Of a stretch of DNA of 64,000 nucleotides, positions 1 to 64,000 are shown in pieces (within the stretch, counting starts at the first letter, position 1; every line of letters starts with the position of its first letter). Position numbers and translations under genes: made by a program. Where the stretch lies: the IMG/VR virus record IMGVR_UViG_3300044712_001937, positions 62,001 through 126,000 of that record; one strand, written 5' to 3'. The stretch comes from a virus. Under the pieces are notes generated by a model. It was not told where the DNA came from and did no database searches. It worked only from the letters and a program-made list of their open reading frames with translations.

Positions 1-2
1 GG

Positions 3-1478
3 GGTGATTCTGAAAATTTTGAAATTGGTATAACTCGACAGGATTTTAAAATTAGAGCTATTTTAATTAATACATTTACTGTTTTTGGCACATCATTTAC
101 TGATAATAATTCTACTCAATGGGGGCAACAGTTTGGTAGTCACGATTATGGTGGAACTTTAGCTGAATTACATTACGTTATTGATTCTCCAAATCAAGCA
201 AATAATATTGATATTAATCAAAAAAGAATCGGAAAAATTACCGAGACAATATATTATTTACCTGAAGATGTTTCAGACGCAACAATTCAGGATTATATCA
301 GTAATAATAAAGATTTAGGAACTTTATATAAAGTACTTGACCCAACAGAATATGCTATATATAAAAATAACGGTGATTTTGTATTTATAATACCTTGTAA
401 TCGTGGTAGAATTTATACTAATGAATTAGGTGTTGAAACTAAAGTATTATCTAATGAAAAAATTGGAGTTTTTGGAGAATTTAAAGGTTTTATTACTTTT
501 GAAATTACTGATGAAGATGTTCCATTTTCACATATAGAAAAAGACCTTGATGAAGGAAGTGGTCAAGCAGATAGTTATTATTGGTATAGAGCAACAAGAT
601 GTAAATTTAAATTTCCACAACATGCTAATAGAGGACAATCATTTATGTATGATGAACCCGGTGGAACTCAAGATTCAGGTGCAATTAAATGGCGTAATGA
701 ACATTTTACTTTTATTGGAAGTAATATATATAGTGTAGCTAAATTTAACCCAACAGTACATAATGGAACAAACCCTTATTATAGTGGAAATCAATTAAAC
801 AATGGATTTTTAAATTCAGATGTTATTAATGAAGTTACTAACTTTGAAAGTTCATTTAGAAGTATAGGTTTATTGTTAAGTAATGATAGTAATATTTTTC
901 CATCTAATATGACACGTAATGATGGTGGTAATATTACAAATGGATATTTTGGTGCAAATTGGATTAATTTTGCAATATACTTTCCACAACCAAGTACATA
1001 TAGAGGTGGTAATTCTCCAGTTTTAGGCGCATATCCTAATTTAGGGACTCCTTATTTAATATATACTCCTTCATTTTTAGCTCAACAATTCTACGGAAAT
1101 TATAATAATAAAACATATAATCCTGTTTATTGTTGGTTTGGTCAATCAAATAATAAACAGTTAATTGGTGCTGATAAAAAAAATACATTTGGATTTGCAC
1201 GTTCAGATTTACATTGGACTGATTTTATTTTAGTACCAACTTCTGATATTAATAAAATTGCAAATTATCAAAGTAAAGGATTTACTGATTCTAATGTTGC
1301 TGGTTTAACTAAAAGTAATTATAAAAATGGTGGAAATTTAAATTCATGCCCAATTACAAGTTATGCAAGATTAAATAATATAAGTACTAATAATCCAGAT
1401 ACTAAATATTATTTTTATAAAGGATTAGGTTTATCAGATTGTTTTAAATATTTGATTTCATTAAACTTATTAAAATAA
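3..1478 (+). CDS. Virion structural protein, 5' end outside window
   Basis: The reading frame is open from base 3 without a stop to 1478 (491 residues visible), so the true start lies upstream of the window. The protein is rich in Asn, Tyr, Gly, Ser and Thr with few charged clusters, as in beta-rich phage tail or fibre proteins. I recognise no catalytic motif. It ends just before a bidirectional terminator and is followed by other virion-like genes on the same strand. Function is inferred only from composition and position. Confidence 0.6.
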   Translation, partial: GDSENFEIGITRQDFKIRAILINTFTVFGTSFTDNNSTQWGQQFGSHDYGGTLAELHYVIDSPNQANNIDINQKRIGKITETIYYLPEDVSDATIQDYISNNKDLGTLYKVLDPTEYAIYKNNGDFVFIIPCNRGRIYTNELGVETKVLSNEKIGVFGEFKGFITFEITDEDVPFSHIEKDLDEGSGQADSYYWYRATRCKFKFPQHANRGQSFMYDEPGGTQDSGAIKWRNEHFTFIGSNIYSVAKFNPTVHNGTNPYYSGNQLNNGFLNSDVINEVTNFESSFRSIGLLLSNDSNIFPSNMTRNDGGNITNGYFGANWINFAIYFPQPSTYRGGNSPVLGAYPNLGTPYLIYTPSFLAQQFYGNYNNKTYNPVYCWFGQSNNKQLIGADKKNTFGFARSDLHWTDFILVPTSDINKIANYQSKGFTDSNVAGLTKSNYKNGGNLNSCPITSYARLNNISTNNPDTKYYFYKGLGLSDCFKYLISLNLLK

Positions 1479-1481
1479 AAA

Positions 1482-1508
1482 AATCCGGTTAAATAACCGG
1501 ATTTTTTA
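1482..1508. terminator. Bidirectional intrinsic terminator
   Basis: AATCCGGTT and AACCGGATT pair around a short AT loop, with an A run on the 5' side and a T run on the 3' side. It can end the upstream plus-strand gene and the convergent minus-strand lipoprotein gene. Confidence 0.85.
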
Positions 1509-1523
1509 TTGTTGCTTTTATCT

Positions 1524-2021
1524 TTATACCTTCTTCAGCGTATATACCGCATTGGCAAGTAATTCCCATCCACCTTGACCACTTGTAGCTGTTACTTTGA
1601 ATATAAGTGTTTTTGTTGCGGAATTGTAACTTTGTACCTGAAATTTAAGTCCATTTTCAATCTCAATTAAATTCTTAGCAGTGTTATATGTGAATTGGAT
1701 TCCCACAAGAGTAACTTCACCACTACAATTATTTGTCCAACCACATCCATTATAATTTGGCGAATAATCAAAATCAAATTTGAATGACATGTTAATGTCA
1801 GATAACCCATCATTACTCAAAGTACCACACTCATAGTAAGTTTTCCCATTTACTGCAACACTTTGGAAATTCCAACTACCTTCTAAAACAGTCTGACTGA
1901 TTATTGGTTTTACGGTTGGCTCATCTGGAGTAGCAACTTCGTCTTTATCCCCACCACAAGAAGAAAAACTTACCATTGCTATTGCGAAAATCGCTACTAA
2001 ATAAAATAATTTTGTTTTCAT
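1524..2021 (-). CDS. Secreted lipoprotein, lipocalin-like
   Basis: 165 residues. The N-terminus has Lys at 2 and 4, a hydrophobic core, then FSSC|GGDKDE: a lipobox with Cys22 followed by Gly-Gly and acidic residues, the pattern Bacteroidetes use to export lipoproteins to the cell surface. The rest (LEGSWNFQSVAVNGK..., ending in VYTLKKV) resembles Bacteroidetes lipocalin-like domains. Its base composition is visibly less AT-rich than neighbouring structural genes, suggesting recent capture from a host. It lies alone on the minus strand between two virion genes. A role in lysogen-free host-surface change or superinfection exclusion is conjecture. Confidence 0.75.
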   Translation of the reverse strand: MKTKLFYLVAIFAIAMVSFSSCGGDKDEVATPDEPTVKPIISQTVLEGSWNFQSVAVNGKTYYECGTLSNDGLSDINMSFKFDFDYSPNYNGCGWTNNCSGEVTLVGIQFTYNTAKNLIEIENGLKFQVQSYNSATKTLIFKVTATSGQGGWELLANAVYTLKKV

Positions 2022-2117
2022 AATTTTTAAAAGTTTTTAAGTTATATCTGTATATACGATTGTTTTAAATAATTGTTACAAATTTTTATTATAAATTTTA
2101 AAGAATTATATAATAAA

Positions 2118-2126
2118 GTATTTATA
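2118..2126 (+). promoter_or_regulatory. Late-type promoter motif GTATTTATA
   Basis: The motif lies 17 bases before the ATG at 2144. It is the same motif seen before most virion genes of the window. Confidence 0.6.
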
Positions 2127-2143
2127 CGTAAAGTATTCATATA

Positions 2144-3304
2144 ATGGAAATATTGTTGAACAGTAGAAAAAATGTTAAATCGATAAATAGTAGCATAACT
2201 AATAAAATAGAGTTTAATAATAGAATAGCTCCTATGTTAGAATATGAAGTACATAATTTATTGAGTGCTACTGATATTTTTGATAATGAAAGAGAAGAAA
2301 ATGTTATTTATCGAATTTATGGTAAAATAAATTATCTATCAATTTTAAATGGAATTAAAAATGCTAATTTATATACTGAAGATTATTTTAAAAAAAATAC
2401 TGATTCTACAATACCTACAAAATCATTATTAAATACTTTTGAATTTTACATATTACGACCACATCATTATGAAAAATTTATAGATAGTAATATTAAATAT
2501 GTAAGATATTTTGAAGTAATTGCAATTCCAAATGATTTTGAATTATTACCTGCTGCATTCTCAACAAATATTTTTGGAGAACAAATATTTGCGTTTAATT
2601 GTACTAAAGATTTTAATGTTACAAATTATTATGATTCTTTTGGATTTCCAGTAACTGAATTATTTTTATATGCAAGATATAAACCGCAAATTATAAATTA
2701 TTCTTCCAGACCTGCAAAAAATGAAGAATTATATAATACAATATGGAAACTAACTGATGATAATTTTTCAAATATAAGTGTGTTGACGACACCAAGTTCA
2801 AATTCATTGTCAATAGGTGATGTTGTATATGGTGATGTTATTGAATATGGTAAAACAGAATTTTTGATTGAAAATTTAATAGAACAAACATACTATATAA
2901 AAACTCCGTATTCACCTAATACAAATGATAATGTAAGATGGAAATATAATCCTTTTATCCCATTGAGATTAAGATATTTTGGAAGTGAAGTATATACTGA
3001 AAATATTAATTCTACTATTTATGATGTGAAAAATACAATACCTAATTACGCAACATCGATAGATAGTTCTGGAAATTATGTTTGGAGAAGGATTTTACCT
3101 CAAGGATATACCGACCCAATAAGTAATGAAGGTGTTGATTATCCTTTTATTAATAAAAGAAGATATTTATTTGCAAATATAGAATTATCAGTTTCAACGG
3201 ATTTAACAGCTAATTCTATTATGACTAATTTACAATTTGCACCACCAACACCAATTGACTCAACTCCATTAACTGAATTAAATAGTTTTAATAAGCCATG
3301 TTAA
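2144..3304 (+). CDS. Virion structural protein, unknown
   Basis: 386 residues, no signal peptide and no catalytic motif that I recognise. Composition (Asn, Tyr, Phe, Ile, Ser) is like the partial protein at the window start. A late motif directly precedes the ATG, and the last codons overlap the next gene by 7 bases, so the two are probably translated together. Likely tail, baseplate or fibre component by context; the exact role is not determinable here. Confidence 0.6.
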   Translation: MEILLNSRKNVKSINSSITNKIEFNNRIAPMLEYEVHNLLSATDIFDNEREENVIYRIYGKINYLSILNGIKNANLYTEDYFKKNTDSTIPTKSLLNTFEFYILRPHHYEKFIDSNIKYVRYFEVIAIPNDFELLPAAFSTNIFGEQIFAFNCTKDFNVTNYYDSFGFPVTELFLYARYKPQIINYSSRPAKNEELYNTIWKLTDDNFSNISVLTTPSSNSLSIGDVVYGDVIEYGKTEFLIENLIEQTYYIKTPYSPNTNDNVRWKYNPFIPLRLRYFGSEVYTENINSTIYDVKNTIPNYATSIDSSGNYVWRRILPQGYTDPISNEGVDYPFINKRRYLFANIELSVSTDLTANSIMTNLQFAPPTPIDSTPLTELNSFNKPC

Positions 3305-4128
3305 TTAAAGAACAAATAAAATTAAATTATAACGATATGAATTTAAAGTTTAACTTAAATTCAAATACTGACTTAACTGGATATCAACAAGAAATTGATA
3401 AATATACGACTACTAAAAGTGATAATTTAATTAATCCTATTAATGATTTAGAAATTAAAAGATTTAAGCTAAGTAAATATACTGAAATTTTTTTCTATTT
3501 TAACAATAATGGTTCATATGGGAATAATTATATTAATGCTGGTTTTTCTCAAACTGAAATAAATAGTAATGCATCAACGATTTTAAATAGTTTTTACATA
3601 TTAGATGTTTATGATTCATATAATCAATATAATCAAAATAAATTAGGTGTAATATACATGACTAAAATTTATCAAAATATAAATAATGGTATCGTTACTT
3701 ACACAACATTGCCCACTTATTATATTAATGATGGGTCAAGTCAATTTTATTATTTAAACTTACCTAAATATTATTTAAATCAGTTTACAGGTAATACAAT
3801 TTCAATATATGGTAAATTTAGTTTTTTTCAAGCTAAAGATGGTGTATTAAAACCATTTTATAATGATTTTAATAAAAATATACCAATGAATCCTATTTTT
3901 GAGTATGTTAAAATCGATGTTGATTTAGTTAATAAAACTTGGAATTTTAATGATTATACCAATAATAAAGGTAACTTATTAACTTTTTATGAAATTGCTA
4001 CATCAACAAGCAATAATAATTATGTAGATAAAATTAATAGTGATATTGAAACAATTGACGATGTTAAACCTGTATATCCTATAGAAAATAATTTTGATTA
4101 TACTACTGGTGATTATAAAACAGTATAA
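3298..4128 (+). CDS. Virion structural protein, unknown
   Basis: 276 residues; the ATG lies inside the end of the upstream gene. Strongly Asn/Tyr/Asp rich (for example FFYFNNNGSYGNNYINAGF), with no recognisable enzymatic motif. It ends overlapping by 16 bases the convergent gp15-like gene. Context suggests a partner of the upstream virion protein. Function unknown. Confidence 0.6.
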   Translation: MLIKEQIKLNYNDMNLKFNLNSNTDLTGYQQEIDKYTTTKSDNLINPINDLEIKRFKLSKYTEIFFYFNNNGSYGNNYINAGFSQTEINSNASTILNSFYILDVYDSYNQYNQNKLGVIYMTKIYQNINNGIVTYTTLPTYYINDGSSQFYYLNLPKYYLNQFTGNTISIYGKFSFFQAKDGVLKPFYNDFNKNIPMNPIFEYVKIDVDLVNKTWNFNDYTNNKGNLLTFYEIATSTSNNNYVDKINSDIETIDDVKPVYPIENNFDYTTGDYKTV

Positions 4129-4877
4129 CCGAATTTTGGTTTTCTTGTAGTTTTAACTATTTCAAATTCTTTTTCATCTTGAATAAAAGCAAGTGCTTTA
4201 AGCGTATATTTTGAAACAAAAAATCTATCTCCATCAATATTTTCAATTGGATTAGATTCATTTAAACCTTCAAGAAGTAATGGAATCGGATTGCCTTTAA
4301 TAAATAAATATTCTTGTCGTGATGCAAAATTAGTTACAATTTGTTCATCATATAAATTCACATCTTCTCTATATTTTGTAAATAATGATACTTCATATGT
4401 TAAATCAACATTCACAGGTTCAGGCATTCTAAATTGTAAATATATTGTTTGTCCATTATCTAAAATTGGTACATTTAAATATCTAAATTTTCTACCTTGA
4501 GCAACTCGCCATTTACCACCTAATCTTGTTCCAGCTTCTTTATTTGTTCGTCTTACTGTAATATATGGAGTTGGAACATTATTATCGTTATCTGTAAATC
4601 TCCACGTTTTTGAAAATTCTCCCCATCTATCATTTTCTAAATAAAATGTAGGTACTAAATTATTATCAATTACTAATTTCATACCATCAAGATTCACATA
4701 ATCAAACACTGATTGGTCAATATCTTCAAATAATATAGTTCTTGGTAGATATTTAGTTTTAACGTCAGTTTGACGCATTAATTCTTCAATTCTATCCATT
4801 CCATATTCTAAGAAATTAGTTCCAACAGCAGGTGGATTAATATCCAAAGTTATTTTAGATTTTTTAGGAAGTGCCAT
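4113..4877 (-). CDS. Tail sheath stabiliser / tail completion protein, gp15-like
   Basis: 254 residues. The central-to-C-terminal part (LTYEVSLFTKYREDVNLYDEQIV, later IENIDGDRFFVSKYTLKALAF) follows the order and spacing of T4 gp15 (YELSIFTRYEDD...VEQIL, later IDGDNLS...WSLTFEVNG). In T4 this protein caps the tail and joins it to the neck. A late-type motif precedes the start, and the neck-like genes at 10.5-12.2 kb are on the same strand. The identification is by remembered motif similarity, not alignment. Confidence 0.6.
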   Translation of the reverse strand: MALPKKSKITLDINPPAVGTNFLEYGMDRIEELMRQTDVKTKYLPRTILFEDIDQSVFDYVNLDGMKLVIDNNLVPTFYLENDRWGEFSKTWRFTDNDNNVPTPYITVRRTNKEAGTRLGGKWRVAQGRKFRYLNVPILDNGQTIYLQFRMPEPVNVDLTYEVSLFTKYREDVNLYDEQIVTNFASRQEYLFIKGNPIPLLLEGLNESNPIENIDGDRFFVSKYTLKALAFIQDEKEFEIVKTTRKPKFGYTVL

Positions 4878-4898
4878 TTATATTTTTTATGTATTTTA

Positions 4899-4907
4899 TA
4901 TAAATAC
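4899..4907 (-). promoter_or_regulatory. Late-type promoter motif GTATTTATA
   Basis: Read on the minus strand, GTATTTATA lies 21 bases before the start at 4877. Confidence 0.6.
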
Positions 4908-4908
4908 C

Positions 4909-4940
4909 TTTGACTTTAATATTTTTATTATATATATTTG
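4909..4940 (+). promoter_or_regulatory. Host-type (Bacteroidetes sigma) early promoter
   Basis: TTTG at 4909-4912, a 20-base spacer, then TATATTTG at 4933-4940, matching the Bacteroidetes TTTG/TAnnTTTG consensus. It stands before the plus-strand operon of nucleotide-metabolism genes beginning at 4962. Confidence 0.7.
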
Positions 4941-4961
4941 CTTACTTAATATTTTATCTAA

Positions 4962-5321
4962 ATGCTTGTAGAACGTAAAGAATATAAAGAAGAAGATGGG
5001 TCAATTGGATATATAGAATCAATATTTAAATCAGATAACGTTCTTAAATCAACATATTTTCCAAAAATGCAAAGATTATATATTGCATTTGGTAGAGGTG
5101 ATACTTATTCTTATGGAAATGTAACTCCAGAAATGTATGATGAATTTGAAAAGATTGATTCACAAGGTAAATATTTTTATAAAAATCTAAATAAAAATAT
5201 TAAATATCCATCACGTAAAGAATTTACATTATATCCAAATGAAGTGAAAGACTTGAAAGAAGTTGTTGAAGAATATAAAAATAATATTGAAGAAAATTAT
5301 GATGAAGATGGAGACGAATAA
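4962..5321 (+). CDS. KTSC-domain protein
   Basis: 119 residues. The region from STYFPKMQRLYIAFGRGDTYSYGNVTPEMYDEF to GKYFYKNLNKNIKYP fits the KTSC fold: a short beta-rich domain with x-V-x-F-x-x-G-x-x-Y-x-Y and a closing Y(F)xxxI. Such proteins occur in many phages and lysyl-tRNA synthetases; their role is unclear. The acidic tail overlaps the next ORF. First gene after a host-type promoter. Confidence 0.7.
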   Translation: MLVERKEYKEEDGSIGYIESIFKSDNVLKSTYFPKMQRLYIAFGRGDTYSYGNVTPEMYDEFEKIDSQGKYFYKNLNKNIKYPSRKEFTLYPNEVKDLKEVVEEYKNNIEENYDEDGDE

Positions 5322-5583
5322 TATTATTAATATTCTTAAACAAGCATTGAAATTTTATGCAAATGAAAATAATTATTCAGATGGTGGTGATGTTGCTTCT
5401 ATTGATTTAGATAAAGGTAATCATGCAAGATTTGCATTAGAACAAGCAAAAAAAATTGAAGATATTATGGATAATGCTGAAGATGAATTTGTGAAAAATA
5501 TTTCGAATGATATTGAAATGAATGTTGATAGTGACAAAATAATAAATTTAATCGAAAAATATAAAAATGATAACGGAATTTGA
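5308..5583 (+). CDS. Small conserved phage protein, unknown
   Basis: 91 residues from the ATG at 5308 (METNNIINILKQALKFYANENNY), which overlaps the end of the KTSC gene. Two earlier in-frame ATGs lie in the overlap and would add basic residues that look unlike a real N-terminus. The ALKFYANENNY segment recurs in many phage hypotheticals. Mostly helical and acidic; no known function. Confidence 0.6.
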   Translation: METNNIINILKQALKFYANENNYSDGGDVASIDLDKGNHARFALEQAKKIEDIMDNAEDEFVKNISNDIEMNVDSDKIINLIEKYKNDNGI

Positions 5584-5941
5584 TGAATATCAAAAAGAAG
5601 CTATCTCAATGAGAGTTTCTTTAGAAAGATTTAAAGAAAATAATCCGGATTTACCTGAAAATGTGTTAAAAATAATGGCACTTACTTATGATGGATTAGG
5701 TTTAGGTGAGGCTGGTGAAGTTCAAGGTAAAATTAAGAAAATTATCAGAGATAATGGTGGAATAATTTCTGAAGATAATGTAAATGAATTAGTTGGCGAG
5801 ATGGGAGATACTCTATGGTATTTGGCATCTATGTGTGATATTCTTGGAATAACACTAAGCGAAGTTGCTGATTATAATATTGAAAAATTAAGGTCAAGAA
5901 TCCGTAGAGGAACTATGCATGGAAGCGGAGATAATCGATAA
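5567..5941 (+). CDS. MazG-like nucleotide pyrophosphohydrolase
   Basis: 124 residues. GEAGEVQGKIKKIIRD and the following ELVGEMGDTLWYLASMCDILG carry the paired ExxE and ExxD metal-binding pattern of the all-alpha NTP pyrophosphatase family; the ending LRSRIRRGTMHGSGDNR is typical of phage MazG-like proteins. It would hydrolyse NTPs or (p)ppGpp-like nucleotides and so shape the nucleotide pool or the starvation signal. It overlaps the upstream gene by 17 bases and sits in the early operon with dUTPase and ThyA. Confidence 0.9.
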   Translation: MITEFDEYQKEAISMRVSLERFKENNPDLPENVLKIMALTYDGLGLGEAGEVQGKIKKIIRDNGGIISEDNVNELVGEMGDTLWYLASMCDILGITLSEVADYNIEKLRSRIRRGTMHGSGDNR

Positions 5942-5987
5942 ATTATGAAAATAGTATTGTGTTTATTGATTTTTTCAATCGTACCGA

Positions 5988-5996
5988 GTATTTATA
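5988..5996 (+). promoter_or_regulatory. Late-type motif before HNH gene
   Basis: GTATTTATA lies 17 bases before the ATG at 6014, inside a longer open frame. It supports 6014 as the start. Confidence 0.5.
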
Positions 5997-6013
5997 TAAA
6001 AAATATAAATATT

Positions 6014-6655
6014 ATGGTATTAAAGAATTGTTTAAATTGTAATAAAGAATTTTCAGTCGTTGATAGTAGAATTAATTCTGCTAAATATTGCTCAAAAGAA
6101 TGTGAAGGAAATTTTAAAAAAGGCGAAAATAATACAATATGTACAGAATGTGGTAAATCTTTTCATTTAAAAGAGTCACAAAAAAAACGTCATAAAAGAA
6201 CTCATGGATATTTTTGTTCTACTACTTGTGTTGCCAATTTTAGAAAAAAAGCATATTTGGGTGATAATAATCCTAATTTTAGGAATGCCGAAAGAGACGA
6301 TGGATATTTATTAGATAGATTACCTAAATTTGGTAGAATTAAATTACATCATAAAGTTGTTTTTGAACTTTTAGATATCGATAAAATACCTAAAAAATAT
6401 TGTATACATCATCGAGATTGTGAAATTGATAATAATGATAAAGAAAATTTAGTATTAATTTCATTAAGTGACCATAGATGGTTACATAAAAATTTTGGAA
6501 ATGCTACACTATGGGCATATAATAATAATAAAGTATCTTTAGAAGAATTATGTACATGGTGCAAAAATCCAGAAAAAGCACGTAGTTTATTACCATTAAA
6601 TATTATTAAACAAAAAGAAGATAAGTCTTATGAAAATTTTTATCAAGTATCATAA
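6014..6655 (+). CDS. HNH homing endonuclease with zinc fingers
   Basis: 213 residues from the ATG at 6014, chosen because a late-type motif lies at normal distance before it. N-terminal zinc fingers: CLNCNKEF...YCSKEC and CTECGKSF...FCSTTC. The HNH core is KLHHKVVFELL...CIHHRDCEIDNNDKENLVLISLSDHRWLH. These site-specific nucleases spread by cutting uninterrupted alleles. It is a free-standing insertion in the early operon, between MazG and dUTPase, and its end overlaps the dUTPase start. Confidence 0.85.
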   Translation: MVLKNCLNCNKEFSVVDSRINSAKYCSKECEGNFKKGENNTICTECGKSFHLKESQKKRHKRTHGYFCSTTCVANFRKKAYLGDNNPNFRNAERDDGYLLDRLPKFGRIKLHHKVVFELLDIDKIPKKYCIHHRDCEIDNNDKENLVLISLSDHRWLHKNFGNATLWAYNNNKVSLEELCTWCKNPEKARSLLPLNIIKQKEDKSYENFYQVS

Positions 6656-7103
6656 TCCAATTTGTAAATTAGAATCCTTCGGTAATTGGATTGATTTAAA
6701 GTCTGCTGAAAATGTTGAAATTAAACAATTTGAAAATAAATTAATTTCATTAGGTGTTTCAATGAAACTTCCAAAATATTTTCAAGGAAATATTGTTCCA
6801 AGAAGTGGAACTTATAATAAATATTTTGTAATTCAAGGTAATCATTATGGAGTTGTGGATGGGGGTGATGATAAATCTGATGGTTATTCTGGAAATAATG
6901 ATATTTGGAAATTTAATGCAATTGCAATTAAAAATACTAAAATATCTGAAGGTGATAGAATATGCCAATTTGAAATAAAACCTATAATGAAAGCTCCTTG
7001 GTATGTTAAATTAAAATGGATATTTACTTCTAAAATAGATTTTATTGAAGTAGATGATTTAAAATGTAATGATAGAGGTGGTTTCGGACATTCCGGAAAA
7101 TAA
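6630..7103 (+). CDS. dut: dUTPase (dUTP diphosphatase)
   Basis: 157 residues. Contains the trimeric dUTPase motifs: motif 2 PRSGTYNKYFVIQ, motif 3 GNHYGVVDGGDD, motif 4 GDRICQFEIKPI and the C-terminal P-loop-like RGGFGHSGK. It converts dUTP to dUMP, keeping uracil out of phage DNA and feeding the ThyA encoded 1 kb downstream. The ATG lies in the end of the HNH gene. Confidence 0.9.
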   Translation: MKIFIKYHNPICKLESFGNWIDLKSAENVEIKQFENKLISLGVSMKLPKYFQGNIVPRSGTYNKYFVIQGNHYGVVDGGDDKSDGYSGNNDIWKFNAIAIKNTKISEGDRICQFEIKPIMKAPWYVKLKWIFTSKIDFIEVDDLKCNDRGGFGHSGK

Positions 7104-7128
7104 TTAAATTATAAAAAATAAATATAAT

Positions 7129-7389
7129 ATGTTAGATGATAAATTAATAACATGGAAACATATGGATGTTAAAGCTATTGAAAATGCTTATGATAAAATA
7201 CATCCATTAATTTCAGGAGATTATCCTGATTCTAAAACCAGAAATAAATTAATAAAATTATTAGAAGCATTTCTTCCTGATTATAATTTTAAATGTGATG
7301 AAGAAAATAATCCCCCTAATGTTGTTAATTCAGGAAATATTGTGGTTAATGTGAGTAAAAATAATGAATATATTAATATAATTTTTTAA
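7129..7389 (+). CDS. Hypothetical protein
   Basis: 86 residues. Helical N-terminal two thirds (DKLITWKHMDVKAIENAYDKIHPLI...KLIKLLEAFLPDYNF) and a short polar tail. No known motif. In the same transcription direction and 25 bases after dUTPase, so presumably part of the early operon. Confidence 0.55.
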   Translation: MLDDKLITWKHMDVKAIENAYDKIHPLISGDYPDSKTRNKLIKLLEAFLPDYNFKCDEENNPPNVVNSGNIVVNVSKNNEYINIIF

Positions 7390-7391
7390 AT

Positions 7392-8111
7392 ATGAATATT
7401 ATTGAATTAAATAGATATCAATTTGAAGAAATATATTTTAGATTAACGGATTATGTTAATCCTATGTGGTCGAATATTTCTTATGATGAATGTGCAGAAT
7501 CCGCTTTAAAATATATTGAAGATAATTCATTATTAAATAATATTTCTGAAATGAATAAATTGGATGATGGGTATAAATTAATTAAATATTTAAATAATTT
7601 AAACGCATTTCATTCAATATATATAACACCCAATAAAAAAAGAATATTTTATGAAGGAGTTATGCCTTATAGATTTATTAATGAAATAAAGTTTCCTGAT
7701 AATTTTAATTTATCTGAAATTGATATTCAATTTTTATGTAAAAAATATAATTTAACTACATCTAAAGTAGATTTTGACTTATTTAAAATCTCTATTGGAG
7801 TTATTGCTGAAACAACTGAAGATTTTCAAAATTATGTTGATTCATTAGTTGGTGATAATTATAATAGAAAAACATCAAGATATGGGAAGTATACTAATAC
7901 TGATAAATTTACATATCATTGTATTTCAAAAGCAATACATTTATGTGGAATAACAGTTAAAGATGTACTTATAACTGAAAATGCTTATAAAAATAAAGAA
8001 ATAAATAAAATTATTGAAATAATAAAACCAACAATGTATCCATTGTCACCTGAAAAAGCAAAAGAAATTAAAGAAAATTTTGAAACATTAATTAATAAAC
8101 ATAAACAATGA
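7392..8111 (+). CDS. Hypothetical protein in the early operon
   Basis: 239 residues, soluble, mixed helix and strand; one short motif-like segment RKTSRYGKYTNTDKF but nothing I can tie to a family. Tightly coupled: it starts 2 bases after the previous stop and its own stop overlaps the ThyA start by 4 bases (ATGA), so it is co-translated with the thymidylate synthase. Confidence 0.6.
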   Translation: MNIIELNRYQFEEIYFRLTDYVNPMWSNISYDECAESALKYIEDNSLLNNISEMNKLDDGYKLIKYLNNLNAFHSIYITPNKKRIFYEGVMPYRFINEIKFPDNFNLSEIDIQFLCKKYNLTTSKVDFDLFKISIGVIAETTEDFQNYVDSLVGDNYNRKTSRYGKYTNTDKFTYHCISKAIHLCGITVKDVLITENAYKNKEINKIIEIIKPTMYPLSPEKAKEIKENFETLINKHKQ

Positions 8112-9271
8112 AACAATATTTAGATTTATTACAAAACATCATAGATAATGGTGTTGAAAAAGAATCCGGAAGAGCTAACATGGCAAATACTATTGGAATT
8201 TCTAATGGTATAATACGAATGAATTTACAAGATGGATTTCCATTGCTTACTACAAAGAAAATGTATTTAAAAGGCGTTATTCATGAATTATTATGGTTTC
8301 TTCGTGGTGACACTAACATTAAATATCTTGTAGATAATAATGTTAATATCTGGAATGATGATGCATATCGTTGGTATTTAACTTTATTAAATAAAAGGCA
8401 AAAAGAATTAGAAGGTTCATCAATTGAATTGGTTAAATTAACACAAGATGAATTTATAAATTGTGTTAAAAATTTTGATTCTATTTATGAAGATAAAATA
8501 AAATATATGATTTATTCTCATCACCCTGATGAGTTTCAACCTGTATTATCTATGCTATCTCATTTATTCGAATATGAATATCGTTTGGGTGACCTTGGGA
8601 AAGTTTATGGATATCAATGGAGAAATCAAAATGGTGTTGACCAAGTTAAAGAAGTACTTGACAATTTAAAAAATAATCCATATAGTCGTTATCATATTAT
8701 TGATGGTTGGAATAAAGCTGATTTTAATGAAATGGCATTACCTCCTTGTCATTTATTATATCAATTTATAGTTAGACCGTTAAGTTTTAAAGAAAGAAGA
8801 GATTTAGCACATAAATATGCTATTGATAATAATTTATTTCCATTAGCTATTGATGCTTTTGGAAATAAAGGAATTCCTGAATATATGAATACTATTGATG
8901 AAACAGGATGGAATATTCCTAAATTCTATCTTGATTTAAATATGTATCAACGTAGCTGTGATACTGCACTTGGTGTTCCGTTTAATATAGCATCTATGTC
9001 GTTATTACTTATGTTATTTGCTAAAGTAAATAATATGATTCCGGGGGTTTCTACATGGATTGGTGGTGATACTCATTTATATGTAAATCATATTGAAAAT
9101 ATTAAAGAACAAATAAACAGAGAACCATTTAAATTACCAAGTTTGAATATAAATAAAGAAATTAAAAATCTTGAAGATATTCTTAATTTAACTATCAATG
9201 ATTTCGAATTAGTAGGGTATGAATCGCATCCTGCAATTAAATTTGAACTATTTACTGGTTTAAAAAAATAA
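8108..9271 (+). CDS. thyA: Thymidylate synthase
   Basis: 387 residues, longer than the usual ~265. The active-site Cys is in LPPCHLLYQF; the dUMP-binding RSCDTALGVPFNIASM and the C-terminal DTHLYVNHIENIKEQINREP are all present. It makes dTMP from dUMP with methylenetetrahydrofolate. Two additions explain the size: about 60 residues after NDDAYRWYL and about 50 residues between QFIVRP and LDLNMYQRSCD. It works with dUTPase and MazG of the same operon. Confidence 0.95.
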   Translation: MKQYLDLLQNIIDNGVEKESGRANMANTIGISNGIIRMNLQDGFPLLTTKKMYLKGVIHELLWFLRGDTNIKYLVDNNVNIWNDDAYRWYLTLLNKRQKELEGSSIELVKLTQDEFINCVKNFDSIYEDKIKYMIYSHHPDEFQPVLSMLSHLFEYEYRLGDLGKVYGYQWRNQNGVDQVKEVLDNLKNNPYSRYHIIDGWNKADFNEMALPPCHLLYQFIVRPLSFKERRDLAHKYAIDNNLFPLAIDAFGNKGIPEYMNTIDETGWNIPKFYLDLNMYQRSCDTALGVPFNIASMSLLLMLFAKVNNMIPGVSTWIGGDTHLYVNHIENIKEQINREPFKLPSLNINKEIKNLEDILNLTINDFELVGYESHPAIKFELFTGLKK

Positions 9272-9279
9272 AAACTTGA

Positions 9280-9513
9280 ATGATAATATTATATATAGTC
9301 ATAATAGTATTATTAATTGTAATAATTCTTTTTCTTTCTTTAGCGTTATATCACTTTATAAAAAAAAGTATATATCTATCAAAGAAAGAAAAGGAATATA
9401 TTTTATTTGTAATTGACATATTTAAGGAGTATGGGGATGATTTAGGAATTCAATCTAAAGACCAACATAAAATTTTATGTGATGAACTTGATAAAATAAA
9501 AAATAAATTATGA
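9280..9513 (+). CDS. Small single-pass membrane protein
   Basis: 77 residues. Residues 2-27 are an unbroken Ile/Leu/Val segment, followed by a basic-then-acidic helix. One membrane span with a cytoplasmic tail is likely. No lysis motif can be assigned. The stop overlaps the next start (ATGA). Confidence 0.6.
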   Translation: MIILYIVIIVLLIVIILFLSLALYHFIKKSIYLSKKEKEYILFVIDIFKEYGDDLGIQSKDQHKILCDELDKIKNKL

Positions 9514-9812
9514 GCTGGGGAATTACTTTTAAAACAGAAATTGAACTATTAAGAATGAGTTTTAATAGTATTGAAGAAGTTAAAGATAAAGTTAAAGAAA
9601 ATGATTCTTTAATTAATAGTCTTGAAATAGAAATTAAAATGTTTACATCATCAAATCCAAAAGATATAATTCCTAATGATTGGAATGAACAACCTATTGA
9701 TTGGATTAATAATCAAATTACTGAAAAGTTAAATTTACTACATGAATATATAATTGAGAATTTTAAATTATCCTGTTATATTGAATATTTAGAAGAACAA
9801 ACAATAATTTAA
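9510..9812 (+). CDS. Small helical protein, unknown
   Basis: 100 residues, starting within the stop of the membrane protein gene. Coiled-coil-like heptads in SIEEVKDKVKENDSLINSLEIEIKMF. Common type of phage accessory protein; no function known. Last gene of the early operon before the terminator. Confidence 0.6.
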   Translation: MSWGITFKTEIELLRMSFNSIEEVKDKVKENDSLINSLEIEIKMFTSSNPKDIIPNDWNEQPIDWINNQITEKLNLLHEYIIENFKLSCYIEYLEEQTII

Positions 9813-9836
9813 ATCTATAAGATATTTTAAATAAAA

Positions 9837-9857
9837 AAAGGGAGTTTAACTCCCTTT
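9837..9857. terminator. Intrinsic terminator between convergent genes
   Basis: AAAGGGAG and CTCCCTTT form a hairpin with an A run on its left side; strongest for the minus-strand gene, usable for the plus strand. Confidence 0.75.
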
Positions 9858-10518
9858 ATAATGTAAAAATACTTTGGTCTTTATTCCAATTATCAAAATT
9901 AAACGGGTCAATACCCATTCTTTGTAATGTTTTTGTTGTTAGAACTTTAACTATCCTTGGTTCGATTTGCATATCTTTAATATCATTAAAGAAATAATAA
10001 AGTTTGTCAAGTTTTAAATCTTCAGGGTCTATTCCACGAAAATCCCAACCATTTACTATTTTATTATCTCTTTTTAACACTGCAAAATGTGTATATTTTG
10101 GGTTAACTCCAGTACTTTTTACTTCACTTATAGGTGAATCTATATTTAATTCATTAACAATAAAATTTTGTTGTTCATCACTTAACCACCAATTAATTAA
10201 TTCTTCATTTGAATTAAAATCACCATAATCTAATCCTAAAAAATAATTTTGAAATTTTTTTATTAATTCAGCTTTTTCATTAGGATTTTCATTTCCTTTA
10301 ACAAAATTTAATACAGATTGATACCAATTATATTCTGGAGAATTAATAGAATTAACTAATTTTGCATGACCGGGAAATTTGCTCATTATTATATTAAATG
10401 ATTCACTATTTTGAATTGGTTGTTGTTCTATATAATTTTCATTCAATTTTGATTTAAAATTTTCATTAACTTTTCCCATGACTTCAAAAAGTCTTTGTTT
10501 TGTATTTTGTTTATTCAT
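9856..10518 (-). CDS. Late protein with putative capsid-targeting N-terminus
   Basis: 220 residues. The N-terminus KQRLFEVMGKVNENFKSKLNE is nearly the same as in the proteins at 43262 and 43785 and ends in LNE, a (L/I)xE site of the type cut by T4-like prohead proteases. The remaining 190 residues are soluble with no known motif. A late-type motif precedes it. I infer it is carried into the head and possibly injected; that is inference. Confidence 0.55.
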   Translation of the reverse strand: MNKQNTKQRLFEVMGKVNENFKSKLNENYIEQQPIQNSESFNIIMSKFPGHAKLVNSINSPEYNWYQSVLNFVKGNENPNEKAELIKKFQNYFLGLDYGDFNSNEELINWWLSDEQQNFIVNELNIDSPISEVKSTGVNPKYTHFAVLKRDNKIVNGWDFRGIDPEDLKLDKLYYFFNDIKDMQIEPRIVKVLTTKTLQRMGIDPFNFDNWNKDQSIFTL

Positions 10519-10532
10519 TGATTTAAATTTTA

Positions 10533-10541
10533 TATAAATAC
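10533..10541 (-). promoter_or_regulatory. Late-type promoter motif
   Basis: GTATTTATA on the minus strand, 14 bases before the start at 10518. Confidence 0.6.
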
Positions 10542-10544
10542 TAA

Positions 10545-11096
10545 TTAATTTCCTTTTGTTTCATTTAAAAATGGAACAACATCTTCTTTTACAGGTACTC
10601 CTGTTATTTTTCGCCAGTAAGGTTTAAAACCTCCAATTGATTGTTTTGTTGTATCAGTAATCATATTAGCATTTTCGACTTCATAAAATCTTCTTTTTTC
10701 ACCCGAAAAATTATATTCGATAATATCACCACGATTAATTTCTAAATTTTTTTCTTCTAATTCTTTAAGATAAACTCCAAATGTAATATTTCCAGTATCA
10801 TCACGAGTTATACCACCTCTATTTTCGCCATAGTATAATTGTTTGCTTTCATCAACATTTACCATAACACTAATTTTCACAGGTGGCATAAATTTTTTGT
10901 CTTTAGATTTAGTTTGACCATATAAACTATGGGATTTAGTCTCAATAATATTAATCTTATGTATAGTAACTTCTTGAGCATTATCTGTATCAAGAAAATT
11001 TCTACCATACATTACATCAAGATTAAAAGAATTATCAGTCATAAATAAACCGTATCTATTATCTTCAAGATTTTCAACTTGTTTTTTCTTTCTCAT
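10545..11096 (-). CDS. Neck protein, gp14-like
   Basis: 183 residues. The segment INRGDIIEYNFSGEKRRFYEVENANMI...FKPYWRKITGVPV parallels T4 gp14 ([21 protein letters not shown]...AIRKITAGKF). T4 gp14 joins gp13 to close the head after packaging and to accept the tail. It lies directly downstream of the gp13-like gene on the same strand (2 bases apart), as in T4. Based on recalled motif similarity. Confidence 0.6.
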   Translation of the reverse strand: MRKKKQVENLEDNRYGLFMTDNSFNLDVMYGRNFLDTDNAQEVTIHKINIIETKSHSLYGQTKSKDKKFMPPVKISVMVNVDESKQLYYGENRGGITRDDTGNITFGVYLKELEEKNLEINRGDIIEYNFSGEKRRFYEVENANMITDTTKQSIGGFKPYWRKITGVPVKEDVVPFLNETKGN

Positions 11097-11098
11097 TG

Positions 11099-12217
11099 TT
11101 AAATACTAATTATAGGGAACATTGGTGGTTGATAACCACGTTCTTTATTTACATTTTCAGCAATCTTAGCACGTTCTTCAGTTAAGTTAACCTGACTTAA
11201 TTTAGTTAACTGGTCTAATATAATTTTTTCAGTATCTTCTTTTAATTTAGTTCCTTCTTCAAGTAAATGTCGATAATCCATAGTTAATTGCTTTTCAGCA
11301 ACACCAAGTTCACCAGTATAAAAACCACGAATTCCACCGATTACCATTTTTACTTTCGCAATAAGTAAATTACGTATTTGTTGACGAGCAACATCATTTA
11401 ATTTATCCCATTTCAATATTGTTGTTGGAGGGTCTGAAGGAAGTTTAATGATATCATCATTTTCTTCCATACATTTATCTCTTCCAGTATTATTAGTATC
11501 ATAATACCAATACCATACCTTTCTTCCATTATAATGTTTTCCCCATCCATCATTAATTTCATTTCGACTACCGGGTATAGGATATAAATGCAATAATTTT
11601 TCTCCTGATGCTAATCCAGTTATACGATATGTTAATGTAGATTGCATTACTCTTTGTTTTGTTCCTCTATCTTGTGCAGATAATAGTGCTGAATATGTGG
11701 GTTGAACATATGAAGCTGGACGACCAAGATAAGACCATCCTAACATTCCAGCAGACCAACCAACTGTTGTATATGGGTCAACTAACCCTCCACCTATTTC
11801 TGGTGGAGTTTCCCATAATACTTCATTAACTTCACGATTTGCAGGAATTAAATAATGTTGAGTGTTTGCAGAACATACTATATAATCACGTTTAAGTTCC
11901 CAACCAGTAGCTGCTGGAGCATTTGTGCCTAAACCAACTTGTTTAGAATAAGCATATGTAAAAGATTCCATATATTTATTTGATTTAGTAGTAAATGCAG
12001 ATAAAAAATCAGCGTTTCCACTACTTAAACCTTCTAATCCAATCCATTGTTGTTGAATTAACCAATTATTTATAATTGATGAATAATCTTCAAGTACCAT
12101 TTCATAATACGAATCCATCATTTCATCTTTTAACTCAAAAGGACGTAATGGATAACCTAATTCATGTTTTACATGAAGGTATAATTTATTTCTATCTACT
12201 GTTGTTATTAACGCCAT
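11099..12217 (-). CDS. Neck protein, gp13-like
   Basis: 372 residues from the ATG at 12217; an upstream in-frame TTG exists but ATG is preferred. Helix-rich C-terminus VKMVIGGIRGFYTGELGVAEKQLTMDYRHLLEEG. Position immediately before the gp14-like gene, length and soluble all-alpha/beta composition fit a T4 gp13-type connector/neck protein. The late-type motif at 12243 is shared in the divergent intergenic space with an early promoter on the other strand. Confidence 0.55.
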   Translation of the reverse strand: MALITTVDRNKLYLHVKHELGYPLRPFELKDEMMDSYYEMVLEDYSSIINNWLIQQQWIGLEGLSSGNADFLSAFTTKSNKYMESFTYAYSKQVGLGTNAPAATGWELKRDYIVCSANTQHYLIPANREVNEVLWETPPEIGGGLVDPYTTVGWSAGMLGWSYLGRPASYVQPTYSALLSAQDRGTKQRVMQSTLTYRITGLASGEKLLHLYPIPGSRNEINDGWGKHYNGRKVWYWYYDTNNTGRDKCMEENDDIIKLPSDPPTTILKWDKLNDVARQQIRNLLIAKVKMVIGGIRGFYTGELGVAEKQLTMDYRHLLEEGTKLKEDTEKIILDQLTKLSQVNLTEERAKIAENVNKERGYQPPMFPIISI

Positions 12218-12225
12218 AATTTTAT

Positions 12226-12233
12226 TATATTTG
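12226..12233 (+). promoter_or_regulatory. Host-type -7 box for the helicase operon
   Basis: TATATTTG matches TAnnTTTG; a TTG lies 21 bases upstream. It serves the plus-strand gene at 12268 and overlaps the late control region of the divergent neck genes. Confidence 0.5.
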
Positions 12234-12242
12234 TATTTCAAT

Positions 12243-12251
12243 AATAAATAC
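12243..12251 (-). promoter_or_regulatory. Late-type promoter motif
   Basis: GTATTTATT on the minus strand, 25 bases before the gp13-like start. Confidence 0.5.
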
Positions 12252-12267
12252 TTTAAGATATTATATT

Positions 12268-12729
12268 ATGTCAAAAATTGAATATGAAATAGCTTTAAAT
12301 GAATCAGGAAGACCTTGTATTGAATTAGGTACAGATTATAAAGAAACTGCTGCTGATAAATTTTTTTGTATTGAAATAACGAGATATTTATTACAAGGAA
12401 TGTATAGTCGTAGAAGAGATGATTTAGACCAAAATACTGTAGAACAATTATTAAACTCTATCAATTTTCTTGGTCAAATTAGCGATGAAACCGCAGCATT
12501 AATTTGGAAAGGAATGAGAGAAGTAGGTGATATTGCATTTTTAACTAATAATAACTACCATATAATTGTTGAAACTCTTGAAGATTTAAATAAACTTGAC
12601 CAAAATTTAATTCTTTTTGGTGAAAAAATATTTAAAAGAAAAGAAGGATTAAAAGTGTTAGTTACTAAAGAGATGCAAATATATGAATTAGTTGGTGGTA
12701 TTGAAAATCAAAATTGGAGTAAATTATAA
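12268..12729 (+). CDS. Hypothetical protein, helicase partner by position
   Basis: 153 residues, soluble, with an amphipathic middle (LLNSINFLGQISDETAALIWKGMREVGDIAFLTN). No known motif. Its stop codon overlaps the ATG of the helicase gene, so they are co-translated. May be a replication accessory; function unknown. Confidence 0.55.
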   Translation: MSKIEYEIALNESGRPCIELGTDYKETAADKFFCIEITRYLLQGMYSRRRDDLDQNTVEQLLNSINFLGQISDETAALIWKGMREVGDIAFLTNNNYHIIVETLEDLNKLDQNLILFGEKIFKRKEGLKVLVTKEMQIYELVGGIENQNWSKL

Positions 12730-15227
12730 TGAAACCTACTTCAGAACAAGAACGAATATTTACATTCGTACAAAAACGTCCTGAAAATATTTTAATTAAG
12801 GCATTTGCTGGTTGTGGTAAATGCCTTGGTATCGATACATCTATTTTAATGTATGATGGTACAATAAAAAAAGTTCAAGAAATTAAAATAGGTGATTTTT
12901 TAATGGGCGATGATTCAACTCCAAGAAAAGTATTATCAATTAATTGTGGATATGGTGATTTATTTAACATAATACCTCAAAAGGGTAATTCTTGGATATG
13001 TAATGATATTCATGTAATGTCATTATATCATGAATATAAAAATAAAATAATTGATATTCCTCTTAATGAAATTAATTATCCTAAATATCCTAATGGTAAT
13101 TATAGATATGGACGTATAGTAAGAACTGGTGTAGAATTTAATTCACAAAATATAACAATCGACCCATATTTATTAGGATTATGGTTAGGTGATGGTACTA
13201 AAGAAAAAGGTTCACCTATAATACATGTACATGTAAACGAAAAACCTATTATCAATTATTTGTTAAATATTAAATATGAAAACATTACTCCGAAATTTAA
13301 TAAATATAAAAAAAATTTATATAGTGTTAGTTTAACCACAGAAAATTTTCATGGTCGAACTGTAAATAATATATTAAGAGATGAGTTTAAAAAATGTTTA
13401 AATGTTGATGGTAGTTTTTCAATACCAAAAAATTATTTAATTAATTCAACTGAAAATAGATTAAAATTATTAGCAGGTATTATCGATACTGATGGTCATA
13501 ATCATCATAAATATTTTGAAATTATAACTAAATATAAATCATTTGCAAATGATTTACTATTTCTTTCTCGTAGTTTAGGCTTTGCTGCTTATGTAAGTGA
13601 AAAAATTGGAACAATAAAAAAAATAAATTTTAGTGGCAAATATTGGAGAGTTATAATAAGTGGTTCTTTTGAGAATCTACCTTGTTTGCTTGATAGGAAA
13701 AGATGTAAGCCAAGAATACAAACTAAATCTGTTTTAAGAACTGGATTTAAAAAAGAATATGCTGGAAAGGGAAATTATTTTGGGTTTACTTTAGATGGTA
13801 ATGGAAGATTTTTATTGGAAGATTTTACTATAACCCATAATACTTCAACTATTGTTGAAGCTGTTAAAATGTTACCGAAAGATAAATCTATAATGTTTTT
13901 AGCTTTCAATAAACATATTCAAGAAGAATTAAAAACTAAATTGCCAGAACATGTTCGTTGTTACACTACATATGGATTAGGAAATGCAGCTATTAAAAGA
14001 AAATATGGTGATAAAATTAAATTTGATGAATTTAAAATAGATAAAATCATCAATAAAAAGGTTAAAAATTGGGATTTAGAATCTGAATTTAATGATGAAA
14101 ATGAAATTGCTATATATTTAAACAACATCAAAAAACTTGTTAATCTTTGTAGATTAACTATGACAATTAAACCTGAATATGTACCATATGTTGCAGATAG
14201 ATATGATGTAAATATCAATAAATCAAAAGATATTAAACGTGTACTTAAAGTTTTAGATGAAGCCACTACAGATAGAACATTGTACGATTATACCGATATG
14301 ATATTTTTACCTGCTATTGATAATGGAATATGGATGTTTCCACAGGATTATGTTTTTGTTGATGAAGTTCAAGATTTAAATCGTTGTCAAATAAAAATAA
14401 TTGAAAAAGTTTTAAAAAGAGATAAGACAAGTGGAAAATTTACTGGTAGATTAATTGCTGTTGGTGATTTTTTTCAAGGAATATATGGATTTAATGCTGC
14501 AGATGAAAAATCATTTGAATGGTTTGAAAAATTTGCAAACACTAAAATTTTACCGTTATCAGTTTCATTTAGATGTTCAAAAAACGTTATAATTGAAGCA
14601 CAAAAAATAGTTCCAGATATTAAAGCTTTAGATAATGCACCTGATGGTTTAGTTAGAGAAGGTGATGTTTTAAATGAAGCAGGTGATGGTGATTTTATTA
14701 TTTGTCGCACAACAATGCCATTAGTTAAGTTATTTTTTGAATTCCTTACACAACATAAAAAAGCTATTATTAAAGGTTCTGATATTGGAGTTCATTTAAT
14801 TGAATTAATTGGAAAAATAAATTCATTAGAAAATTTAGTTAATTTTTGGGAACGTGAACTACAAACATATAGAAAAGATTTAAAAGCGGAAGGTATTTTA
14901 AACCCAAATGAGCATTCGGGATATTCAAATCTTCAAGATAAAGTAACCACATTATTATTTTTAGCAAAAATAGCTGATAATGTTGAAGATTTGAAAAATA
15001 AAATAAAATTAATATTTACTGATGAAATTAAAGGTATTGTATTAAGTACTGTACATAAAGTAAAAGGTTTGGAAGCTAATCGTGTGTTTATTGTTCGTCC
15101 AGATTTATTACCAATGGCAAATGTTCAAGGTTGGCAATATATTCAAGAAAAAAATTTACATTATGTTGCTATTACAAGAGCTAAACATGAGTTAATTTAT
15201 GATAGAAATTGGAGTGATGAAAATTAA
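12729..15227 (+). CDS. SF1 (UvrD/Dda-like) DNA helicase with intein
   Basis: 832 residues, of which 340 are an intein. The extein has Walker A AFAGCGK|TST split by the intein, then motif Ia FLAFNKHIQ, Walker B YVFVDEVQDLN, motif III IAVGDFFQGIYGF, motif IV SVSFRCSKN, motif V STVHKVKGLEANRVF and motif VI LHYVAITRAKHE. That is a complete UvrD/PcrA-type 3'-5' or Dda-type helicase of about 490 residues, likely used in DNA replication or recombination. The ATP-binding loop is interrupted, so splicing is required for activity. Confidence 0.92.
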   Translation: MKPTSEQERIFTFVQKRPENILIKAFAGCGKCLGIDTSILMYDGTIKKVQEIKIGDFLMGDDSTPRKVLSINCGYGDLFNIIPQKGNSWICNDIHVMSLYHEYKNKIIDIPLNEINYPKYPNGNYRYGRIVRTGVEFNSQNITIDPYLLGLWLGDGTKEKGSPIIHVHVNEKPIINYLLNIKYENITPKFNKYKKNLYSVSLTTENFHGRTVNNILRDEFKKCLNVDGSFSIPKNYLINSTENRLKLLAGIIDTDGHNHHKYFEIITKYKSFANDLLFLSRSLGFAAYVSEKIGTIKKINFSGKYWRVIISGSFENLPCLLDRKRCKPRIQTKSVLRTGFKKEYAGKGNYFGFTLDGNGRFLLEDFTITHNTSTIVEAVKMLPKDKSIMFLAFNKHIQEELKTKLPEHVRCYTTYGLGNAAIKRKYGDKIKFDEFKIDKIINKKVKNWDLESEFNDENEIAIYLNNIKKLVNLCRLTMTIKPEYVPYVADRYDVNINKSKDIKRVLKVLDEATTDRTLYDYTDMIFLPAIDNGIWMFPQDYVFVDEVQDLNRCQIKIIEKVLKRDKTSGKFTGRLIAVGDFFQGIYGFNAADEKSFEWFEKFANTKILPLSVSFRCSKNVIIEAQKIVPDIKALDNAPDGLVREGDVLNEAGDGDFIICRTTMPLVKLFFEFLTQHKKAIIKGSDIGVHLIELIGKINSLENLVNFWERELQTYRKDLKAEGILNPNEHSGYSNLQDKVTTLLFLAKIADNVEDLKNKIKLIFTDEIKGIVLSTVHKVKGLEANRVFIVRPDLLPMANVQGWQYIQEKNLHYVAITRAKHELIYDRNWSDEN
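12822..13841 (+). other. Intein with LAGLIDADG (DOD) endonuclease
   Basis: 340 residues inserted between Lys31 and the Thr of the Walker A motif. N-terminal splice block CLGIDTSILMYDGTIKKVQEI begins with Cys1; block B has NDIH; the two DOD motifs are LLGLWLGDG and LLAGIIDTDGH; the C-terminal block FLLEDFTITHN ends in His-Asn followed by extein Thr+1. All residues for protein splicing are present, so it looks active. The P-loop is a classic intein site. Confidence 0.93.
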
Positions 15228-15327
15228 ATTGTCATTATTTTGTAAATTTATGTCATTATTTGTAATTTTTTTATAAATTTGCATATTTATATCTTTATAA
15301 TAATAATAATTTAATTAATTTTACACA

Positions 15328-15447
15328 ATGAAAAAACTATTTTTTATTTCGATTATTTTCTGTGCTCTTTTAGCATCATGTACAAGTAATTCTTCATGCA
15401 ACAAAACCACAGACAGTACAGCAGTTGATACAACAGTTGTAAAATAA
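15328..15447 (+). CDS. Very small lipoprotein
   Basis: 39 residues. N-terminus MKKLFFISIIFCALLASC gives a signal peptide with lipobox LASC and Cys18; the mature part is about 22 polar residues rich in Ser and Thr. A strong terminator follows immediately, so it is a self-contained unit. Small lipoproteins of phages can act in entry exclusion or lysis (o-spanin), but the type cannot be told. Confidence 0.65.
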   Translation: MKKLFFISIIFCALLASCTSNSSCNKTTDSTAVDTTVVK

Positions 15448-15454
15448 TTTTGAC

Positions 15455-15482
15455 GTTCCATATCGCTTCGGTGATATGGAAC
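15455..15482 (+). terminator. Hairpin with UUCG loop
   Basis: GTTCCATATCGC and GTGATATGGAAC pair around TTCG, giving a very stable stem followed by an AT-rich stretch. Ends the small lipoprotein transcript. Confidence 0.75.
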
Positions 15483-15501
15483 AATTTATTTTAATTAAAT
15501 T

Positions 15502-15780
15502 ATGAGGTGGATAGTAAGAATAACTAATGAATTAAACAAAAGAATCAATGTTTCCTTTGACCCTTTAAATGAAATCATTTATTTTCGTGGAGAATATAAA
15601 CCTAAAAATGTTGAATGGATTGTATTTAGTGAAATTATAAGTCCAATTAATATCGATTTAGATATTATCGAAACAAAATTATTTGAAGCTTATGAACTTT
15701 TAACAAAAAGAGTTGATATATATTTGAACCTTTCACAAGGTTTTGAATTTATTAAAGAAATTGAAATTAAAAAAGATTAA
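15502..15780 (+). CDS. Hypothetical protein
   Basis: 92 residues, alternating strands and helix, no motif recognised. It overlaps the end of the convergent membrane protein gene by 4 bases. Function unknown. Confidence 0.5.
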   Translation: MRWIVRITNELNKRINVSFDPLNEIIYFRGEYKPKNVEWIVFSEIISPINIDLDIIETKLFEAYELLTKRVDIYLNLSQGFEFIKEIEIKKD

Positions 15781-16172
15781 AGTAATTCAGCTATTAATTT
15801 AATAGAATCACTTTCACTATAAGGATAATAATATTTAGTGTTAATAAATCCAAATGAACCCTTACCAACATTTGAATTATTCACCGGAACGTTTTTTTTT
15901 GACTCATTTAAAACATTTATTGATGTGTTCAAAGACCCAATAGATGTATTTATTTTTCCTAATTCATCATAAAACAATCTATTTTGTTCTTTTTGGTCAT
16001 TATACATTAATTGATAATGTTCTTCCATTTTATCTACTTTAGGAACTACAACTAATTGATAGAACCCATAAAATAAACCCAGCATTGATGTTATTAATAC
16101 AATAAAACTTCTTATTGAAAATATAATCTGAGTATTTGCATCAATTTTTGTATCAGTACCCTTTTTCACCAT
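15777..16172 (-). CDS. Membrane-anchored coiled-coil protein
   Basis: 131 residues. One membrane segment around residues 17-45 (FSIRSFIVLITSMLGLFYGF), then a helical stretch VDKMEEHYQLMYNDQKEQNRLF and a polar tail. Such short anchored coils occur among holins and spanins, and the gene stands beside a secreted protein gene, but there is no decisive lysis signature. Confidence 0.55.
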   Translation of the reverse strand: MVKKGTDTKIDANTQIIFSIRSFIVLITSMLGLFYGFYQLVVVPKVDKMEEHYQLMYNDQKEQNRLFYDELGKINTSIGSLNTSINVLNESKKNVPVNNSNVGKGSFGFINTKYYYPYSESDSIKLIAELL

Positions 16173-16193
16173 CTTAATTTCCTTTTTAATATA

Positions 16194-16655
16194 TTAATTT
16201 TTATTAAAATTAGAACTTTCCCACATAATTTTAATATCAATTCTATTATTATCAGTTTCGTACCAGTAAATCAAAGTATCATCTGTATTAATTAATGCAG
16301 TGAAACCTTTTGGAAATTGTTGAAACGTCATCTCAATGCCATTTATATAAATTTTAGCATTAAATATCCAAGTCTTTACTGATGTGTTATTTAATTTTGA
16401 ACCGCTAATTAAGTATAATTCATACCTATATTTAGGTAATGAAGCAACTGTTTTTCGCTTTTGCTCATAATTAGGACAACTTAAAATCCTTTGTACTGTT
16501 GCAAATGATGATATAGATAACATTTCTGATTTGGAAATTTCATAAGACCAATTACCATAATCAGCATATAATTTTTTTTCTCCATAAGTTTGACCATTAA
16601 TCGAGAAAAATGAAATTATTATTAGTATTCCGGATACTAAAGTTTTCAACTTCAT
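16194..16655 (-). CDS. Secreted protein, unknown
   Basis: 153 residues from ATG at 16655 (a TTG two codons upstream is less likely). N-terminus KLKTLVSGILIIISFFSING is a clear signal peptide with a likely cut after NGQ. The mature protein is beta-rich with no Cys pair motif. Paired with the membrane protein downstream; possibly acting in the periplasm. Confidence 0.6.
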   Translation of the reverse strand: MKLKTLVSGILIIISFFSINGQTYGEKKLYADYGNWSYEISKSEMLSISSFATVQRILSCPNYEQKRKTVASLPKYRYELYLISGSKLNNTSVKTWIFNAKIYINGIEMTFQQFPKGFTALINTDDTLIYWYETDNNRIDIKIMWESSNFNKN

Positions 16656-16740
16656 TTGCAATTTTATTACAGATATAAATACAATAAAATTTTACATTAT
16701 ATTATCAAAAATCATAAAAAATCTCATTTTTATATAAAAA

Positions 16741-16767
16741 AAAAGGGTTGATAATCTCAACCCTTTT
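16741..16767 (-). terminator. Terminator of the capsid operon
   Basis: AAAAGGGTTG and CAACCCTTTT form the stem; read on the minus strand it is followed by a long T run. It ends transcription after the major capsid gene. Confidence 0.85.
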
Positions 16768-16785
16768 ATTCTATTGTATTATAGA

Positions 16786-18468
16786 TTATTGTAAATCACC
16801 AATACCCCAAGTTTGTAAACCATCACATAAGATTTTACCATAATAACGGTTAAGCACCATCTTTTTAGCGTAACGTGTCATGATACCACGAATAGGAGTG
16901 AAATCGAATGGATTGTACATTACAGGAGTTAACTGCATTGGTACATAAGGAGCATAAATATATCCAGTTTCAAGAATTGAAGTACCTTTGTGACCAATTA
17001 ATATTGTATTAGCTGGTGCATATGGGTCTCTGTAAACTTGATAACGACCTGATAAGATACCGATTTTTTCAATACCCATATTATATTTATCTTGTTCAGG
17101 GTCAGCATTACTAACGTGGAAATATTCAAGGTCATCGAATACTGCAGAAACTTCAGGAGAAACTACTACCCAAGAAGCACCACCACGTAATGTTGATTTA
17201 TGAATTTGAGCTGAAATTTGGTTAACTTTAGTGATTAAAGTTTGATTCCAGTCTTTTTGAGTTCCGTAATATGCATTAGTTTGTTTACGTAAACCATTGT
17301 AATCCCAACGAGCAACCCATGCAGCACCTCTACGTAAATCACGAAGAATTTCACGGTCAATTTCTGCAGCCATTTGTTCTGATAATAAAGCAGTTAATTC
17401 AGCTTCAGCATCAATATTATGGAAAGCACTAACGTCTTGAGCTAATTCAGGAGTCCACATAGCACGCATTTTACGTGATTCTACAGATACTGTTACTTGG
17501 TCAAGTACGAATGTAACTTCAGCCATTTTTGAATCTTCTTCCATATCACTATAAGTGTTATATGTTACAGTAAATGAAGGAGTTGTTGCAGCACTCAATG
17601 CTTGATAACCATTTGTACCTGCATATGAAATGTCAGCTACAAGAACAATTTGACCAGCACTATTAACAATTGCTTGTCCGTATTTTTGAACTTTTACATT
17701 AAAAGGAATTGAATTTCCAGCAGTAATAGTTTCAGATGCATAAGGAGCAGGAGCAGTTAAATTAACTGAAGCAGTTATTTTTAATGAAGCTAAGAAAGAT
17801 TCTGTATCCATTGGAACACCAGCAGGACCTATTAATTTTCCTTGGTCAGTTGTTGAAAAACCACCAGCAGTAATAGTAATATACTTATCAGTACCAAGTG
17901 TATAAGAAGCAACACTTGTAGTTGCTGTAATAGTTAATATTTCGCCTCTTGAACGGTCGAATAGTGAAGTACCTTCATCACCATAAGAAGTAGCATAGAA
18001 AGAATCATATAATGATTTAGTTTCAAACTGAGTTCTTTCAATGTTTGCTTTATCTGCAGCATTACCATATGCACCATTAGGTGAAGTATGTTCATTACCT
18101 GAAGTAGTTGTATGAGTATTATCTAATACACGTGTACTTGTTTTAGGGTTGATGTAATATAATTTACCAATAGGTAAATTTAATGCCTGTACAGATACGA
18201 TATCATTAGCTAATAATTTAGCAAATACCCTACGAATAACAGGGAATGCAACTGTTTCAAACTGACCACTTGAAGTAGCATCAGTAGATTCGTTAATCAT
18301 GTATGATAATTGGTTTTCGAATAATTGCGCACAATTTTCTTTAACATTACCATCTAATCCTTCTAACAAACCAATTTTTTCCCAACGGTTTGTAGTAATT
18401 TCTCTTTGTTCACGAAGTTGTTTTAATCCAATATTACCAACTTCAGCACTTTCTGTTAAAAATCCCAT
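16786..18468 (-). CDS. Major capsid protein, gp23-like
   Basis: 560 residues. SRKMRAMWTPELAQDVSAF and IDAEAELTALLSEQMAAEIDREI match, position for position, the T4 gp23 stretch SRQLKAAYSIELAQDLRAVHGMDADAEL. FPVIRRVFAKLLANDIVSVQ equals the conserved VRRAIPNLIAFDICGVQ region. HK97-fold shell subunit. The N-terminus contains LLEG near residue 35, a possible prohead protease (LxE) cut site, as gp23 is trimmed in T4. It follows the scaffold gene as in T4. Confidence 0.92.
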   Translation of the reverse strand: MGFLTESAEVGNIGLKQLREQREITTNRWEKIGLLEGLDGNVKENCAQLFENQLSYMINESTDATSSGQFETVAFPVIRRVFAKLLANDIVSVQALNLPIGKLYYINPKTSTRVLDNTHTTTSGNEHTSPNGAYGNAADKANIERTQFETKSLYDSFYATSYGDEGTSLFDRSRGEILTITATTSVASYTLGTDKYITITAGGFSTTDQGKLIGPAGVPMDTESFLASLKITASVNLTAPAPYASETITAGNSIPFNVKVQKYGQAIVNSAGQIVLVADISYAGTNGYQALSAATTPSFTVTYNTYSDMEEDSKMAEVTFVLDQVTVSVESRKMRAMWTPELAQDVSAFHNIDAEAELTALLSEQMAAEIDREILRDLRRGAAWVARWDYNGLRKQTNAYYGTQKDWNQTLITKVNQISAQIHKSTLRGGASWVVVSPEVSAVFDDLEYFHVSNADPEQDKYNMGIEKIGILSGRYQVYRDPYAPANTILIGHKGTSILETGYIYAPYVPMQLTPVMYNPFDFTPIRGIMTRYAKKMVLNRYYGKILCDGLQTWGIGDLQ

Positions 18469-18494
18469 TTTTAATATTTTTAATTTTTATTTAT

Positions 18495-20174
18495 TTATTT
18501 TTTACCTCTTGTTTCCACGTAATTGATAAGTTTTCTCATTTTATTAATATGAGCATCATTTGCGTAGGCTGTTTTTTCTACTACTTCATCAAGTTTTTGC
18601 TTTGAACTTGGTTGTATTGAGGTAGATACCTTTTTTTCAAAGCTTTCAGTTATAGTTTTTTTACCAACTTTCATTTCTGAAAGAATAGTTTTATATTTAT
18701 TCTGTGATTCAGTAATACTATTAACTTGTTTAAATTCGTTAATAATTTTTATTTTATCTTCTTGTGTTAATGCTAATTCTTCATTCACTAAAATATTATT
18801 TACATGAGCTAAATTAGTATTGAACACAGCCATTTCTTTTAATTGTGAACGATATTTCTCAAGAGCGTTTTTATAGCTTTCGATTAAAGTACTTGCAGAT
18901 TTTTTATATTTAATACTTTCATTTAATTTTTTAGTCAATTTCTTGTTTTCATCAATTAAACCTCCTAATTTTTTACTAACATTTTCATTTGTATTGTTTA
19001 CACTACCCAAACGTTTATGTCTACCTTGTGCAAAATCAGGAGCTGGTAAATGGTCACCTGCAACTTGTTTACTTGCACTATGAGCAATACCCATAGCTTC
19101 GTCAACAGGAGCATTTCCATCACCTAAAGTATTTGTAATATCTTCTTCTGTAATAGAAGTTTCATCGGTTACAGCAGGAGCAACTTGTTGTGATAATTGT
19201 TCTAATTCTTCGTCACTCATACCTTCTAAATTTGCAGTAATGCCTTGAATTAAAGCAGAACGGTCTATTTCAGCAATTTCTTCAGGTTCTTCTTGACTTT
19301 CTTCACCACCAAATTCACCAATAAGACCTTGTAATATTTCAACCATGTCTTTTAGTTTTTCAACAGTAGAATCTTCATTACCTTCTTCACCACCTTCAAT
19401 ATTTTCCATTCCTTCAATACCTTCATCATTATCTTCACCACCTTCACCATTTTCATTACCTTTCATACCTTCTTCACCACTTCCAGCATTGTCAAGTTCA
19501 CCACTTAAATTATCCATATTTGATATTTCATCATCAATTTCATCAATAGTGATAACTTCATCGCTGCCATCCATTTCATCTAAAGCTGTGTTAATTTCAT
19601 TCATGTCAAGACCTGTCATATCAAGTTCTTCACTAACATTAGTCATTGGTTTTCCTGAAGTTGGAGCTACAATTTTATTGTCAAATCTTTTTCCGTTATT
19701 ACTATCGGCACTATTACCAAAATTAGGAGTATCAGATTCTTTATCAGCTATAAAACTTTTTTCACGTTCTTCAAAAATTCCAGTATTTTTTGCTTTTTCA
19801 GTAAATGTGCTATCATCACGTGTATCTGTGATTTTAACATCTTCTGAAACTTTAGCAACATTCTTAGCACCTTTAGTAAAAGGTTCACCTTTGTTTACAA
19901 CCGAATTGGTTTCTTTAATTTGTTCTTTCATAACAGGTTCTTCATTATTTGTATTTGTATTATCTACTTCAGTAGATTCTTCGCTTTCGTCCAATTTTTT
20001 ATAGGACTCTTTTTTAGATTTATTTTTAGTAATTTCTTCTTTCAATAAATTATTAAACTTATCTGGAAATTCATCTACTAACTTTTTCTTTGCATTAGCT
20101 TCTGCTGTTTCCAAAATTGCGTTATAGTCGCTTAAAGCTTCTTTTATTATTGATGTTTTTTTATCGTCTTTCAT
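18495..20174 (-). CDS. Prohead scaffold/core protein, gp22-like
   Basis: 559 residues, very acidic, with a long low-complexity Glu/Asp/Gly/Asn section (residues about 200-290) and helical ends. It lies between the prohead protease and the major capsid gene, the place of gp22 in T4. The C-terminal part LAHVNNILVNEELALTQEDKIKIINEF is helical and conserved-looking. Several LxE/IxE sites agree with destruction by the protease during maturation. It is far longer than T4 gp22 (about 270 residues). Confidence 0.7.
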   Translation of the reverse strand: MKDDKKTSIIKEALSDYNAILETAEANAKKKLVDEFPDKFNNLLKEEITKNKSKKESYKKLDESEESTEVDNTNTNNEEPVMKEQIKETNSVVNKGEPFTKGAKNVAKVSEDVKITDTRDDSTFTEKAKNTGIFEEREKSFIADKESDTPNFGNSADSNNGKRFDNKIVAPTSGKPMTNVSEELDMTGLDMNEINTALDEMDGSDEVITIDEIDDEISNMDNLSGELDNAGSGEEGMKGNENGEGGEDNDEGIEGMENIEGGEEGNEDSTVEKLKDMVEILQGLIGEFGGEESQEEPEEIAEIDRSALIQGITANLEGMSDEELEQLSQQVAPAVTDETSITEEDITNTLGDGNAPVDEAMGIAHSASKQVAGDHLPAPDFAQGRHKRLGSVNNTNENVSKKLGGLIDENKKLTKKLNESIKYKKSASTLIESYKNALEKYRSQLKEMAVFNTNLAHVNNILVNEELALTQEDKIKIINEFKQVNSITESQNKYKTILSEMKVGKKTITESFEKKVSTSIQPSSKQKLDEVVEKTAYANDAHINKMRKLINYVETRGKK

Positions 20175-20208
20175 ATTATTAAATTATCAGTCAATACCAT
20201 AATTTTTA

Positions 20209-20217
20209 TATAAATAC
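20209..20217 (-). promoter_or_regulatory. Late-type promoter motif
   Basis: GTATTTATA on the minus strand 34 bases before the scaffold start. Confidence 0.6.
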
Positions 20218-20277
20218 ATTCTTTTTATGGAAAAGTATTATTTTTAATAATTTTCTTGTTTTTTTAAAAAAATTTGA

Positions 20278-20997
20278 TTATAACAAAAACTTGTCAATAG
20301 CTGTAATAATCTTATTTTCATCTTCTTTTAAATAAATTCCATTTTTATTTACATAATTTTCACCGAAACTATTATTAGTACCAGTTTGACTAATTGGAAA
20401 TAAAAATGCACCGGGTGTACTTGGTGTTGCAACTAAGTCAAAACCAATTAATTCGAAATCATTCTGTACTAAATTTTCACCATTAATTTCCTTTAATGTA
20501 CCGACACCACGGGAACTAATACCTAATTTTATTTTATTTTGTAGATATAAAACGATTTTATCACCTATAACTGAACAAACACCATATTTAATATATCCCG
20601 GACTTACAATTAATTTTAATTGTCCATATAACACATTTTCCTCATCTCCCTTACCCCACCACATTTTAGTAATTAAATGTGAAATGTTTTGTAAGGAAAT
20701 GATGCTTGAATCCGGATGGTCAGCTTCTGAAACTGCACTATTATTATCAACTAATTGTTGATACATTTGTGCTTGTGGTACTAATACGTCTTTAGGATAT
20801 ATCCTACCATTTTTATTTTTAACACCCCATTTTTGTAATACACAGTTAACTAATACTGGTTCATTTGGTTTTAATACAAATCCTTCAGTTATTATTGTAG
20901 GATTCAATTCAGAGCTTAAAAAACCTGCGTCATGCTCAATAAGAATCATTTTTTCGTTGAAACGATTTTCGCAATATGTGTTAATATATTTAATCAT
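20278..20997 (-). CDS. Prohead protease, gp21-like
   Basis: 239 residues. KNKNGRIYPKDVL, AVSEADHPDSSIISLQNISH (catalytic His), KLGISSRGVGTL (catalytic Ser) and NDFELIGFDLVATPSTPGAF are the hallmarks of the T4 gp21 serine protease family. It cuts scaffold, shell and internal proteins after (L/I)xE during head maturation. It lies directly upstream of the scaffold gene. Confidence 0.93.
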   Translation of the reverse strand: MIKYINTYCENRFNEKMILIEHDAGFLSSELNPTIITEGFVLKPNEPVLVNCVLQKWGVKNKNGRIYPKDVLVPQAQMYQQLVDNNSAVSEADHPDSSIISLQNISHLITKMWWGKGDEENVLYGQLKLIVSPGYIKYGVCSVIGDKIVLYLQNKIKLGISSRGVGTLKEINGENLVQNDFELIGFDLVATPSTPGAFLFPISQTGTNNSFGENYVNKNGIYLKEDENKIITAIDKFLL

Positions 20998-21011
20998 TTT
21001 TATTATTCAAT

Positions 21012-21689
21012 TTATTCCGCATATTTCCAAATATATCCACCTGCGGTTTTTTTTCTTCCGTTACAAACATCTGAAATTGTGCAACGATTTATTTTTAATT
21101 CTTTAGATGCTGTTATTACTCCTAACCATATTTTAATTTTGTTATAATTTAAATCAAATTGTATAATAGTTTTATATTTTTTTGATGATTCAGGTCTTAA
21201 CTTACCATACATAGGATTATTTTCACCAGTTCGATGAATTGATAAACTTTTTCTACCTTCTTCACTAATTTTTCTATTTTTAGCACCAATTCTCATTCTT
21301 TCAATAGTTTCACTACTGTAAATTCTATTTTTTAATGCATTAGAAATTTTTTTATTTACAATAAATCCTTGATTACCGCCACGACCACCACTTGCAATAT
21401 TGGTTAAATTAAATCCCCATGATTTAATTAAATCAATCCAATATATTTCCCAAAATCCCCAATTATCTATTGGAACAGAATCGAGAATATTAAGAATAGG
21501 TTTTAAATTTTTATTTAGTAGCGATAATATCCAATTATTTTTATGAGTATTGCTATATTTACATTTTCTCACATGTTCAATTAATCTAAATTTTGGATTA
21601 TCTGACTTACCCAAATACCTAATTTCATCGGTATTTGGGTAAGTTAATGAATATATGTAAGTTTGCCCTGCTTTTAATATTTCACTCAT
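21012..21689 (-). CDS. GIY-YIG homing endonuclease
   Basis: 225 residues. N-terminal GIY-YIG domain YIYSLTYPNTDEIRYLGKSDNPKFRLIEH; central NUMOD3 DNA-binding repeat GENNPMYGK; C-terminal NUMOD1-like helix-turn-helix ITASKELKINRCTISDVCNGRKKTAGGYIWKY. A free-standing element inserted just upstream of the prohead protease gene, with its own late-type motif. Confidence 0.88.
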   Translation of the reverse strand: MSEILKAGQTYIYSLTYPNTDEIRYLGKSDNPKFRLIEHVRKCKYSNTHKNNWILSLLNKNLKPILNILDSVPIDNWGFWEIYWIDLIKSWGFNLTNIASGGRGGNQGFIVNKKISNALKNRIYSSETIERMRIGAKNRKISEEGRKSLSIHRTGENNPMYGKLRPESSKKYKTIIQFDLNYNKIKIWLGVITASKELKINRCTISDVCNGRKKTAGGYIWKYAE

Positions 21690-21704
21690 ATTAAATATCT
21701 TTTA

Positions 21705-21713
21705 TATAAATAG
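21705..21713 (-). promoter_or_regulatory. Late-type promoter motif
   Basis: CTATTTATA on the minus strand, 15 bases before the GIY-YIG start. Confidence 0.5.
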
Positions 21714-21790
21714 TTTAATTATCAATTTTCTTTTTATAAATAGTTTAAAGAATTCAATAAGAAGTAAATATTTAAGAAATATTATCGTAT

Positions 21791-21799
21791 GTATTTATA
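21791..21799 (+). promoter_or_regulatory. Late-type promoter motif
   Basis: GTATTTATA, 16 bases before the large baseplate gene. Confidence 0.6.
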
Positions 21800-21815
21800 G
21801 AAAATTAATTAGTAT

Positions 21816-24800
21816 ATGAGTAATAAAGTTGATTTAATTGACCCTAATGGAATTAACACAATTTCTGAATTTGGCGATAAGGGAATTCCACAATACCAAG
21901 ATATGTATATTTTTGTTGAATTAGCTGCTATTAGTAGAGGTAGAACTGTATTAACAACATCAGGTGGTTTTAATGACCCTTCAGTTATAGTTAATTTAAT
22001 TGGAGTTAATCAAATAGATGCTGAAAATAATTCTAATAATGGAAATTTTACAACAAATTATTATGATGGAAGTACTGGAGAATATATAAATTATGAAAGT
22101 TTTGGTATTGAAAGTATTAAAATTAAAATTGATTCATCATATGTACCACAAATAAATATTAGATTCGTTGATATTAGAGGTGTATCATTTTTTAATCAAA
22201 ATAATTCTCCATATAGAATTATGTTTGATTTTCCACCACCTATTTTTCAATTAAAAGTAAAAGGTTATTATGGGCATCCATTGAAATATCAAATGCATAT
22301 GGTTAAATATAACACAGATTTTCAAGCAAATACTGGTAATTTTTATATTGATGCTCAATTTATTGCATTAACATATGCGCCATTAACCGATGTATTATTT
22401 AGATATATAGTTAATTTTCCATTAATGGATGAAATTCCAACAAACTCAGATACTACACTTCCACCTAATAATACTTATGAGTTGTATCAAAAAGTAAAGA
22501 ATTTATATAGTGTTGGTGCTGATAAAATAAAAGCTGATGTTAATAATAAAAAAATTGAAGAAATTACGACAACTATAAATGCTAAAATCGCAGCCATTAA
22601 TTATATTAATGATATTAAAAATAATTCTTATTTAACTGATGAAACTGTTTCAGCAGTCAGTCCACCTAATTTAGTTGTTTATGAAAATCCGGGAGATGGT
22701 AGTTTTTATAATTATACTATTGTTAATAACACATCTCAATATGATGAAATGCTTAAAGCAGCTAAAGATGGTAAGAAAAATAGCACATTTGGTTTATATT
22801 TAAATATGTATACTACTAATACAAGCCAAACAAGTATAGCATATGAAGCCATGAAAAAATGGAGTATTGGTCTTGCAATTGCAGGTACTGATATTTCAGG
22901 TTCTGAAGCTTTTTTTGATAATTTTGATACAACTTGGAACATTAAAACAGGAAAAAGAGATGATATTAAACATCATTACGTTAATATTGATTTAACTAAA
23001 TATTATAAATTAGTTACAGAATCAATTGAAAATGATAAATTAAATAAAAAAAATTCTTTAAATGAATTAGATGTTAAAATTAATGAAACTGTTATAGGTA
23101 CACTTGGAATGATGCCTACTGTTTATAATGTATTTAAAATTATTTTAGATGATGTTGATAAATTTTTTAGTAAATTAGCATATACATCTCGTGAATCGCA
23201 AAATCATCATTCTGATAGTGCAAATAGAGCATTAATAACTGACCCTAATTTATTTAGAGATAATAGTAGAGATAAAGAATTATATGCATTTCCATTATGT
23301 GTTAAGGAAAAAGTACTTAATTGTGTAAAAACCGAAAGTAGAGTAGCACCTATTGAACTTAGCCAAAAATGTTCAACTAAATTTCCAGAATTAAAATTAA
23401 TAGATGAATTCATTAAAACATTTCAAAAACAAAAGAAAATTAATGAATTTACAAATAAGAAAAATGAAACTACTGATGATGGTAATAGTGTGTGGATACC
23501 AGTATCACCATATGATGCAAGTTTAGGTACTATATATAATGATGCTAATGATGCATCTACGCCATATTTAAACGTACATAATATTGAAGAATTATATGAA
23601 ATATTATTACAAAGATTTTACATATTATCTCAATCTGCATTAAGTAAAACGTTTTATGATGAATCAAGTTCATCTATACGAGATTTTTATGCTAAAGCAG
23701 AAGCTCGTAATTTAATTACTTCATTAGACCAAAATTTAATCCAATCATTACAAACTAATGTAGAAAATGTTATTAAGAAAAATGCAAGTAATTTTTACAA
23801 CTTTATTGAAAAATCTACCAATGTTAATTTAAAAAACACATATATTAGTAATGATAATGAAACAATTCCTTTAGCTAAATCAACAAATTCAGCTCAAATT
23901 TACAAAAGAGCTAATAGTAATTATAGTGGAGTTTTTATATCTGCTGAAGATAAAATTGATGAATTAACACCAGATAAAGATTCAACTAATTTAGTTGTAA
24001 AAAAACTTGCTGAATTAGTTGAACAACCATCATGGCTTTCAAGTTGGTTTGGAGCTAAGAACGAATTTGCAGATATGTTTGGAATTACAACTAAAAATTT
24101 ATTTTCAGTAAATGATATTATTGATTCAGGAAGTGATAATGCTAAAGCAACCGCACGTGATGATAGATATAATGCAGGTGTTGCTGGAAAATTTAGTGTT
24201 CTTGATGTTGAATATTGGAATTGTACAAGATATATTATTGCTACAACAAGAGTAACTGAAGATGACATTGATGAAACATATTATATTGACTATGCAAAAA
24301 CTAATGGAAATTTCAGTTTACTTAATAAAACTCCTTCAGACCCTGAAGTTAATAATGTATTTGAATCATTATGTTTTGTTTTTGAAGAATATGGATGGGA
24401 TATTCATAGAATTTTAAATTCAAGTAATGTGAGTTATGAATTAAAAAAATTATTAATTCTATCTAATTTTGGAAATACTTTATCTTTTTTCGCTAAATAT
24501 CCAAAAGATTTGAATTTTATGCTCACACTTCCTGCAATATTACAAATACCAGCATTTTTAATTGGGTATTATGCAATGTTGCTTGAAGATAATATGAAAC
24601 CGGGTGAAAAATTATATATTGAATTCGATAATTTAATAAATAATAAAGCTTTAGATAGTAATGGAAATAATATAGTATTATCCGATAAATTTTGCCATTA
24701 CGGTATACATATATTTGCAGATATACATGATATTTTAAAATTATCTGAAAACGATAAATCATATATTAAAGAGTTCGCTAACAGTCTTGATTATTTTAAT

Positions 24801-27017
24801 TCTACTGAAATAAATAAATATATCAAAGGTTTTATAGATTTAATTAATGATTGTCTTAAAGATGGTAAAACATTAGTTTCATCTAATAAAGATATTGATA
24901 ATGATAAACTTAAAGTTGCTTTTGGTATGCAAACATTAGAAGGTGAAGGTCAATCACCTAAAGTTACTTGGAATCCAGCACCCAGATTTGCACAAGTTCA
25001 AGATTTTTATTATAAAATTCTCACTAAATTTAATTTTGTCAACTATAATAATAGTTTAGATATTAATGATACTATAGATACTAAATATATATCATTAAAA
25101 ACTACAAATTTAGATTCTACTCTGAAAAAACCGATAAACGATACATTTTTCACTGCATTTTTTAATGAACTAACACCTAACATTCCAAAAAAAGCTGATG
25201 AATTAAAAAAAGAAAATAAAGATATTGAAAAAATGTCTGTCGATGAAGATATTATAACTCAAACATATTATTCGTTTAAAAATATTAATGACAAATGGCT
25301 CACAAATCTTCCTAAAGATGATGAAGATTGTAAATTTGATGACCCAAAAAATTCATTATGTAAAGGTTATCCATTTAATGAACCGGGTAAAGCATTGATA
25401 GATTCATTTGTATTTGTTGATAGAGCTATGAACCCTATTGGCGATACTATGCTTAACACACAAATTCTTTTAGATATATATGAAGACCCTAATATAAGCG
25501 TTTATTCTGTATTATCACAATTATTATCATTAAATGGATTCGAATTTTTTCCGTTACAAAATTTCATGAATTTTTCGACAGAAAAATGGAAAGAATCTTT
25601 TTTAATTAATACTGGTGAACCTGTAAAAACAAATCCAACTTTTGTATGTATGTATATTGGAGGTACTTCAAGTTATCCAACAAGAGGTCTTAATTTAACA
25701 AATAATGGGTTTGAAGATGATTGTATCGTAGATTTAAAAAATGCTACAGCTACTGATTTTGCATATGATGAAAAATGTATAGAAGATAATGGTGCAACAA
25801 ATGATGATACCGATAAACAAGAAACTGATGAAAGAAACAAAACAGTTAAGGCGTTTAAAGTTAGATTTGGTGAACAAAACCAATCAATGTTTACAGATAT
25901 TAAAATTGATAGTAAAGATTATCCTGAAACAAACGAATCAATTCAAATTTTGTCACAATTAGCTGGAGATAATAAACCTGCTGCACCTACACCTAAAGGT
26001 CAAAATTTATTTAGTTTATATGAAAATAGGTCATATAAAGCAACTATTACTGGTTTAGGCAATGTTATGATTCAACCAACACAATATTTTCAATTAGAAA
26101 ATATACCGATGTATAATGGAGCGTATATTATTCTTAGTGTTGAGCATAATATTAGTGCAAATAAAATGATGACATCATTTTCAGGAATGAAGATATTAAA
26201 ATATCCAATTCCAAGAGTAACTGATGCTTCTGCATTATTTGGTGTTGATGGTGGCGATTCTGATGAAACTGGTAATTATAGTGCAAGCAATATATATGCT
26301 GGTACTCAAGCTGAAACTATATCTCAAGCAAAATTAGATAAATTAAATTCTGTATTTGGTATTGATGTATCGTATGCTCAAGGAAATATTAATTGGAATA
26401 AAATAACAATTCCTAAAGGTGATGGATATCATAAACCTGATTGGGTTATAATAAAAACAACTCAAGGTACTACCATAATAGATAAAAAAGCTGTTAGAAA
26501 TGCTACAGGTGTAAAAAATGCAGGAATTAAAGCAACATATTATCATTTTGCACAACCATATACTGGCAATAACATTATAGATAATGCGAAAGAACAGGCA
26601 AAATATTTTTTAACTCAAGTTAAAGCTCTTAGTGGTATAAAAAAACCTGATTTCCCTCTTGTTGTTGATTTTGAACATATTGATTCAAAAGGAATTTTTT
26701 GGAGTAATAACAAAACTAATAATGATTTATGGTTAAAAACATTTATAGCAGAATTAAAAACTGCTGGTTATGATACTATTATTTATGGCGGTGGCGGTGC
26801 ATTAAAAGATTGTACGAGTGCAAATTTCAGTCCAACGCCATTATGGTTATCACAATATATTGAACCTGAATTAAATAATCCAAATCCTCCAAAGGGTTGG
26901 GATTGGACTATTTGGCAATTTAGTAGTATGGGTAAAGTAAATGGAATTACTGAAAATACTGTAGATATAAATGCTATGAAAAAAACTTATTTTGATAAAT
27001 ATCCATTAATATCATAA
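21816..27017 (+). CDS. Giant baseplate hub/tail lysin with C-terminal GH25 muramidase
   Basis: 1733 residues. Residues ~1-1500 are a long structural part, starting MSNKVDLIDPNGINTISEFG; the segment SLYENRSYKATITGLGNVMIQPTQYFQLENIPMYNGAYIILSVEH is like hub proteins of the gpD/gp27 type. From about residue 1520 a GH25 lysozyme follows: VFGIDVSYAQGNINW, WVIIKTTQGT, ATYYHFAQPY, PLVVDFEHID and WTIWQFSSMGKVNGI, with the catalytic Asp and Glu in place. It would sit at the tail tip and cut peptidoglycan during entry. It is transcribed opposite to the head genes around it. Confidence 0.85.
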   Translation: MSNKVDLIDPNGINTISEFGDKGIPQYQDMYIFVELAAISRGRTVLTTSGGFNDPSVIVNLIGVNQIDAENNSNNGNFTTNYYDGSTGEYINYESFGIESIKIKIDSSYVPQINIRFVDIRGVSFFNQNNSPYRIMFDFPPPIFQLKVKGYYGHPLKYQMHMVKYNTDFQANTGNFYIDAQFIALTYAPLTDVLFRYIVNFPLMDEIPTNSDTTLPPNNTYELYQKVKNLYSVGADKIKADVNNKKIEEITTTINAKIAAINYINDIKNNSYLTDETVSAVSPPNLVVYENPGDGSFYNYTIVNNTSQYDEMLKAAKDGKKNSTFGLYLNMYTTNTSQTSIAYEAMKKWSIGLAIAGTDISGSEAFFDNFDTTWNIKTGKRDDIKHHYVNIDLTKYYKLVTESIENDKLNKKNSLNELDVKINETVIGTLGMMPTVYNVFKIILDDVDKFFSKLAYTSRESQNHHSDSANRALITDPNLFRDNSRDKELYAFPLCVKEKVLNCVKTESRVAPIELSQKCSTKFPELKLIDEFIKTFQKQKKINEFTNKKNETTDDGNSVWIPVSPYDASLGTIYNDANDASTPYLNVHNIEELYEILLQRFYILSQSALSKTFYDESSSSIRDFYAKAEARNLITSLDQNLIQSLQTNVENVIKKNASNFYNFIEKSTNVNLKNTYISNDNETIPLAKSTNSAQIYKRANSNYSGVFISAEDKIDELTPDKDSTNLVVKKLAELVEQPSWLSSWFGAKNEFADMFGITTKNLFSVNDIIDSGSDNAKATARDDRYNAGVAGKFSVLDVEYWNCTRYIIATTRVTEDDIDETYYIDYAKTNGNFSLLNKTPSDPEVNNVFESLCFVFEEYGWDIHRILNSSNVSYELKKLLILSNFGNTLSFFAKYPKDLNFMLTLPAILQIPAFLIGYYAMLLEDNMKPGEKLYIEFDNLINNKALDSNGNNIVLSDKFCHYGIHIFADIHDILKLSENDKSYIKEFANSLDYFNSTEINKYIKGFIDLINDCLKDGKTLVSSNKDIDNDKLKVAFGMQTLEGEGQSPKVTWNPAPRFAQVQDFYYKILTKFNFVNYNNSLDINDTIDTKYISLKTTNLDSTLKKPINDTFFTAFFNELTPNIPKKADELKKENKDIEKMSVDEDIITQTYYSFKNINDKWLTNLPKDDEDCKFDDPKNSLCKGYPFNEPGKALIDSFVFVDRAMNPIGDTMLNTQILLDIYEDPNISVYSVLSQLLSLNGFEFFPLQNFMNFSTEKWKESFLINTGEPVKTNPTFVCMYIGGTSSYPTRGLNLTNNGFEDDCIVDLKNATATDFAYDEKCIEDNGATNDDTDKQETDERNKTVKAFKVRFGEQNQSMFTDIKIDSKDYPETNESIQILSQLAGDNKPAAPTPKGQNLFSLYENRSYKATITGLGNVMIQPTQYFQLENIPMYNGAYIILSVEHNISANKMMTSFSGMKILKYPIPRVTDASALFGVDGGDSDETGNYSASNIYAGTQAETISQAKLDKLNSVFGIDVSYAQGNINWNKITIPKGDGYHKPDWVIIKTTQGTTIIDKKAVRNATGVKNAGIKATYYHFAQPYTGNNIIDNAKEQAKYFLTQVKALSGIKKPDFPLVVDFEHIDSKGIFWSNNKTNNDLWLKTFIAELKTAGYDTIIYGGGGALKDCTSANFSPTPLWLSQYIEPELNNPNPPKGWDWTIWQFSSMGKVNGITENTVDINAMKKTYFDKYPLIS

Positions 27018-27046
27018 AAAAAGGGACTTAAATAAGTCCCTTTTTT
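27015..27046. terminator. Bidirectional terminator
   Basis: AAAAAAGGGACTTA and TAAGTCCCTTTTTT form a near-perfect stem between two convergent genes. Confidence 0.9.
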
Positions 27047-27810
27047 AATTCGTGTAAACTAATTATATCATCATCCACAGTTTCGGGATTATATTTCATT
27101 TCATTAATTTTATTTATTGCTTTATTAATACTTTCAATATTTGCATTAGCTTTAGCATTTTCTAATAACATAATATTATTAGTTTTATAATCTTTTAACA
27201 TTGATTCTTTTTGTTTTTTCGTTGATTTTATCAATTGCAATAATAATGTTTTATCGTCTTCATTTAATCCTTCATATTTTTCATTAAATTTATCAATAGC
27301 AATTTCAATTACAGCTTCATCCACGTGCTCAACAGTTTCTACCAATTCAACTAAATTCTTTTTGGGCGATTTTATATGATTTAAAACTACAGTAAATGAT
27401 TCATGAATTTTATCAACATCAACTTTATCGTAATCATTTAATGATTCTCTAATTAAACAATTAATAGCATTATATAATTCAACTTTTTCTTCATCAATAG
27501 ATGTTGTGTTTTCATTAATAAATGAATTTAATTTAGCATGTTCATTATCAATTTCATCAATAGTGTAAATTTCAAATTGTTTTATATTATTATCAATATA
27601 ACGAGTTGCCATCATATCGTTATCAATATGTTTATTTTCGATGTTGTTATAAATTTTAAACTCCAATTGTAATATTGGTGAATTTTTCACAACATCAAAA
27701 AATTTTGAAGTAAGTTTCTTTGATTCTTCATTTAAAGTTTTACTGAAATAAGAATCCTTTAATTTATTTGAAATTAATAGATTAACAACACCTATGTTAA
27801 TATTTTTCAT
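27028..27810 (-). CDS. Head-module protein, unknown
   Basis: 260 residues, helical and charged, no known motif. Starts MKNINIGVVNLLISNKLKDSYFSKTLNEESKK, containing SKTLNE, an (L/I)xE site at residue 28. It lies between portal and prohead protease, where T4 keeps the core genes 67 and 68. Its own late-type motif lies upstream. A prohead core component is plausible, not proven. Confidence 0.5.
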   Translation of the reverse strand: MKNINIGVVNLLISNKLKDSYFSKTLNEESKKLTSKFFDVVKNSPILQLEFKIYNNIENKHIDNDMMATRYIDNNIKQFEIYTIDEIDNEHAKLNSFINENTTSIDEEKVELYNAINCLIRESLNDYDKVDVDKIHESFTVVLNHIKSPKKNLVELVETVEHVDEAVIEIAIDKFNEKYEGLNEDDKTLLLQLIKSTKKQKESMLKDYKTNNIMLLENAKANANIESINKAINKINEMKYNPETVDDDIISLHELKKGLI

Positions 27811-27829
27811 ATAGTTAAATTAGATTTTC

Positions 27830-27838
27830 TATAAATAC
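27830..27838 (-). promoter_or_regulatory. Late-type promoter motif
   Basis: GTATTTATA on the minus strand, 19 bases before the start at 27810. Confidence 0.6.
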
Positions 27839-27891
27839 TGTAATTATTTAATAATGTTAGCATAATACTATTAATAAATTTTAATATTAAA

Positions 27892-29883
27892 CTATTCATT
27901 TAAATCGATGTTTTCAATATCTTCAATTTCAATATCTTCTACAATAATATTTTTTTGTTCAGTATTAATACTTTCGCCTTTTTTTAATAATTCATCAATT
28001 TGATTTATCATTAACTCAGCATTTTTATTTAAATTTTCATTAATTTTATTATTTTCAAATATAATTCTTTTATTTATTTGAGTATTTCTTTTTTCAGTTT
28101 CAGAATGACTACCAAAAATCATTTCTTCAACATGTTTATTATAATTAAAAGTTTCTTTATTTTCAGCCATTGGTGGAGTTCCACCCATTTCACCACCTGC
28201 TGGTGGCATACCGCCTCCTACTGGTGCTGGTGCACCACCCATTGGTGCTGGTGGCATACCGCCCATTTCACCACCTGCTGGTGGTATACCACCTCCTACT
28301 GGTGCTGGTGGCATACCACCTGTAGCACCCGACATATTCATTGCATCTTCTGGAACTCCAAATCTTGCATCAATATCTTTAAATAAACCAGATTTTTTAA
28401 TTGAAATTGGAGAATCTGCAAGTTCTTGCATCACAACTTTTTCCATTTTTTGTTGTTTCAAATCTTCAACAATTTCTCTATCACTCATATTGAATAATAT
28501 TCGTTTAGCATTAGTATGAGACATTGCAGCAATACCACCTTCACCACGAGTTAATTCAGTATATGTTTGTGCTTTTTCACGGAATAATTCAGCTTTTAAT
28601 TGTTCTGCTTGTGTTGAAGGATTTGTTAATGTAAGAGTAAAACTATTTAAATCTTCACCACTATAACCCAATAAATATAAATGAATCATTGCCATTTTAT
28701 TGAGTTCTTGAATAATTGCTTGTTGGATACGATTAATTTTCTTAGCAAAACGAATATCATATTGAGCTAAATTTTTTCCACCACCTGCTGCGTCTTGAAA
28801 ACTTAAAAACGGTTTTGGAATTCCTAATCCAATAAATAAATTATCTCTTAGATATTCAATATCTTGAATTTGGTCAAGATTAGATGCACCCGGAAGTGTA
28901 TCAACTCCAGTTGCAGTATTTGCATTACGAACAGGTATGAAATAATCTTCATCATTACCTAATATATTAAATCTATAATCGATTTGACCATCATTAGGTG
29001 ATACTTGTGCAACTTTTTTAAATTTAGTTGCTACTTTATAGATATAATCTTCAATATCATCTTCATCAATATTACCTACATCAATTTTAAATACCTTTTT
29101 TTCCCCAGCACGTATAATACGATAAGTTAACATGGCATCTTCAGCCATAACTAATTGCCTAAATACTCTACGTACTTTATTTAACACAGATGAACCATAT
29201 GGTAAATATTTATCATCACCAAGTAGCCTAAAATGCGCAATTTCAAAAACGTTAAATTCATCACCAGTCATTCTTTCTTTAAATTTTATAATTGGTTTAC
29301 CGTTTTGAACTCTTTCAATTCTTTCTATTTCATAATTAACTAATTGCTTAACATGACTAATACCTTTTTTACGTTCTCCATATAGTAAAACAAAATTATC
29401 GCCATACTTTACAGTATTTCTTACCCAAAAAGGTAAATTAACGTTAATATCGATAGTATTATAGAAAAAATCTTCTAATAATAGTTTTATTCTTTCTTTA
29501 TTAGAATTTATATTTAACATTTTACCATTTAATCCAATAGTAGTACATTCTTCCATAAATAAATCCAATGCACTTGAAATAATTGGATAATATTCCATAC
29601 CTTCATAATCAATATAAGCTGGAAGTCTGGCTGCTTCATATTGTAATGCTTTTTGAAAACCTCTATCTGTTGTTCTGAAAAATTTATTTTGAAGTTCTCT
29701 TTTTTGTTCTAATTCTAAACCTTTACGATGTATTTCTTCAGGACTATTACCTTTAATAATAATTTTGCTTGTATTATTTGTAGGAATAATTTGAGCTTGA
29801 TTAGTTTGATTTTGAAAACCATCAAGATTAAGCATTTTATTTAGGTTTTGATATATAGTTCCCTTTTTATCTTGTTCAGCCAT
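27892..29883 (-). CDS. Portal protein, gp20-like
   Basis: 663 residues. The N-terminal third ARLPAYIDYEGMEYYPIISSALDLFMEECT, then NLPFWVRNTVKYGDNFVLLYGE, KVRRVFRQLVMAEDAMLTYRI and LGIPKPFLSFQDAAGGGKNLAQYDIRFAKKI are typical of T4-type portals. It forms the dodecameric ring for DNA entry and head-tail joining. Near residues 540-600 a Gly/Pro/Met/Ala-rich repeat (GGMPPAP-type units) links to a helical tail. It follows the terminase gene as 20 follows 17 in T4. Confidence 0.88.
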   Translation of the reverse strand: MAEQDKKGTIYQNLNKMLNLDGFQNQTNQAQIIPTNNTSKIIIKGNSPEEIHRKGLELEQKRELQNKFFRTTDRGFQKALQYEAARLPAYIDYEGMEYYPIISSALDLFMEECTTIGLNGKMLNINSNKERIKLLLEDFFYNTIDINVNLPFWVRNTVKYGDNFVLLYGERKKGISHVKQLVNYEIERIERVQNGKPIIKFKERMTGDEFNVFEIAHFRLLGDDKYLPYGSSVLNKVRRVFRQLVMAEDAMLTYRIIRAGEKKVFKIDVGNIDEDDIEDYIYKVATKFKKVAQVSPNDGQIDYRFNILGNDEDYFIPVRNANTATGVDTLPGASNLDQIQDIEYLRDNLFIGLGIPKPFLSFQDAAGGGKNLAQYDIRFAKKINRIQQAIIQELNKMAMIHLYLLGYSGEDLNSFTLTLTNPSTQAEQLKAELFREKAQTYTELTRGEGGIAAMSHTNAKRILFNMSDREIVEDLKQQKMEKVVMQELADSPISIKKSGLFKDIDARFGVPEDAMNMSGATGGMPPAPVGGGIPPAGGEMGGMPPAPMGGAPAPVGGGMPPAGGEMGGTPPMAENKETFNYNKHVEEMIFGSHSETEKRNTQINKRIIFENNKINENLNKNAELMINQIDELLKKGESINTEQKNIIVEDIEIEDIENIDLNE

Positions 29884-29906
29884 TTTTATAATTTTTTATA
29901 TTTTTT

Positions 29907-29915
29907 TATAAATAC
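29907..29915 (-). promoter_or_regulatory. Late-type promoter motif
   Basis: GTATTTATA on the minus strand, 23 bases before the portal start. Confidence 0.6.
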
Positions 29916-29954
29916 TAAATGTTTTTTGAAAAGACATTTGTATATAAATACATT

Positions 29955-32033
29955 TTATTTTTTAATTAATCCATCAAATAACCAAGAATTTACACCATAT
30001 GGATTCATAGGCGATGAACTGGATGGCGATATAATAGGTTTATTTTTTAATTGTTGTTTAGAACCTATTGTTTTCACATCATTTAAATTCATAATAGCTG
30101 TTAACATTTTTTCAGTAATTCCTTTACTTTGTTTAAACCTAACCATATCAAAATTAAGAACGTATAATCCTATTGATAAACCCATTATTGAATCATCATG
30201 GAATGAACGTTTATGGTCAGCAACACGATTTCCGGGAATTGTTACAAATGTTTTTAATTCACTAAGTAATCTTGTAGACCTTATCAACACATCTTCTAAA
30301 TGAATAGCTCGTTGCATTTCAAGTAATACTGAAGCTCTATTGTTACCGATGAAAAAACCCGGTATTAAATCAACAGTAATTACAGAACCATCGGACATAG
30401 TTTTTTGACCTTTTTTAATATATCCTTGTAATCTATCTCTGGAAGGTTTATGTGAAACTTCTGCATAATGAATACTTTCTTCAGGATAACCATATTCAAT
30501 TAATTTTTCAACAGTTTGAACTCCATAACCACCAGTTATATCAACAACACAATACGCATTATTATATCTTTTTCCGTATTGATATGCAACTTCAGCAAGT
30601 TGTTGTGGTGATATTTTACCATAATATTCTGCAACTTGCTCAACTTTATGCCTTTTTATTTTAACTTTTTTAATTTTATCACCTTTAGTTATAATTTTTT
30701 CTTCAATAATTTCAATAGTTTTTAACATATTTAATGTTGAATTATCTTCGCCATGTCCGGGAGATGCATCTAATGCCATTATATAATTTTCACCGGGTAA
30801 TGGGTCTTCGAAAATCCACATATTTAAATCAACATATTCTTGACGAAGTATAGGTCTAATTTCATTTTCTTGTATTCTTTTTAGATATTCTTCAGCAATA
30901 AAATTATCTCCTGAACCTAAAAATGAACATAATAATTCTTGCGCAATTTTGCGCATATCTCCGTTAGCTCCTTTAATTTGTTCTTCAAACCAAGGAGATG
31001 TGGCTTCCCAGCCATCATCAACCATTTTATTTCTTTGTGATTTACTCCACTTTTCGTCTGGAATTTTTATTTCATCTTCTTTATTCTTGTTCTTAACCCA
31101 ACTTAACCCAACATTATATCTTGGGTCATTAAACCACCACAATTCGACTGCTTTAAAACCATTATCACTTAAACCAGTTTCTTTATTGATTTTACGAGCA
31201 CCATCAAAATGTTTATAAAATACAGCATCTAAACCTGATGGTGTACTAACCATAATAGCTCTACCACCTGTACCAAGTGTTGGTTTAGCTGCAGTCCAAA
31301 ATTTATCACCCATATCAGTCCATGCAGTTTCATCCCAAAATATTAAAGTAGGTGTCATACCACGTAAACCACCTTTAGCTGAAAATGCACCTAATTTAGA
31401 ATCATTATCATATATTTTTAATTTTTGAGTGTCTTTATATTTTCCACCAAGACTTTCCCTACCAGTTTTTGGTCTTAACCAAGCAGGACAACCTTCAATA
31501 AATAATACAACGTCACTCATAATTTCATCACGAGCAGTTTCAAGTTTATTTGCAATGATTGCAACCTGTCTATTTGAATTGAACATAATGTACCAAGCAA
31601 TATATGCACAAGTAGTTGTAGAAATACCTGCCTGTCGATATTTATTAGCAACAACTAATCGATTATCTCTATATGTTTGAATTAATTCTTTTTGAAAATC
31701 AAATAATTTAAAAGGCACTATTAGACCAGCTAAACCTTGTGTTTGGTCGAAAATAGTTAAATATGTCTCAATAAAATAAATTGGATTAGTACCACAACGA
31801 ACAATTTCTTTTTCTTGCTCATATAATGTTAATTCGCTTGCTTTTTTAGCAATTCCAGCTTCAGTAACGATAATCGGTTCAATTTTTCCCGATTTTTTTC
31901 GCATTTCTTCCGCTAATTTCCTAATTTGTTCCTTTTCTTTTTCTTTATTATAATCTAACGGAATTATAGGTATATGTTCTGGATATTGTGACTCTTCTTT
32001 ATCTAATTTATCTAATTCGTCTTTAGTACTCAT
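29955..32033 (-). CDS. Terminase large subunit, gp17-like
   Basis: 692 residues. ATPase: Walker A-like ANKYRQAGISTTT, Walker B TLIFWDETAW, coupling motif MVSTPSG. Nuclease: MALDASPGHGEDNSTL (first acidic residue of the RNase H-like site), VVDITGGYG and KRSFHDDSIMGLSIG near the end. It pumps DNA into the prohead through the portal and cuts it. First gene of the head operon. Confidence 0.95.
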   Translation of the reverse strand: MSTKDELDKLDKEESQYPEHIPIIPLDYNKEKEKEQIRKLAEEMRKKSGKIEPIIVTEAGIAKKASELTLYEQEKEIVRCGTNPIYFIETYLTIFDQTQGLAGLIVPFKLFDFQKELIQTYRDNRLVVANKYRQAGISTTTCAYIAWYIMFNSNRQVAIIANKLETARDEIMSDVVLFIEGCPAWLRPKTGRESLGGKYKDTQKLKIYDNDSKLGAFSAKGGLRGMTPTLIFWDETAWTDMGDKFWTAAKPTLGTGGRAIMVSTPSGLDAVFYKHFDGARKINKETGLSDNGFKAVELWWFNDPRYNVGLSWVKNKNKEDEIKIPDEKWSKSQRNKMVDDGWEATSPWFEEQIKGANGDMRKIAQELLCSFLGSGDNFIAEEYLKRIQENEIRPILRQEYVDLNMWIFEDPLPGENYIMALDASPGHGEDNSTLNMLKTIEIIEEKIITKGDKIKKVKIKRHKVEQVAEYYGKISPQQLAEVAYQYGKRYNNAYCVVDITGGYGVQTVEKLIEYGYPEESIHYAEVSHKPSRDRLQGYIKKGQKTMSDGSVITVDLIPGFFIGNNRASVLLEMQRAIHLEDVLIRSTRLLSELKTFVTIPGNRVADHKRSFHDDSIMGLSIGLYVLNFDMVRFKQSKGITEKMLTAIMNLNDVKTIGSKQQLKNKPIISPSSSSPMNPYGVNSWLFDGLIKK

Positions 32034-32047
32034 TTATAAATTTTTAT

Positions 32048-32056
32048 AATAAATAC
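32048..32056 (-). promoter_or_regulatory. Late-type promoter motif (terminase)
   Basis: GTATTTATT on the minus strand, 14 bases before the terminase start. Confidence 0.55.
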
Positions 32057-32066
32057 TTAAAAAATA

Positions 32067-32075
32067 GTATTTATT
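32067..32075 (+). promoter_or_regulatory. Late-type motif next to GIY-YIG gene
   Basis: GTATTTATT only 3 bases before the ATG at 32079, closer than at other genes, so a promoter role here is doubtful or the start lies further in. Confidence 0.3.
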
Positions 32076-32078
32076 GAT

Positions 32079-32654
32079 ATGGTAAAATGTGGTATATATA
32101 AAATAGTATCAAAAAACACAAATAGAATTTATATTGGTAGTTCATCTAACATAGTTAAAAGATGGAATACACATATTAATAATTTATTAAATAATAAACA
32201 TCATTCAATAAAATTACAACGACATTTTAACAAATATGGTATTGATGATTTATTATTTTCAATAATTGAAGAATGTTCAATAGAATCTTTGTTAAATAAA
32301 GAACAATATTATTTAGATAATAATTATTGTTATTTTAATATATGTAAAAATGCAAGAAATTGTTCAGGTAGAATACCTTGGAATAAAGGTATGAAAATGT
32401 CTAAAGAATTTTCAACAAAAATGAGTATTATTGGTATTGGTAATAAAAATCGTATTGGTAAAACCCATAGTATTGAAACTATTAATAAAATACGAAATAG
32501 TTCAAAAAATAGAATTTTTAAAACTAAATTAAGTGATATTGAAATTAATGAAATTAAATTAAAATATATACCTAAAAAATATAATTCATTAAAATTAGCA
32601 AAAGAATATAATGTAAGTAAAAGTACAATTTTAAAAATAATACATAAAGTGTAA
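32079..32654 (+). CDS. GIY-YIG homing endonuclease
   Basis: 191 residues. GIY-YIG domain GIYKIVSKNTNRIYIGSSSNIVKRWNTHINNL...HFNKYGIDDLLFSIIEEC; then NUMOD3-like IPWNKGMKMSKEF and GIGNKNRIGKTHS; C-terminal helix-turn-helix SLKLAKEYNVSKSTILKIIHK. A free-standing element on the opposite strand just upstream of the terminase gene. Confidence 0.87.
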   Translation: MVKCGIYKIVSKNTNRIYIGSSSNIVKRWNTHINNLLNNKHHSIKLQRHFNKYGIDDLLFSIIEECSIESLLNKEQYYLDNNYCYFNICKNARNCSGRIPWNKGMKMSKEFSTKMSIIGIGNKNRIGKTHSIETINKIRNSSKNRIFKTKLSDIEINEIKLKYIPKKYNSLKLAKEYNVSKSTILKIIHKV

Positions 32655-32659
32655 AATAA

Positions 32660-32905
32660 TTAAAATTGTACTAACCGCAAAAAATGGTAAATATCTTGAT
32701 TTATCATTTTTCGAAACACATATGCCCTAACATGGTGCTATGTGCAAATTAATATGCAAAATACGTAGTTGACTAATTGTTTCAACGTGACTTACGACTT
32801 TAGTTTTAATGGAGATTCACCAGCTCGAACAATTACCGTTTCCATGTCACTCTACGAATTTCGATTTCCTTCCTCCGAATGGTAGGATGAACTCAAAAAT
32901 ATAAA
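32660..32905. ncRNA. Candidate structured non-coding RNA
   Basis: About 250 bases without a gene, less AT-rich than the surroundings. CACATA and TATGTG enclose an inner TGCCC/GGTGC pairing near 32717-32745; GTGAC/GTCAC and ATGGA/TCCAT nest at about 32789-32863. The strand is unknown. It follows a homing endonuclease gene, but I could not find a group I intron core. Confidence 0.35.
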
Positions 32906-32912
32906 TAGTTAT

Positions 32913-33395
32913 TTATTGAAATTTTATCGAAGAAGTTTCAATAAATTCATTATTTTTTAATATAATTTTTCTCGCTGATAACATATCTTTAACTTTAGCT
33001 AAAGTCATACCGTAGTGAAATACTAATAATGGTAAATCATCATTATCTTGTTCAAACATACTTTCATAATCACTAATCATATTACCATTTTCATCTTGTT
33101 TATCTACTTCATACGCTAACGCATGGATTGTATAATAACCATGCATATATGGTCTATCTACAGCTTCATGTAAACAACACAAATCAAATGTTTTTGTTTT
33201 AAGATTGATAGTTTCATTGATATAATCCTCAGTTGGTGGTTCAGCATTATCACAAGCAGGTGATAAATCCCAACGCCAAGCTTCTATATCAATTTTTGAA
33301 TCATCATGGGAAAAGATAAATTCGTATAATCCTTCATCTTTAGAGTTATATCCAATTTTTAATACGAATATTAGTTTTAACTTATTTTCATCCAT
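32913..33395 (-). CDS. Late protein, unknown
   Basis: 160 residues, acidic, soluble; Cys/His in SPACDNAEPP, LCCLHEAVD and MHGYYTIHAL could bind metal but no family is evident. Late-type motif upstream. Function unknown. Confidence 0.5.
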   Translation of the reverse strand: MDENKLKLIFVLKIGYNSKDEGLYEFIFSHDDSKIDIEAWRWDLSPACDNAEPPTEDYINETINLKTKTFDLCCLHEAVDRPYMHGYYTIHALAYEVDKQDENGNMISDYESMFEQDNDDLPLLVFHYGMTLAKVKDMLSARKIILKNNEFIETSSIKFQ

Positions 33396-33406
33396 AGTAT
33401 TTTTTT

Positions 33407-33415
33407 TATAAATAC
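33407..33415 (-). promoter_or_regulatory. Late-type promoter motif
   Basis: GTATTTATA on the minus strand, 11 bases before the start at 33395. Confidence 0.55.
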
Positions 33416-33430
33416 GATATGGATTAGAAT

Positions 33431-33841
33431 TTATTGATATAGAGTGCCTAAATTATCAAAATTCACATTAACATTTGTGTTATATTTTTCATTGATAAAA
33501 TCATTAAGAGCTGTAATTTCAAAAGAATATATTTTTTTAATTAATTTCCACTTTTTCAATAATATAAAATAACTTATTATTGTAATTATTAATAATATTA
33601 TAAATAATTTAAATGAAAAAAATAAGATTATTAATAATAATAATATTGGTATTATATTCTTTATAAGATATATGTAACTATGTAGAACATGTAAAAATTC
33701 TTCACAATATGAAATAGTAATATCTTTCATTTTAAAATATTCTTCTTTCTTAAGAAGTTCTTCATATTCGTTTTTATTATAATTAGTTTTACGAATAAAT
33801 TTTAATGATTTATATTTCCTATTTATTGTTCTTAGTTCCAT
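33431..33841 (-). CDS. Two-span membrane protein
   Basis: 136 residues from ATG at 33841 (upstream TTG extension rejected). Residues ~60-95 hold one or two closely spaced hydrophobic segments (NIIPILLLLIILFFSFKLFIILLIITIISYFILL), with soluble ends. Function unknown; a role in membrane remodelling or lysis is possible. Confidence 0.5.
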   Translation of the reverse strand: MELRTINRKYKSLKFIRKTNYNKNEYEELLKKEEYFKMKDITISYCEEFLHVLHSYIYLIKNIIPILLLLIILFFSFKLFIILLIITIISYFILLKKWKLIKKIYSFEITALNDFINEKYNTNVNVNFDNLGTLYQ

Positions 33842-33898
33842 ATGATTTATTTTTTTGATATATACGGTAAGTAGATTCAATTGTTACATATAAAACAA

Positions 33899-33927
33899 AA
33901 AAGCCAGTATTTTATTACTGACTTTTT
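33899..33927 (-). terminator. Terminator of the large internal protein gene
   Basis: Stem pairs AAAG.CAGTA with TACTGACTTT; on the minus strand a T run follows. Lies just after the gene ending at 33951. Confidence 0.75.
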
Positions 33928-33950
33928 GTTTTTATTTAATTTTAAATCAA

Positions 33951-36668
33951 TTATACACCACCCATTGAAGTTTTACCTCCAGTACCACCAGATGCAAAAG
34001 GATTTTCAGTTCTTAAAGGTGTGTATATGTAATTACCACCTTGTAAACCAAAACTTGGATTTTTTAATTTATCCATTTCATAACCTTGTTGCATTAGTGC
34101 ATATTTTTGTTCAGTACTCATTTTCATTGCTGCTTGTTTTCTTGCTCCAGCCATCAATGATTGTGAAAATATTTTATTAAAAGCATCGTTAATTGAATTT
34201 GGGTCAGCTTGATTTATTTTTTCAAATTTACTTGCATTACTTGAAAATGTATCCAAAAAACCTTCATCAATATTTCCTTTAAAATTTTTGAATTGTTCAT
34301 CAATAACAATATCAAGTTTTTTCAATGCTTCAGGTTTACTACTTTCATTTAAAGTAGATTTTCTTAAACCAGCTTTTTCTTCAATACGATTACGAATATA
34401 TCGTCTAAGTTTAACTTCAGATTCACTCATAATTGGTTTATCAGTTTCAGCACCTTCACGTTTTACATTTTTCCACATTGCTGCAGCAGCTACAGCTTTA
34501 GGGTCTTTAGCACCACTTGCTTTTGCTTTTGCTTCAACATCCTTAAATCCTTTACCCGGTTTACCGATATCTTTACCTGCTTTTGCTTGTTTTACAACTT
34601 CAGATTTTTTTTCTTTTGATAATCCAGCACTTGGTTTTTCAGTTTCTTTAATCACACCCATATTGGTAGCTGATTTAGCTTTAAACTTTTCTTGTGATGG
34701 AACACCATCAGTAGTTGTTTTAAATTTTTGATTTGCAGGAGCATTAAATGCAACTCCATTATCAATACCAGTTGCAATTTTACCTTGTGGTGCAACACCT
34801 TTTTGTTTTGGGTTTAATATAGCTTCTTTAATACCTTTTTTTACAGGTTTATTAAATGCCACACCATTAGCCATTCCAGTTTTTTTACCACCTTGTGGTG
34901 CAACACCTTTTTGTTTTTTATTTAATATAGCTTCAGATACAACACCAAGAGATTGTGCAGGAGGTGCAAAACCAACATTAGGTTGAGTTTCAACTCCATC
35001 AACATCTTCTTCAACAGTTTTAATTCCAGCACCTGCGCTTGTTCCAGCAATATTTGCTTGACCACCACGAGTAAGTTGATTAGTAATACCTTGAATAACT
35101 TTAGTAGTATCAATAGGTGTTTGTCCAGCTTTTTGAAGTCTTTGATTTATAGCATTAATTTGTTGTGCAAATTGATTAGCTAAATCATTAGCTTTTTTCA
35201 TTTCACCAGCAACTTCGCCACTATGATATGTTTGTTTAACTGCAGTTGCAGCATTTCCAATACCTTGTGCAACATTTTGTCCAGCTTGTTTTACATTTTG
35301 AACTGCTTGACCCACTTTTTCAGCACCTGCCTGATAAGCATTTTTAGCAACATTTTTAGCAGCATTACCAACAGCTTGTCCACCTTTAGCAATTCCACCA
35401 ACAGCAGCTTTACCTAAATTAGATAATCCACCCCATAATTCATCAATTTGACCAGAAATATCATCACCTTCATTCATTTGACCAGCATAAGGTGTCAAAT
35501 TATCTGCATATTCTTCATGTCCATAATCATTTTTCAATGAATTAATTATTTCAGGATTTGAAAGTAATGCTACTAATTTAAAATCAGGTTTATTTTCTCC
35601 GTCATTATAACCATTTGCAAATCTACTAATAACATTAGTTTTTTCTTCATCACCACATTCCATTAAAGATTCTTTAGTATAACCTAATGATTCTGCAAAT
35701 TTACCAAAACCTTGACATTCCAAACATTCACCTTCACCAATTTCAGCAGCTTTTTCTTCAGGTTCAACATCAAGATTTGCAATTTCTTCATCAGGTACTA
35801 CTTTAAGTATAATATCGGCAAGACCTTTTCTATCACTAATATCCATTTCTTTAAAATCATCTTTGAAAGGAGCTAAAAAAGTTTTAACATAACCTTGAAC
35901 TTGTTGAGGTTCTAATTCTGTTTTTCTTAATAAATTAGTTAATTTACCTAATTTAGATTCAATATCTTGTACAGTTAAACTTTTTTGGTCATCTGGAGTC
36001 ATAGCATCACCAGTTTCATCACCTTCAGGTTCAGGTGTTTCTTCACCACCATCTAATTCACCTTCAGGTTCAGGTGCTACTTCAGGTTCGGGAGTTTCTT
36101 CACCACCATCTAATTCACCTTCAGGTTCAGGTGCTACTTCAGGTTCGGGAGTTTCTTCACCACCACCATCTAAACCAGTTTCAGGTTCAGGTGTTGGAGC
36201 TGGTTCAGGTGCTACTTCAGGTGCAGTTGCAGCAGCTTGTGCATCGTTTAACCCTTTTTCAGCAGCATTAATTTCTTCTTCAGCACCTTCTTCAACACTT
36301 TCACCAAGTAATCTTTTTTTACCACCATTTGGATTTGCTTTATATTTAGTTGTTTCATTAATAGTATGGAACAACATATTTCTTTGTTTTTCAGCTTCAC
36401 TTAATGAGTGAAATTGATAATTAGTAACATTTGACAACCCACCAATATATGCAAAATCAGCAACATTAGGGTCTTGTTTAAGACCAGCTTTTTTTATGTA
36501 GTAATTATGATTTTCTTTAATAATACCATAAGCAACTCCATCAGATGCTCTTTTATAGTCGATTAAACTACCTAAATTACGTGTAGATTCTTTTATAGAA
36601 ACTTTTTTTACTTCAGCTAATGTATTTAGTCTTTGGAAAAACGCTTCTTTTGAATTATTCTTTTTCAT
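33951..36668 (-). CDS. Large repeat-rich head/virion protein with many (L/I)xE sites
   Basis: 905 residues. N-terminus MKKNNSKEAFFQRLNTLAEVKKVSIKES resembles the capsid-targeting tags of other late proteins and ends in IKE. A Pro/Glu/Gly region (residues ~150-215) has three copies of EETPEPEVAPEPEGELDGG-like units; an Ala/Gly/Gln helical part follows (AKGGQAVGNAAKNV...); two near-copies of AILNxKQKGVAPQGxKxTGxxNGVAFN lie near residues 590-650. Sites such as LGES, IKEA, IKET and LNES suggest processing by the prohead protease. Likely an abundant internal or core protein; inferred. Confidence 0.55.
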   Translation of the reverse strand: MKKNNSKEAFFQRLNTLAEVKKVSIKESTRNLGSLIDYKRASDGVAYGIIKENHNYYIKKAGLKQDPNVADFAYIGGLSNVTNYQFHSLSEAEKQRNMLFHTINETTKYKANPNGGKKRLLGESVEEGAEEEINAAEKGLNDAQAAATAPEVAPEPAPTPEPETGLDGGGEETPEPEVAPEPEGELDGGEETPEPEVAPEPEGELDGGEETPEPEGDETGDAMTPDDQKSLTVQDIESKLGKLTNLLRKTELEPQQVQGYVKTFLAPFKDDFKEMDISDRKGLADIILKVVPDEEIANLDVEPEEKAAEIGEGECLECQGFGKFAESLGYTKESLMECGDEEKTNVISRFANGYNDGENKPDFKLVALLSNPEIINSLKNDYGHEEYADNLTPYAGQMNEGDDISGQIDELWGGLSNLGKAAVGGIAKGGQAVGNAAKNVAKNAYQAGAEKVGQAVQNVKQAGQNVAQGIGNAATAVKQTYHSGEVAGEMKKANDLANQFAQQINAINQRLQKAGQTPIDTTKVIQGITNQLTRGGQANIAGTSAGAGIKTVEEDVDGVETQPNVGFAPPAQSLGVVSEAILNKKQKGVAPQGGKKTGMANGVAFNKPVKKGIKEAILNPKQKGVAPQGKIATGIDNGVAFNAPANQKFKTTTDGVPSQEKFKAKSATNMGVIKETEKPSAGLSKEKKSEVVKQAKAGKDIGKPGKGFKDVEAKAKASGAKDPKAVAAAAMWKNVKREGAETDKPIMSESEVKLRRYIRNRIEEKAGLRKSTLNESSKPEALKKLDIVIDEQFKNFKGNIDEGFLDTFSSNASKFEKINQADPNSINDAFNKIFSQSLMAGARKQAAMKMSTEQKYALMQQGYEMDKLKNPSFGLQGGNYIYTPLRTENPFASGGTGGKTSMGGV

Positions 36669-36711
36669 TTGTATTTTTTTATTATTGCTAATTATTTACT
36701 TTACATTTTTT

Positions 36712-36720
36712 TATAAATAC
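36712..36720 (-). promoter_or_regulatory. Late-type promoter motif
   Basis: GTATTTATA on the minus strand, 43 bases before the start at 36668, the longest spacing seen. Confidence 0.4.
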
Positions 36721-36747
36721 TTTATTTAAAGCAAAAAAATGTAGTTA

Positions 36748-36996
36748 TTATATTATTTCGTATTTTTCATTTGTGATTTTATACTTGATTAACATTTCAT
36801 AAACTTTAGGTGTTATTAATTTTTTTCGCTTATAATTATTAATAACAGTTTGATTTGCATTTTTTAATGAAACATTTTCGTTTAAATATTTCATATTATT
36901 ATGTAAAGATTCTAATATTGAATTGAATGTTTTTTCAGCTTTTTTGACTTCAACATACTCATTTAATTGTTTCTTTGTCACATAAATTCTTTTCAT
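36748..36996 (-). CDS. Small late protein, unknown
   Basis: 82 residues, basic and helical, with LNE at residues 11-13 (KKQLNEYVE) and again YLNENV. Its start overlaps the stop of the nucleotidyltransferase-like gene. Possibly a head-targeted small protein; function unknown. Confidence 0.45.
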   Translation of the reverse strand: MKRIYVTKKQLNEYVEVKKAEKTFNSILESLHNNMKYLNENVSLKNANQTVINNYKRKKLITPKVYEMLIKYKITNEKYEII

Positions 36997-37817
36997 TATA
37001 ATTCAGGATTTAAAAATTCATCAAGACTTAACTCTTGAGTTAAATATTGGTTATTTAATTCATATAATTTTTCAAGATATCCTGTATTCCTTATAACTTT
37101 AAATACAAGATTTTCTGTTGAAAATTCACCTCCTTTTTCAAGTCCGGATTGTCTATATTTTTTTATCTTATCTCGTAAATCATTATATTTTTTAGTAAAA
37201 TCTTCTGAATCTAAATTTGACTCTAAATCATCAATAGCATTCATTAAATCTGATGCTTTTAGTTGTACATCACCAGTATCAACATTAATAATTTTTTTAG
37301 TAGGTTTTCTAATCCATAAATTTTTAATTAAAGAATATGCTCCTGAAGAATATCTTGTTACTTCATTGTTTTCGTAATACATTTCAACATCATGACCTTT
37401 AACTTGAATTGGAAGTCTTTCATTCCATAAAGTCTTTTTTAATTTAAGGTAATCACCAACAAATTCTTCATTATCAGAAATTTGTTTAAAATCAAGAATT
37501 ATATGAATGTCTAAATCTGAATTTTCACTATAATTATAATTAGCCATACTACCAATAAGTAAAACATCGTTGAAATTAAGATTTTCCATATCGGAATATT
37601 CAATAAATCTTTTAGCATTCAATAATAATGCTTTTCTTACATCAGGTTTAATATTTTCATTTTCATCCCAAATTAGAGGATTTAATGTTTCATGCATTTG
37701 AATTGATGTAACATCAACTTCATCAGGTTGTACAACTTCTTTCAACACTTCAGAAATATTATTCTTTTTCCAAAATCTACCTGACCATGAACGTGGATTT
37801 TTATTTATATCAACCAT
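36996..37817 (-). CDS. Nucleotidyltransferase-fold protein
   Basis: 273 residues. VLLIGSMANYNYSENSDLDIHIILDF carries the polymerase-beta-type pattern G-S-x9-D-x-D (here SDLDIH) that binds metal and NTP; a third acidic residue may be in VEMYY. Related proteins occur in T4-like marine phages. Substrate unknown: could modify a tRNA, protein or small molecule. It sits among late genes between two small proteins carrying (L/I)xE-type N-termini, so it may be virion-borne. Confidence 0.7.
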   Translation of the reverse strand: MVDINKNPRSWSGRFWKKNNISEVLKEVVQPDEVDVTSIQMHETLNPLIWDENENIKPDVRKALLLNAKRFIEYSDMENLNFNDVLLIGSMANYNYSENSDLDIHIILDFKQISDNEEFVGDYLKLKKTLWNERLPIQVKGHDVEMYYENNEVTRYSSGAYSLIKNLWIRKPTKKIINVDTGDVQLKASDLMNAIDDLESNLDSEDFTKKYNDLRDKIKKYRQSGLEKGGEFSTENLVFKVIRNTGYLEKLYELNNQYLTQELSLDEFLNPEL

Positions 37818-37819
37818 AA

Positions 37820-38131
37820 TTACAATTCTAATAATGAATTAATTAATTTTTGTTGGTTTTCAGATAATGCAGGTGTTGACTGTGATTTAAATGCTTTTGC
37901 TTTTTTTTCAACTAATAATGAATATAATACATCAATAACCTCATATTCATTTTCTTGTAGTAATCTATCAATAGCATTTTTAATATTTCCAACTTTAACT
38001 AAATATGCTCTATCATATTCTGCAGTTTCGGGATTATCAATAGTCCAATTTTTAAACGCTTCATGAATTTTTAATTCAGGGTTTAATTTTACCATATTTT
38101 CGAATAGTAGTTTTTTACTATCTTTTTTCAT
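37820..38131 (-). CDS. Late protein with putative capsid-targeting N-terminus
   Basis: 103 residues from the ATG at 38131, which lies 16 bases after a late motif (an upstream in-frame start lies in the leader). N-terminus KKDSKKLLFENMVKLNPELKIHE matches the tag of the protein at 43785 (KDSKQRLFEVMGRLDKTFKPK) and ends in IHE. The rest is helical. Probably packaged in the head; inferred. Confidence 0.5.
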   Translation of the reverse strand: MKKDSKKLLFENMVKLNPELKIHEAFKNWTIDNPETAEYDRAYLVKVGNIKNAIDRLLQENEYEVIDVLYSLLVEKKAKAFKSQSTPALSENQQKLINSLLEL

Positions 38132-38147
38132 AAAAAATATATTTTTA

Positions 38148-38156
38148 TATAAATAC
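38148..38156 (-). promoter_or_regulatory. Late-type promoter motif
   Basis: GTATTTATA on the minus strand, 16 bases before the start at 38131; paired with a plus-strand motif 25 bases away for the divergent gene. Confidence 0.6.
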
Positions 38157-38180
38157 ATTATTATTAATTAAAGTGTTATT

Positions 38181-38189
38181 GTATTTATA
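38181..38189 (+). promoter_or_regulatory. Late-type promoter motif
   Basis: GTATTTATA, 17 bases before the ATG at 38207. Confidence 0.6.
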
Positions 38190-38206
38190 TAAAATTCTCA
38201 TACGAA

Positions 38207-40087
38207 ATGAATTTAGAATGTTTAAATACTATAATTACCGATAATTTAGCAATTCATATTGATTTAACTAATCTTAAATCTTGGAATTTAAATACCGGAT
38301 TTACTTCATTTAGTTTAACTAAATGGAAGAAAGCATTTTCTGATAATATCAATCTAATTGATTTAGGTTTAACTGGTTTTGATAATGGAAAAACTAATAT
38401 TATGCATAGTGGAATTACTCTTACACCTAAAGATAATTTATTTTCTATGTATAGAATTGGTTATAATGATATTTACAACCCAACAAGTAATAATACAAGT
38501 GGATATACTGCAATAACAAGATATGATATATATCCTATGTACGGTGTTACTACAGGTCAAAGTGGAAATTATTTTGATTTAAATGGAGGATATTTACAAG
38601 GATTTTTTAAATTGAATGGTTATAATTATGAATTATTACCAGCCAGATATGGAAAAGGTATTACTATTGAAACATTGGTTAATTTATATCCTAATTCATA
38701 TGGTATTTTTTATACAATGGGTTTACGAGCCGAAGACAAATTTAACACATATTTTTCAGGAGAAACAATAGTTAAAAATAATGAAGTTACTGGTGTTACA
38801 ACAAGTTTTAATAATTATTTAGATAGCTTAAAAGAAAATATTACAATAAAAAAAGCGTTTAGTTCATACGAAGATAATAAAACAGTTGTTTATTCACAAA
38901 TACCACAACTTGATAATATTGAAAATAATATAATTGCTTTTGAAATTACTCAAGATAAATATTTGGCTTATAAATATATTGATAGTAATGGGATTGTTAT
39001 TGAAGATAAATCTTTAAAAACTATTAATAATTCAGGTTTTACCCTTATTTCAATAACATATACTCCTAATGAAAATATTGTTGACCCAGATATTTTAGAA
39101 TGTGCTGAAAGAAGGACTGGAAAATTAACATTTTATATCAATGGTCGTTCTGTATGGACAATTAAAGAATATCCTGAATTTTATTTTCACTCAATTATTA
39201 ATGATAAAGAAAAGCAAATTGGTGTTCCATATTCAATTAGTTGGGGTGGTGGTAGTTTTGGTTTAAAACATTCTTGGCATTATGATATACAATCATATTC
39301 AATATACACAGGTCAAAATAATACATATATTAATAATAATATTTTTGTACAAGGTTATCCATTACCTACAGAGTGTATTCCAATTCCAGATGAAAGTTAT
39401 TTAAATGGATTATCAATAAGTGCAAATAGTAATACGTTTTATTCTGTTGATGAATGTAATCCATTAATAACACATCCCATAACTGTAATGTCTATAAATT
39501 ATACTGGACAAACAGGCACTACTTCCGGAAACACATTCTTAATTAAATTTAATCACCCAATTTCAATATTATCAAATCGAGATTATGATGTAAAATTATC
39601 TATATTCGATAAAGATTTTTTTAAAAGAAATTTAAATATTGTAAATAAAGCATCCATTTTAATATATAGTGATGAAACTGATGTTAATATTATTGAAGAT
39701 AATGAATATACATATCCATCTTCTGGAAATTCTAATGTTTGGGTTGATTTAAAATCAAAGTTCAACATACCCGATAATTCTGGAAAGAAAAATGTTTATA
39801 TAGGTTTATTACTTGAAACTAATGATAGTTTTAATTTAAATCAACCATTTTATGTGAAAGATTTCATATACACCGGAGCAGATATTTTAACTCAAGATAA
39901 TAGAAAAAGAAATTTAACTATTGAGCAAAATTTTGATTCTGGATTTATTGGTGGAATTCAAAAACTTAGAGTTTATGATAATGCTTTAACATCGCAAGAA
40001 ATTTTACATAATGCATTTATTGAAGCTAATAATTATCCAGATTTGAATTTTATAGTTAGTAAAGGTGGTAGAATAATTTATAGATAA
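38207..40087 (+). CDS. Virion protein with LamG/concanavalin-like fold
   Basis: 626 residues. Two features recall jelly-roll (LamG/ConA-like) domains: TFYINGRSVWTIKEYPEFYF in the middle and the terminal GFIGGIQKLRVYDNALTSQEILHNA, which is the usual closing strand and helix of such domains. No signal peptide. Likely a fibre, whisker or head-decorating carbohydrate-binding protein. Own late motif, divergent from the previous gene. Confidence 0.6.
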   Translation: MNLECLNTIITDNLAIHIDLTNLKSWNLNTGFTSFSLTKWKKAFSDNINLIDLGLTGFDNGKTNIMHSGITLTPKDNLFSMYRIGYNDIYNPTSNNTSGYTAITRYDIYPMYGVTTGQSGNYFDLNGGYLQGFFKLNGYNYELLPARYGKGITIETLVNLYPNSYGIFYTMGLRAEDKFNTYFSGETIVKNNEVTGVTTSFNNYLDSLKENITIKKAFSSYEDNKTVVYSQIPQLDNIENNIIAFEITQDKYLAYKYIDSNGIVIEDKSLKTINNSGFTLISITYTPNENIVDPDILECAERRTGKLTFYINGRSVWTIKEYPEFYFHSIINDKEKQIGVPYSISWGGGSFGLKHSWHYDIQSYSIYTGQNNTYINNNIFVQGYPLPTECIPIPDESYLNGLSISANSNTFYSVDECNPLITHPITVMSINYTGQTGTTSGNTFLIKFNHPISILSNRDYDVKLSIFDKDFFKRNLNIVNKASILIYSDETDVNIIEDNEYTYPSSGNSNVWVDLKSKFNIPDNSGKKNVYIGLLLETNDSFNLNQPFYVKDFIYTGADILTQDNRKRNLTIEQNFDSGFIGGIQKLRVYDNALTSQEILHNAFIEANNYPDLNFIVSKGGRIIYR

Positions 40088-40134
40088 TTCAAAAAAAATT
40101 TAAATACATCGTATTTAACTATAAATTATATACT

Positions 40135-40344
40135 ATGGGCAAACTTGATGAAATTTATGAAGGTTGGAAAAATTATATATTTCCAAGTCCTACAGTTGAA
40201 AAAGAAGCAAAACGAAGAATTGAAATTTGTGTTAAAAATGAATGTAAAAAATTTAAAAATAATAATACATGTGGATTGTGCGGTTGTTATATGCCAGCTA
40301 AAGTAAGAAGTATCAAATCACATTGTGTTATGGGTAAATGGTGA
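40135..40344 (+). CDS. Small zinc-binding phage protein
   Basis: 69 residues. The C-terminal half ICVKNECKKFKNNNTCGLCGCYMPAKVRSIKSHCVMGKW has six Cys in the pattern of the small conserved phage proteins that end in CPxGKW. A zinc ribbon of unknown function, widespread in tailed phages. Confidence 0.65.
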   Translation: MGKLDEIYEGWKNYIFPSPTVEKEAKRRIEICVKNECKKFKNNNTCGLCGCYMPAKVRSIKSHCVMGKW

Positions 40345-40902
40345 TTATGCACCATTTAACCTATCAACAATAATATCTCCAATGAAAGTATCAAAGAATT
40401 TTTCTTTTAATCTCAAATCCTTTTCATTATTATAAGCTTTAAATTCTATAATATCATTATCTGAACTAAGTAGTTTAACTGTAACATTTTCCCAAGAAAT
40501 ATCATAATTACCAACACTACTGTTGACAGAATTATCAGTATATTGACCTACTTTATTTACAATAATATTATCTTCGCCATTATTTCCAAAATCCAATCCA
40601 ATTAAAATAGGTTCTTTCATTGGGTCATATTTATATTCAAACTTCACATAATAATCTATTGTAATATATACTGAATCGTCAGTATTACCTTCCCAATTTC
40701 CACCTATATTTAATGGTTCTTGCTCAATTATTTTAAATTTTTCCTTAAATTTCCATATCGAATCAATTATTAATTGTTTTTGAAAATCAACATTTTGTAA
40801 TAATTTAATCTCATCTTGTAAATTTATCTCTTTATCATTATTTAAAAAATCAAAACTTGAAAATTCTTCATTTATAATATTTATAATATTTTTATTTTCC
40901 AT
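40345..40902 (-). CDS. Late protein, unknown, IxE N-terminus
   Basis: 185 residues. Starts MENKNIINIINEEFSSFDF: a short helix ending in INE, a possible prohead protease site. The rest is soluble and acidic. A late motif lies 17 bases upstream. The gene stop touches the preceding convergent gene. Confidence 0.5.
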   Translation of the reverse strand: MENKNIINIINEEFSSFDFLNNDKEINLQDEIKLLQNVDFQKQLIIDSIWKFKEKFKIIEQEPLNIGGNWEGNTDDSVYITIDYYVKFEYKYDPMKEPILIGLDFGNNGEDNIIVNKVGQYTDNSVNSSVGNYDISWENVTVKLLSSDNDIIEFKAYNNEKDLRLKEKFFDTFIGDIIVDRLNGA

Positions 40903-40919
40903 CGTATTAGAAATTTTAT

Positions 40920-40928
40920 AATAAATAC
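40920..40928 (-). promoter_or_regulatory. Late-type promoter motif
   Basis: GTATTTATT on the minus strand, 17 bases before the start at 40902. Confidence 0.55.
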
Positions 40929-40971
40929 TGACTCAATAATATAAATCTTGAAACATTTTCTAAATGTTGAC

Positions 40972-40980
40972 GTATTTATA
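40972..40980 (+). promoter_or_regulatory. Late-type motif before non-coding region
   Basis: GTATTTATA with no gene behind it except a 9-codon frame; a terminator lies 120 bases downstream, so it may drive a small RNA. Confidence 0.45.
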
Positions 40981-40984
40981 AATG

Positions 40985-41135
40985 AAAAGTCATTGCTTAA
41001 TTATTAATTAAGTTAGGTCTGATAAAAGTCAGGAATGATTTTTAAATTTTATTGCCAGTTAGTGGTTATGTAAAATTTAAAAGACTTGACTATTGATAAT
41101 TGCATCAAAATTTAATTTCGATGCAATTATTTTTT
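40985..41135 (+). ncRNA. Candidate small RNA between late motif and terminator
   Basis: About 150 bases without a plausible gene. Local hairpins: CTTAAT/ATTAAG, CTGA/TCAG and AAATTTTA/TAAAATTT. It begins right after a late-type motif and ends in an intrinsic terminator (41098-41135). This is the only motif of its class without a protein gene. Confidence 0.4.
41098..41135 (+). terminator. Intrinsic terminator upstream of leader 1
   Basis: AATTGCATC and GATGCAATT pair over a 13-base loop, followed by ATTTTTT. It insulates leader 1 from upstream transcription. Confidence 0.8.
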
Positions 41136-41143
41136 AAAATAAA

Positions 41144-41174
41144 TTTGTATTTATAAAAAAAATAATTACATTTG
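41144..41174 (+). promoter_or_regulatory. Host-type promoter of tRNA leader 1, with late motif inside
   Basis: TTTG at 41144-41147, exactly 19 bases, then TACATTTG at 41167-41174: a perfect Bacteroidetes promoter. The spacer also contains the late-type GTATTTATA (41147-41155), so early and late control may overlap. Confidence 0.8.
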
Positions 41175-41206
41175 TACCGAATAAGTATAACATAATAAAT
41201 ATTCAA

Positions 41207-41281
41207 ATGAAAAATTTAATACATATCCACCCCCAACCACAACAACATCCACAAATGTTGAATGGGGATAATATGGCTTAA
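41207..41281 (+). CDS. Leader peptide 1 (His/Pro/Gln-rich)
   Basis: 24 codons starting MKNLIHIHPQPQQHPQ: 3 His (CAT, CAC, CAT), 3 Pro (CCC, CCA, CCA) and 4 Gln (CAA) within codons 6-16, followed by MLNGDNMA and TAA. It stands between a consensus promoter and a terminator. The downstream array encodes tRNAs for Pro, His and Gln only. The 3' end of the ORF (TGAATGGG, 41259-41266) is complementary to the 5' arm of the terminator. The peptide itself probably has no function beyond being translated. Confidence 0.75.
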   Translation: MKNLIHIHPQPQQHPQMLNGDNMA

Positions 41282-41349
41282 ATTTTTTAAAAAAGTTTTT
41301 AAGTTTAACATATAAAAACCCATTCAGAGAAATTTGAATGGGTTTTTTA
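41259..41349 (+). promoter_or_regulatory. Attenuator 1: alternative antiterminator/terminator
   Basis: Segment A TGAATGGG (41259-41266, inside the leader ORF) can pair with B CCCATTCA (41319-41326). B, extended to AACCCATTCA (41317-41326), also pairs with C TGAATGGGTT (41335-41344), which is followed by a T run: a 10-bp intrinsic terminator. A:B and B:C exclude each other. A ribosome stalled on the His/Pro/Gln codons leaves A free and favours read-through; a ribosome that reaches the stop covers A and allows termination. Confidence 0.75.
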
Positions 41350-41442
41350 TTTTCAGGGATTGGGCGAGTTTAATATGTTCTTTGAATTATCGAAATTGAG
41401 GTTATTTTTTTTATGTTAACTTAATTAATTTCGACATTAATT

Positions 41443-41451
41443 GTATTTATA
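41443..41451 (+). promoter_or_regulatory. Late-type promoter motif
   Basis: GTATTTATA 13 bases before the HNH gene at 41465. Confidence 0.55.
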
Positions 41452-41464
41452 ATGAAAAATATAT

Positions 41465-42103
41465 ATGAATATTGAAAATTTAAAATTAATAATTGAAAAC
41501 AGTACTTCATTAAGTGAAGTTTGTAAGAAAATGAATATAAATAATAATGGTAACTCATTTAAAAAAATAAAAAAATTTATAAATGATGAAAGTATATCAA
41601 TATCTCATTTTAAGCGAAAATCAAAAAATATTTATAATGTTGATAAATTAAAATTATTAGTAAAAAATTCTACAACATATTCTGAAATATGTAGAGGGTT
41701 TAATATTAAAGAAACTGGTGGAAATATTAAAACAATTAAACAAAAAATTAATGAATCTAATATAGATATATCACATTTTAATGGTAAAGGTTGGAATAAA
41801 GGGAAAAGATATATTAATAATTTTAAAAAAAGTGAATTAAACAAAATATTAGTTGAAAATTCAACATATATTAATACGCATAAACTTAAATTAAGATTAA
41901 TTAAAGAAGGCTTACTTGAGCATAAATGCTATGGAGATAACTGTTGTATTATCAATATGTGGAATAATAAATTAATATCATTACAATTAGACCATATTAA
42001 TGGAAATAGAAGAGATAATAGAATTGAAAATCTTAGATTATTATGTCCTAATTGTCATTCACAAACTGAAACATATGGAGGTAAAAATAACGTAAAAAAA
42101 TAA
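41465..42103 (+). CDS. HNH endonuclease with duplicated N-terminal DNA-binding repeat
   Basis: 212 residues. Two similar N-terminal units (LKLIIENSTSLSEVCKKMNI... and LKLLVKNSTTYSEICRGFNI..., each closing with ISHF) look like helix-turn-helix repeats. The C-terminus holds the HNH site: CCIINMWNNKLISLQLDHINGNRRDNRIENLRLLCPNCHSQTETY. A mobile homing nuclease between attenuator 1 and tRNA array 1, 7 bases before the first tRNA. Confidence 0.85.
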   Translation: MNIENLKLIIENSTSLSEVCKKMNINNNGNSFKKIKKFINDESISISHFKRKSKNIYNVDKLKLLVKNSTTYSEICRGFNIKETGGNIKTIKQKINESNIDISHFNGKGWNKGKRYINNFKKSELNKILVENSTYINTHKLKLRLIKEGLLEHKCYGDNCCIINMWNNKLISLQLDHINGNRRDNRIENLRLLCPNCHSQTETYGGKNNVKK

Positions 42104-42110
42104 TATATTT

Positions 42111-42185
42111 CTGGGTGTTCCACAGATGGATATATGGGCGTGCCTTGGAAGCACGTGTTCGTGAGTTCGAATCTCACCACTCAGA
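42111..42185 (+). tRNA. tRNA-Pro(UGG), first copy
   Basis: Acceptor CTGGGTG/CACTCAG with A73; anticodon stem CGTGC/GCACG, loop CTTGGAA; T arm GTGAG-TTCGAAT-CTCAC. C1-G72 and A73 suit proline. No CCA encoded. A37 instead of the usual G37. Confidence 0.85.
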
Positions 42186-42200
42186 CTAAATTGTTTTAAT

Positions 42201-42273
42201 GGTGTTTGAAGCATTAAGGTGATGTGCTTGACTGTGAATCAAGAGAAAACGGGTCAGTACCGTTCTTACACCC
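42201..42273 (+). tRNA. tRNA-His(GUG), first copy
   Basis: Anticodon stem CTTGA/TCAAG with loop CTGTGAA; an extra 5' G faces C73 as in tRNA-His. Two T-T mismatches in the acceptor stem and an atypical T loop (GTCAGTA) make it a divergent copy. Confidence 0.7.
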
Positions 42274-42332
42274 AAATTATCGGTTAATTAACCTATAAAA
42301 TATATTTATAGGCATTTTAAAAGATAAAATTA

Positions 42333-42407
42333 CGGAATGTTGAGGAATTGGTTTCCCTCGCCTACCTTGGACGTAGGAGCATGTCGGTTCGAGTCCGGTC
42401 ATTCCGA
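42333..42407 (+). tRNA. tRNA-Pro(UGG), second copy
   Basis: Acceptor CGGAATG/CATTCCG, A73; anticodon stem CCTAC/GTAGG, loop CTTGGAC; T loop TTCGAGT. Different body from the first copy but the same anticodon. Confidence 0.87.
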
Positions 42408-42416
42408 CTATTAAAT

Positions 42417-42492
42417 CGAGTAATTGGGGAGTTGGTCACCCCGCCACATTTGGGATGTGGAGAACTCGCAGGTTCGAATCCTGCTTACTCGA
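42417..42492 (+). tRNA. tRNA-Pro(UGG), third copy
   Basis: Acceptor CGAGTAA/TTACTCG, A73; D stem GGGG/CCCC; anticodon stem CCACA/TGTGG, loop TTTGGGA (G37 as usual for Pro); T stem GCAGG/CCTGC. The most canonical of the three Pro genes. Confidence 0.88.
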
Positions 42493-42494
42493 CT

Positions 42495-42567
42495 GTATTA
42501 GTGGACTGTTGGTAGTCCGTCAAGATTGTGGCTCTTGCTGACGGGGGTTCGATTCCCCTCTAATACC
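42495..42567 (+). tRNA. tRNA-His(GUG), second copy
   Basis: GTATTAG/CTAATAC acceptor region ending with C73; anticodon stem CAAGA/TCTTG, loop TTGTGGC; T loop TTCGATT. More regular than the first His copy. Confidence 0.82.
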
Positions 42568-42573
42568 CTAAAT

Positions 42574-42657
42574 TGTCCTTTGGTGGAATTGGTTTAAACA
42601 CAACTGTCTTTGAAGCAGTAACCTTCGGGTTTGCAGGTTCGAGTCCTGCAAGGACAA
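42574..42657 (+). tRNA. tRNA with Gln anticodon UUG on a Leu-like class II body
   Basis: Acceptor TGTCCTT/AAGGACA, A73; anticodon stem ACTGT/GCAGT, loop CTTTGAA, so anticodon UUG (Gln, CAA). But the D arm (GGTGGAATTGG...ACAC) and the extra arm AACC-TTCG-GGTT are those of tRNA-Leu, and the 5' end is close to tRNA-Leu(UAG) at 45940. Amino acid identity is uncertain. Confidence 0.65.
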
Positions 42658-42664
42658 CTAAAAT

Positions 42665-42736
42665 TACTCAATAGTGTAATGGCTACCACACAACACTTTG
42701 ACTGTTGTAATTCTGGTTCGAGTCCAGATTGAGTAA
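42665..42736 (+). tRNA. tRNA-Gln(UUG)
   Basis: Acceptor TACTCAA/TTGAGTA, with T1-A72 typical of Gln; anticodon stem CAACA/TGTTG, loop CTTTGAC; T stem TCTGG/CCAGA. Normal short variable loop. Last gene of array 1. Confidence 0.87.
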
Positions 42737-42776
42737 CAATTTAAATAAAATTGCGTATATTACTAAAAAAACAATT

Positions 42777-43198
42777 ATGAATTATAATCTTTTCCTTGAT
42801 GATGTAAGAGAACCTGATGAAGTATTTGGATATACTAATAATCAGCTATATTTAATAGGTTGGAAAATAGTTCGAAATTATGATGAATTCATTAAATGTA
42901 TTTCTGAAAATGGAATTCCTAATGCTATTAGTTTTGACCATGATTTAGGACATGAACATTATAAAATACAAACCAATATTAGCTATAATCAATTTAAAGA
43001 AAAAACTGGTTTTCATTGCGCAAAATGGTTGATTGATTATTGTATTGTATTGATAATAAATTAGAACTTCCAAACACTATTTTAATACATTCATGGAATA
43101 AAGTGGGTAGTGCAAACATTAAGTCGTTATTTGATACATATAATAAAGTAAAAAATATTAACACTCCTAACAATTATCCACCAATACCTTATTCTTAA
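42777..43198 (+). pseudogene. cREC (cyclic-phosphate processing receiver-like) protein, frameshifted
   Basis: Starts MNYNLFLDDVREPDEVFGYT: the FLDDVREP and ISFDHDLGHE motifs mark the receiver-like domain found next to RNA-repair genes and thought to process 2',3'-cyclic phosphates. The frame closes at 43064, but the family C-terminus continues in another frame (DNKLELPNTILIHSWNKVGSANIKSLFDTY) to 43198. The break is a third copy of TATTG (43038-43052); removing 5 bases restores DYCIDNKLELP. Confidence 0.75.
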
Positions 43199-43238
43199 GA
43201 ATAGAATAAATTCATATCGGATTTTTATAATATTTATT

Positions 43239-43247
43239 GTATTTATT
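43239..43247 (+). promoter_or_regulatory. Late-type promoter motif
   Basis: GTATTTATT 14 bases before the cupin gene at 43262. Confidence 0.55.
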
Positions 43248-43261
43248 ATAAATTTCTGATT

Positions 43262-43756
43262 ATGGAATATAAAAATAATAAACAAAAACTTTTTGAAGTT
43301 ATCGCAAGACTTGATAAAACATTCAAACCTAAATTGAATGAAAGTAATGATAAATCAAACAAAAAGGGATTCCATACCAATATTGAAGAAGATACTATTA
43401 ATAATAATAACTTTAGAAAAGTATTATATACTGGTCAAAATTTACAATTAGTTTTAATGGCTTTAAAACCCGGTGAAGAAATTGGTGAAGAAACTCATCC
43501 AAATATTGACCAATTTTTTAGAATTGATGCTGGTAATGGTAAATGTATTATTAATGATAATGAATATAATTTAAAAAATGGTGATTGTATTATAGTTCCC
43601 GCAGGTTCTAAACATAATATAATTAATAATGGTAAGAAAGAATTAAAATTATATACCATATATTCACCTCCACATCATAAAGATGGTATTATCTTTAAAA
43701 CCAAAGACGAAGCTGAAAATAGTAAAGAAAAATTTAATGGTAAAACAACAGAATAA
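43262..43756 (+). CDS. Cupin-fold protein with putative capsid-targeting N-terminus
   Basis: 164 residues. The first 25 residues (NKQKLFEVIARLDKTFKPKLNES) match the tag shared with the proteins at 9856 and 43785 and end in LNE. Residues ~60-140 form a cupin: LKPGEEIGEETHPNIDQFFRIDAGNGKCIIN and LKNGDCIIVPAGSKHNIIN hold the metal-binding His/Glu positions. A small-molecule enzyme or binding protein probably carried in the head. Late motif upstream. Confidence 0.75.
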   Translation: MEYKNNKQKLFEVIARLDKTFKPKLNESNDKSNKKGFHTNIEEDTINNNNFRKVLYTGQNLQLVLMALKPGEEIGEETHPNIDQFFRIDAGNGKCIINDNEYNLKNGDCIIVPAGSKHNIINNGKKELKLYTIYSPPHHKDGIIFKTKDEAENSKEKFNGKTTE

Positions 43757-43784
43757 ATAATATTAAAAATAATAAATTAGCAAT

Positions 43785-44057
43785 ATGAAAGACAGTAAAC
43801 AAAGATTATTTGAAGTAATGGGAAGACTTGATAAAACTTTTAAACCCAAAAATGTTCTTAATGAATGGAATTTCGATAAGAAAAAAGATGATGATTCTGA
43901 AGAAGAAAAAAAAGAAGGTGAAGAAACTCAAGAACATGAAGAATCTGAAACACCTGCTGAAGAAAAAAAAGAACATAAAGAAGATAAAGAATTAGACGAA
44001 GCTGATGAAGTAAAACCTAAAATCCCTGTAAATGCTATTGCAAAGGTGGGTAAATAA
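43785..44057 (+). CDS. Acidic late protein with capsid-targeting-like N-terminus
   Basis: 90 residues. Tag KDSKQRLFEVMGRLDKTFKPK followed by NVLNEW (LNE site), then a disordered Glu/Lys/Asp-rich tail, like small core or internal head proteins of T4 (gp67 type). It follows the cupin gene by 28 bases. Confidence 0.6.
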   Translation: MKDSKQRLFEVMGRLDKTFKPKNVLNEWNFDKKKDDDSEEEKKEGEETQEHEESETPAEEKKEHKEDKELDEADEVKPKIPVNAIAKVGK

Positions 44058-44085
44058 ATTTTTTTTAAAAAAAAGTTAAAAATAA

Positions 44086-44116
44086 TTTGTTTTTAATTGA
44101 AACTTTTTTACCTTTG
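44086..44116 (+). promoter_or_regulatory. Host-type promoter of tRNA leader 2
   Basis: TTTG at 44086-44089, exactly 19 bases, TACCTTTG at 44109-44116: a perfect consensus match. GTATTTAG, one base off the late motif, lies just downstream at 44121. Confidence 0.85.
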
Positions 44117-44159
44117 TATCGTATTTAGTTTAAAACGCTATAACAATTAAAAAATAGAA

Positions 44160-44252
44160 ATGATGAAAAAAGTACTCGACATATTAGTAGCAGAAACATT
44201 AGTTGCCTTATTATGGGCAGTTGATGAAGATATGCTATGTTCAGTCGGGTAA
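44160..44252 (+). CDS. Leader peptide 2 (Leu/Val/Asp/Glu/Ala-rich)
   Basis: 30 codons, beginning MMKKVLDILVAETLVALL and ending with WAVDEDMLCSVG. It has 6 Leu, 5 Val, 3 Asp, 3 Ala, 2 Glu, 1 Ile and 1 Trp: 21 of 30 residues. These are the amino acids of the tRNAs downstream (Asp, Ile, Leu, Glu, Val, Ala, Trp). The ORF ends inside the 5' antiterminator segment GTTCAGTCGGGT. Confidence 0.75.
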   Translation: MMKKVLDILVAETLVALLWAVDEDMLCSVG

Positions 44253-44318
44253 GTTTTATTACGATATAAAACAAGTTTTTAAAAAAACCCGACTGAACTA
44301 AAATCAGTCGGGTTTTTT
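44239..44318 (+). promoter_or_regulatory. Attenuator 2: alternative antiterminator/terminator
   Basis: A GTTCAGTCGGGT (44239-44250, last codons of the leader) pairs perfectly over 12 bases with B ACCCGACTGAAC (44287-44298). B, as AAACCCGACTGA (44285-44296), pairs over 12 bases with C TCAGTCGGGTTT (44304-44315), followed by T. The two structures exclude each other. The first tRNA starts 33 bases after the terminator. Confidence 0.8.
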
Positions 44319-44350
44319 GTTTTTATGTTCTTTGACATGCTGGAATTTTC

Positions 44351-44421
44351 GAGGTCGTGGTGTAATGGTCTGCATAACACACTGTCACTGTGTCGGTTGG
44401 GGTTCGAGTCCCCCGGTCTCG
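44351..44421 (+). tRNA. tRNA-Asp(GUC), first copy
   Basis: Acceptor GAGGTCG/CGGTCTC, G73; anticodon stem ACACA/TGTGT, loop CTGTCAC; T loop TTCGAGT. First gene of array 2. Confidence 0.85.
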
Positions 44422-44486
44422 GCAATATCCTATCGGAAGGTAGGAGAAACTAAATTATTTAAATCCGGAATAGAATAATTTAGAAA

Positions 44487-44561
44487 GGACGTATAGTTTA
44501 TATGGGTGTGAATGCCACCGAGATGGGGTGGTGGTTGCTGGTTCAAATCCAGTTACGTCTG
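44487..44561 (+). tRNA. tRNA-Ile(GAU)-like with A33
   Basis: Acceptor GGACGTA/TACGTCT (G1-U72), G73; D stem GTTT/GAAT; anticodon stem CCACC/GGTGG with loop GAGATGG, giving GAU but with A instead of U at position 33. T stem GCTGG/CCAGT. Confidence 0.55.
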
Positions 44562-44567
44562 CAAAAT

Positions 44568-44643
44568 ATCACCATAGGGGAGTCTGGTCGTCCCTGCTTG
44601 CCTGTCACGCAAGAGAACACGGGTTCAAATCCCGTTGGTGGTG
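44568..44643 (+). tRNA. tRNA-Asp(GUC), second copy
   Basis: Acceptor ATCACCA/TGGTGGT, G73; anticodon stem CTTGC/GCAAG, loop CTGTCAC; T stem ACGGG/CCCGT, loop TTCAAAT. Confidence 0.83.
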
Positions 44644-44646
44644 CTA

Positions 44647-44783
44647 ATACTTTACTGTCGAATTATATTAAGTTGATATAATTTATGAAGATAAGCGGAT
44701 TGGTGTAATAAACACATCTACCTTAAATAAGTAGAAACCTGTAACATGTGAAAGTTATCATCCGCAACAAGAAAGTAAAGTAT
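44647..44783 (+). repeat. Inverted repeat flanking the tRNA at 44695 (processing stem)
   Basis: ATACTTTACT (44647-44656) and AGTAAAGTAT (44774-44783) are perfectly complementary and enclose one tRNA-like gene, like the stems that flank rRNA and tRNA precursors cut by RNase III. Confidence 0.55.
44695..44766 (+). tRNA. Degenerate tRNA-Leu(UAA)-like
   Basis: Acceptor GCGGAT/ATCCGC, A73; anticodon stem TCTAC/GTAGA around a 9-base loop CTTAAATAA containing UAA; T arm GTAAC/GTTAT with an abnormal loop (no TTCRA). D loop lacks GG. Either a decayed or a strongly modified tRNA. Confidence 0.4.
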
Positions 44784-44790
44784 TTATTAT

Positions 44791-44874
44791 CGTGCATTAT
44801 GCAAGCGGTCAAAGCGGCAAGTCCTTCAAACTTGTATCGAAAGATTTCGAGGGGTTCGAATCCCCCATGCATGA
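44791..44874 (+). tRNA. Class II tRNA-like, anticodon unclear (UUC by position)
   Basis: Acceptor CGTGCAT/ATGCATG, A73; stem CAAGT/ACTTG with loop CCTTCAA, giving UUC (Glu) at positions 34-36 but C33; long extra arm CGAAA/TTTCG; T loop TTCGAAT. Body is of the Leu/Ser/Tyr class, so the identity is uncertain. Confidence 0.45.
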
Positions 44875-44883
44875 CTTTAGTTA

Positions 44884-44925
44884 TTTTCATTCAAAAGTGT
44901 AATACAATGCACTTTTGAATGAAAA
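44884..44925 (+). repeat. Perfect 16-bp inverted repeat
   Basis: TTTTCATTCAAAAGTG and CACTTTTGAATGAAAA with a 10-base loop follow the last tRNA of this group. No T run, so more likely an RNA processing or stability element than a terminator. Confidence 0.55.
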
Positions 44926-45050
44926 CACAATCATTAGTATCATATATGAGACTTTCAACAATAAATGTTGAATATTTCTATAAAATTTTAAGTTATTGTG
45001 GAAAATATACAACAAATTGAATAAAAGTTATTTATTTTCTACAATATATA

Positions 45051-45113
45051 ATGTATGAAATAACCAACATTAGTAAAACGATGAAATTATATTCTAAACT
45101 AATAACCACTTAG
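45051..45113 (+). CDS. Possible 20-codon ORF, near-duplicate of next gene's start
   Basis: MYEITNISKTMKLYSKLITT. Its first codons repeat the start of the ORF at 45142 (MCEITNI). A hairpin of TTGTGGAAAATA with TATTTTCTACAA lies just upstream. It may be a small leader or a remnant; weak evidence. Confidence 0.25.
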   Translation: MYEITNISKTMKLYSKLITT

Positions 45114-45141
45114 CTTATAAGCATATTTTAAAAATTACGTA

Positions 45142-45426
45142 ATGTGTGAAATAACAAACATTATTTATATGGAAAACGAAATTTTAAAAAAAGAAATCCT
45201 TAAACTCCGGGAAGAAAATGAAGACCTTAAAAGTAAATTAATTGATTTAACTTTTGAACAAAATTATAGCATTGAAAAAGAATTAGCTGAAATTGTTCGA
45301 GAATTATATTCTGGTGTTTGTGAAGAATTAAAAAATAAAAAAAGTGAACTTACTAAAAAACAAATTTTAGAAAATATTAGAAATAATCTACAAGAATTTG
45401 CAAAAAACTATAAGTTTAAATTATAA
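45142..45426 (+). CDS. Small coiled-coil protein, unknown
   Basis: 94 residues if started at 45142; an alternative ATG at 45169 (MENEILKKEILKLREENEDLKSKL) begins exactly at the coiled coil and may be the true start. Leucine heptads up to residue ~55, basic tail. It lies between tRNAs of array 2. Function unknown. Confidence 0.5.
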   Translation: MCEITNIIYMENEILKKEILKLREENEDLKSKLIDLTFEQNYSIEKELAEIVRELYSGVCEELKNKKSELTKKQILENIRNNLQEFAKNYKFKL

Positions 45427-45430
45427 AAAT

Positions 45431-45502
45431 GCTCGGTTGGTAAAGTGGCTAATACGTCTGACTTTCTATCAGGAGTCACGGGTTCGATTCCCGTACCGAG
45501 TA
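45431..45502 (+). tRNA. tRNA-Glu(UUC)
   Basis: Acceptor GCTCGGT/ACCGAGT (G1-U72), A73; anticodon stem TCTGA/TCAGG, loop CTTTCTA; T stem ACGGG/CCCGT. It starts 4 bases after the coiled-coil gene. Confidence 0.85.
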
Positions 45503-45576
45503 CAATTAGGTGTCTAAAGCATTAAAGACTTAAATTCGGTAAAAAGTTAAATAATTAAGCCATGCCTAATTAAATC

Positions 45577-45648
45577 AGTCTCTTAGCGTAGCGGAAGCGC
45601 ATCTGCCTTACATGCAGAGGGTCATAGGTTCGAATCCTATAGGGACTA
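45577..45648 (+). tRNA. tRNA-Val(UAC)
   Basis: Acceptor AGTCTCT/AGGGACT, A73; anticodon stem TCTGC/GCAGA, loop CTTACAT; T stem ATAGG/CCTAT. Canonical. Confidence 0.9.
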
Positions 45649-45766
45649 CAAATGTCTATCATAGCTGGGTAAAATCCCTTAAAGGAATACTGGAGTAACG
45701 ATAACCTAAGTGAAGTGGTATTATGCGAGATAGTTATAATGAAAAGTTGGTCACTCAGTAATTATA

Positions 45767-45839
45767 GGGTGAAAATGGTGTAAGTATGGGAGCACATCTG
45801 CATGAAAGCAGCAGGACGAAGTTCGAATCTTTAACACTC
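45767..45839 (+). tRNA. Degenerate tRNA-like, possibly Phe(GAA)
   Basis: D arm GTG...CAC, a short stem CTGC/GCAG around ATGAAA (6 bases, contains GAA), and a T arm GAAG-TTCGAAT-CTTT. The acceptor GGGTG/CACTC has two mismatches. Probably a decayed tRNA. Confidence 0.3.
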
Positions 45840-45846
45840 CACAAAT

Positions 45847-45931
45847 TGGAAAATGGTGTAATGGCTAAACATCCCACTCTTACAAAGTGGAGACGAGAAG
45901 TATAATCCGAGTTCGAATCTCGGTTTTCCAA
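45847..45931 (+). tRNA. tRNA with Val anticodon UAC and a long variable region
   Basis: Acceptor TGGAAAA/TTTTCCA, A73; anticodon stem CCACT/AGTGG, loop CTTACAA; T stem CCGAG/CTCGG. The variable region is about 16 bases, against 4-5 normal for tRNA-Val. Confidence 0.65.
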
Positions 45932-45939
45932 CATAAAAT

Positions 45940-46020
45940 GTCCTCTTGGTGGAACGGTAGACACGATAGTTTTAGAAACTATTGCTGAAAGGTGTGAGAG
46001 TTCAAGTCTCTCAGAGGATA
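45940..46020 (+). tRNA. tRNA-Leu(UAG)
   Basis: Acceptor GTCCTCT/AGAGGAT (G1-U72), A73; class II D arm GGTGGAACGGTAGACAC; anticodon stem ATAGT/ACTAT, loop TTTAGAA; extra arm; T stem GAGAG/CTCTC. Confidence 0.88.
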
Positions 46021-46066
46021 CTAATATTTTATAATAATTAAAATAAACTTAATTCTTGCAAAAACA

Positions 46067-46732
46067 CTATTTATTTTTTATTATGTTAACAATAACGTTT
46101 AAATATTTTTTTGATGTTTGTTCTTTGAAATATTTTTGTTGTGATGTGTCAATAATGCATAATTCAATCCCTTGTTCTAAACAAGCTTGAAATTTTCTAT
46201 TATCATTATTTTGAATTTGTTGAAGTTTATTTTCGCCAAATATTGGTTCATAATGAAATAAACCATTTAACTCAAAAGCAAGTTTAAGTGAAGGAATATA
46301 AATATCTAATTCAGAATTTATTATATCTTTATTATTAAATAATATTTCTAAATCAGGATATAATAATTTTAATTGTCCTTCAAGATAAATTTCAAGTTTA
46401 GACCTACGATTACCTTTTGTTTTATGTGTATTATTATAAATTGCAGCACATGATTGTGAACAAAAATGATTGTTTGATTTTTTTATTTCACTATTAGGTT
46501 TTATAATTTCAATACCACAATTAATACAAGTAAAAATTGTACTATTATTGAAATATAGTGAACGACATTTTTTTGTACAAAAATTACCACGATTATATTT
46601 ATTTTCTTTTATATAATGTTTTATTCTCTTTTTTTGACATTGGAAAATATTATCACAATAGTGACATTTTAAATTCAAAAAATCATTTGATTTAGCTGTA
46701 TTAAATTCTTCTTTGGTAAATAATGGAATCAT
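46067..46732 (-). CDS. Homing endonuclease, VSR-like (EDxHD type), with zinc fingers
   Basis: 221 residues from ATG at 46732, chosen by the late motif 14 bases upstream. N-terminal Cys pairs: CHYCDNIFQC, FCTKKC, CINCG and FCSQSC. The C-terminal SKLEIYLEGQLKLLYPD...SELDIYIPSLKLAFELNGLFHYEP resembles very-short-patch-repair-type nucleases used as homing enzymes (E, D, H and D positions). Inserted within tRNA array 2 on the opposite strand. Confidence 0.72.
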   Translation of the reverse strand: MIPLFTKEEFNTAKSNDFLNLKCHYCDNIFQCQKKRIKHYIKENKYNRGNFCTKKCRSLYFNNSTIFTCINCGIEIIKPNSEIKKSNNHFCSQSCAAIYNNTHKTKGNRRSKLEIYLEGQLKLLYPDLEILFNNKDIINSELDIYIPSLKLAFELNGLFHYEPIFGENKLQQIQNNDNRKFQACLEQGIELCIIDTSQQKYFKEQTSKKYLNVIVNIIKNK

Positions 46733-46746
46733 AAGACTTAATTTAT

Positions 46747-46755
46747 AATAAATAC
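46747..46755 (-). promoter_or_regulatory. Late-type promoter motif
   Basis: GTATTTATT on the minus strand, before the start at 46732. Confidence 0.5.
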
Positions 46756-46820
46756 TATAAATTTTCATTTTCGATATAGTTTTTCGGGACAAAGTAAAAG
46801 AATTAATTAATAATATATAT

Positions 46821-46907
46821 GGCTTTGTGGCGAAATTGGCAGTACGCAACAGACTTAAAATCTGTGGTTCAGTAATGGACGTGTCGGTTCAAGTCCGACC
46901 AGAGCTA
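46821..46907 (+). tRNA. tRNA-Leu(UAA)
   Basis: Acceptor GGCTTTG/CAGAGCT (G1-U72), A73; class II D arm; anticodon stem ACAGA/TCTGT, loop CTTAAAA; extra arm GGTTCAGTAATGGACG; T stem GTCGG/CCGAC. Canonical. Confidence 0.92.
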
Positions 46908-46975
46908 CGCTATTGAGTTTTACACTTTTAGATTTCCGTGAAGTTAGTTAATAACTGAGAAAGAAAAAGTGATAT

Positions 46976-47051
46976 GGGGTATGGGACTGCTAGGGTTGGT
47001 CATCTCGCTTGCACCGAGAAAATCAGGACGATTCGAATTCGTCATGCTCCA
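46976..47051 (+). tRNA. tRNA-Ala(UGC)
   Basis: Acceptor GGGGTAT/ATGCTCC, A73 with G3-U70, the alanine identity pair; anticodon stem TCTCG/CGAGA, loop CTTGCAC; T stem GACGA/TCGTC. Confidence 0.88.
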
Positions 47052-47112
47052 CTGAGACAGACTGTTAGAATTTTATAGAACCTGTTGCTGGGTAGCGTAA
47101 AAATTCGAATAT

Positions 47113-47187
47113 GGTTCTGTAGCCCAATTGGTAGAGGCATCAGATTTAAATTCTGTATAGGTGTGGGTTCGACTCCCACCATCCCTA
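47113..47187 (+). tRNA. tRNA-like with UAA anticodon and mismatched acceptor
   Basis: D arm GCCC-AATTGGTAGA-GGC, stem CAGA/TCTG with loop TTTAAAT, T stem GTGGG/CCCAC are good. The acceptor GGTTCTG/CATCCCT has three mismatches. Possibly a recombinant or decaying gene. Confidence 0.45.
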
Positions 47188-47194
47188 CTAACAT

Positions 47195-47265
47195 ACATCT
47201 GTCGTCTAATGGTAAGATATCGGTTTCCAACTCCGAGGATAAGGTTTCGATTACTTTCAGGTGTG
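47195..47265 (+). tRNA. tRNA-Trp(CCA)
   Basis: Acceptor ACATCTG/CAGGTGT, G73 as in Trp; anticodon stem TCGG/CCGA plus a T-T pair, loop TTCCAAC; T arm AAGGT/ACTTT. Weak but complete. Confidence 0.65.
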
Positions 47266-47283
47266 CTAATTAATTATAAATAT

Positions 47284-47550
47284 ATGAGTAGTGAAGATGG
47301 TAGGTATCATATAACTGATATCAAAACAGGTAGAAAATTTTTAGTTGAACCAATTGGTAATCCCCATGTTAATTGGGGTGATGTAAACCCTGCAACAAAA
47401 AAATTAGAAGGGGATTATGGTGATAAATATCGAGGTTCAATCGATGAAAAAAATTCAATAATTACTGAACAAAATGGATTTAAAAATATTATTGTAGGAG
47501 AAATTGGTGAATCTCCAGTAGATTTGATGAATAAAATTTTAAATTCTTAA
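47284..47550 (+). CDS. Hypothetical protein
   Basis: 88 residues from ATG at 47284, just after the tRNA. MSSEDGRYHITDIKTGRKFLVEPIGNPHVNWGDVNPATKKLEGDYGDKYRGSI: short beta-rich protein of a type frequent in phages. Function unknown. Confidence 0.55.
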   Translation: MSSEDGRYHITDIKTGRKFLVEPIGNPHVNWGDVNPATKKLEGDYGDKYRGSIDEKNSIITEQNGFKNIIVGEIGESPVDLMNKILNS

Positions 47551-47560
47551 ATTGCCGAAT

Positions 47561-47652
47561 ATTACCGGATATTGCCGGAATAAAATAAATTAATACTGAA
47601 TATCAAGTATTTATATTTTTATTTTATTACCGGATATTACCGGAATAAAATA
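47561..47652. repeat. Two 27-base direct repeats
   Basis: A 27-base unit starting ATTACCGGATATT and ending CCGGAATAAAATA occurs at 47561-47587 and 47626-47652 with one difference (G/A). Each holds two CCGG cores. Otherwise the 47551-47727 stretch has no gene. Confidence 0.7.
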
Positions 47653-47727
47653 TTGCTTATTTTGGGTTGACGATAGTAAGTTCCAAACATTTAGGAATGA
47701 TATGAGGGTTCATTCATAAGCGCATCT

Positions 47728-47814
47728 AATACGTCCGTGACCGAGTGGTTAAAGGTGATAGTCTCCAAAACTATTTGCGAAAGCATACGTGGGTTCAAAT
47801 CCTACCGGGCGTGC
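47728..47814 (+). tRNA. Ser-like class II tRNA with anticodon CCA
   Basis: Acceptor ACGTCCG/CGGGCGT, G73 (about 47732 to 47813); D arm TGACCGAGTGGTTAAAGGT is a textbook tRNA-Ser sequence; extra arm TTGCGAAAGCAT; anticodon stem ATAGT/ACTAT with loop CTCCAAA, giving CCA (Trp codon UGG). Body and anticodon disagree. Confidence 0.65.
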
Positions 47815-47875
47815 TTTAATTTATTAAAAATCAATAACTTATGAAAACGCAAAAAGCAATGAGCACCCTATTAGG

Positions 47876-48335
47876 GTGCAATTAACAAGACAAGAACGAA
47901 GAAGAAATAAACATAGTGATGAATTTAATTTAATTTTCAAAATTTTTTTTTCAATCATATCGTTATAAAATACTTGATTTTTCAGGTGTTGACATTAAAA
48001 CTTTATTATCTTTAAATCATGAAGATTCTAAAGTTTGTTTTAAAAAATTTGATAATGGAGAATATTCGAAGGATGAAATATATTTTCAAGGTATTCCAAC
48101 CAGACATCCAAATATTCTTAAATCAATAATTATATCAAAAAAATCTTGGGGTTTACATGTTAAAATGTGGAGTGATGGTATTTATGAAGGTTGTTTCACT
48201 AAAAAAGAAATTTTAGAACAATTTTATGATAAAAATATTATTATACCTAATAGTTTTTTATTAGATTTAGATAATCAAATTATAAAAAAATTTAAGAATT
48301 ATGGCATCACAAAACAAATTAAAAAAGATGATTAA
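47876..48335 (+). pseudogene. Broken ORF, frameshifted at a T9 run
   Basis: A frame from GTG 47876 (QLTRQERRRNKHSDEFNLIFK) runs into a run of nine T (47943-47951) and stops; the next frame continues FQSYRYKILDFSGVDIKTLLSL... to 48335, about 125 residues. One base more or less in the T run would join them. Either a sequencing error, decay, or slippage control. A strong hairpin GCACCCT/AGGGTGC lies at the start. Function unknown. Confidence 0.5.
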
Positions 48336-48456
48336 TAGTTATTGTTGGAGTAGTTTAAAAAATACTGTACAAGAAATGAAATTAAAACGTGTACTTTTTT
48401 ATACTGCAAATGATAGAAAAATGAATAAAAAGGTAGATTGTAACAACATTGATTAA
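48301..48456 (+). CDS. Small basic ORF, unknown
   Basis: 51 residues, MASQNKLKKMINSYCWSSLKN..., overlapping the end of the broken ORF. Lys-rich and helical. No family recognised; could be chance. Confidence 0.35.
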   Translation: MASQNKLKKMINSYCWSSLKNTVQEMKLKRVLFYTANDRKMNKKVDCNNID

Positions 48457-48461
48457 AATTC

Positions 48462-48470
48462 GTATTTATA
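48462..48470 (+). promoter_or_regulatory. Late-type promoter motif
   Basis: GTATTTATA 16 bases before the ATG at 48487. Confidence 0.55.
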
Positions 48471-48486
48471 AACAAAACTTATATTT

Positions 48487-48921
48487 ATGAAAAAAACTAT
48501 TTTAAGTATTATTTTATCGTTAATATCTATTCTTGGATATACACAAGAAGTATCAGGTCAATTTACTAAATTGAATGAATCGTATTATCAAAATAATTTC
48601 GCAAATCAGATTAAAGGAAAAACTGAAGTTATTTTAGATGATAAAGCTCGTGTAGATATTGTTACGGATACTTTTGCAATTGAAGTTGATTTTGCTGAAA
48701 AATGGGCAGAATCTATAGGACAATCTCAATATTATGCGAGAAAATTAAATAAAAAAGCTGGTATATTATTAGTTATAAATCCTGCAACTGATGATAAATA
48801 TTTAAAACGTCTAATCATTACTACAATTTATGAAAATGTAACTGTTTGGTTATGGGATTATACAACAGATAAATGGTGTAAAGTTCAAACTAAAATTGAA
48901 TATTCATATAAATTTCAATAA
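48487..48921 (+). CDS. Exported PD-(D/E)xK nuclease-like protein
   Basis: 144 residues. Signal peptide MKKTILSIILSLISILGYTQ. The mature part KGKTEVILDDKARVDIVTDTFAIEVDFAEKWAESIGQSQYYA has the pattern VDIV...xIEVDFAxKW of a bacterial family resembling PD-(D/E)xK nucleases (Asp, Glu-x-Asp, Lys). Export of such a nuclease is unusual; maybe it acts on incoming DNA in the periplasm. Confidence 0.6.
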   Translation: MKKTILSIILSLISILGYTQEVSGQFTKLNESYYQNNFANQIKGKTEVILDDKARVDIVTDTFAIEVDFAEKWAESIGQSQYYARKLNKKAGILLVINPATDDKYLKRLIITTIYENVTVWLWDYTTDKWCKVQTKIEYSYKFQ

Positions 48922-48947
48922 TTCTTGATAATTTCAATTTTAAAATA

Positions 48948-48955
48948 TAAATTTG
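48948..48955 (+). promoter_or_regulatory. Host-type promoter, leaderless
   Basis: TAAATTTG with TTG 20 bases upstream; the ATG at 48960 follows only 4 bases later, predicting a leaderless or very short leader transcript. Confidence 0.5.
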
Positions 48956-48959
48956 CCTA

Positions 48960-49697
48960 ATGTTAATATTGACAAGAAAAAAAGATTATTATGATGGTGT
49001 TGCTGGTTCAACTGGCATTGATAAAACCATTGTATATGAACGAGAAGAAAAGGAACTTACAAATAAAGAAGTTCCAATGTTTTTCGTACATGGAAGTCAT
49101 TCTTGGCAAAAAAATAGAGATTCTGCTTTTATTAATTTCAGATATCATAATTTAAAAAAAGAATTTCAGAAAAAATATCCATTAATGAATTATTTTATTA
49201 TTGGATTTTGTGGGAAACTTTATGTGGGTTGGAAACTTTACTATGAAATTCCACAAGGTTTCTCAATTCCTAATAAATTAATTACTGAAATTACATTTGA
49301 TGAAAGTTATATTACATCAATGATTGACGATAAAAGCGGATGGCGTGGTAAGTTTTCAGATAATTTAAATGAGATTAAAAATTACGATGCTTTAGATATA
49401 TTTAGAAAATATCACACTCCAATATTTGTATTTGATTCGGATTACGATGTTACATACATTTCAAATAATGGAAAATATAGAAACATGAATTCCAAATTCT
49501 TCATAAATCCAACTCTAAATAAATATGAATTTTATAAAATATTTGATTCATTTCAAGCATTTCAAGAAATTCAAATGTTTATGAGTGGTGTGTTAGGTTC
49601 TAATGAAAAAAATATTGTTGAAGTTGAAGATAAATACAAGATTACACAATATGGATTTGATAAATGGAGCTTTAGAAAAGAACCAAGTAAAAAATAA
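48960..49697 (+). CDS. Conserved phage hypothetical protein
   Basis: 245 residues: MLILTRKKDYYDGVAGSTGIDKTIVYERE, then FIIGFCGKLYVGW and NPTLNKYEFYKIFDSFQAFQEIQMFMSGVLG, ending in a G-F-D-K-W-S-F-R-K motif. I recognise this as a family common in large phages with no known function. Confidence 0.65.
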   Translation: MLILTRKKDYYDGVAGSTGIDKTIVYEREEKELTNKEVPMFFVHGSHSWQKNRDSAFINFRYHNLKKEFQKKYPLMNYFIIGFCGKLYVGWKLYYEIPQGFSIPNKLITEITFDESYITSMIDDKSGWRGKFSDNLNEIKNYDALDIFRKYHTPIFVFDSDYDVTYISNNGKYRNMNSKFFINPTLNKYEFYKIFDSFQAFQEIQMFMSGVLGSNEKNIVEVEDKYKITQYGFDKWSFRKEPSKK

Positions 49698-49700
49698 ATA

Positions 49701-49976
49701 ATGAATATGGAAGTTAAAAAAATATTAATAATACCTGCCAGATTTGTTGAAAAAACTGAAGAAGGTAAATATATTATTGATGTTTTATTACAAAATAAGC
49801 ATAAATCTATAACTGAAAGGAGATTGTTTGATGAATATTCTCTTAAAGGTATTGATAATCCTAATTTATTATTTATTGGTATTTTAACTGGAGTTGGTGT
49901 TATGCAATGTAATTTCATGGATGCTAATGACTATGAAGATTTATTTAAGAAAAAATGGAATGTATTATTAAAATAA
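49701..49976 (+). CDS. Hypothetical protein
   Basis: 91 residues, soluble; 3 bases after the previous gene and presumably co-transcribed. No motif recognised. It ends 15 bases before the tmRNA. Confidence 0.5.
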   Translation: MNMEVKKILIIPARFVEKTEEGKYIIDVLLQNKHKSITERRLFDEYSLKGIDNPNLLFIGILTGVGVMQCNFMDANDYEDLFKKKWNVLLK

Positions 49977-49991
49977 GTTCTTTAACATAAT

Positions 49992-50350
49992 GGGGGTGAC
50001 TGGCTTTGATTTCAGGTAGGGCGGTAACGTAAGCAAGTAGTAGTTGAATCGGACTACTCTAAAAAGGTTCAAAACAATAAATGCAGAAGACATTATGTCT
50101 ATTCCAACTTCCTTGACAAAAGGAAAAAGCGTATTCGCACAGAGTGCTGAACTTGCAATAGCAGCTTAAGGAAACAATAAACGGCAAAAGCATGTAAACA
50201 TGTGAGGTTTGAGATACCTTTAAATAATCACTCTGGTTTTTTTGTTTTCCATAATAACTTAATATTTTGTTGATTTAGAAAAATCAAATAAACTTGTAGA
50301 AAGCTTATTAAACACAGGAAAGACGAGGGGTTCGATACCCTCCACCTCCA
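49992..50350 (+). ncRNA. ssrA: tmRNA (transfer-messenger RNA)
   Basis: The 5' end GGGGGTGACTGGCTTTGATTTC and 3' end GAGGGGTTCGATACCCTCCACCTCCA form the tRNA-like part; acceptor GGGGGTG/CACCTCC, A73, no encoded CCA. The tag frame, 50083-50169, reads AEDIMSIPTSLTKGKS..., ends AELAIAA and stop, 28 residues; the AxxAIAA end resembles the usual degradation signal ALAA. It would rescue stalled ribosomes and tag nascent peptides. Between two small genes on the same strand. One-piece type. Confidence 0.92.
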
Positions 50351-50372
50351 CAAACTTTTTTCTATCTCCATA

Positions 50373-50381
50373 GTATTTATA
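50373..50381 (+). promoter_or_regulatory. Late-type promoter motif
   Basis: GTATTTATA 15 bases before the HNH gene at 50397. Confidence 0.55.
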
Positions 50382-50396
50382 TGAAAATGTAATACT

Positions 50397-50951
50397 ATGG
50401 GAGATTGGAAAAAAAATAGGAAAACAGTAGCCACAATATGTAAAACGTGTAGTAAAACTTTTGAAAAAATAAAAACTGAATATAATAGAACAGAAAAATT
50501 AGGTAAAAATCATTATTGTAGTAGAAATTGTTGTGGAAAAGACAATATAAAAAAAACTATGGGTGAATGGTTTGGAAATGGTAATACATCTCATTTAAAA
50601 AATATTATAAGAAGTGATGAATTTACTGGATTTAGAGAATTTCTTAGGAGAGCAAGAAATAGAGATAAATTAGGTGATTTAACTTTAGAAGATATTAAAG
50701 AAACGTGGAATAATCAAAATGGTATTTGTCCATATACTGGAATTAAATTAACATTACCTACATATAGTAGAAATAAAAAAAATGTTTTTCAAGAATTAGC
50801 ATCATTGGATAGAATTGATTCTAACAAACCTTATGAAAAAGGAAATATTGTGTTTGTATGTGCATCAATTAATTTAATGAAAAATTCAATGACTGAAGAA
50901 GAAACTATTGCATTTTGTAAAAAAATTGCTTTATTTTGGTATAATAAATAA
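50397..50951 (+). CDS. HNH endonuclease
   Basis: 184 residues. N-terminal zinc finger CKTCSKTFEK...YCSRNCC; HNH core ICPYTGIKL...LASLDRIDSNKPYEKGNIVFVCASINLMKN. A free-standing homing nuclease placed directly behind the tmRNA gene. Confidence 0.82.
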   Translation: MGDWKKNRKTVATICKTCSKTFEKIKTEYNRTEKLGKNHYCSRNCCGKDNIKKTMGEWFGNGNTSHLKNIIRSDEFTGFREFLRRARNRDKLGDLTLEDIKETWNNQNGICPYTGIKLTLPTYSRNKKNVFQELASLDRIDSNKPYEKGNIVFVCASINLMKNSMTEEETIAFCKKIALFWYNK

Positions 50952-50961
50952 TCAATCGATT

Positions 50962-51399
50962 ATGGATATTGAAAAATTTAAAAAACATTTGGATGAATGG
51001 ATTGAATCTCCAAGTGGTAAAGCTTATATTGAAAAAGAACGAAAGGAATATGAACTAAAAATTCAAAGATATAATAGTTTTACTGATTGGCTTAAAACAA
51101 ATAGTTTTGATAATTTATTGTATCGTTTAATTATTAAACACGATGAAGAATATAGAGCTAAATGTTATGAAAATGGTTATGAACCATATCCAAATCATGT
51201 TTTACAATTTATTATTGATTATGCTTTTACTTTCGGCAAAAAAGTGAATAAAAAAATCATTAAAAAAAATAAACTCGATTCAGATTTTCCATATGATATT
51301 ACAGAATTTGAAGGTTTTTATTTTCAAATTATATATGGACAGGGTAGTATTGTTAGAATTTATAATCGAGATGATACAAGATTATTGTTGCAAATATAA
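50962..51399 (+). CDS. Hypothetical protein
   Basis: 145 residues from ATG 50962. Helical N-terminus MDIEKFKKHLDEWIESPSGKAYIEKERKEYE and a beta-rich end FEGFYFQIIYGQGSIVRIYNRDD. The stop overlaps the next start by one base. A family known from many phages; no function. Confidence 0.55.
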   Translation: MDIEKFKKHLDEWIESPSGKAYIEKERKEYELKIQRYNSFTDWLKTNSFDNLLYRLIIKHDEEYRAKCYENGYEPYPNHVLQFIIDYAFTFGKKVNKKIIKKNKLDSDFPYDITEFEGFYFQIIYGQGSIVRIYNRDDTRLLLQI

Positions 51400-51635
51400 T
51401 GTCAAATAAAAAAAGAAATAAAGCTATTCGTGCAAAATACGAATTAGAAAAAGAAAAAAAAGAACATCCTGACTGGTGTTATTGTGATGAACCAGATTAT
51501 GATTTTAATTCTCCAATTGGAAAAACTGAACCAATTGATGGTTTTCCGTATTGGAATTCTGAAAATTATACTCAGGATATTTTTTTATGTAAAAAGTGTT
51601 TAAAAAAACATGTAATAAAAATAGTATTTGCATAA
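51399..51635 (+). CDS. Small zinc-binding protein
   Basis: 78 residues. Cys pairs WCYCDEP and LCKKCLKKH suggest one zinc site. Translationally coupled to the previous gene. The end lies 3 bases before a tRNA. Confidence 0.55.
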   Translation: MSNKKRNKAIRAKYELEKEKKEHPDWCYCDEPDYDFNSPIGKTEPIDGFPYWNSENYTQDIFLCKKCLKKHVIKIVFA

Positions 51636-51638
51636 TTT

Positions 51639-51724
51639 GGCGAAGTGATGGAACTGGTAGACATGCAGGACTTAAAATCCTGTGGTCAGTAATGACCGTG
51701 TGGGTTCGACTCCCATCTTCGCTA
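51639..51724 (+). tRNA. tRNA-Leu(UAA)
   Basis: Acceptor GGCGAAG/CTTCGCT (G1-U72), A73; class II; anticodon stem CAGGA/TCCTG, loop CTTAAAA; T stem GTGGG/CCCAT. Canonical; second Leu(UAA) of the window. Confidence 0.93.
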
Positions 51725-51747
51725 CAAATAAAATTTTAATAGTATTT

Positions 51748-51927
51748 ATGAAAAATAAATTATCTGAACCACCAAAACCTCCTTTATGTAGGATAATAAG
51801 AGAAGGATGTACTCATTTTTGTAATAAATGTCATTCATCGACACCAAGAAGATGGGTTTTGATTGGTAAAAGATATTGTTTAAATCCTGATTGTCAAAAT
51901 TCATATGGCTATAAAGAAAAAGAGTAA
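51748..51927 (+). CDS. Small zinc-ribbon protein
   Basis: 59 residues from ATG 51748. CTHFCNKCHSSTPRRWVLIGKRYCLNPDC holds two CxxC-like pairs. A degenerate late motif overlaps the start codon. Function unknown. Confidence 0.55.
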   Translation: MKNKLSEPPKPPLCRIIREGCTHFCNKCHSSTPRRWVLIGKRYCLNPDCQNSYGYKEKE

Positions 51928-52015
51928 TAATGATTGTGGATGTGGTAAACCAGTTAAAGTTACTGACTCAAGTAATAAAAAAAGTAATTTTAAAAAAATT
52001 ATACCAAAAAAATGA
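51905..52015 (+). CDS. Very small Lys-rich protein
   Basis: 36 residues, MAIKKKSNNDCGCGKPVKVTDSSNKK..., overlapping the previous gene in another frame. CGCGK recalls a half zinc ribbon. Plausible but unproven. Confidence 0.35.
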   Translation: MAIKKKSNNDCGCGKPVKVTDSSNKKSNFKKIIPKK

Positions 52016-52021
52016 AAAAAT

Positions 52022-52102
52022 GTTCTCGTGATGGAATGGTAGACTTGGCAGTTTCAAAAATTGTTGCTGAAAAGCGTGTGGGTTCGAGTCCCACCGGGAA
52101 TA
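52022..52102 (+). tRNA. tRNA-Leu(CAA)
   Basis: Acceptor GTTCTCG/CGGGAAT (G1-U72), A73; class II D arm; anticodon stem GCAGT/ATTGT with wobble pairs, loop TTCAAAA; T stem GTGGG/CCCAC. Confidence 0.82.
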
Positions 52103-52185
52103 CAAAAATAAAATTTATTATTCTCAGTAAAGAAGAAGTTGAGAATGATAGAAGTAAAGCTTATAAATATTTAATTTAAATTTTT

Positions 52186-52428
52186 ATGAAAATTCACTAT
52201 AATCCATACGTTAATAATGATGAAGAAGATTATCCTGAATTTGCTTTATGTGGAACATTAATGCCTCAAGATGGTGGAAATGAAACTAATGATGAAAAAT
52301 TTGTGACATGTAAAAAATGTTTAAAATCAATAAAAAAAATTAATAATTGGAGAGATGAAACTGAAAAATATATATTAAATGATATGCAAGGTTTCGTTGA
52401 TTTTCAAAATAAAAATAATTTAATATGA
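52186..52428 (+). CDS. Small zinc-binding protein
   Basis: 80 residues. ALCGTLMPQDGG and VTCKKCLKSIKK give a CG...CxxC pair typical of small phage proteins. Function unknown. Confidence 0.55.
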   Translation: MKIHYNPYVNNDEEDYPEFALCGTLMPQDGGNETNDEKFVTCKKCLKSIKKINNWRDETEKYILNDMQGFVDFQNKNNLI

Positions 52429-52441
52429 AAAAAATCTTTGA

Positions 52442-52477
52442 ATTCTTGTAGGTACGCTCTAATGCGACCACAAGAAT
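52442..52477 (+). promoter_or_regulatory. Stable hairpin abutting a start codon, overlapped by an 8-codon uORF
   Basis: ATTCTTGT-GGT-CGC pairs with GCG-ACC-ACAAGAAT, about 14 base pairs, ending right at the ATG 52478. A short ORF MKKIFEFL (52425-52451) stops inside the stem, so its translation would open the hairpin. Confidence 0.45.
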
Positions 52478-52780
52478 ATGGGTGGATTAAAAGAAATTGT
52501 AAAATCAACCACAAATCGTGGTGAGTTCAATCGTGCATATAAAATGCATTTAGAACATTCCGGAAAAATTCATTGTTCCAGATGTGGTTATCATCGTGGT
52601 GAAAACGAAGATAATAATTATTATGGAGGTTATAAAAAAACTAATGGTCATTGGAGTATAACATACCCAAATTGGAAATTAGTATCTAAACAACCAAAAC
52701 AATGGATGAAAAAACCAATCAATATTGTGTATGAAACAAGACACAATCGTGAATATGTTGAGATTAAATTCTCAACATAA
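52478..52780 (+). CDS. Conserved small phage protein with zinc knuckle
   Basis: 100 residues. HCSRCGYHRGENEDNNYYGGYKK followed by NWKLVSKQPKQWMKKP is a recurrent phage protein with a CxxC pair. Function unknown. Confidence 0.55.
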   Translation: MGGLKEIVKSTTNRGEFNRAYKMHLEHSGKIHCSRCGYHRGENEDNNYYGGYKKTNGHWSITYPNWKLVSKQPKQWMKKPINIVYETRHNREYVEIKFST

Positions 52781-52784
52781 ACAT

Positions 52785-52855
52785 TGCGATATCGTCTAAT
52801 GGTAGGACACCTCTCTCATAAGGAGTGAATTGCAGTTCGATTCTGCATATCGCAA
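52785..52855 (+). tRNA. tRNA with CAU anticodon (Met or Ile2)
   Basis: Acceptor TGCGATA/TATCGCA, A73; D arm GTC...GAC; anticodon stem CCTCT/GGAGT (one mismatch), loop CTCATAA; T stem TGCAG/CTGCA. T1-A72 rules out a standard initiator pairing; Met or lysidine-modified Ile cannot be told apart. Confidence 0.75.
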
Positions 52856-52879
52856 CAACATTCCAGCATGTTAAAACAA

Positions 52880-52906
52880 AAAAACCCGGATGATACCGGG
52901 TTTTTA
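52880..52906. terminator. Bidirectional terminator
   Basis: AAAACCCGG and CCGGGTTTTT stem between the tRNA and the convergent late gene. Confidence 0.85.
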
Positions 52907-53338
52907 AAATTTAACGTTACATGTTTTTTCTTTAAAATCGAATTCTAATTCGGAGATATATAACGAACTACCTTTAACTAATGTTGGATTAGCAAGTATA
53001 AATTTCCATTCAAAATCATTTATATTTTTTTGTATATTTTCTTGTACAATTTCATCAGTTTGTTTATCTGTATAATTAACATAAAAAATTCCTTCAACTT
53101 TTTCAACATCAACAATAAAATTTTCAATACCCATTTGGTTAAGCCAAAAGCTTACTTTCCAAGTAACATTAATATCACTACCTACAATATCTGAATCATA
53201 TTGAGAAGAGAAACTACTAAAGCCATAAAAATATGAATTTTGTAATTTTTCTGTAAATGTGAATCTATCATCAGTTAAGGCATAACTTTCATTTAGATAA
53301 TTTTGAATTTCTTCTTTAATAATATGTTGTAAACTCAT
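52904..53338 (-). CDS. Late protein with LNE-type N-terminus
   Basis: 144 residues. MSLQHIIKEEIQNYLNESYAL: a helix ending in LNE|S, like a capsid-targeting sequence cut by the prohead protease. The rest is a beta-rich domain without known motif. A late motif lies upstream. Confidence 0.5.
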   Translation of the reverse strand: MSLQHIIKEEIQNYLNESYALTDDRFTFTEKLQNSYFYGFSSFSSQYDSDIVGSDINVTWKVSFWLNQMGIENFIVDVEKVEGIFYVNYTDKQTDEIVQENIQKNINDFEWKFILANPTLVKGSSLYISELEFDFKEKTCNVKF

Positions 53339-53354
53339 TATATTAATTTTTAAA

Positions 53355-53363
53355 TATAAATAC
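53355..53363 (-). promoter_or_regulatory. Late-type promoter motif
   Basis: GTATTTATA on the minus strand, 16 bases before the start at 53338. Confidence 0.55.
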
Positions 53364-53397
53364 TTTGATTATTATTAAAATTAATTTAATATATTTG
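53364..53397 (+). promoter_or_regulatory. Host-type early promoter
   Basis: TTTG at 53364-53367, 22 bases, TATATTTG at 53390-53397; before the gene at 53415. Confidence 0.6.
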
Positions 53398-53414
53398 TCG
53401 ATATTAATAACATT

Positions 53415-53714
53415 ATGACAAAATTTGCGTATAAGTTATTCAGGAAGAAAAAATGTGGTGATATTACGTCATTATTTATCAATAATACAAGAGTCTTACC
53501 ATTAAATACTTGGATTGAAGCTAAAGGATACCCAACGCCCGGTTTTAAATTTAGACCATTTTGGCATTGTACAGAGCAACCAATTGCACCACATTTAAGT
53601 ATGAAAGGTAGAGTTTGGTTAAAAGTAGAAATGGAAGATTTTGAAGAATTAATAAGACCTGAAAATCAAGGTGGAAAATGGTTTTTAGCTAAAAAAATAA
53701 AAATACTAATATGA
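53415..53714 (+). CDS. Conserved phage hypothetical protein
   Basis: 99 residues: FRKKKCGDITSLFINNTRVLPLNTWIEA, then GFKFRPFWHCTEQPIAPHLSMKGRVWLKVEMEDFEEL. I recognise the FRPxWHCT..P.APHLS signature of a common phage family of unknown function. The stop overlaps the methyltransferase start. Confidence 0.65.
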   Translation: MTKFAYKLFRKKKCGDITSLFINNTRVLPLNTWIEAKGYPTPGFKFRPFWHCTEQPIAPHLSMKGRVWLKVEMEDFEELIRPENQGGKWFLAKKIKILI

Positions 53715-54730
53715 TTAAGAAAGAAGAAATTACAGTAAACAAGTCGCATTGGGAAAATATGAATAGTGATGAATTGGAAATATTTGCAAATAAAATATTT
53801 CAATACTATCGTGAAAATGGTTTTCCATATTTTCCTACTGACATTGAAAGTAGGATGAAAGATTTTAACACATTAAAGAAATTTGATTTTTCAAATATTA
53901 TTCAAGATGATGTTGTTAATCAAACAATGCATGGTTTAGGTCTGGCTTGGTCATATTTTCCACATGCTTTTGAAGTGAAATGTGGTAATAAAATGACTCC
54001 TTATGAAGCATTTATAGATGATGAAATATTTATGAGAGTAATACGGAGAAGATTAAAAATGGGTACATATATTAGTGATTCTGGAATTAGAAAAATGTTG
54101 AAATTATTTAGTAATGTTCAAAGTGTTTCCAATTTTAGACCTACTGCAGCAGCAGCTATATATAACACTTTTGCAAAAAACGGTGTGGTTTGGGATATGT
54201 CTGGTGGTTGGGGTGGTAGATTACTTGGTGCAATTGTAAGTAATGTTGGAAAATATATTGCAACTGAACCATCTACTAAAACATACGAAGGATTAAGAAA
54301 ATTAGGTGAAGATTTTGGAAAAGAAAATAAATGGGAAATATATCCTGTTGGTAGTGAAGATTTTTTACCAATTGCAAATTCTTTAGATTTGTGTTTTACA
54401 TCTCCACCATATTTTAACCAAGAAAAATATGCAGATGAGCCAACTCAAAGTTATATTAAATATCCTACTCGTGAAGAATGGATTGAAGGATTTTTAATTA
54501 AAACATTTGAGAATTGTCATTGGGGATTAAAGGATGATGGTTTGATGATTATTAATATTGCTGATGTAATAGGTAGAAATAGTATAAAATTAGAAGAAGA
54601 TACTATCAAATCTGCTGAAAAAGCAGGATTTAAATTAAGGAAAAAATTCTATCTTGCATTATCGAATGTTAATATGAGAAATAAAGAAAATAAACATAAA
54701 TTTGAACCGATGTTCTTATTTACTAAATAA
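53711..54730 (+). CDS. DNA methyltransferase (N4/N6 amino type)
   Basis: 339 residues. SAM-binding motif I VVWDMSGGWGGRLLGA and catalytic motif IV DLCFTSPPYFNQEKY (SPPY), followed by EGYxxx-like ending GLMIINIADVI. It methylates adenine-N6 or cytosine-N4 in DNA, which may shield phage DNA from restriction. The N-terminal ~130 residues (RPTAAAAIYNTF precedes motif I) are unlike standard restriction-modification enzymes, suggesting a phage family. Early promoter via its upstream partner. Confidence 0.82.
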   Translation: MIKKEEITVNKSHWENMNSDELEIFANKIFQYYRENGFPYFPTDIESRMKDFNTLKKFDFSNIIQDDVVNQTMHGLGLAWSYFPHAFEVKCGNKMTPYEAFIDDEIFMRVIRRRLKMGTYISDSGIRKMLKLFSNVQSVSNFRPTAAAAIYNTFAKNGVVWDMSGGWGGRLLGAIVSNVGKYIATEPSTKTYEGLRKLGEDFGKENKWEIYPVGSEDFLPIANSLDLCFTSPPYFNQEKYADEPTQSYIKYPTREEWIEGFLIKTFENCHWGLKDDGLMIINIADVIGRNSIKLEEDTIKSAEKAGFKLRKKFYLALSNVNMRNKENKHKFEPMFLFTK

Positions 54731-54765
54731 ATTATGAAAATTTTGGGGTAATTTTACATTACTTG

Positions 54766-54774
54766 GTATTTATA
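54766..54774 (+). promoter_or_regulatory. Late-type promoter motif
   Basis: GTATTTATA 14 bases before the GIY-YIG gene at 54789. Confidence 0.5.
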
Positions 54775-54788
54775 ATAAAATATTGATT

Positions 54789-55559
54789 ATGAGTATTGGT
54801 ATATATAAAATTACAAATCCTAAAGGAAAAATTTATATTGGACAAAGTATAAATCTTGAAAAAAGAATTAATGATTATAAATATTTGAATTATTCAAAAA
54901 ATCAATATAAATTATATAATTCATTTCAAAAATATGGTATTGATTCACATATTTTTGAAATAATAGAAATTTGTGAAATTCATAATTTAAACAATAGAGA
55001 AAGATATTGGCAGGATTTTTATGATGTTTTACATAATGGTCTTAATTTAATATTAACGACCAATGATAATTGTTTACCAATTGTTTCTAAAGAAACTAAA
55101 GAAAAAATAAAAAAAAGTCTTAATAATTATTTTATTAAATTAGGTACTTTAAAAAGAAATGAAATTTATGGAAAAAGCAGTCGTAAACGAAAAGGATGTA
55201 TAGGATTAAAAGGACGTGTTATTTCTGATGAAACTAAAAGAAAAATAAGTATTGCAAAAAAAGGACATATAGTTTCTGACGATACTAAACTAAAAATTAA
55301 AAACAAAATGATTGGTAGAGAAATTTCATGGAGTAAAAAAATTGGTGATAGTAATCGTGGAAAAAGTAAAAATAAAGGAAAACACTGTAAACCAATAATT
55401 CAATTAAATAAAAATGGAGAAATTTTAAATAAATGGAAAAGTATTTCTCAAGCATCAATTGAAACAAAAATTCCATTTAATTCAATATCTAATTGTTTAA
55501 CTGGTTATTGTAAAACATCAAGAGGTTTTATTTGGAAATATGATAATAATATAGAATAA
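54789..55559 (+). CDS. GIY-YIG homing endonuclease
   Basis: 256 residues from ATG 54789. GIYKITNPKGKIYIGQSINLEKRINDYKY...FQKYGIDSHIFEIIEIC is the catalytic domain; NUMOD3 repeats follow (ISDETKRKISIAKKGHIVSDDTK, GDSNRGKSKNKGKH), and a C-terminal NUMOD1 KPIIQLNKNGEILNKWKSISQASIETKIPFNSISNCLTG. It separates the methyltransferase from the RNA ligase gene. Confidence 0.9.
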   Translation: MSIGIYKITNPKGKIYIGQSINLEKRINDYKYLNYSKNQYKLYNSFQKYGIDSHIFEIIEICEIHNLNNRERYWQDFYDVLHNGLNLILTTNDNCLPIVSKETKEKIKKSLNNYFIKLGTLKRNEIYGKSSRKRKGCIGLKGRVISDETKRKISIAKKGHIVSDDTKLKIKNKMIGREISWSKKIGDSNRGKSKNKGKHCKPIIQLNKNGEILNKWKSISQASIETKIPFNSISNCLTGYCKTSRGFIWKYDNNIE

Positions 55560-56608
55560 TGAATAAAGAATTAAATATATTGCATGAACAAGGTTTATTG
55601 CAAAAACAAGTTCATCCTAATTATAAATTAATTATTTGGAATTATACTCCAAAAGTTAGTTATGAAAAATTATGGAAAACTAATGATTTATTATTAAAAT
55701 GTCGAGGTTTAGTGACTGATTTTCAAGGAAATATAATTGCTAATTGTATTCCTAAATTCTTTAACTATGAAGAATTAAATTATAATGATATTCCTAACGA
55801 ACCTTTTGAATTTACAGATAAAATGGATGGTTCTTATATTAATTTTTTTAATTATAATGGTAATTGGATTTTTTCCTCACGAGGTTCATTTTCATCAGAA
55901 CAAGCTATATTAGCTAATAAAATATTTAATGAAAAATATTTTAATAAAGTAATATTAAATCCAGAATATAATTATATTATGGAATTAATAGGAATTGATA
56001 ACAGAATTGTTATTTATTACCCTAATAATGATTTAGTTTTATTAACTTGTTTTTCAAAAGAAAATAAAGAAATTAATATATATTCTGAAGAATTTAATGG
56101 GTTTAATAAGGTTAAAAAATATGATGGAATAATTGATTATAAAAAAATAAAAGCATTAATTTCTGACGATACTGAAGGATATGTTATTCGTTTTAAAAAT
56201 GGATTTAGAATGAAAATTAAAGGAGATGAATATTGTAGATTACATTCGATAATAACTAATGTTTCGAATATTGTAATTTGGAAACATATGAAAGATGGTT
56301 TACCTTTTGAAGAATTGCTTGATAGAGTTCCGGATGAATTTTATAATTGGGTACTTAAAACTAAAAATGAATTAGAAGATAATTATTATGCCATTGAATG
56401 TCCATTATTAAAAGAATTTGTAGAAATATATTATTTTAATGGTAGTTATAATCGCACAAAATTTGCTAAAGCAGTTTTAGAATCTAAATCTAAACATAAA
56501 TCTATATTATTCTCCTTATTTGATAATAAAAAATATAATCAAGTAATTTGGAAAGCAATTAGACCTACATTTAGTAAGCCATTTCGAGATGGTTATGATA
56601 CGGATTAA
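55559..56608 (+). CDS. RNA ligase, T4 Rnl1-like
   Basis: 349 residues. Nucleotidyl-transfer motif I FTDKMDGSY (KxDG, catalytic Lys), upstream KCRGLVTD, motif III-like FSSRGSF, motif IV EGYVIRFKNG and motif V RMKIKGDEY. Same order as T4 RNA ligase 1, which repairs tRNA cut by host anticodon nucleases. It lies in the tRNA region, with a cREC gene in the same area. The ATG overlaps the previous stop (TAATG). Confidence 0.87.
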   Translation: MNKELNILHEQGLLQKQVHPNYKLIIWNYTPKVSYEKLWKTNDLLLKCRGLVTDFQGNIIANCIPKFFNYEELNYNDIPNEPFEFTDKMDGSYINFFNYNGNWIFSSRGSFSSEQAILANKIFNEKYFNKVILNPEYNYIMELIGIDNRIVIYYPNNDLVLLTCFSKENKEINIYSEEFNGFNKVKKYDGIIDYKKIKALISDDTEGYVIRFKNGFRMKIKGDEYCRLHSIITNVSNIVIWKHMKDGLPFEELLDRVPDEFYNWVLKTKNELEDNYYAIECPLLKEFVEIYYFNGSYNRTKFAKAVLESKSKHKSILFSLFDNKKYNQVIWKAIRPTFSKPFRDGYDTD

Positions 56609-56613
56609 TTGAT

Positions 56614-56641
56614 AAAAGCGAAGGTTTCTTCGCTTTTTTTT
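56614..56641 (+). terminator. Intrinsic terminator after RNA ligase
   Basis: AAAAGCGAAG and CTTCGCTTTT stem followed by T run. Confidence 0.9.
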
Positions 56642-56642
56642 T

Positions 56643-56651
56643 GTATTTATA
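56643..56651 (+). promoter_or_regulatory. Late-type promoter motif
   Basis: GTATTTATA 16 bases before the peptidase gene at 56668. Confidence 0.55.
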
Positions 56652-56667
56652 ATAAAACAATATAGAT

Positions 56668-57474
56668 ATGAAAATAATTAAATTTTTGAAGAAAATTTTT
56701 CCGTTCTTCTTTAAGAAGAAAAAAATAATTAATGTAAAATTTGGATGGAAAAAAGATGATTATGACCCAAGAGATTTTAAATTTAAAATTACAACTCCCC
56801 ATGAATTACCTCCAATGGTTGACCTTAGAAACTTATGTCCACCAGTGTATAATCAAGGAAGTGTTGGAAGTTGTACAGCTAATGCACTTGGTGCTGCATT
56901 TCAATTCGAACAAATAAAACAAAAAAAAGAAGATTTTATTCCTTCAAGATTATTCATTTATTATAATGAAAGAGCTATGGAAGGTACTATTAATGAAGAT
57001 GCTGGTGCAATGATTCGTGATGGTATTAAAACAATGGTTAAAGATGGTGTATGTCCTGAAACTATGTGGGAATACATTGAAAATAGATTTAGAACTAAAC
57101 CAAGTGATAATTGTTATAAAGCTGCACTTGATAATCAAGTATTAGAATATTTAAGAATATCACCGTCTTTATATGAAATTAAACATTGTTTAAATGAAGG
57201 TTACCCAATATCTTTCGGATTTTTAATATATCCTTCTTTTATGGATGGTGATGTTGCTCGTACTGGTATAGCTAATATGCCAAAAAATAATGAGAATTAT
57301 ATTGGTGGTCATGCAGTATTAGCTGTCGGATATGATGATAGTAAAGAAGCATTAATTGTTAGGAATAGCTGGGGTGAAAATTGGGGAATTAATGGATATT
57401 TTTATTTACCTTATGGTTATATTACAACTCCCGAATTATCAAATGATTTCTGGACAATTAGATTGGTGGAATAA
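56668..57474 (+). CDS. Papain-like (C1A) cysteine peptidase
   Basis: 268 residues. Basic hydrophobic N-terminus (MKIIKFLKKIFPFFFKKKK) may contact a membrane. VYNQGSVGSCTANALGAAFQFE holds the oxyanion Gln and catalytic Cys; YIGGHAVLAVGYDD the catalytic His; LIVRNSWGENWGINGYFYLP the Asn. All active-site residues are in place. Substrate unknown: virion maturation, host protein or cell-envelope peptide are possible. Late motif upstream suggests late expression. Confidence 0.88.
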   Translation: MKIIKFLKKIFPFFFKKKKIINVKFGWKKDDYDPRDFKFKITTPHELPPMVDLRNLCPPVYNQGSVGSCTANALGAAFQFEQIKQKKEDFIPSRLFIYYNERAMEGTINEDAGAMIRDGIKTMVKDGVCPETMWEYIENRFRTKPSDNCYKAALDNQVLEYLRISPSLYEIKHCLNEGYPISFGFLIYPSFMDGDVARTGIANMPKNNENYIGGHAVLAVGYDDSKEALIVRNSWGENWGINGYFYLPYGYITTPELSNDFWTIRLVE

Positions 57475-57501
57475 AATAAATTAAAAATATTGTAACTTTT
57501 T

Positions 57502-57533
57502 TTTGGAAGTCTCGTATTTATATCATATATTTG
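57502..57533 (+). promoter_or_regulatory. Host-type promoter of tRNA leader 3, with late motif inside
   Basis: TTTG at 57502-57505, 20 bases, TATATTTG at 57526-57533. The late-type GTATTTATA (57514-57522) lies in the spacer, as in leader 1. Confidence 0.75.
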
Positions 57534-57546
57534 CAGAGTGAATTTA

Positions 57547-57606
57547 ATGAATTCTGTATTTGACTGTTTTGAATGGCGAGGGTCATTAAATTTAATAACA
57601 AAATAA
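57547..57606 (+). CDS. Possible first leader ORF of attenuator 3
   Basis: 19 codons beginning MNSVFDCFEWRG. Its start lies in AATTTAATGA (57541-57550), which pairs perfectly with TCATTAAATT within the ORF. May pre-set ribosome load on leader 3, or be chance. Confidence 0.3.
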   Translation: MNSVFDCFEWRGSLNLITK

Positions 57607-57619
57607 ACAATATAAAGAA

Positions 57620-57709
57620 ATGAGAACATTTGGTACATATTATTACGGTAAAAAATCCTATAAACACCTTATAGGATTCGGGAATTCTATGTCCAAAATG
57701 CAAAGATAA
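57620..57709 (+). CDS. Leader peptide 3 (Tyr/Lys-rich)
   Basis: 29 codons beginning MRTFGTYYYGKKSYKHL. It holds 4 Tyr (codons 7, 8, 9 and 14) and 4 Lys (11, 12, 15 and 26). The array that follows encodes two tRNA-Tyr and three tRNA-Lys. The ORF contains segment A of the attenuator. It sits between a consensus promoter and a terminator 15 bases before the first tRNA. Confidence 0.72.
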   Translation: MRTFGTYYYGKKSYKHLIGFGNSMSKMQR

Positions 57710-57766
57710 CAGCAATGATTTTTGCGTAATGAACTGAAACCCGAATTCGAAAGATTCGGGTTTTTT
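57674..57766 (+). promoter_or_regulatory. Attenuator 3: alternative antiterminator/terminator
   Basis: A GGATTCGGG (57674-57682, in the leader ORF) pairs with B CCCGAATTC (57740-57748) with one G-U. B as AACCCGAAT (57738-57746) pairs with C ATTCGGGTT (57754-57762), followed by a T run: the terminator. Same arrangement as leaders 1 and 2 with different sequence. Confidence 0.7.
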
Positions 57767-57780
57767 GTTTTTATATAAAT

Positions 57781-57863
57781 TGTGTAGATGGTAAATTGGC
57801 TAAATCAGAGGCTTGTAACACCTTCGTCATTCGACTATGTAGGTTCGATTCCTACCTGCACAA
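57781..57863 (+). tRNA. tRNA-Tyr(GUA), first copy
   Basis: Acceptor TGTGTAG/CTGCACA, A73; class II extra arm TTCGTCATTCGA; anticodon region GAGGC-TTGTAAC-ACCTT with one C-A mismatch; T stem GTAGG/CCTAC. Confidence 0.75.
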
Positions 57864-57870
57864 CAAATTT

Positions 57871-57943
57871 GACTTCGTGGCGCAATTGGTAGCGCAATAG
57901 GCTTTTAACCTATGGGTTGGGGATTCGACTTCCCCCGGAGTCA
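57871..57943 (+). tRNA. tRNA-Lys(UUU), first copy
   Basis: Acceptor GACTTCG/CGGAGTC, A73; D stem GCGC/GCGC; anticodon stem ATAGG/CCTAT, loop CTTTTAA; T stem GGGGA/TCCCC. Canonical. Confidence 0.93.
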
Positions 57944-58003
57944 CGGTAGGAAGACTGTTATAATTTCATAGTTCCAAGTAATGGAAAGCATAGAAATTAA
58001 ATT

Positions 58004-58087
58004 GGGAGTGCGCTAACGCTGGAGAGTTAGGTTTGTCTGTAAAACAAATGTCTTTCGGCTGAGTGGGTTCGAATCCCACTACTCCCA
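58004..58087 (+). tRNA. tRNA-Tyr(GUA), second copy
   Basis: Acceptor GGGAGTG/TACTCCC, A73; D stem CTAA/TTAG; anticodon stem TTTGT/ACAAA, loop CTGTAAA; extra arm TGTCTTTCGGCTGA; T stem GTGGG/CCCAC. Canonical. Confidence 0.93.
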
Positions 58088-58130
58088 CAAATTTAATATT
58101 AAAATAGGTGTATTATACCTATGTTTAATA

Positions 58131-58139
58131 GTATTTATA
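58131..58139 (+). promoter_or_regulatory. Late-type promoter motif
   Basis: GTATTTATA 14 bases before ATG 58154; it decides this start against an ATG at 58121 that lies upstream of the motif. Confidence 0.55.
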
Positions 58140-58153
58140 TTAAATTTAATATT

Positions 58154-58549
58154 ATGTTTGAAAATTGTAAAAATTCAAAAAAACAAGGTGATTTAGGATT
58201 AGGAAAAGCAATTGGATGGTTAACAGAATGTGGTTATACTGTTTCTATACCATTAACTGATTCACAAGATTATGATTTGATTGTTGATATGGATAATAAA
58301 TTAAATAAAGTTCAAGTTAAAACAACCAGATATAAAAATAAAAATGGAATTTTTTGTGTTAATTTATCAGTTAAAGGAGGCAATCAAAGTAGTAATACAA
58401 TAAAAAAATTTGATGCTAATTTTACTGATTATGTTTATGTTTATACATCGAATAATGAAATGTATTTTATTCCGTCATGTGAAATAAAAACAAAAAATAA
58501 TTTAAATATTGGTAAATTATTTTCAAAATATAAAATAATGACTTCGTAA
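58154..58549 (+). CDS. PD-(D/E)xK homing-type endonuclease
   Basis: 131 residues from ATG 58154. GDLGLGKAIGWLTECGYTVSIPLTDSQDYDLIVDMDNKLNKVQVKTTRYK: Glu replaced early by Gly-Lys region, then YDLIVD (Asp) and VQVKT (Q-x-K), the core of the PD-(D/E)xK family that includes tRNA-intron homing enzymes such as I-Ssp6803I. The last codons overlap the first 10 bases of tRNA-Lys(CUU), so the gene looks inserted against a tRNA. Confidence 0.72.
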   Translation: MFENCKNSKKQGDLGLGKAIGWLTECGYTVSIPLTDSQDYDLIVDMDNKLNKVQVKTTRYKNKNGIFCVNLSVKGGNQSSNTIKKFDANFTDYVYVYTSNNEMYFIPSCEIKTKNNLNIGKLFSKYKIMTS

Positions 58550-58612
58550 CTTAATTGGTAGAGTACCACTCTCTTAAAGTGGGAGTTGTGGGTTCAAATC
58601 CCACCGAAGTCA
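58540..58612 (+). tRNA. tRNA-Lys(CUU)
   Basis: Acceptor GACTTCG/CGAAGTC, A73; anticodon stem CCACT/AGTGG, loop CTCTTAA; T stem GTGGG/CCCAC. The 5' end is shared with the coding end of the nuclease gene. Confidence 0.92.
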
Positions 58613-58696
58613 CTAACTGAACTTAGCAAATGGAGTTCTGTCAACCATCAAGCATGATTAAATCGTAGGAGGGGGAGAGTTTAAAATTTGCAATAT

Positions 58697-58783
58697 GACC
58701 TTGTAGCTCAACTGGATAGAGCTTCTGGCTTTTAACCAGAAGGGAGCGTAATGCCGTTGTGGGTTCGAGTCCCACCGGGGTCA
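58697..58783 (+). tRNA. tRNA-Lys(UUU), second copy, long variable region
   Basis: Acceptor GACCTTG/CGGGGTC, A73; anticodon stem TCTGG/CCAGA, loop CTTTTAA; T stem GTGGG/CCCAC. The variable region is about 17 bases (AAGGGAGCGTAATGCCGTT part), unusual for Lys. Confidence 0.78.
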
Positions 58784-58790
58784 CAAAATT

Positions 58791-58942
58791 GGATTGTCTT
58801 TCGGTGTGGTGAACCGAGCCGTCCCGATAAGGACGGTGCTCAAAAGGATATGGTTAATAAAGAAGATTTCTCGCCTATGTATGATAGATGCGCATAATAA
58901 CATAGGATGGTGCTTCGCTTGGTTCGAATCCCCTACAGTCCA
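58791..58942 (+). tRNA. Oversized tRNA-like RNA (152 nt), GAU-like loop
   Basis: Acceptor GGATTGT/ACAGTCC with A73 and a T loop TTCGAAT. A stem CCGTCC/GGACGG has loop CGATAA (GAU). About 75 extra bases sit between it and the T arm, with a stem CCTATGT/ACATAGG. A tRNA-Ile with a large insertion, or another RNA that borrows tRNA ends. Confidence 0.4.
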
Positions 58943-58957
58943 CTAATATTTATTTTT

Positions 58958-59194
58958 ATGGAAACAATTAAAGAAATCGTAAAGGGGACTATGGCAAAAT
59001 TAAGCCATATATGCAATTCTAAAGCATATTTTATTATTGACACTGAATACCATCAATATCAATTAGAAATTGATTGTAGTGACAAAGAATGGGAAAATAC
59101 GTATATTTATCCGGAATATAAAAGCATTACTTTAATGCGATGGATAAAAAAAGGTATAGATAAGAATGATGATTCATTTATAATGCTGAAATAA
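58958..59194 (+). CDS. Hypothetical protein
   Basis: 78 residues from ATG 58958 (an ATG further up lies in the tRNA-like RNA). METIKEIVKGTMAKLSHICNSKAYFIIDTEYHQYQLEIDCSDKEW: a compact alpha/beta protein seen in many phages. Function unknown. Its last codons form the terminator stem. Confidence 0.55.
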   Translation: METIKEIVKGTMAKLSHICNSKAYFIIDTEYHQYQLEIDCSDKEWENTYIYPEYKSITLMRWIKKGIDKNDDSFIMLK

Positions 59195-59210
59195 AATTCA
59201 GCATTTTTTT
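59182..59210 (+). terminator. Intrinsic terminator
   Basis: AATGCTGAA and TTCAGCATT with following T run; overlaps the end of the preceding gene. Confidence 0.85.
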
Positions 59211-59253
59211 TGTTAAAATTTTTAAAATTTATTTAGTCTAATTAAAAATAACC

Positions 59254-59284
59254 TTGCATTTTTCGTATATAATATTTAAATTTG
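59254..59284 (+). promoter_or_regulatory. Host-type promoter
   Basis: TTG at 59254-59256, 20 bases, TAAATTTG at 59277-59284; before the vWA gene at 59320. Confidence 0.55.
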
Positions 59285-59319
59285 AGAAAAAATAACTTTA
59301 AGCTTAATTAATATGAAAA

Positions 59320-60147
59320 ATGGCTAAAAATGAAAAGAAAAAAGTAACTACAACTACAGTTACAACAACTGTTACAGAAGAAATTCTAACTACTCCTACA
59401 AACGAAAAAACTCACATTATTTGTATTCTTGACCGTTCAGGTTCTATGCATTCTATTATTAATGACTCAATTGGTGGGTTTAATACTTTTTTAAAGAAAC
59501 AAAAAGACCTTCCTGATGAAGCTACAATTACAGTTGTAATATTTGATGACCAATATGAATTAATTTATGATAATATTGATATTAAAAGTGCAGAATTATT
59601 GACTGATAAAATTTGGTCTCCACGTGGCAATACTGCGTTATATGACGCAATTGGAAAAACCATTACAACTGAAAAAGCTAAGTTCAGTAAACTTGGAAAA
59701 GATGCTCCTGCTAAAGTTTTAGTTTGTCTTGTAACTGATGGACAAGAAAATTCAAGTCATGAATATAAATCTGATGCAATCAAAAAAATGATTAAATCAT
59801 GTGAAGACGAAAATTGGAATTTTATTTATTTAGCAGCTAATCAAGACGCATTTGCAGTTGGAAGTAGTTTTGGTATGAGTGTTGGAAATACTTATAATTA
59901 TACAGCTTCAAGTCGTGGTGTTGCAGATATGTCAAATGTTATGTTTAGTGCAACTGCTTCTTATCGTGGTATGGATTCTAAATCTGCAAGTTTTAAAAAA
60001 ATGTCTAAATCATTAGTTGATTTAGATGAAAACGATGATGCTATTAATTTAACTAATAATGGTACTTCGGGTACGTTAAATATTAATGGTAATAATATTA
60101 CAACCAGTACAACATATGTTACTGATACTACAATTCCAAAGAAATAA
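59320..60147 (+). CDS. von Willebrand factor A domain protein
   Basis: 275 residues. Thr/Val-rich N-terminus, then HIICILDRSGSMHSI (MIDAS DxSxS), later SPRGNTALYDAIG (MIDAS Thr) and VCLVTDGQENSS (MIDAS Asp). The C-terminal ~80 residues are Ser/Thr/Asn rich. Phage and tellurite-type vWA proteins like this bind metal and partner proteins; the target is unknown. Its host-type promoter suggests early expression. Confidence 0.88.
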   Translation: MAKNEKKKVTTTTVTTTVTEEILTTPTNEKTHIICILDRSGSMHSIINDSIGGFNTFLKKQKDLPDEATITVVIFDDQYELIYDNIDIKSAELLTDKIWSPRGNTALYDAIGKTITTEKAKFSKLGKDAPAKVLVCLVTDGQENSSHEYKSDAIKKMIKSCEDENWNFIYLAANQDAFAVGSSFGMSVGNTYNYTASSRGVADMSNVMFSATASYRGMDSKSASFKKMSKSLVDLDENDDAINLTNNGTSGTLNINGNNITTSTTYVTDTTIPKK

Positions 60148-60191
60148 AAATTTTTGTTTTTTTCTGTTTATGTATCTATATTTAGTTTAAC

Positions 60192-60218
60192 AAAAAGGGT
60201 GATTTATTCACCCTTTTT
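60192..60218. terminator. Bidirectional terminator
   Basis: AAAAAGGGTGA and TCACCCTTTTTT between convergent genes. Confidence 0.85.
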
Positions 60219-60725
60219 TATTACAATTTCATAATATTGAATTAATTGCTTTTCGTATTCGAAATATCTGATATTAGATTCATCTGGAGTATAATTTACC
60301 ATTTCTCTTCCTTTAATAACTACTCCATCATATCCAAGTTTCTGCATTTCATCTTCAATTGTAGTTTGAGAAAAAAATATTCTCTTATCACCATAACCAC
60401 TTTTATCAAGTAAATTTTTATTTTTTAAATAATTATATATTAGAGAATTGTAACTCCAAATTTCCCAATCATTTAAGGTATTAAATATTTTTGGATTTTT
60501 AGGAATAGCACCTACAACAAAAAATACTTTTCCATATTGTTTTGCTAAATTTTTATTAGATAAAAATGCAGTATATAATCCTCTTCCTAACATTGCTGCA
60601 CCACCATTTTCTTCACCTACTTCTCTAATACCTCTAATAGTAACGTTTTTTCTTTTCCATCTAAGATATTCAGATTGATTAAAATTGTTTATAACTTCAT
60701 TTATTATAGATATTAAATTATTCAT
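60204..60725 (-). CDS. ADP-ribosyltransferase-like late protein
   Basis: 173 residues. TIRGIREVGEENGGAAMLGRGLYTAFLSNKNLAKQYGKVFFV looks like the start of an ART fold (first Arg, then a GRGLYTA-xx-x-NLAxxYG turn-helix), and MQKLGYDGVVIKGREMVNYTPDESNIRYF resembles its closing strand region. The N-terminus MNNLISIINEV ends in INE, a possible prohead protease site. T4 injects the ART Alt with its DNA; this may be a small counterpart. The catalytic triad was not proven. Confidence 0.5.
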   Translation of the reverse strand: MNNLISIINEVINNFNQSEYLRWKRKNVTIRGIREVGEENGGAAMLGRGLYTAFLSNKNLAKQYGKVFFVVGAIPKNPKIFNTLNDWEIWSYNSLIYNYLKNKNLLDKSGYGDKRIFFSQTTIEDEMQKLGYDGVVIKGREMVNYTPDESNIRYFEYEKQLIQYYEIVIKKGE

Positions 60726-60741
60726 ATTTTGTTAAATTTAA

Positions 60742-60750
60742 TATAAATAC
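60742..60750 (-). promoter_or_regulatory. Late-type promoter motif
   Basis: GTATTTATA on the minus strand, 16 bases before the start at 60725. Confidence 0.55.
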
Positions 60751-60861
60751 TATAAATATTTACTTATAGTAAATTTATTTAGATGAAACTAAAGGTTAAA
60801 AAGTTATTAGATAAGATATTGAAAAAAAGATAAAATATTTTTATCTAAATTTTATATAAAA

Positions 60862-60893
60862 CTTGAATTTATTGGTATTTAGATTTACCTTTG
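60862..60893 (+). promoter_or_regulatory. Host-type promoter
   Basis: CTTG at 60862-60865, 20 bases, TACCTTTG at 60886-60893; before the ribonucleotide reductase gene. Confidence 0.7.
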
Positions 60894-60930
60894 TAAATAT
60901 ATGAAATAATATAAATCTAAATATAAAAAT

Positions 60931-63315
60931 ATGAATAAAACTATTAATGGTTATAAACTATTATCTGATTTTAAATTTCAATCTAATTATAGTAAATTTA
61001 ATGAAAATTTAAGTAGAAAAGAAAGTTGGAGTGAAAGTGTAGATAGAGTTTTTAATGAAATGCATGAAATTAAATTTAAAAAAATTTTAGAATCCAATCC
61101 TAAATTTAAAGAATATTATGATTTTGCAATAAAAAGATATAAAGATAAAAAAGTTTTAGGTTCTCAAAGAGCACTCCAATTTGGAGGTACGCCAATATTA
61201 AAACATAATGCTAAAATATTTAATTGTACAGTATCTTATTGTGATAGAATTGAATTCTTTCAAGAAGCAATGTATATGTTATTATGTGGATGTGGCGTTG
61301 GATTTAGTGTACAAAATAAACATATTGATAAACTACCTACAATAAAAAAAAGAAGTAATAAATCTAAAGTATTTGAAATAGAAGATTCTATTGAAGGTTG
61401 GAGTGATGCAATCGGAGTATTATTATCAAGTTATTTTGATGGAAATGTACCTTTTTCTAAATATCAAAATTGTCATGTAAATTTTGATTATAGTAATATT
61501 AGACCTAAAGGTTCATATATTAGTGGAGGATTTAAAGCTCCCGGACATGAAGGTTTAAGAAATTCTATTCAAAAAATAGAAGAATTATTGGAAAAGGAAT
61601 TAGATAAACAAAACTTTAATGGGAAAATTGAATCAATAATTGCATATGATATAGTTATGCATATGTCAGATGCTGTTTTATCTGGTGGTGTCAGAAGAAG
61701 TGCAACTATTTGTCTATTTAGCCCTAATGATAATAAAATGTTAAATGCTAAAACAGGTAATTGGTTTATTGAAAATCCTCAAAGAGCAAGAAGTAATAAT
61801 TCAGTTTTATTAAATAAAAATACTTTAACTAAAGAAGAATTTAATCATTTTTTTAAATATACTAAACAATTTGGAGAACCGGGTTTTGGTTTTACTACCA
61901 ATGAAGATATTATATTTAACCCTTGTTTTGAAATTGGAATGTATCCTCAAACTGAGGAAGGAATTTCAGGTTGGGAATGTTGTAACTTAGTTGAAATAAA
62001 TGGAAATTCTTGTATTAATGAAGAAGAATTTTATGATAATTGTAAAGCTGCTGCATTTATTGCTACATTACAAGCAACATATACTGATTTTAAATATTTA
62101 AAACCTGAAAGTAAAAAAATATGTGATAGAGAAGCGTTATTAGGTGTAAGTATTACAGGTTTTATGAACAATCCACAAATATTATTAAATCCAGATATTC
62201 AAAAAAAAGGTGCTAAAATAGTTAAAGAAATAAATAAAGAAGTTGCTGAAATGATTGGTATTAATCAAGCAGCAAGAACTACTTGTGTTAAACCTTCAGG
62301 TAATGCATCTACATTATTAGGTACTGCATCAGGAATTCATGGTGAACATTTTAGAAGATATTTTAGAAACGTTCAAGTTAATAAGGATGATGATATAGGC
62401 ATTTATTTGAAAAAAATAAATCCTAAAATGTTTGAAAATTCAGTTTGGAGTGCAAATAATACCGATTGGGTAATTTCTTTTCCTATTGAAGCTAATGTTA
62501 ATAGTATATTTAAAGATGAATTAGTAGGAACTAAATTATTGGAATATGTTAAATTAACTCAACAAAATTGGGTTGAAGAAGGAACTAATGTTGATTTGTG
62601 TATTGAAAAATCAATTAGACATAATGTAAGTAATACTATTATCGTAGATAATTGGGAAGAAATTGAAAATTACATTTTTGAAAATAAACAATGGTTTTCA
62701 GGAATAAGTTTATTACCAATGACAGGAGATAAAGATTATAATCAAGCACCATTTACTTCAATTTTAACATCAAAAGAATTAGTGAAAAAATATGGAGATA
62801 TTGCAATGTATGCATCAGGATTGATTGTTGATGGTTTAAATGCATTTAATAATAATTTGTGGTTAGCTTGTGATATTCTAAATGGACTCGGTGAAAAAAT
62901 TGAATATAATGAAGAAGATGTAAAAAATGAATTAATGAAATTAACTCCAAGAGAAGCTTGGAGTAATTTAGGTTTTAAAAACGGAACGTTAGATATTCTT
63001 TCAAAAACATTTATTAAACCAGAAGTTGAAGAATATAAAAGATATATGGATTCAACATTAATAGGTAGTGTACATAATTATGCATTAAAAAAAGATTGGA
63101 TTCGTAGAGCTAAACAATTTTCTGAACGATATTTTAAATCAATCAAAGAAATGACTTATTGCTTAAAAGATGTTAATAATTATCATAAATGGATTGAAAT
63201 TAATAGAGAATTGAAAGATGTTGATTGGGAAAATATAGTTGTGAAACCTAAATATACAGATATTGATACTACAGGAGCAGTTGCTTGTAGTGGTGGTGCT
63301 TGTGAATTAACATAA
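60931..63315 (+). CDS. nrdJ: Class II (adenosylcobalamin-dependent) ribonucleotide reductase
   Basis: 794 residues. GSQRALQFGGTPILKHNAKIFNCTVSYCD, MLLCGCGVGFSVQ, NPCFEIGMYP...ECCNLVEIN and TTCVKPSGNASTLLGTASGIHGEHFRRYFR are the active-site and substrate regions of monomeric B12-dependent triphosphate reductases. The C-terminal CSGGACEL supplies the redox Cys pair. It turns NTPs into dNTPs for phage DNA synthesis, using host cobalamin. It complements the dUTPase and ThyA genes. Host-type promoter in front. Confidence 0.92.
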   Translation: MNKTINGYKLLSDFKFQSNYSKFNENLSRKESWSESVDRVFNEMHEIKFKKILESNPKFKEYYDFAIKRYKDKKVLGSQRALQFGGTPILKHNAKIFNCTVSYCDRIEFFQEAMYMLLCGCGVGFSVQNKHIDKLPTIKKRSNKSKVFEIEDSIEGWSDAIGVLLSSYFDGNVPFSKYQNCHVNFDYSNIRPKGSYISGGFKAPGHEGLRNSIQKIEELLEKELDKQNFNGKIESIIAYDIVMHMSDAVLSGGVRRSATICLFSPNDNKMLNAKTGNWFIENPQRARSNNSVLLNKNTLTKEEFNHFFKYTKQFGEPGFGFTTNEDIIFNPCFEIGMYPQTEEGISGWECCNLVEINGNSCINEEEFYDNCKAAAFIATLQATYTDFKYLKPESKKICDREALLGVSITGFMNNPQILLNPDIQKKGAKIVKEINKEVAEMIGINQAARTTCVKPSGNASTLLGTASGIHGEHFRRYFRNVQVNKDDDIGIYLKKINPKMFENSVWSANNTDWVISFPIEANVNSIFKDELVGTKLLEYVKLTQQNWVEEGTNVDLCIEKSIRHNVSNTIIVDNWEEIENYIFENKQWFSGISLLPMTGDKDYNQAPFTSILTSKELVKKYGDIAMYASGLIVDGLNAFNNNLWLACDILNGLGEKIEYNEEDVKNELMKLTPREAWSNLGFKNGTLDILSKTFIKPEVEEYKRYMDSTLIGSVHNYALKKDWIRRAKQFSERYFKSIKEMTYCLKDVNNYHKWIEINRELKDVDWENIVVKPKYTDIDTTGAVACSGGACELT

Positions 63316-63336
63316 ATATAATACTCAAATAGTTAT

Positions 63337-63367
63337 AAAAATCCTCTTAATATTTAAGGGGATTTTT
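63337..63367 (+). terminator. Intrinsic terminator
   Basis: AAAATCC.CTTAA and TTTAAGGGGATTTT stem with T run after the reductase gene. Confidence 0.85.
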
Positions 63368-63380
63368 TATTGTATATTAA

Positions 63381-63410
63381 TTTGAATATATGCAAATAAA
63401 GCTATATTTG
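63381..63410 (+). promoter_or_regulatory. Host-type promoter
   Basis: TTTG at 63381-63384, 18 bases, TATATTTG at 63403-63410; before the helicase gene at 63470. Confidence 0.7.
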
Positions 63411-63469
63411 ATATGTAACAAATTAATAATATCTTCGTACTTTATTTTATAATTAAAATATTAATATTT

Positions 63470-64000
63470 ATGTATCAGAACTGGATAAATTCAAGAGGTT
63501 TACGAACATTAAATTACCAAGAAAATGCAGTAACTAAAGTCAATAATAGTTTAGAGGAACAGGAAATAACTGTTTTAGCTGCATGTCCAAGTGCAGGAAA
63601 AACTATTATGACTATTCTTATTATGGATGAGTATCTTAAACAAAATCCAAATCATAAGGTAATGGTTTTAACACATGGAACAACTGTTTTACGTACTCAA
63701 TTTTATGATGTGCTTAAAGAAGTTAAACCTGATTTTTCTTATAATCTTGTTGAAAAAATTTCACAATATGACCCAAGTGTAGGTGCTAACATTTGTCTTC
63801 CACAAACTATTGCCGGATATAAATTAAATAAAATCGATTTATTGATTGTAGATGAAGCACATCAATTCTATTATGGTGAAAAATTAATTAAAGATATTAT
63901 TAAACAAACTCATCCTAAAAAACAATTATTACTTACAGGTTCACCTTCACCATTTATCGCTAAAAACTTACCAATAATTCCAATTACTTTAAATACCATT
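63470..64000 (+). CDS. SF2 DEAH-type helicase, 3' end outside window
   Basis: 177 residues visible from ATG 63470 and open at the window edge. Walker A ACPSAGKTIM, motif II LLIVDEAHQFY (DEAH), motif III LLLTGSPSPF. A UvsW/RecG-like or type-I-restriction-like DEAD box helicase used in recombination or replication; the rest is not visible. Confidence 0.85.
   Translation, partial: MYQNWINSRGLRTLNYQENAVTKVNNSLEEQEITVLAACPSAGKTIMTILIMDEYLKQNPNHKVMVLTHGTTVLRTQFYDVLKEVKPDFSYNLVEKISQYDPSVGANICLPQTIAGYKLNKIDLLIVDEAHQFYYGEKLIKDIIKQTHPKKQLLLTGSPSPFIAKNLPIIPITLNTI

Follow-up and report, generated by a model that had tools for sequence, protein, structure and literature searches.

Can a short piece of phage DNA, in which one segment pairs perfectly with either of two others, govern the transcription of the tRNA genes that follow it? 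The locus in question (leader 2) lies at positions 44086-44318 of a stretch of 64,000 nucleotides (the window), which comprises bases 62001-126000 of a 364,702-bp IMG/VR virus record carrying head, portal, terminase and endolysin genes. Two mutually exclusive pairings and a codon-biased ORF in front of a tRNA array have, judged from the sequence, the look of an attenuator. We consider it very probable that this jumbo phage has four ribosome-mediated transcription attenuators, leader 2 among them, each of which would control a tRNA operon and sense the aminoacyl-tRNAs which that operon supplies.

All parts of leader 2 are on the plus strand. At its upstream end there is a promoter motif of the Bacteroidota type (TTTG-N19-TACCTTTG, 44086-44116), which was read directly in the DNA and is presumed to be active. 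It is followed by an ORF (MMKKVLDILVAETLVALLWAVDEDMLCSVG, 44160-44252) with regulatory codons for Leu, Val, Ala, Asp, Glu and Trp. Segment A (GTTCAGTCGGGT, 44239-44250) is the 5' half of the predicted antiterminator, segment B (44282-44298) is common to the antiterminator (44287-44298) and the terminator (44282-44296), and segment C with the T tract of the intrinsic terminator is at 44304-44318. A preliminary description of the locus had given both helices as 12 bp without mismatch. For A:B this was borne out, as 44239-44250 is the exact Watson-Crick reverse complement of 44287-44298 (ACCCGACTGAAC). The B:C helix is also perfect, but it has 15 pairs instead of the 12 described (44282-44296 with 44304-44318), followed by the T tract; this terminator was also recovered by a consensus scan. 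The same description held the double complementarity to be unlikely by chance. When B was kept fixed and the upstream leader was dinucleotide-shuffled 20,000 times, only four shuffles gave a perfect complement of at least 12 bp, and chance complementarity was rejected as the source of the A:B pairing. A third helix, absent from the preliminary description, was found by folding prediction: the protector segment (TACTCGAC, 44173-44180) pairs with 44244-44251 (GTCGGGTA) and sequesters A. Taken together, these parts have the appearance of an attenuator with its full set of three helices, preceded by a promoter of the Bacteroidota type.

The folding energies calculated for leader 2 were -22.8 kcal/mol for A:B (z -5.7) and -21.0 kcal/mol for the terminator (z -8.4). 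The 5' part, consisting of the ORF with A, gave -30.2 kcal/mol (z -4.8), and in this fold 44173-44180 is paired with 44244-44251. The fold predicted for the whole leader consists of the protector and the terminator (z -7.2). Compared with codon-shuffled controls, the total folding of leader 2 was above the controls (z -5.2), and the pairing of A was not, the same level being reached by 36 of 100 shuffles.

The array behind leader 2 (44350-47814, plus strand) contains genes for tRNAs Asp, Asp, Glu, Glu, Val, Val, Leu, Leu, Ala, Trp and Trp, and also two tRNA-like genes detected by Rfam only; small ORFs are scattered between the tRNA genes, and one of these ORFs is on the minus strand. There are four tRNA arrays in the record, and each of the four has a leader in front. 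Leader 1 (41144-41347, plus strand; promoter 41144-41174, ORF 41207-41281 MKNLIHIHPQPQQHPQMLNGDNMA, A 41258-41266, B 41314-41328, C 41333-41347) precedes the Pro/His/Gln array (42111-42737), in which the tRNA at 42202 was seen by Rfam only and is of the His type by reading of its anticodon. Leader 3 (57502-57764, plus strand; promoter 57502-57533, ORF 57620-57709 MRTFGTYYYGKKSYKHLIGFGNSMSKMQR, protector hairpin 57654-57678, A 57674-57682, B 57736-57747, C 57753-57764) precedes the Tyr/Lys array (57781-58784), and the Cys/Asn/Ile/Ser/Phe/Gly/Thr/Arg array, outside the window, follows leader 4 (MKTTVSSRTISISTSISRNGNSIFCSNFGGRSRNDIGLLFS). The four arrays together account for 19 amino acids without overlap. 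Met is left out, and a tRNA-Met gene is located at 52785, well downstream of array 2.

The codons of the leaders match the arrays behind them. With expectations derived from the phage's own amino-acid usage, the core codons cognate to the array were 10 of 14 in leader 1 (1.0 expected, P = 4e-9), 19 of 23 in leader 2 (7.1 expected, P = 5e-7), 7 of 15 in leader 3 (2.2 expected, P = 3e-3, modest by itself) and 30 of 32 in leader 4 (14.5 expected, P = 7e-9). The product of the four P values is about 1e-25, and the leader-by-array codon matrix is diagonal. It had been pointed out before that leader 2 holds the sole Trp codon among the leaders and that tRNA-Trp is encoded in this array; indeed, TGG is confined to leader 2 and tRNA-Trp (47195, 47731) to array 2. 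The Leu/Val/Asp/Glu/Ala/Trp code of leader 2 thus stands, but it is only part of the code, since 19 amino acids are shared out among the leaders of four operons. The earlier view of the locus, in which a codon-biased ORF ends in two pairings that exclude each other, gains support as an attenuator from this match, which extends over the four arrays and the relatives described below.

Both strands of the 364,702-bp record were also scanned for terminators that have a complementary segment on their upstream side and the end of a short ORF nearby, no codon criterion being applied. Of the 65 terminator-like sites the scan retained four, each immediately in front of a tRNA array; the other 61 sites had no A segment plus ORF. 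This distribution bears on the possibility that the terminators have no further role than to stop transcription coming from upstream or to insulate the arrays. The ORFs and the A segments would then be incidental, and the tRNAs would be expressed by general read-through or from promoters of their own. Terminators of this kind are indeed frequent in these phages, and many weak sites turn up in a consensus promoter scan, but the confinement of A segment plus ORF to the four tRNA loci speaks against it, and the codon-array match would be left without explanation. Moreover, the promoter pattern TTTG-N18-21-TAnnTTTG, which occurs 34 times on the two strands of the record, is found just upstream of all four leaders, so that each terminator sits inside a short leader transcript. 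We therefore regard mere termination or insulation as very unlikely.

Relatives were collected with a capsid query, which yielded 80 related contigs, and with leader DNA patterns, which yielded more; the tRNA regions of 16 related records were examined. In 35 related record/locus sets, 65 distinct leader peptides precede matching arrays. Over 41 leaders, taken from 14 phage records, cognate codons were in excess by 0.37 on average, whereas none of 20,000 permutations of the arrays among the leaders gave more than 0.14. Because the four classes of leaders are homologous families, the leaders of relatives are not independent of each other, and on our reading of the sequences the independent evidence consists of the four classes and the rearranged cases.

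In the relative G013 the fourth array is split in two, and the leader codons follow each part. The Thr/Arg/Arg/Ile part is preceded by the leader MKNIITITQITRIRGTKTSSNGFIV (beginning MKNIITITQITRIRG), the Phe/Ile/Ser/Gly/Asn/Leu/Cys part by a leader starting with MKFLNLNNNPSNLNSNFISGNIFLGTC. The CUN-reading Leu tRNAs have been moved into the latter array, and its leader has gained CTA, CTG and CTT; array 2 of this phage keeps UUR-reading Leu tRNAs only, and the Leu codons of its leader are TTA and TTG only. The same correspondence was found in G020 (an array with UUR-reading Leu tRNAs only, a leader with TTA/TTG only) and in G012, where the CUN-reading Leu tRNAs have likewise moved to array 4, whose leader has CTA and CTC. 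There is one exception: the array-2 leader of G012 holds one CTA, and only UUR-reading Leu tRNAs were found in the array. Array 2 of G012 and of G020 includes tRNA-Met, and internal Met codons are present in their leaders. In a divergent phage, met by chance and having 69% capsid identity, an Asp/Phe/Gly array follows the leader MKQITTYFGGNGDGTTDAITIMARLC (beginning MKQITTYFGGNGDGTTD). Two further leaders of a divergent phage were noticed at L179 (G016) 8510 and 9930 (MKNINLHNLPQLPSNKHWGGKLM; MKNWLNISIHSNSRNIIRPGRG); several tRNAs in the L179 arrays were seen by Rfam only. In G008 the class-3 leader (L111, upstream of 15972) retains a promoter-like motif and a terminator and has lost its ORF; the Lys tRNAs are apparently gone, leaving only tRNA-Tyr of the array, and this leader looks like a decaying attenuator.

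The frame of the leader ORF is conserved within classes, which suggests that the ORFs are translated. Such conservation, together with the recurrence of the short blocks LLDIL, SRNG and KKSYK, would also be expected if the ORFs encoded functional micropeptides whose amino acids matched the arrays on account of peptide function and not of codon sensing. Several of the conserved blocks, however, coincide with pairing segments. Where aligned residues differ between class-2 leaders, the fraction with both residues in the cognate set was 0.53, against 0.10 expected, indicating that composition rather than order is kept in this class, and the residues track the content of the arrays after rearrangement. 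The choice between Leu codons, which is invisible at the level of the peptide, tracks the Leu anticodons. These observations make a micropeptide function a highly improbable source of the match, and we retain codon sensing as the explanation.

The A:B pairing is retained in relatives with many, quite dissimilar sequences (for example GAATGGGG/CCCCATTC, GTCGGGT/ACCCGAC, GAATCGGG/CCCGATTC, TGCTTGGG/CCCAAGCA, GGGTCTTC/GAAGACCC), so that an antiterminator and a terminator that exclude each other through one common segment, as found in leader 2, recur on different sequences. As the cores of A, B and C are nearly invariant within class 2, the evidence from covariation rests on the comparison of classes and on the divergent phages. 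The protector helix recurs in most class-2 leaders, its arms being largely invariant within the class. In all four groups the ORF part folds more stably than its codon-shuffled versions (mean z -1.1 to -2.2). Sequestration of A stood out from codon shuffles clearly in many class-2 leaders only and was weak in classes 1, 3 and 4; its mean was 0.78 in class 2 (0.55 shuffled) and 0.51 in class 3 (0.32 shuffled). A protector that makes the untranslated leader terminate is thus predicted for leader 2 and, as a hairpin, for class 3, with statistics that are uneven across classes. In many class-2 leaders of relatives (for example L102 near 3185, and L113, L135, L168, L169 and L176) the sequence (A)CCTCCTTTCTT or ACTCCTTTCTT was noticed between the stop codon and the terminator; it resembles the anti-Shine-Dalgarno end of 16S rRNA and is absent from leader 2 of the window.

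For the working of leader 2 we infer a response to ribosome stalling in the following direction. RNA polymerase would start at the leader promoter, and a ribosome would translate the short ORF behind it. With all cognate charged tRNAs plentiful, the ribosome would reach the end of the ORF and occupy A, B would pair with C, and transcription would stop before the tRNA genes. A shortage of any one of the Asp-, Glu-, Val-, Leu-, Ala- or Trp-tRNAs would stall the ribosome upstream of A; A would then be free to pair with B, C would remain single-stranded and the array would be transcribed. In its output the leader would be an OR gate for the amino acids of its array. Without translation of the leader, the protector (44173-44180) would pair with A and the terminator would form, which makes off the default state. 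Since A covers the last codons in leader 2, a ribosome at the stop codon would hide it and the terminator could form. In classes 1 and 3 the stop codon is 13-27 nt beyond A, so a terminating ribosome would cover A partly or not at all, and the protector helix would have to re-form behind the ribosome. The regulatory codons for each amino acid are few (one Trp codon in leader 2), in contrast to classical attenuator leaders with their runs of regulatory codons, which suggests that the leader probably answers severe shortage, such as that caused by tRNA cleavage, and not mild starvation.

With up to eight amino acids per leader a response to many signals would be expected, and the protector would make the output depend on any translation of the leader. 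Both features would also suit attenuation by translation in which the signal is a general slowing (RNA polymerase coupling, energy, initiation rate) and not the supply of cognate tRNAs. For a general sensor, however, there is no need to distribute the amino acids over the leader codons in exact accordance with the arrays, and we hold this version of the mechanism to be improbable in comparison with sensing of the cognate tRNAs.

The attenuation circuit has long been known for amino-acid-making genes. In attenuators of the pheST type it is aminoacyl-tRNA synthetase operons that are controlled by cognate codons; these resemble the phage leaders in that genes of the translation machinery are attenuated by cognate codons, but they serve a single amino acid and a protein-coding operon. 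T-boxes control genes by the charge state of the cognate tRNA, as is proposed for the phage leaders, and a T-box-like element sensing uncharged tRNA directly, without translation, would account for such control. T-boxes, however, bind the tRNA directly and have no leader ORF, and the many different in-frame codons of each phage leader ORF suit a ribosome and not a single specifier loop. The Rfam covariance-model search of the window matched tRNA and tmRNA only; neither a T-box nor any amino-acid leader family (Trp, His, Leu, Thr, others) or other attenuator family reached the gathering score anywhere in it. A T-box is thus extremely unlikely, the known leader families were likewise excluded, and the comparison returns to the ribosome-mediated attenuators of the trp/his/leu/thr type, which control amino-acid biosynthetic operons (theory in PMC1183508, survey in PMC2965389). 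As in these, protector, antiterminator and terminator are predicted to be mutually exclusive helices in the phage leaders and, as sequence motifs, a promoter lies upstream and an intrinsic terminator before the first gene. The short ORF has codons cognate to the function of the operon. In contrast to them, the phage leaders control tRNAs and not enzymes, with two to eight amino acids per leader; four in one genome divide 19 amino acids, they are found in a phage, and their promoters are of the Bacteroidota type. The genes downstream are tRNAs with interspersed small ORFs and not genes for biosynthesis or charging, which makes the phage leaders a variant of the classical attenuators. They thus appear to share the sequence-testable structural features of a trp/his-type attenuator while controlling tRNA genes with multi-amino-acid leaders. 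A literature search, whose coverage was thin for subscription journals and preprints, brought up no paper on tRNA operons under leader-peptide attenuation, be it of phages or of other origin.

Why phages carry tRNAs and when these are expressed has been debated for decades. If the mechanism is right, this group of jumbo phages has a regulated answer, tRNAs being made on demand when a cognate codon is slow, and ribosome-mediated attenuation is not limited to enzyme operons but also serves tRNA operons, by a code legible in the sequence. Codon compensation and the replacement of cleaved tRNAs would then become directly testable by which stress opens which leader. The purpose would probably be to make up for a loss of tRNAs, be it to tRNA-cleaving defences of the host or to host shut-off. 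Evenly poised, in our judgement, is the wider proposition that the four attenuators form a partitioned sensor of charged tRNAs for 19 amino acids, opening only the operon with the missing tRNAs, as a sense-and-replace counter to tRNA-cleaving defences or tRNA loss. Phage tRNA arrays countering tRNA-targeting defences, by tRNA resistance or replacement, are the topic of PMC10264068 and PMC11555353, which in terms of function come nearest to the present case. The shared features are phage-encoded tRNAs for many amino acids and, in the same region, an Rnl1-type RNA ligase gene. Attenuation, leaders and promoters are not mentioned in PMC10264068, as a text search showed.

LR756511 and LR756508, less related jumbo phages rich in tRNAs, yielded no cognate leader, and neither did Flavobacterium phage immuto (three tRNAs) or Microcystis phage Mel-JY01 (one tRNA). 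In about 1.03 Mb of DNA from the surroundings of distant capsids the scan hit one unrelated site. In about 1.4 Mb of capsid-neighbourhood DNA it hit two sites without tRNAs and one new cognate leader, and at looser settings it hit three unrelated sites in regions of relatives and tRNA-bearing distant phages. These results led us to reject an artefact of scanning near tRNAs. Given the negatives in distant phages, the system is so far confined to one clade known from metagenomes only. Near relatives were absent among sequenced isolates, the best capsid match in the phage collection being 34% identical. A contig with a 68% identical capsid sits in a Bacteroidales bin, which together with the promoter type suggests a Bacteroidota host.

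The Rnl1-type RNA ligase (PF09511) is encoded at 55559-56608, between array 2 and leader 3, and was present in 6 of the 8 relatives tested. It is absent from G007 and G008, phages whose tRNA set is reduced or whose Tyr/Lys leader has decayed. The head domain of a CCA-adding enzyme / poly(A) polymerase was detected in a long ORF outside the window (G000:C1:342623-343009), so the phage may mature its own tRNAs. The ligase and this domain would fit a phage that defends its tRNA pool.

Some features of the tRNA genes were noted in passing. For most tRNAs of array 2 (Asp, Glu, Val, Trp) there are two divergent gene copies with identical anticodon, and the duplicates are perhaps an insurance against sequence-specific tRNA nucleases. 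The tRNA-like gene at 44487-44561, found by Rfam and not by ARAGORN, has an odd anticodon loop and is possibly a decayed or atypical tRNA. A tRNA with the anticodon CTA, which reads TAG and could be an amber suppressor, is encoded outside the window (G000:C1:148036-148110) and also in G004, G005, G006 and G013.
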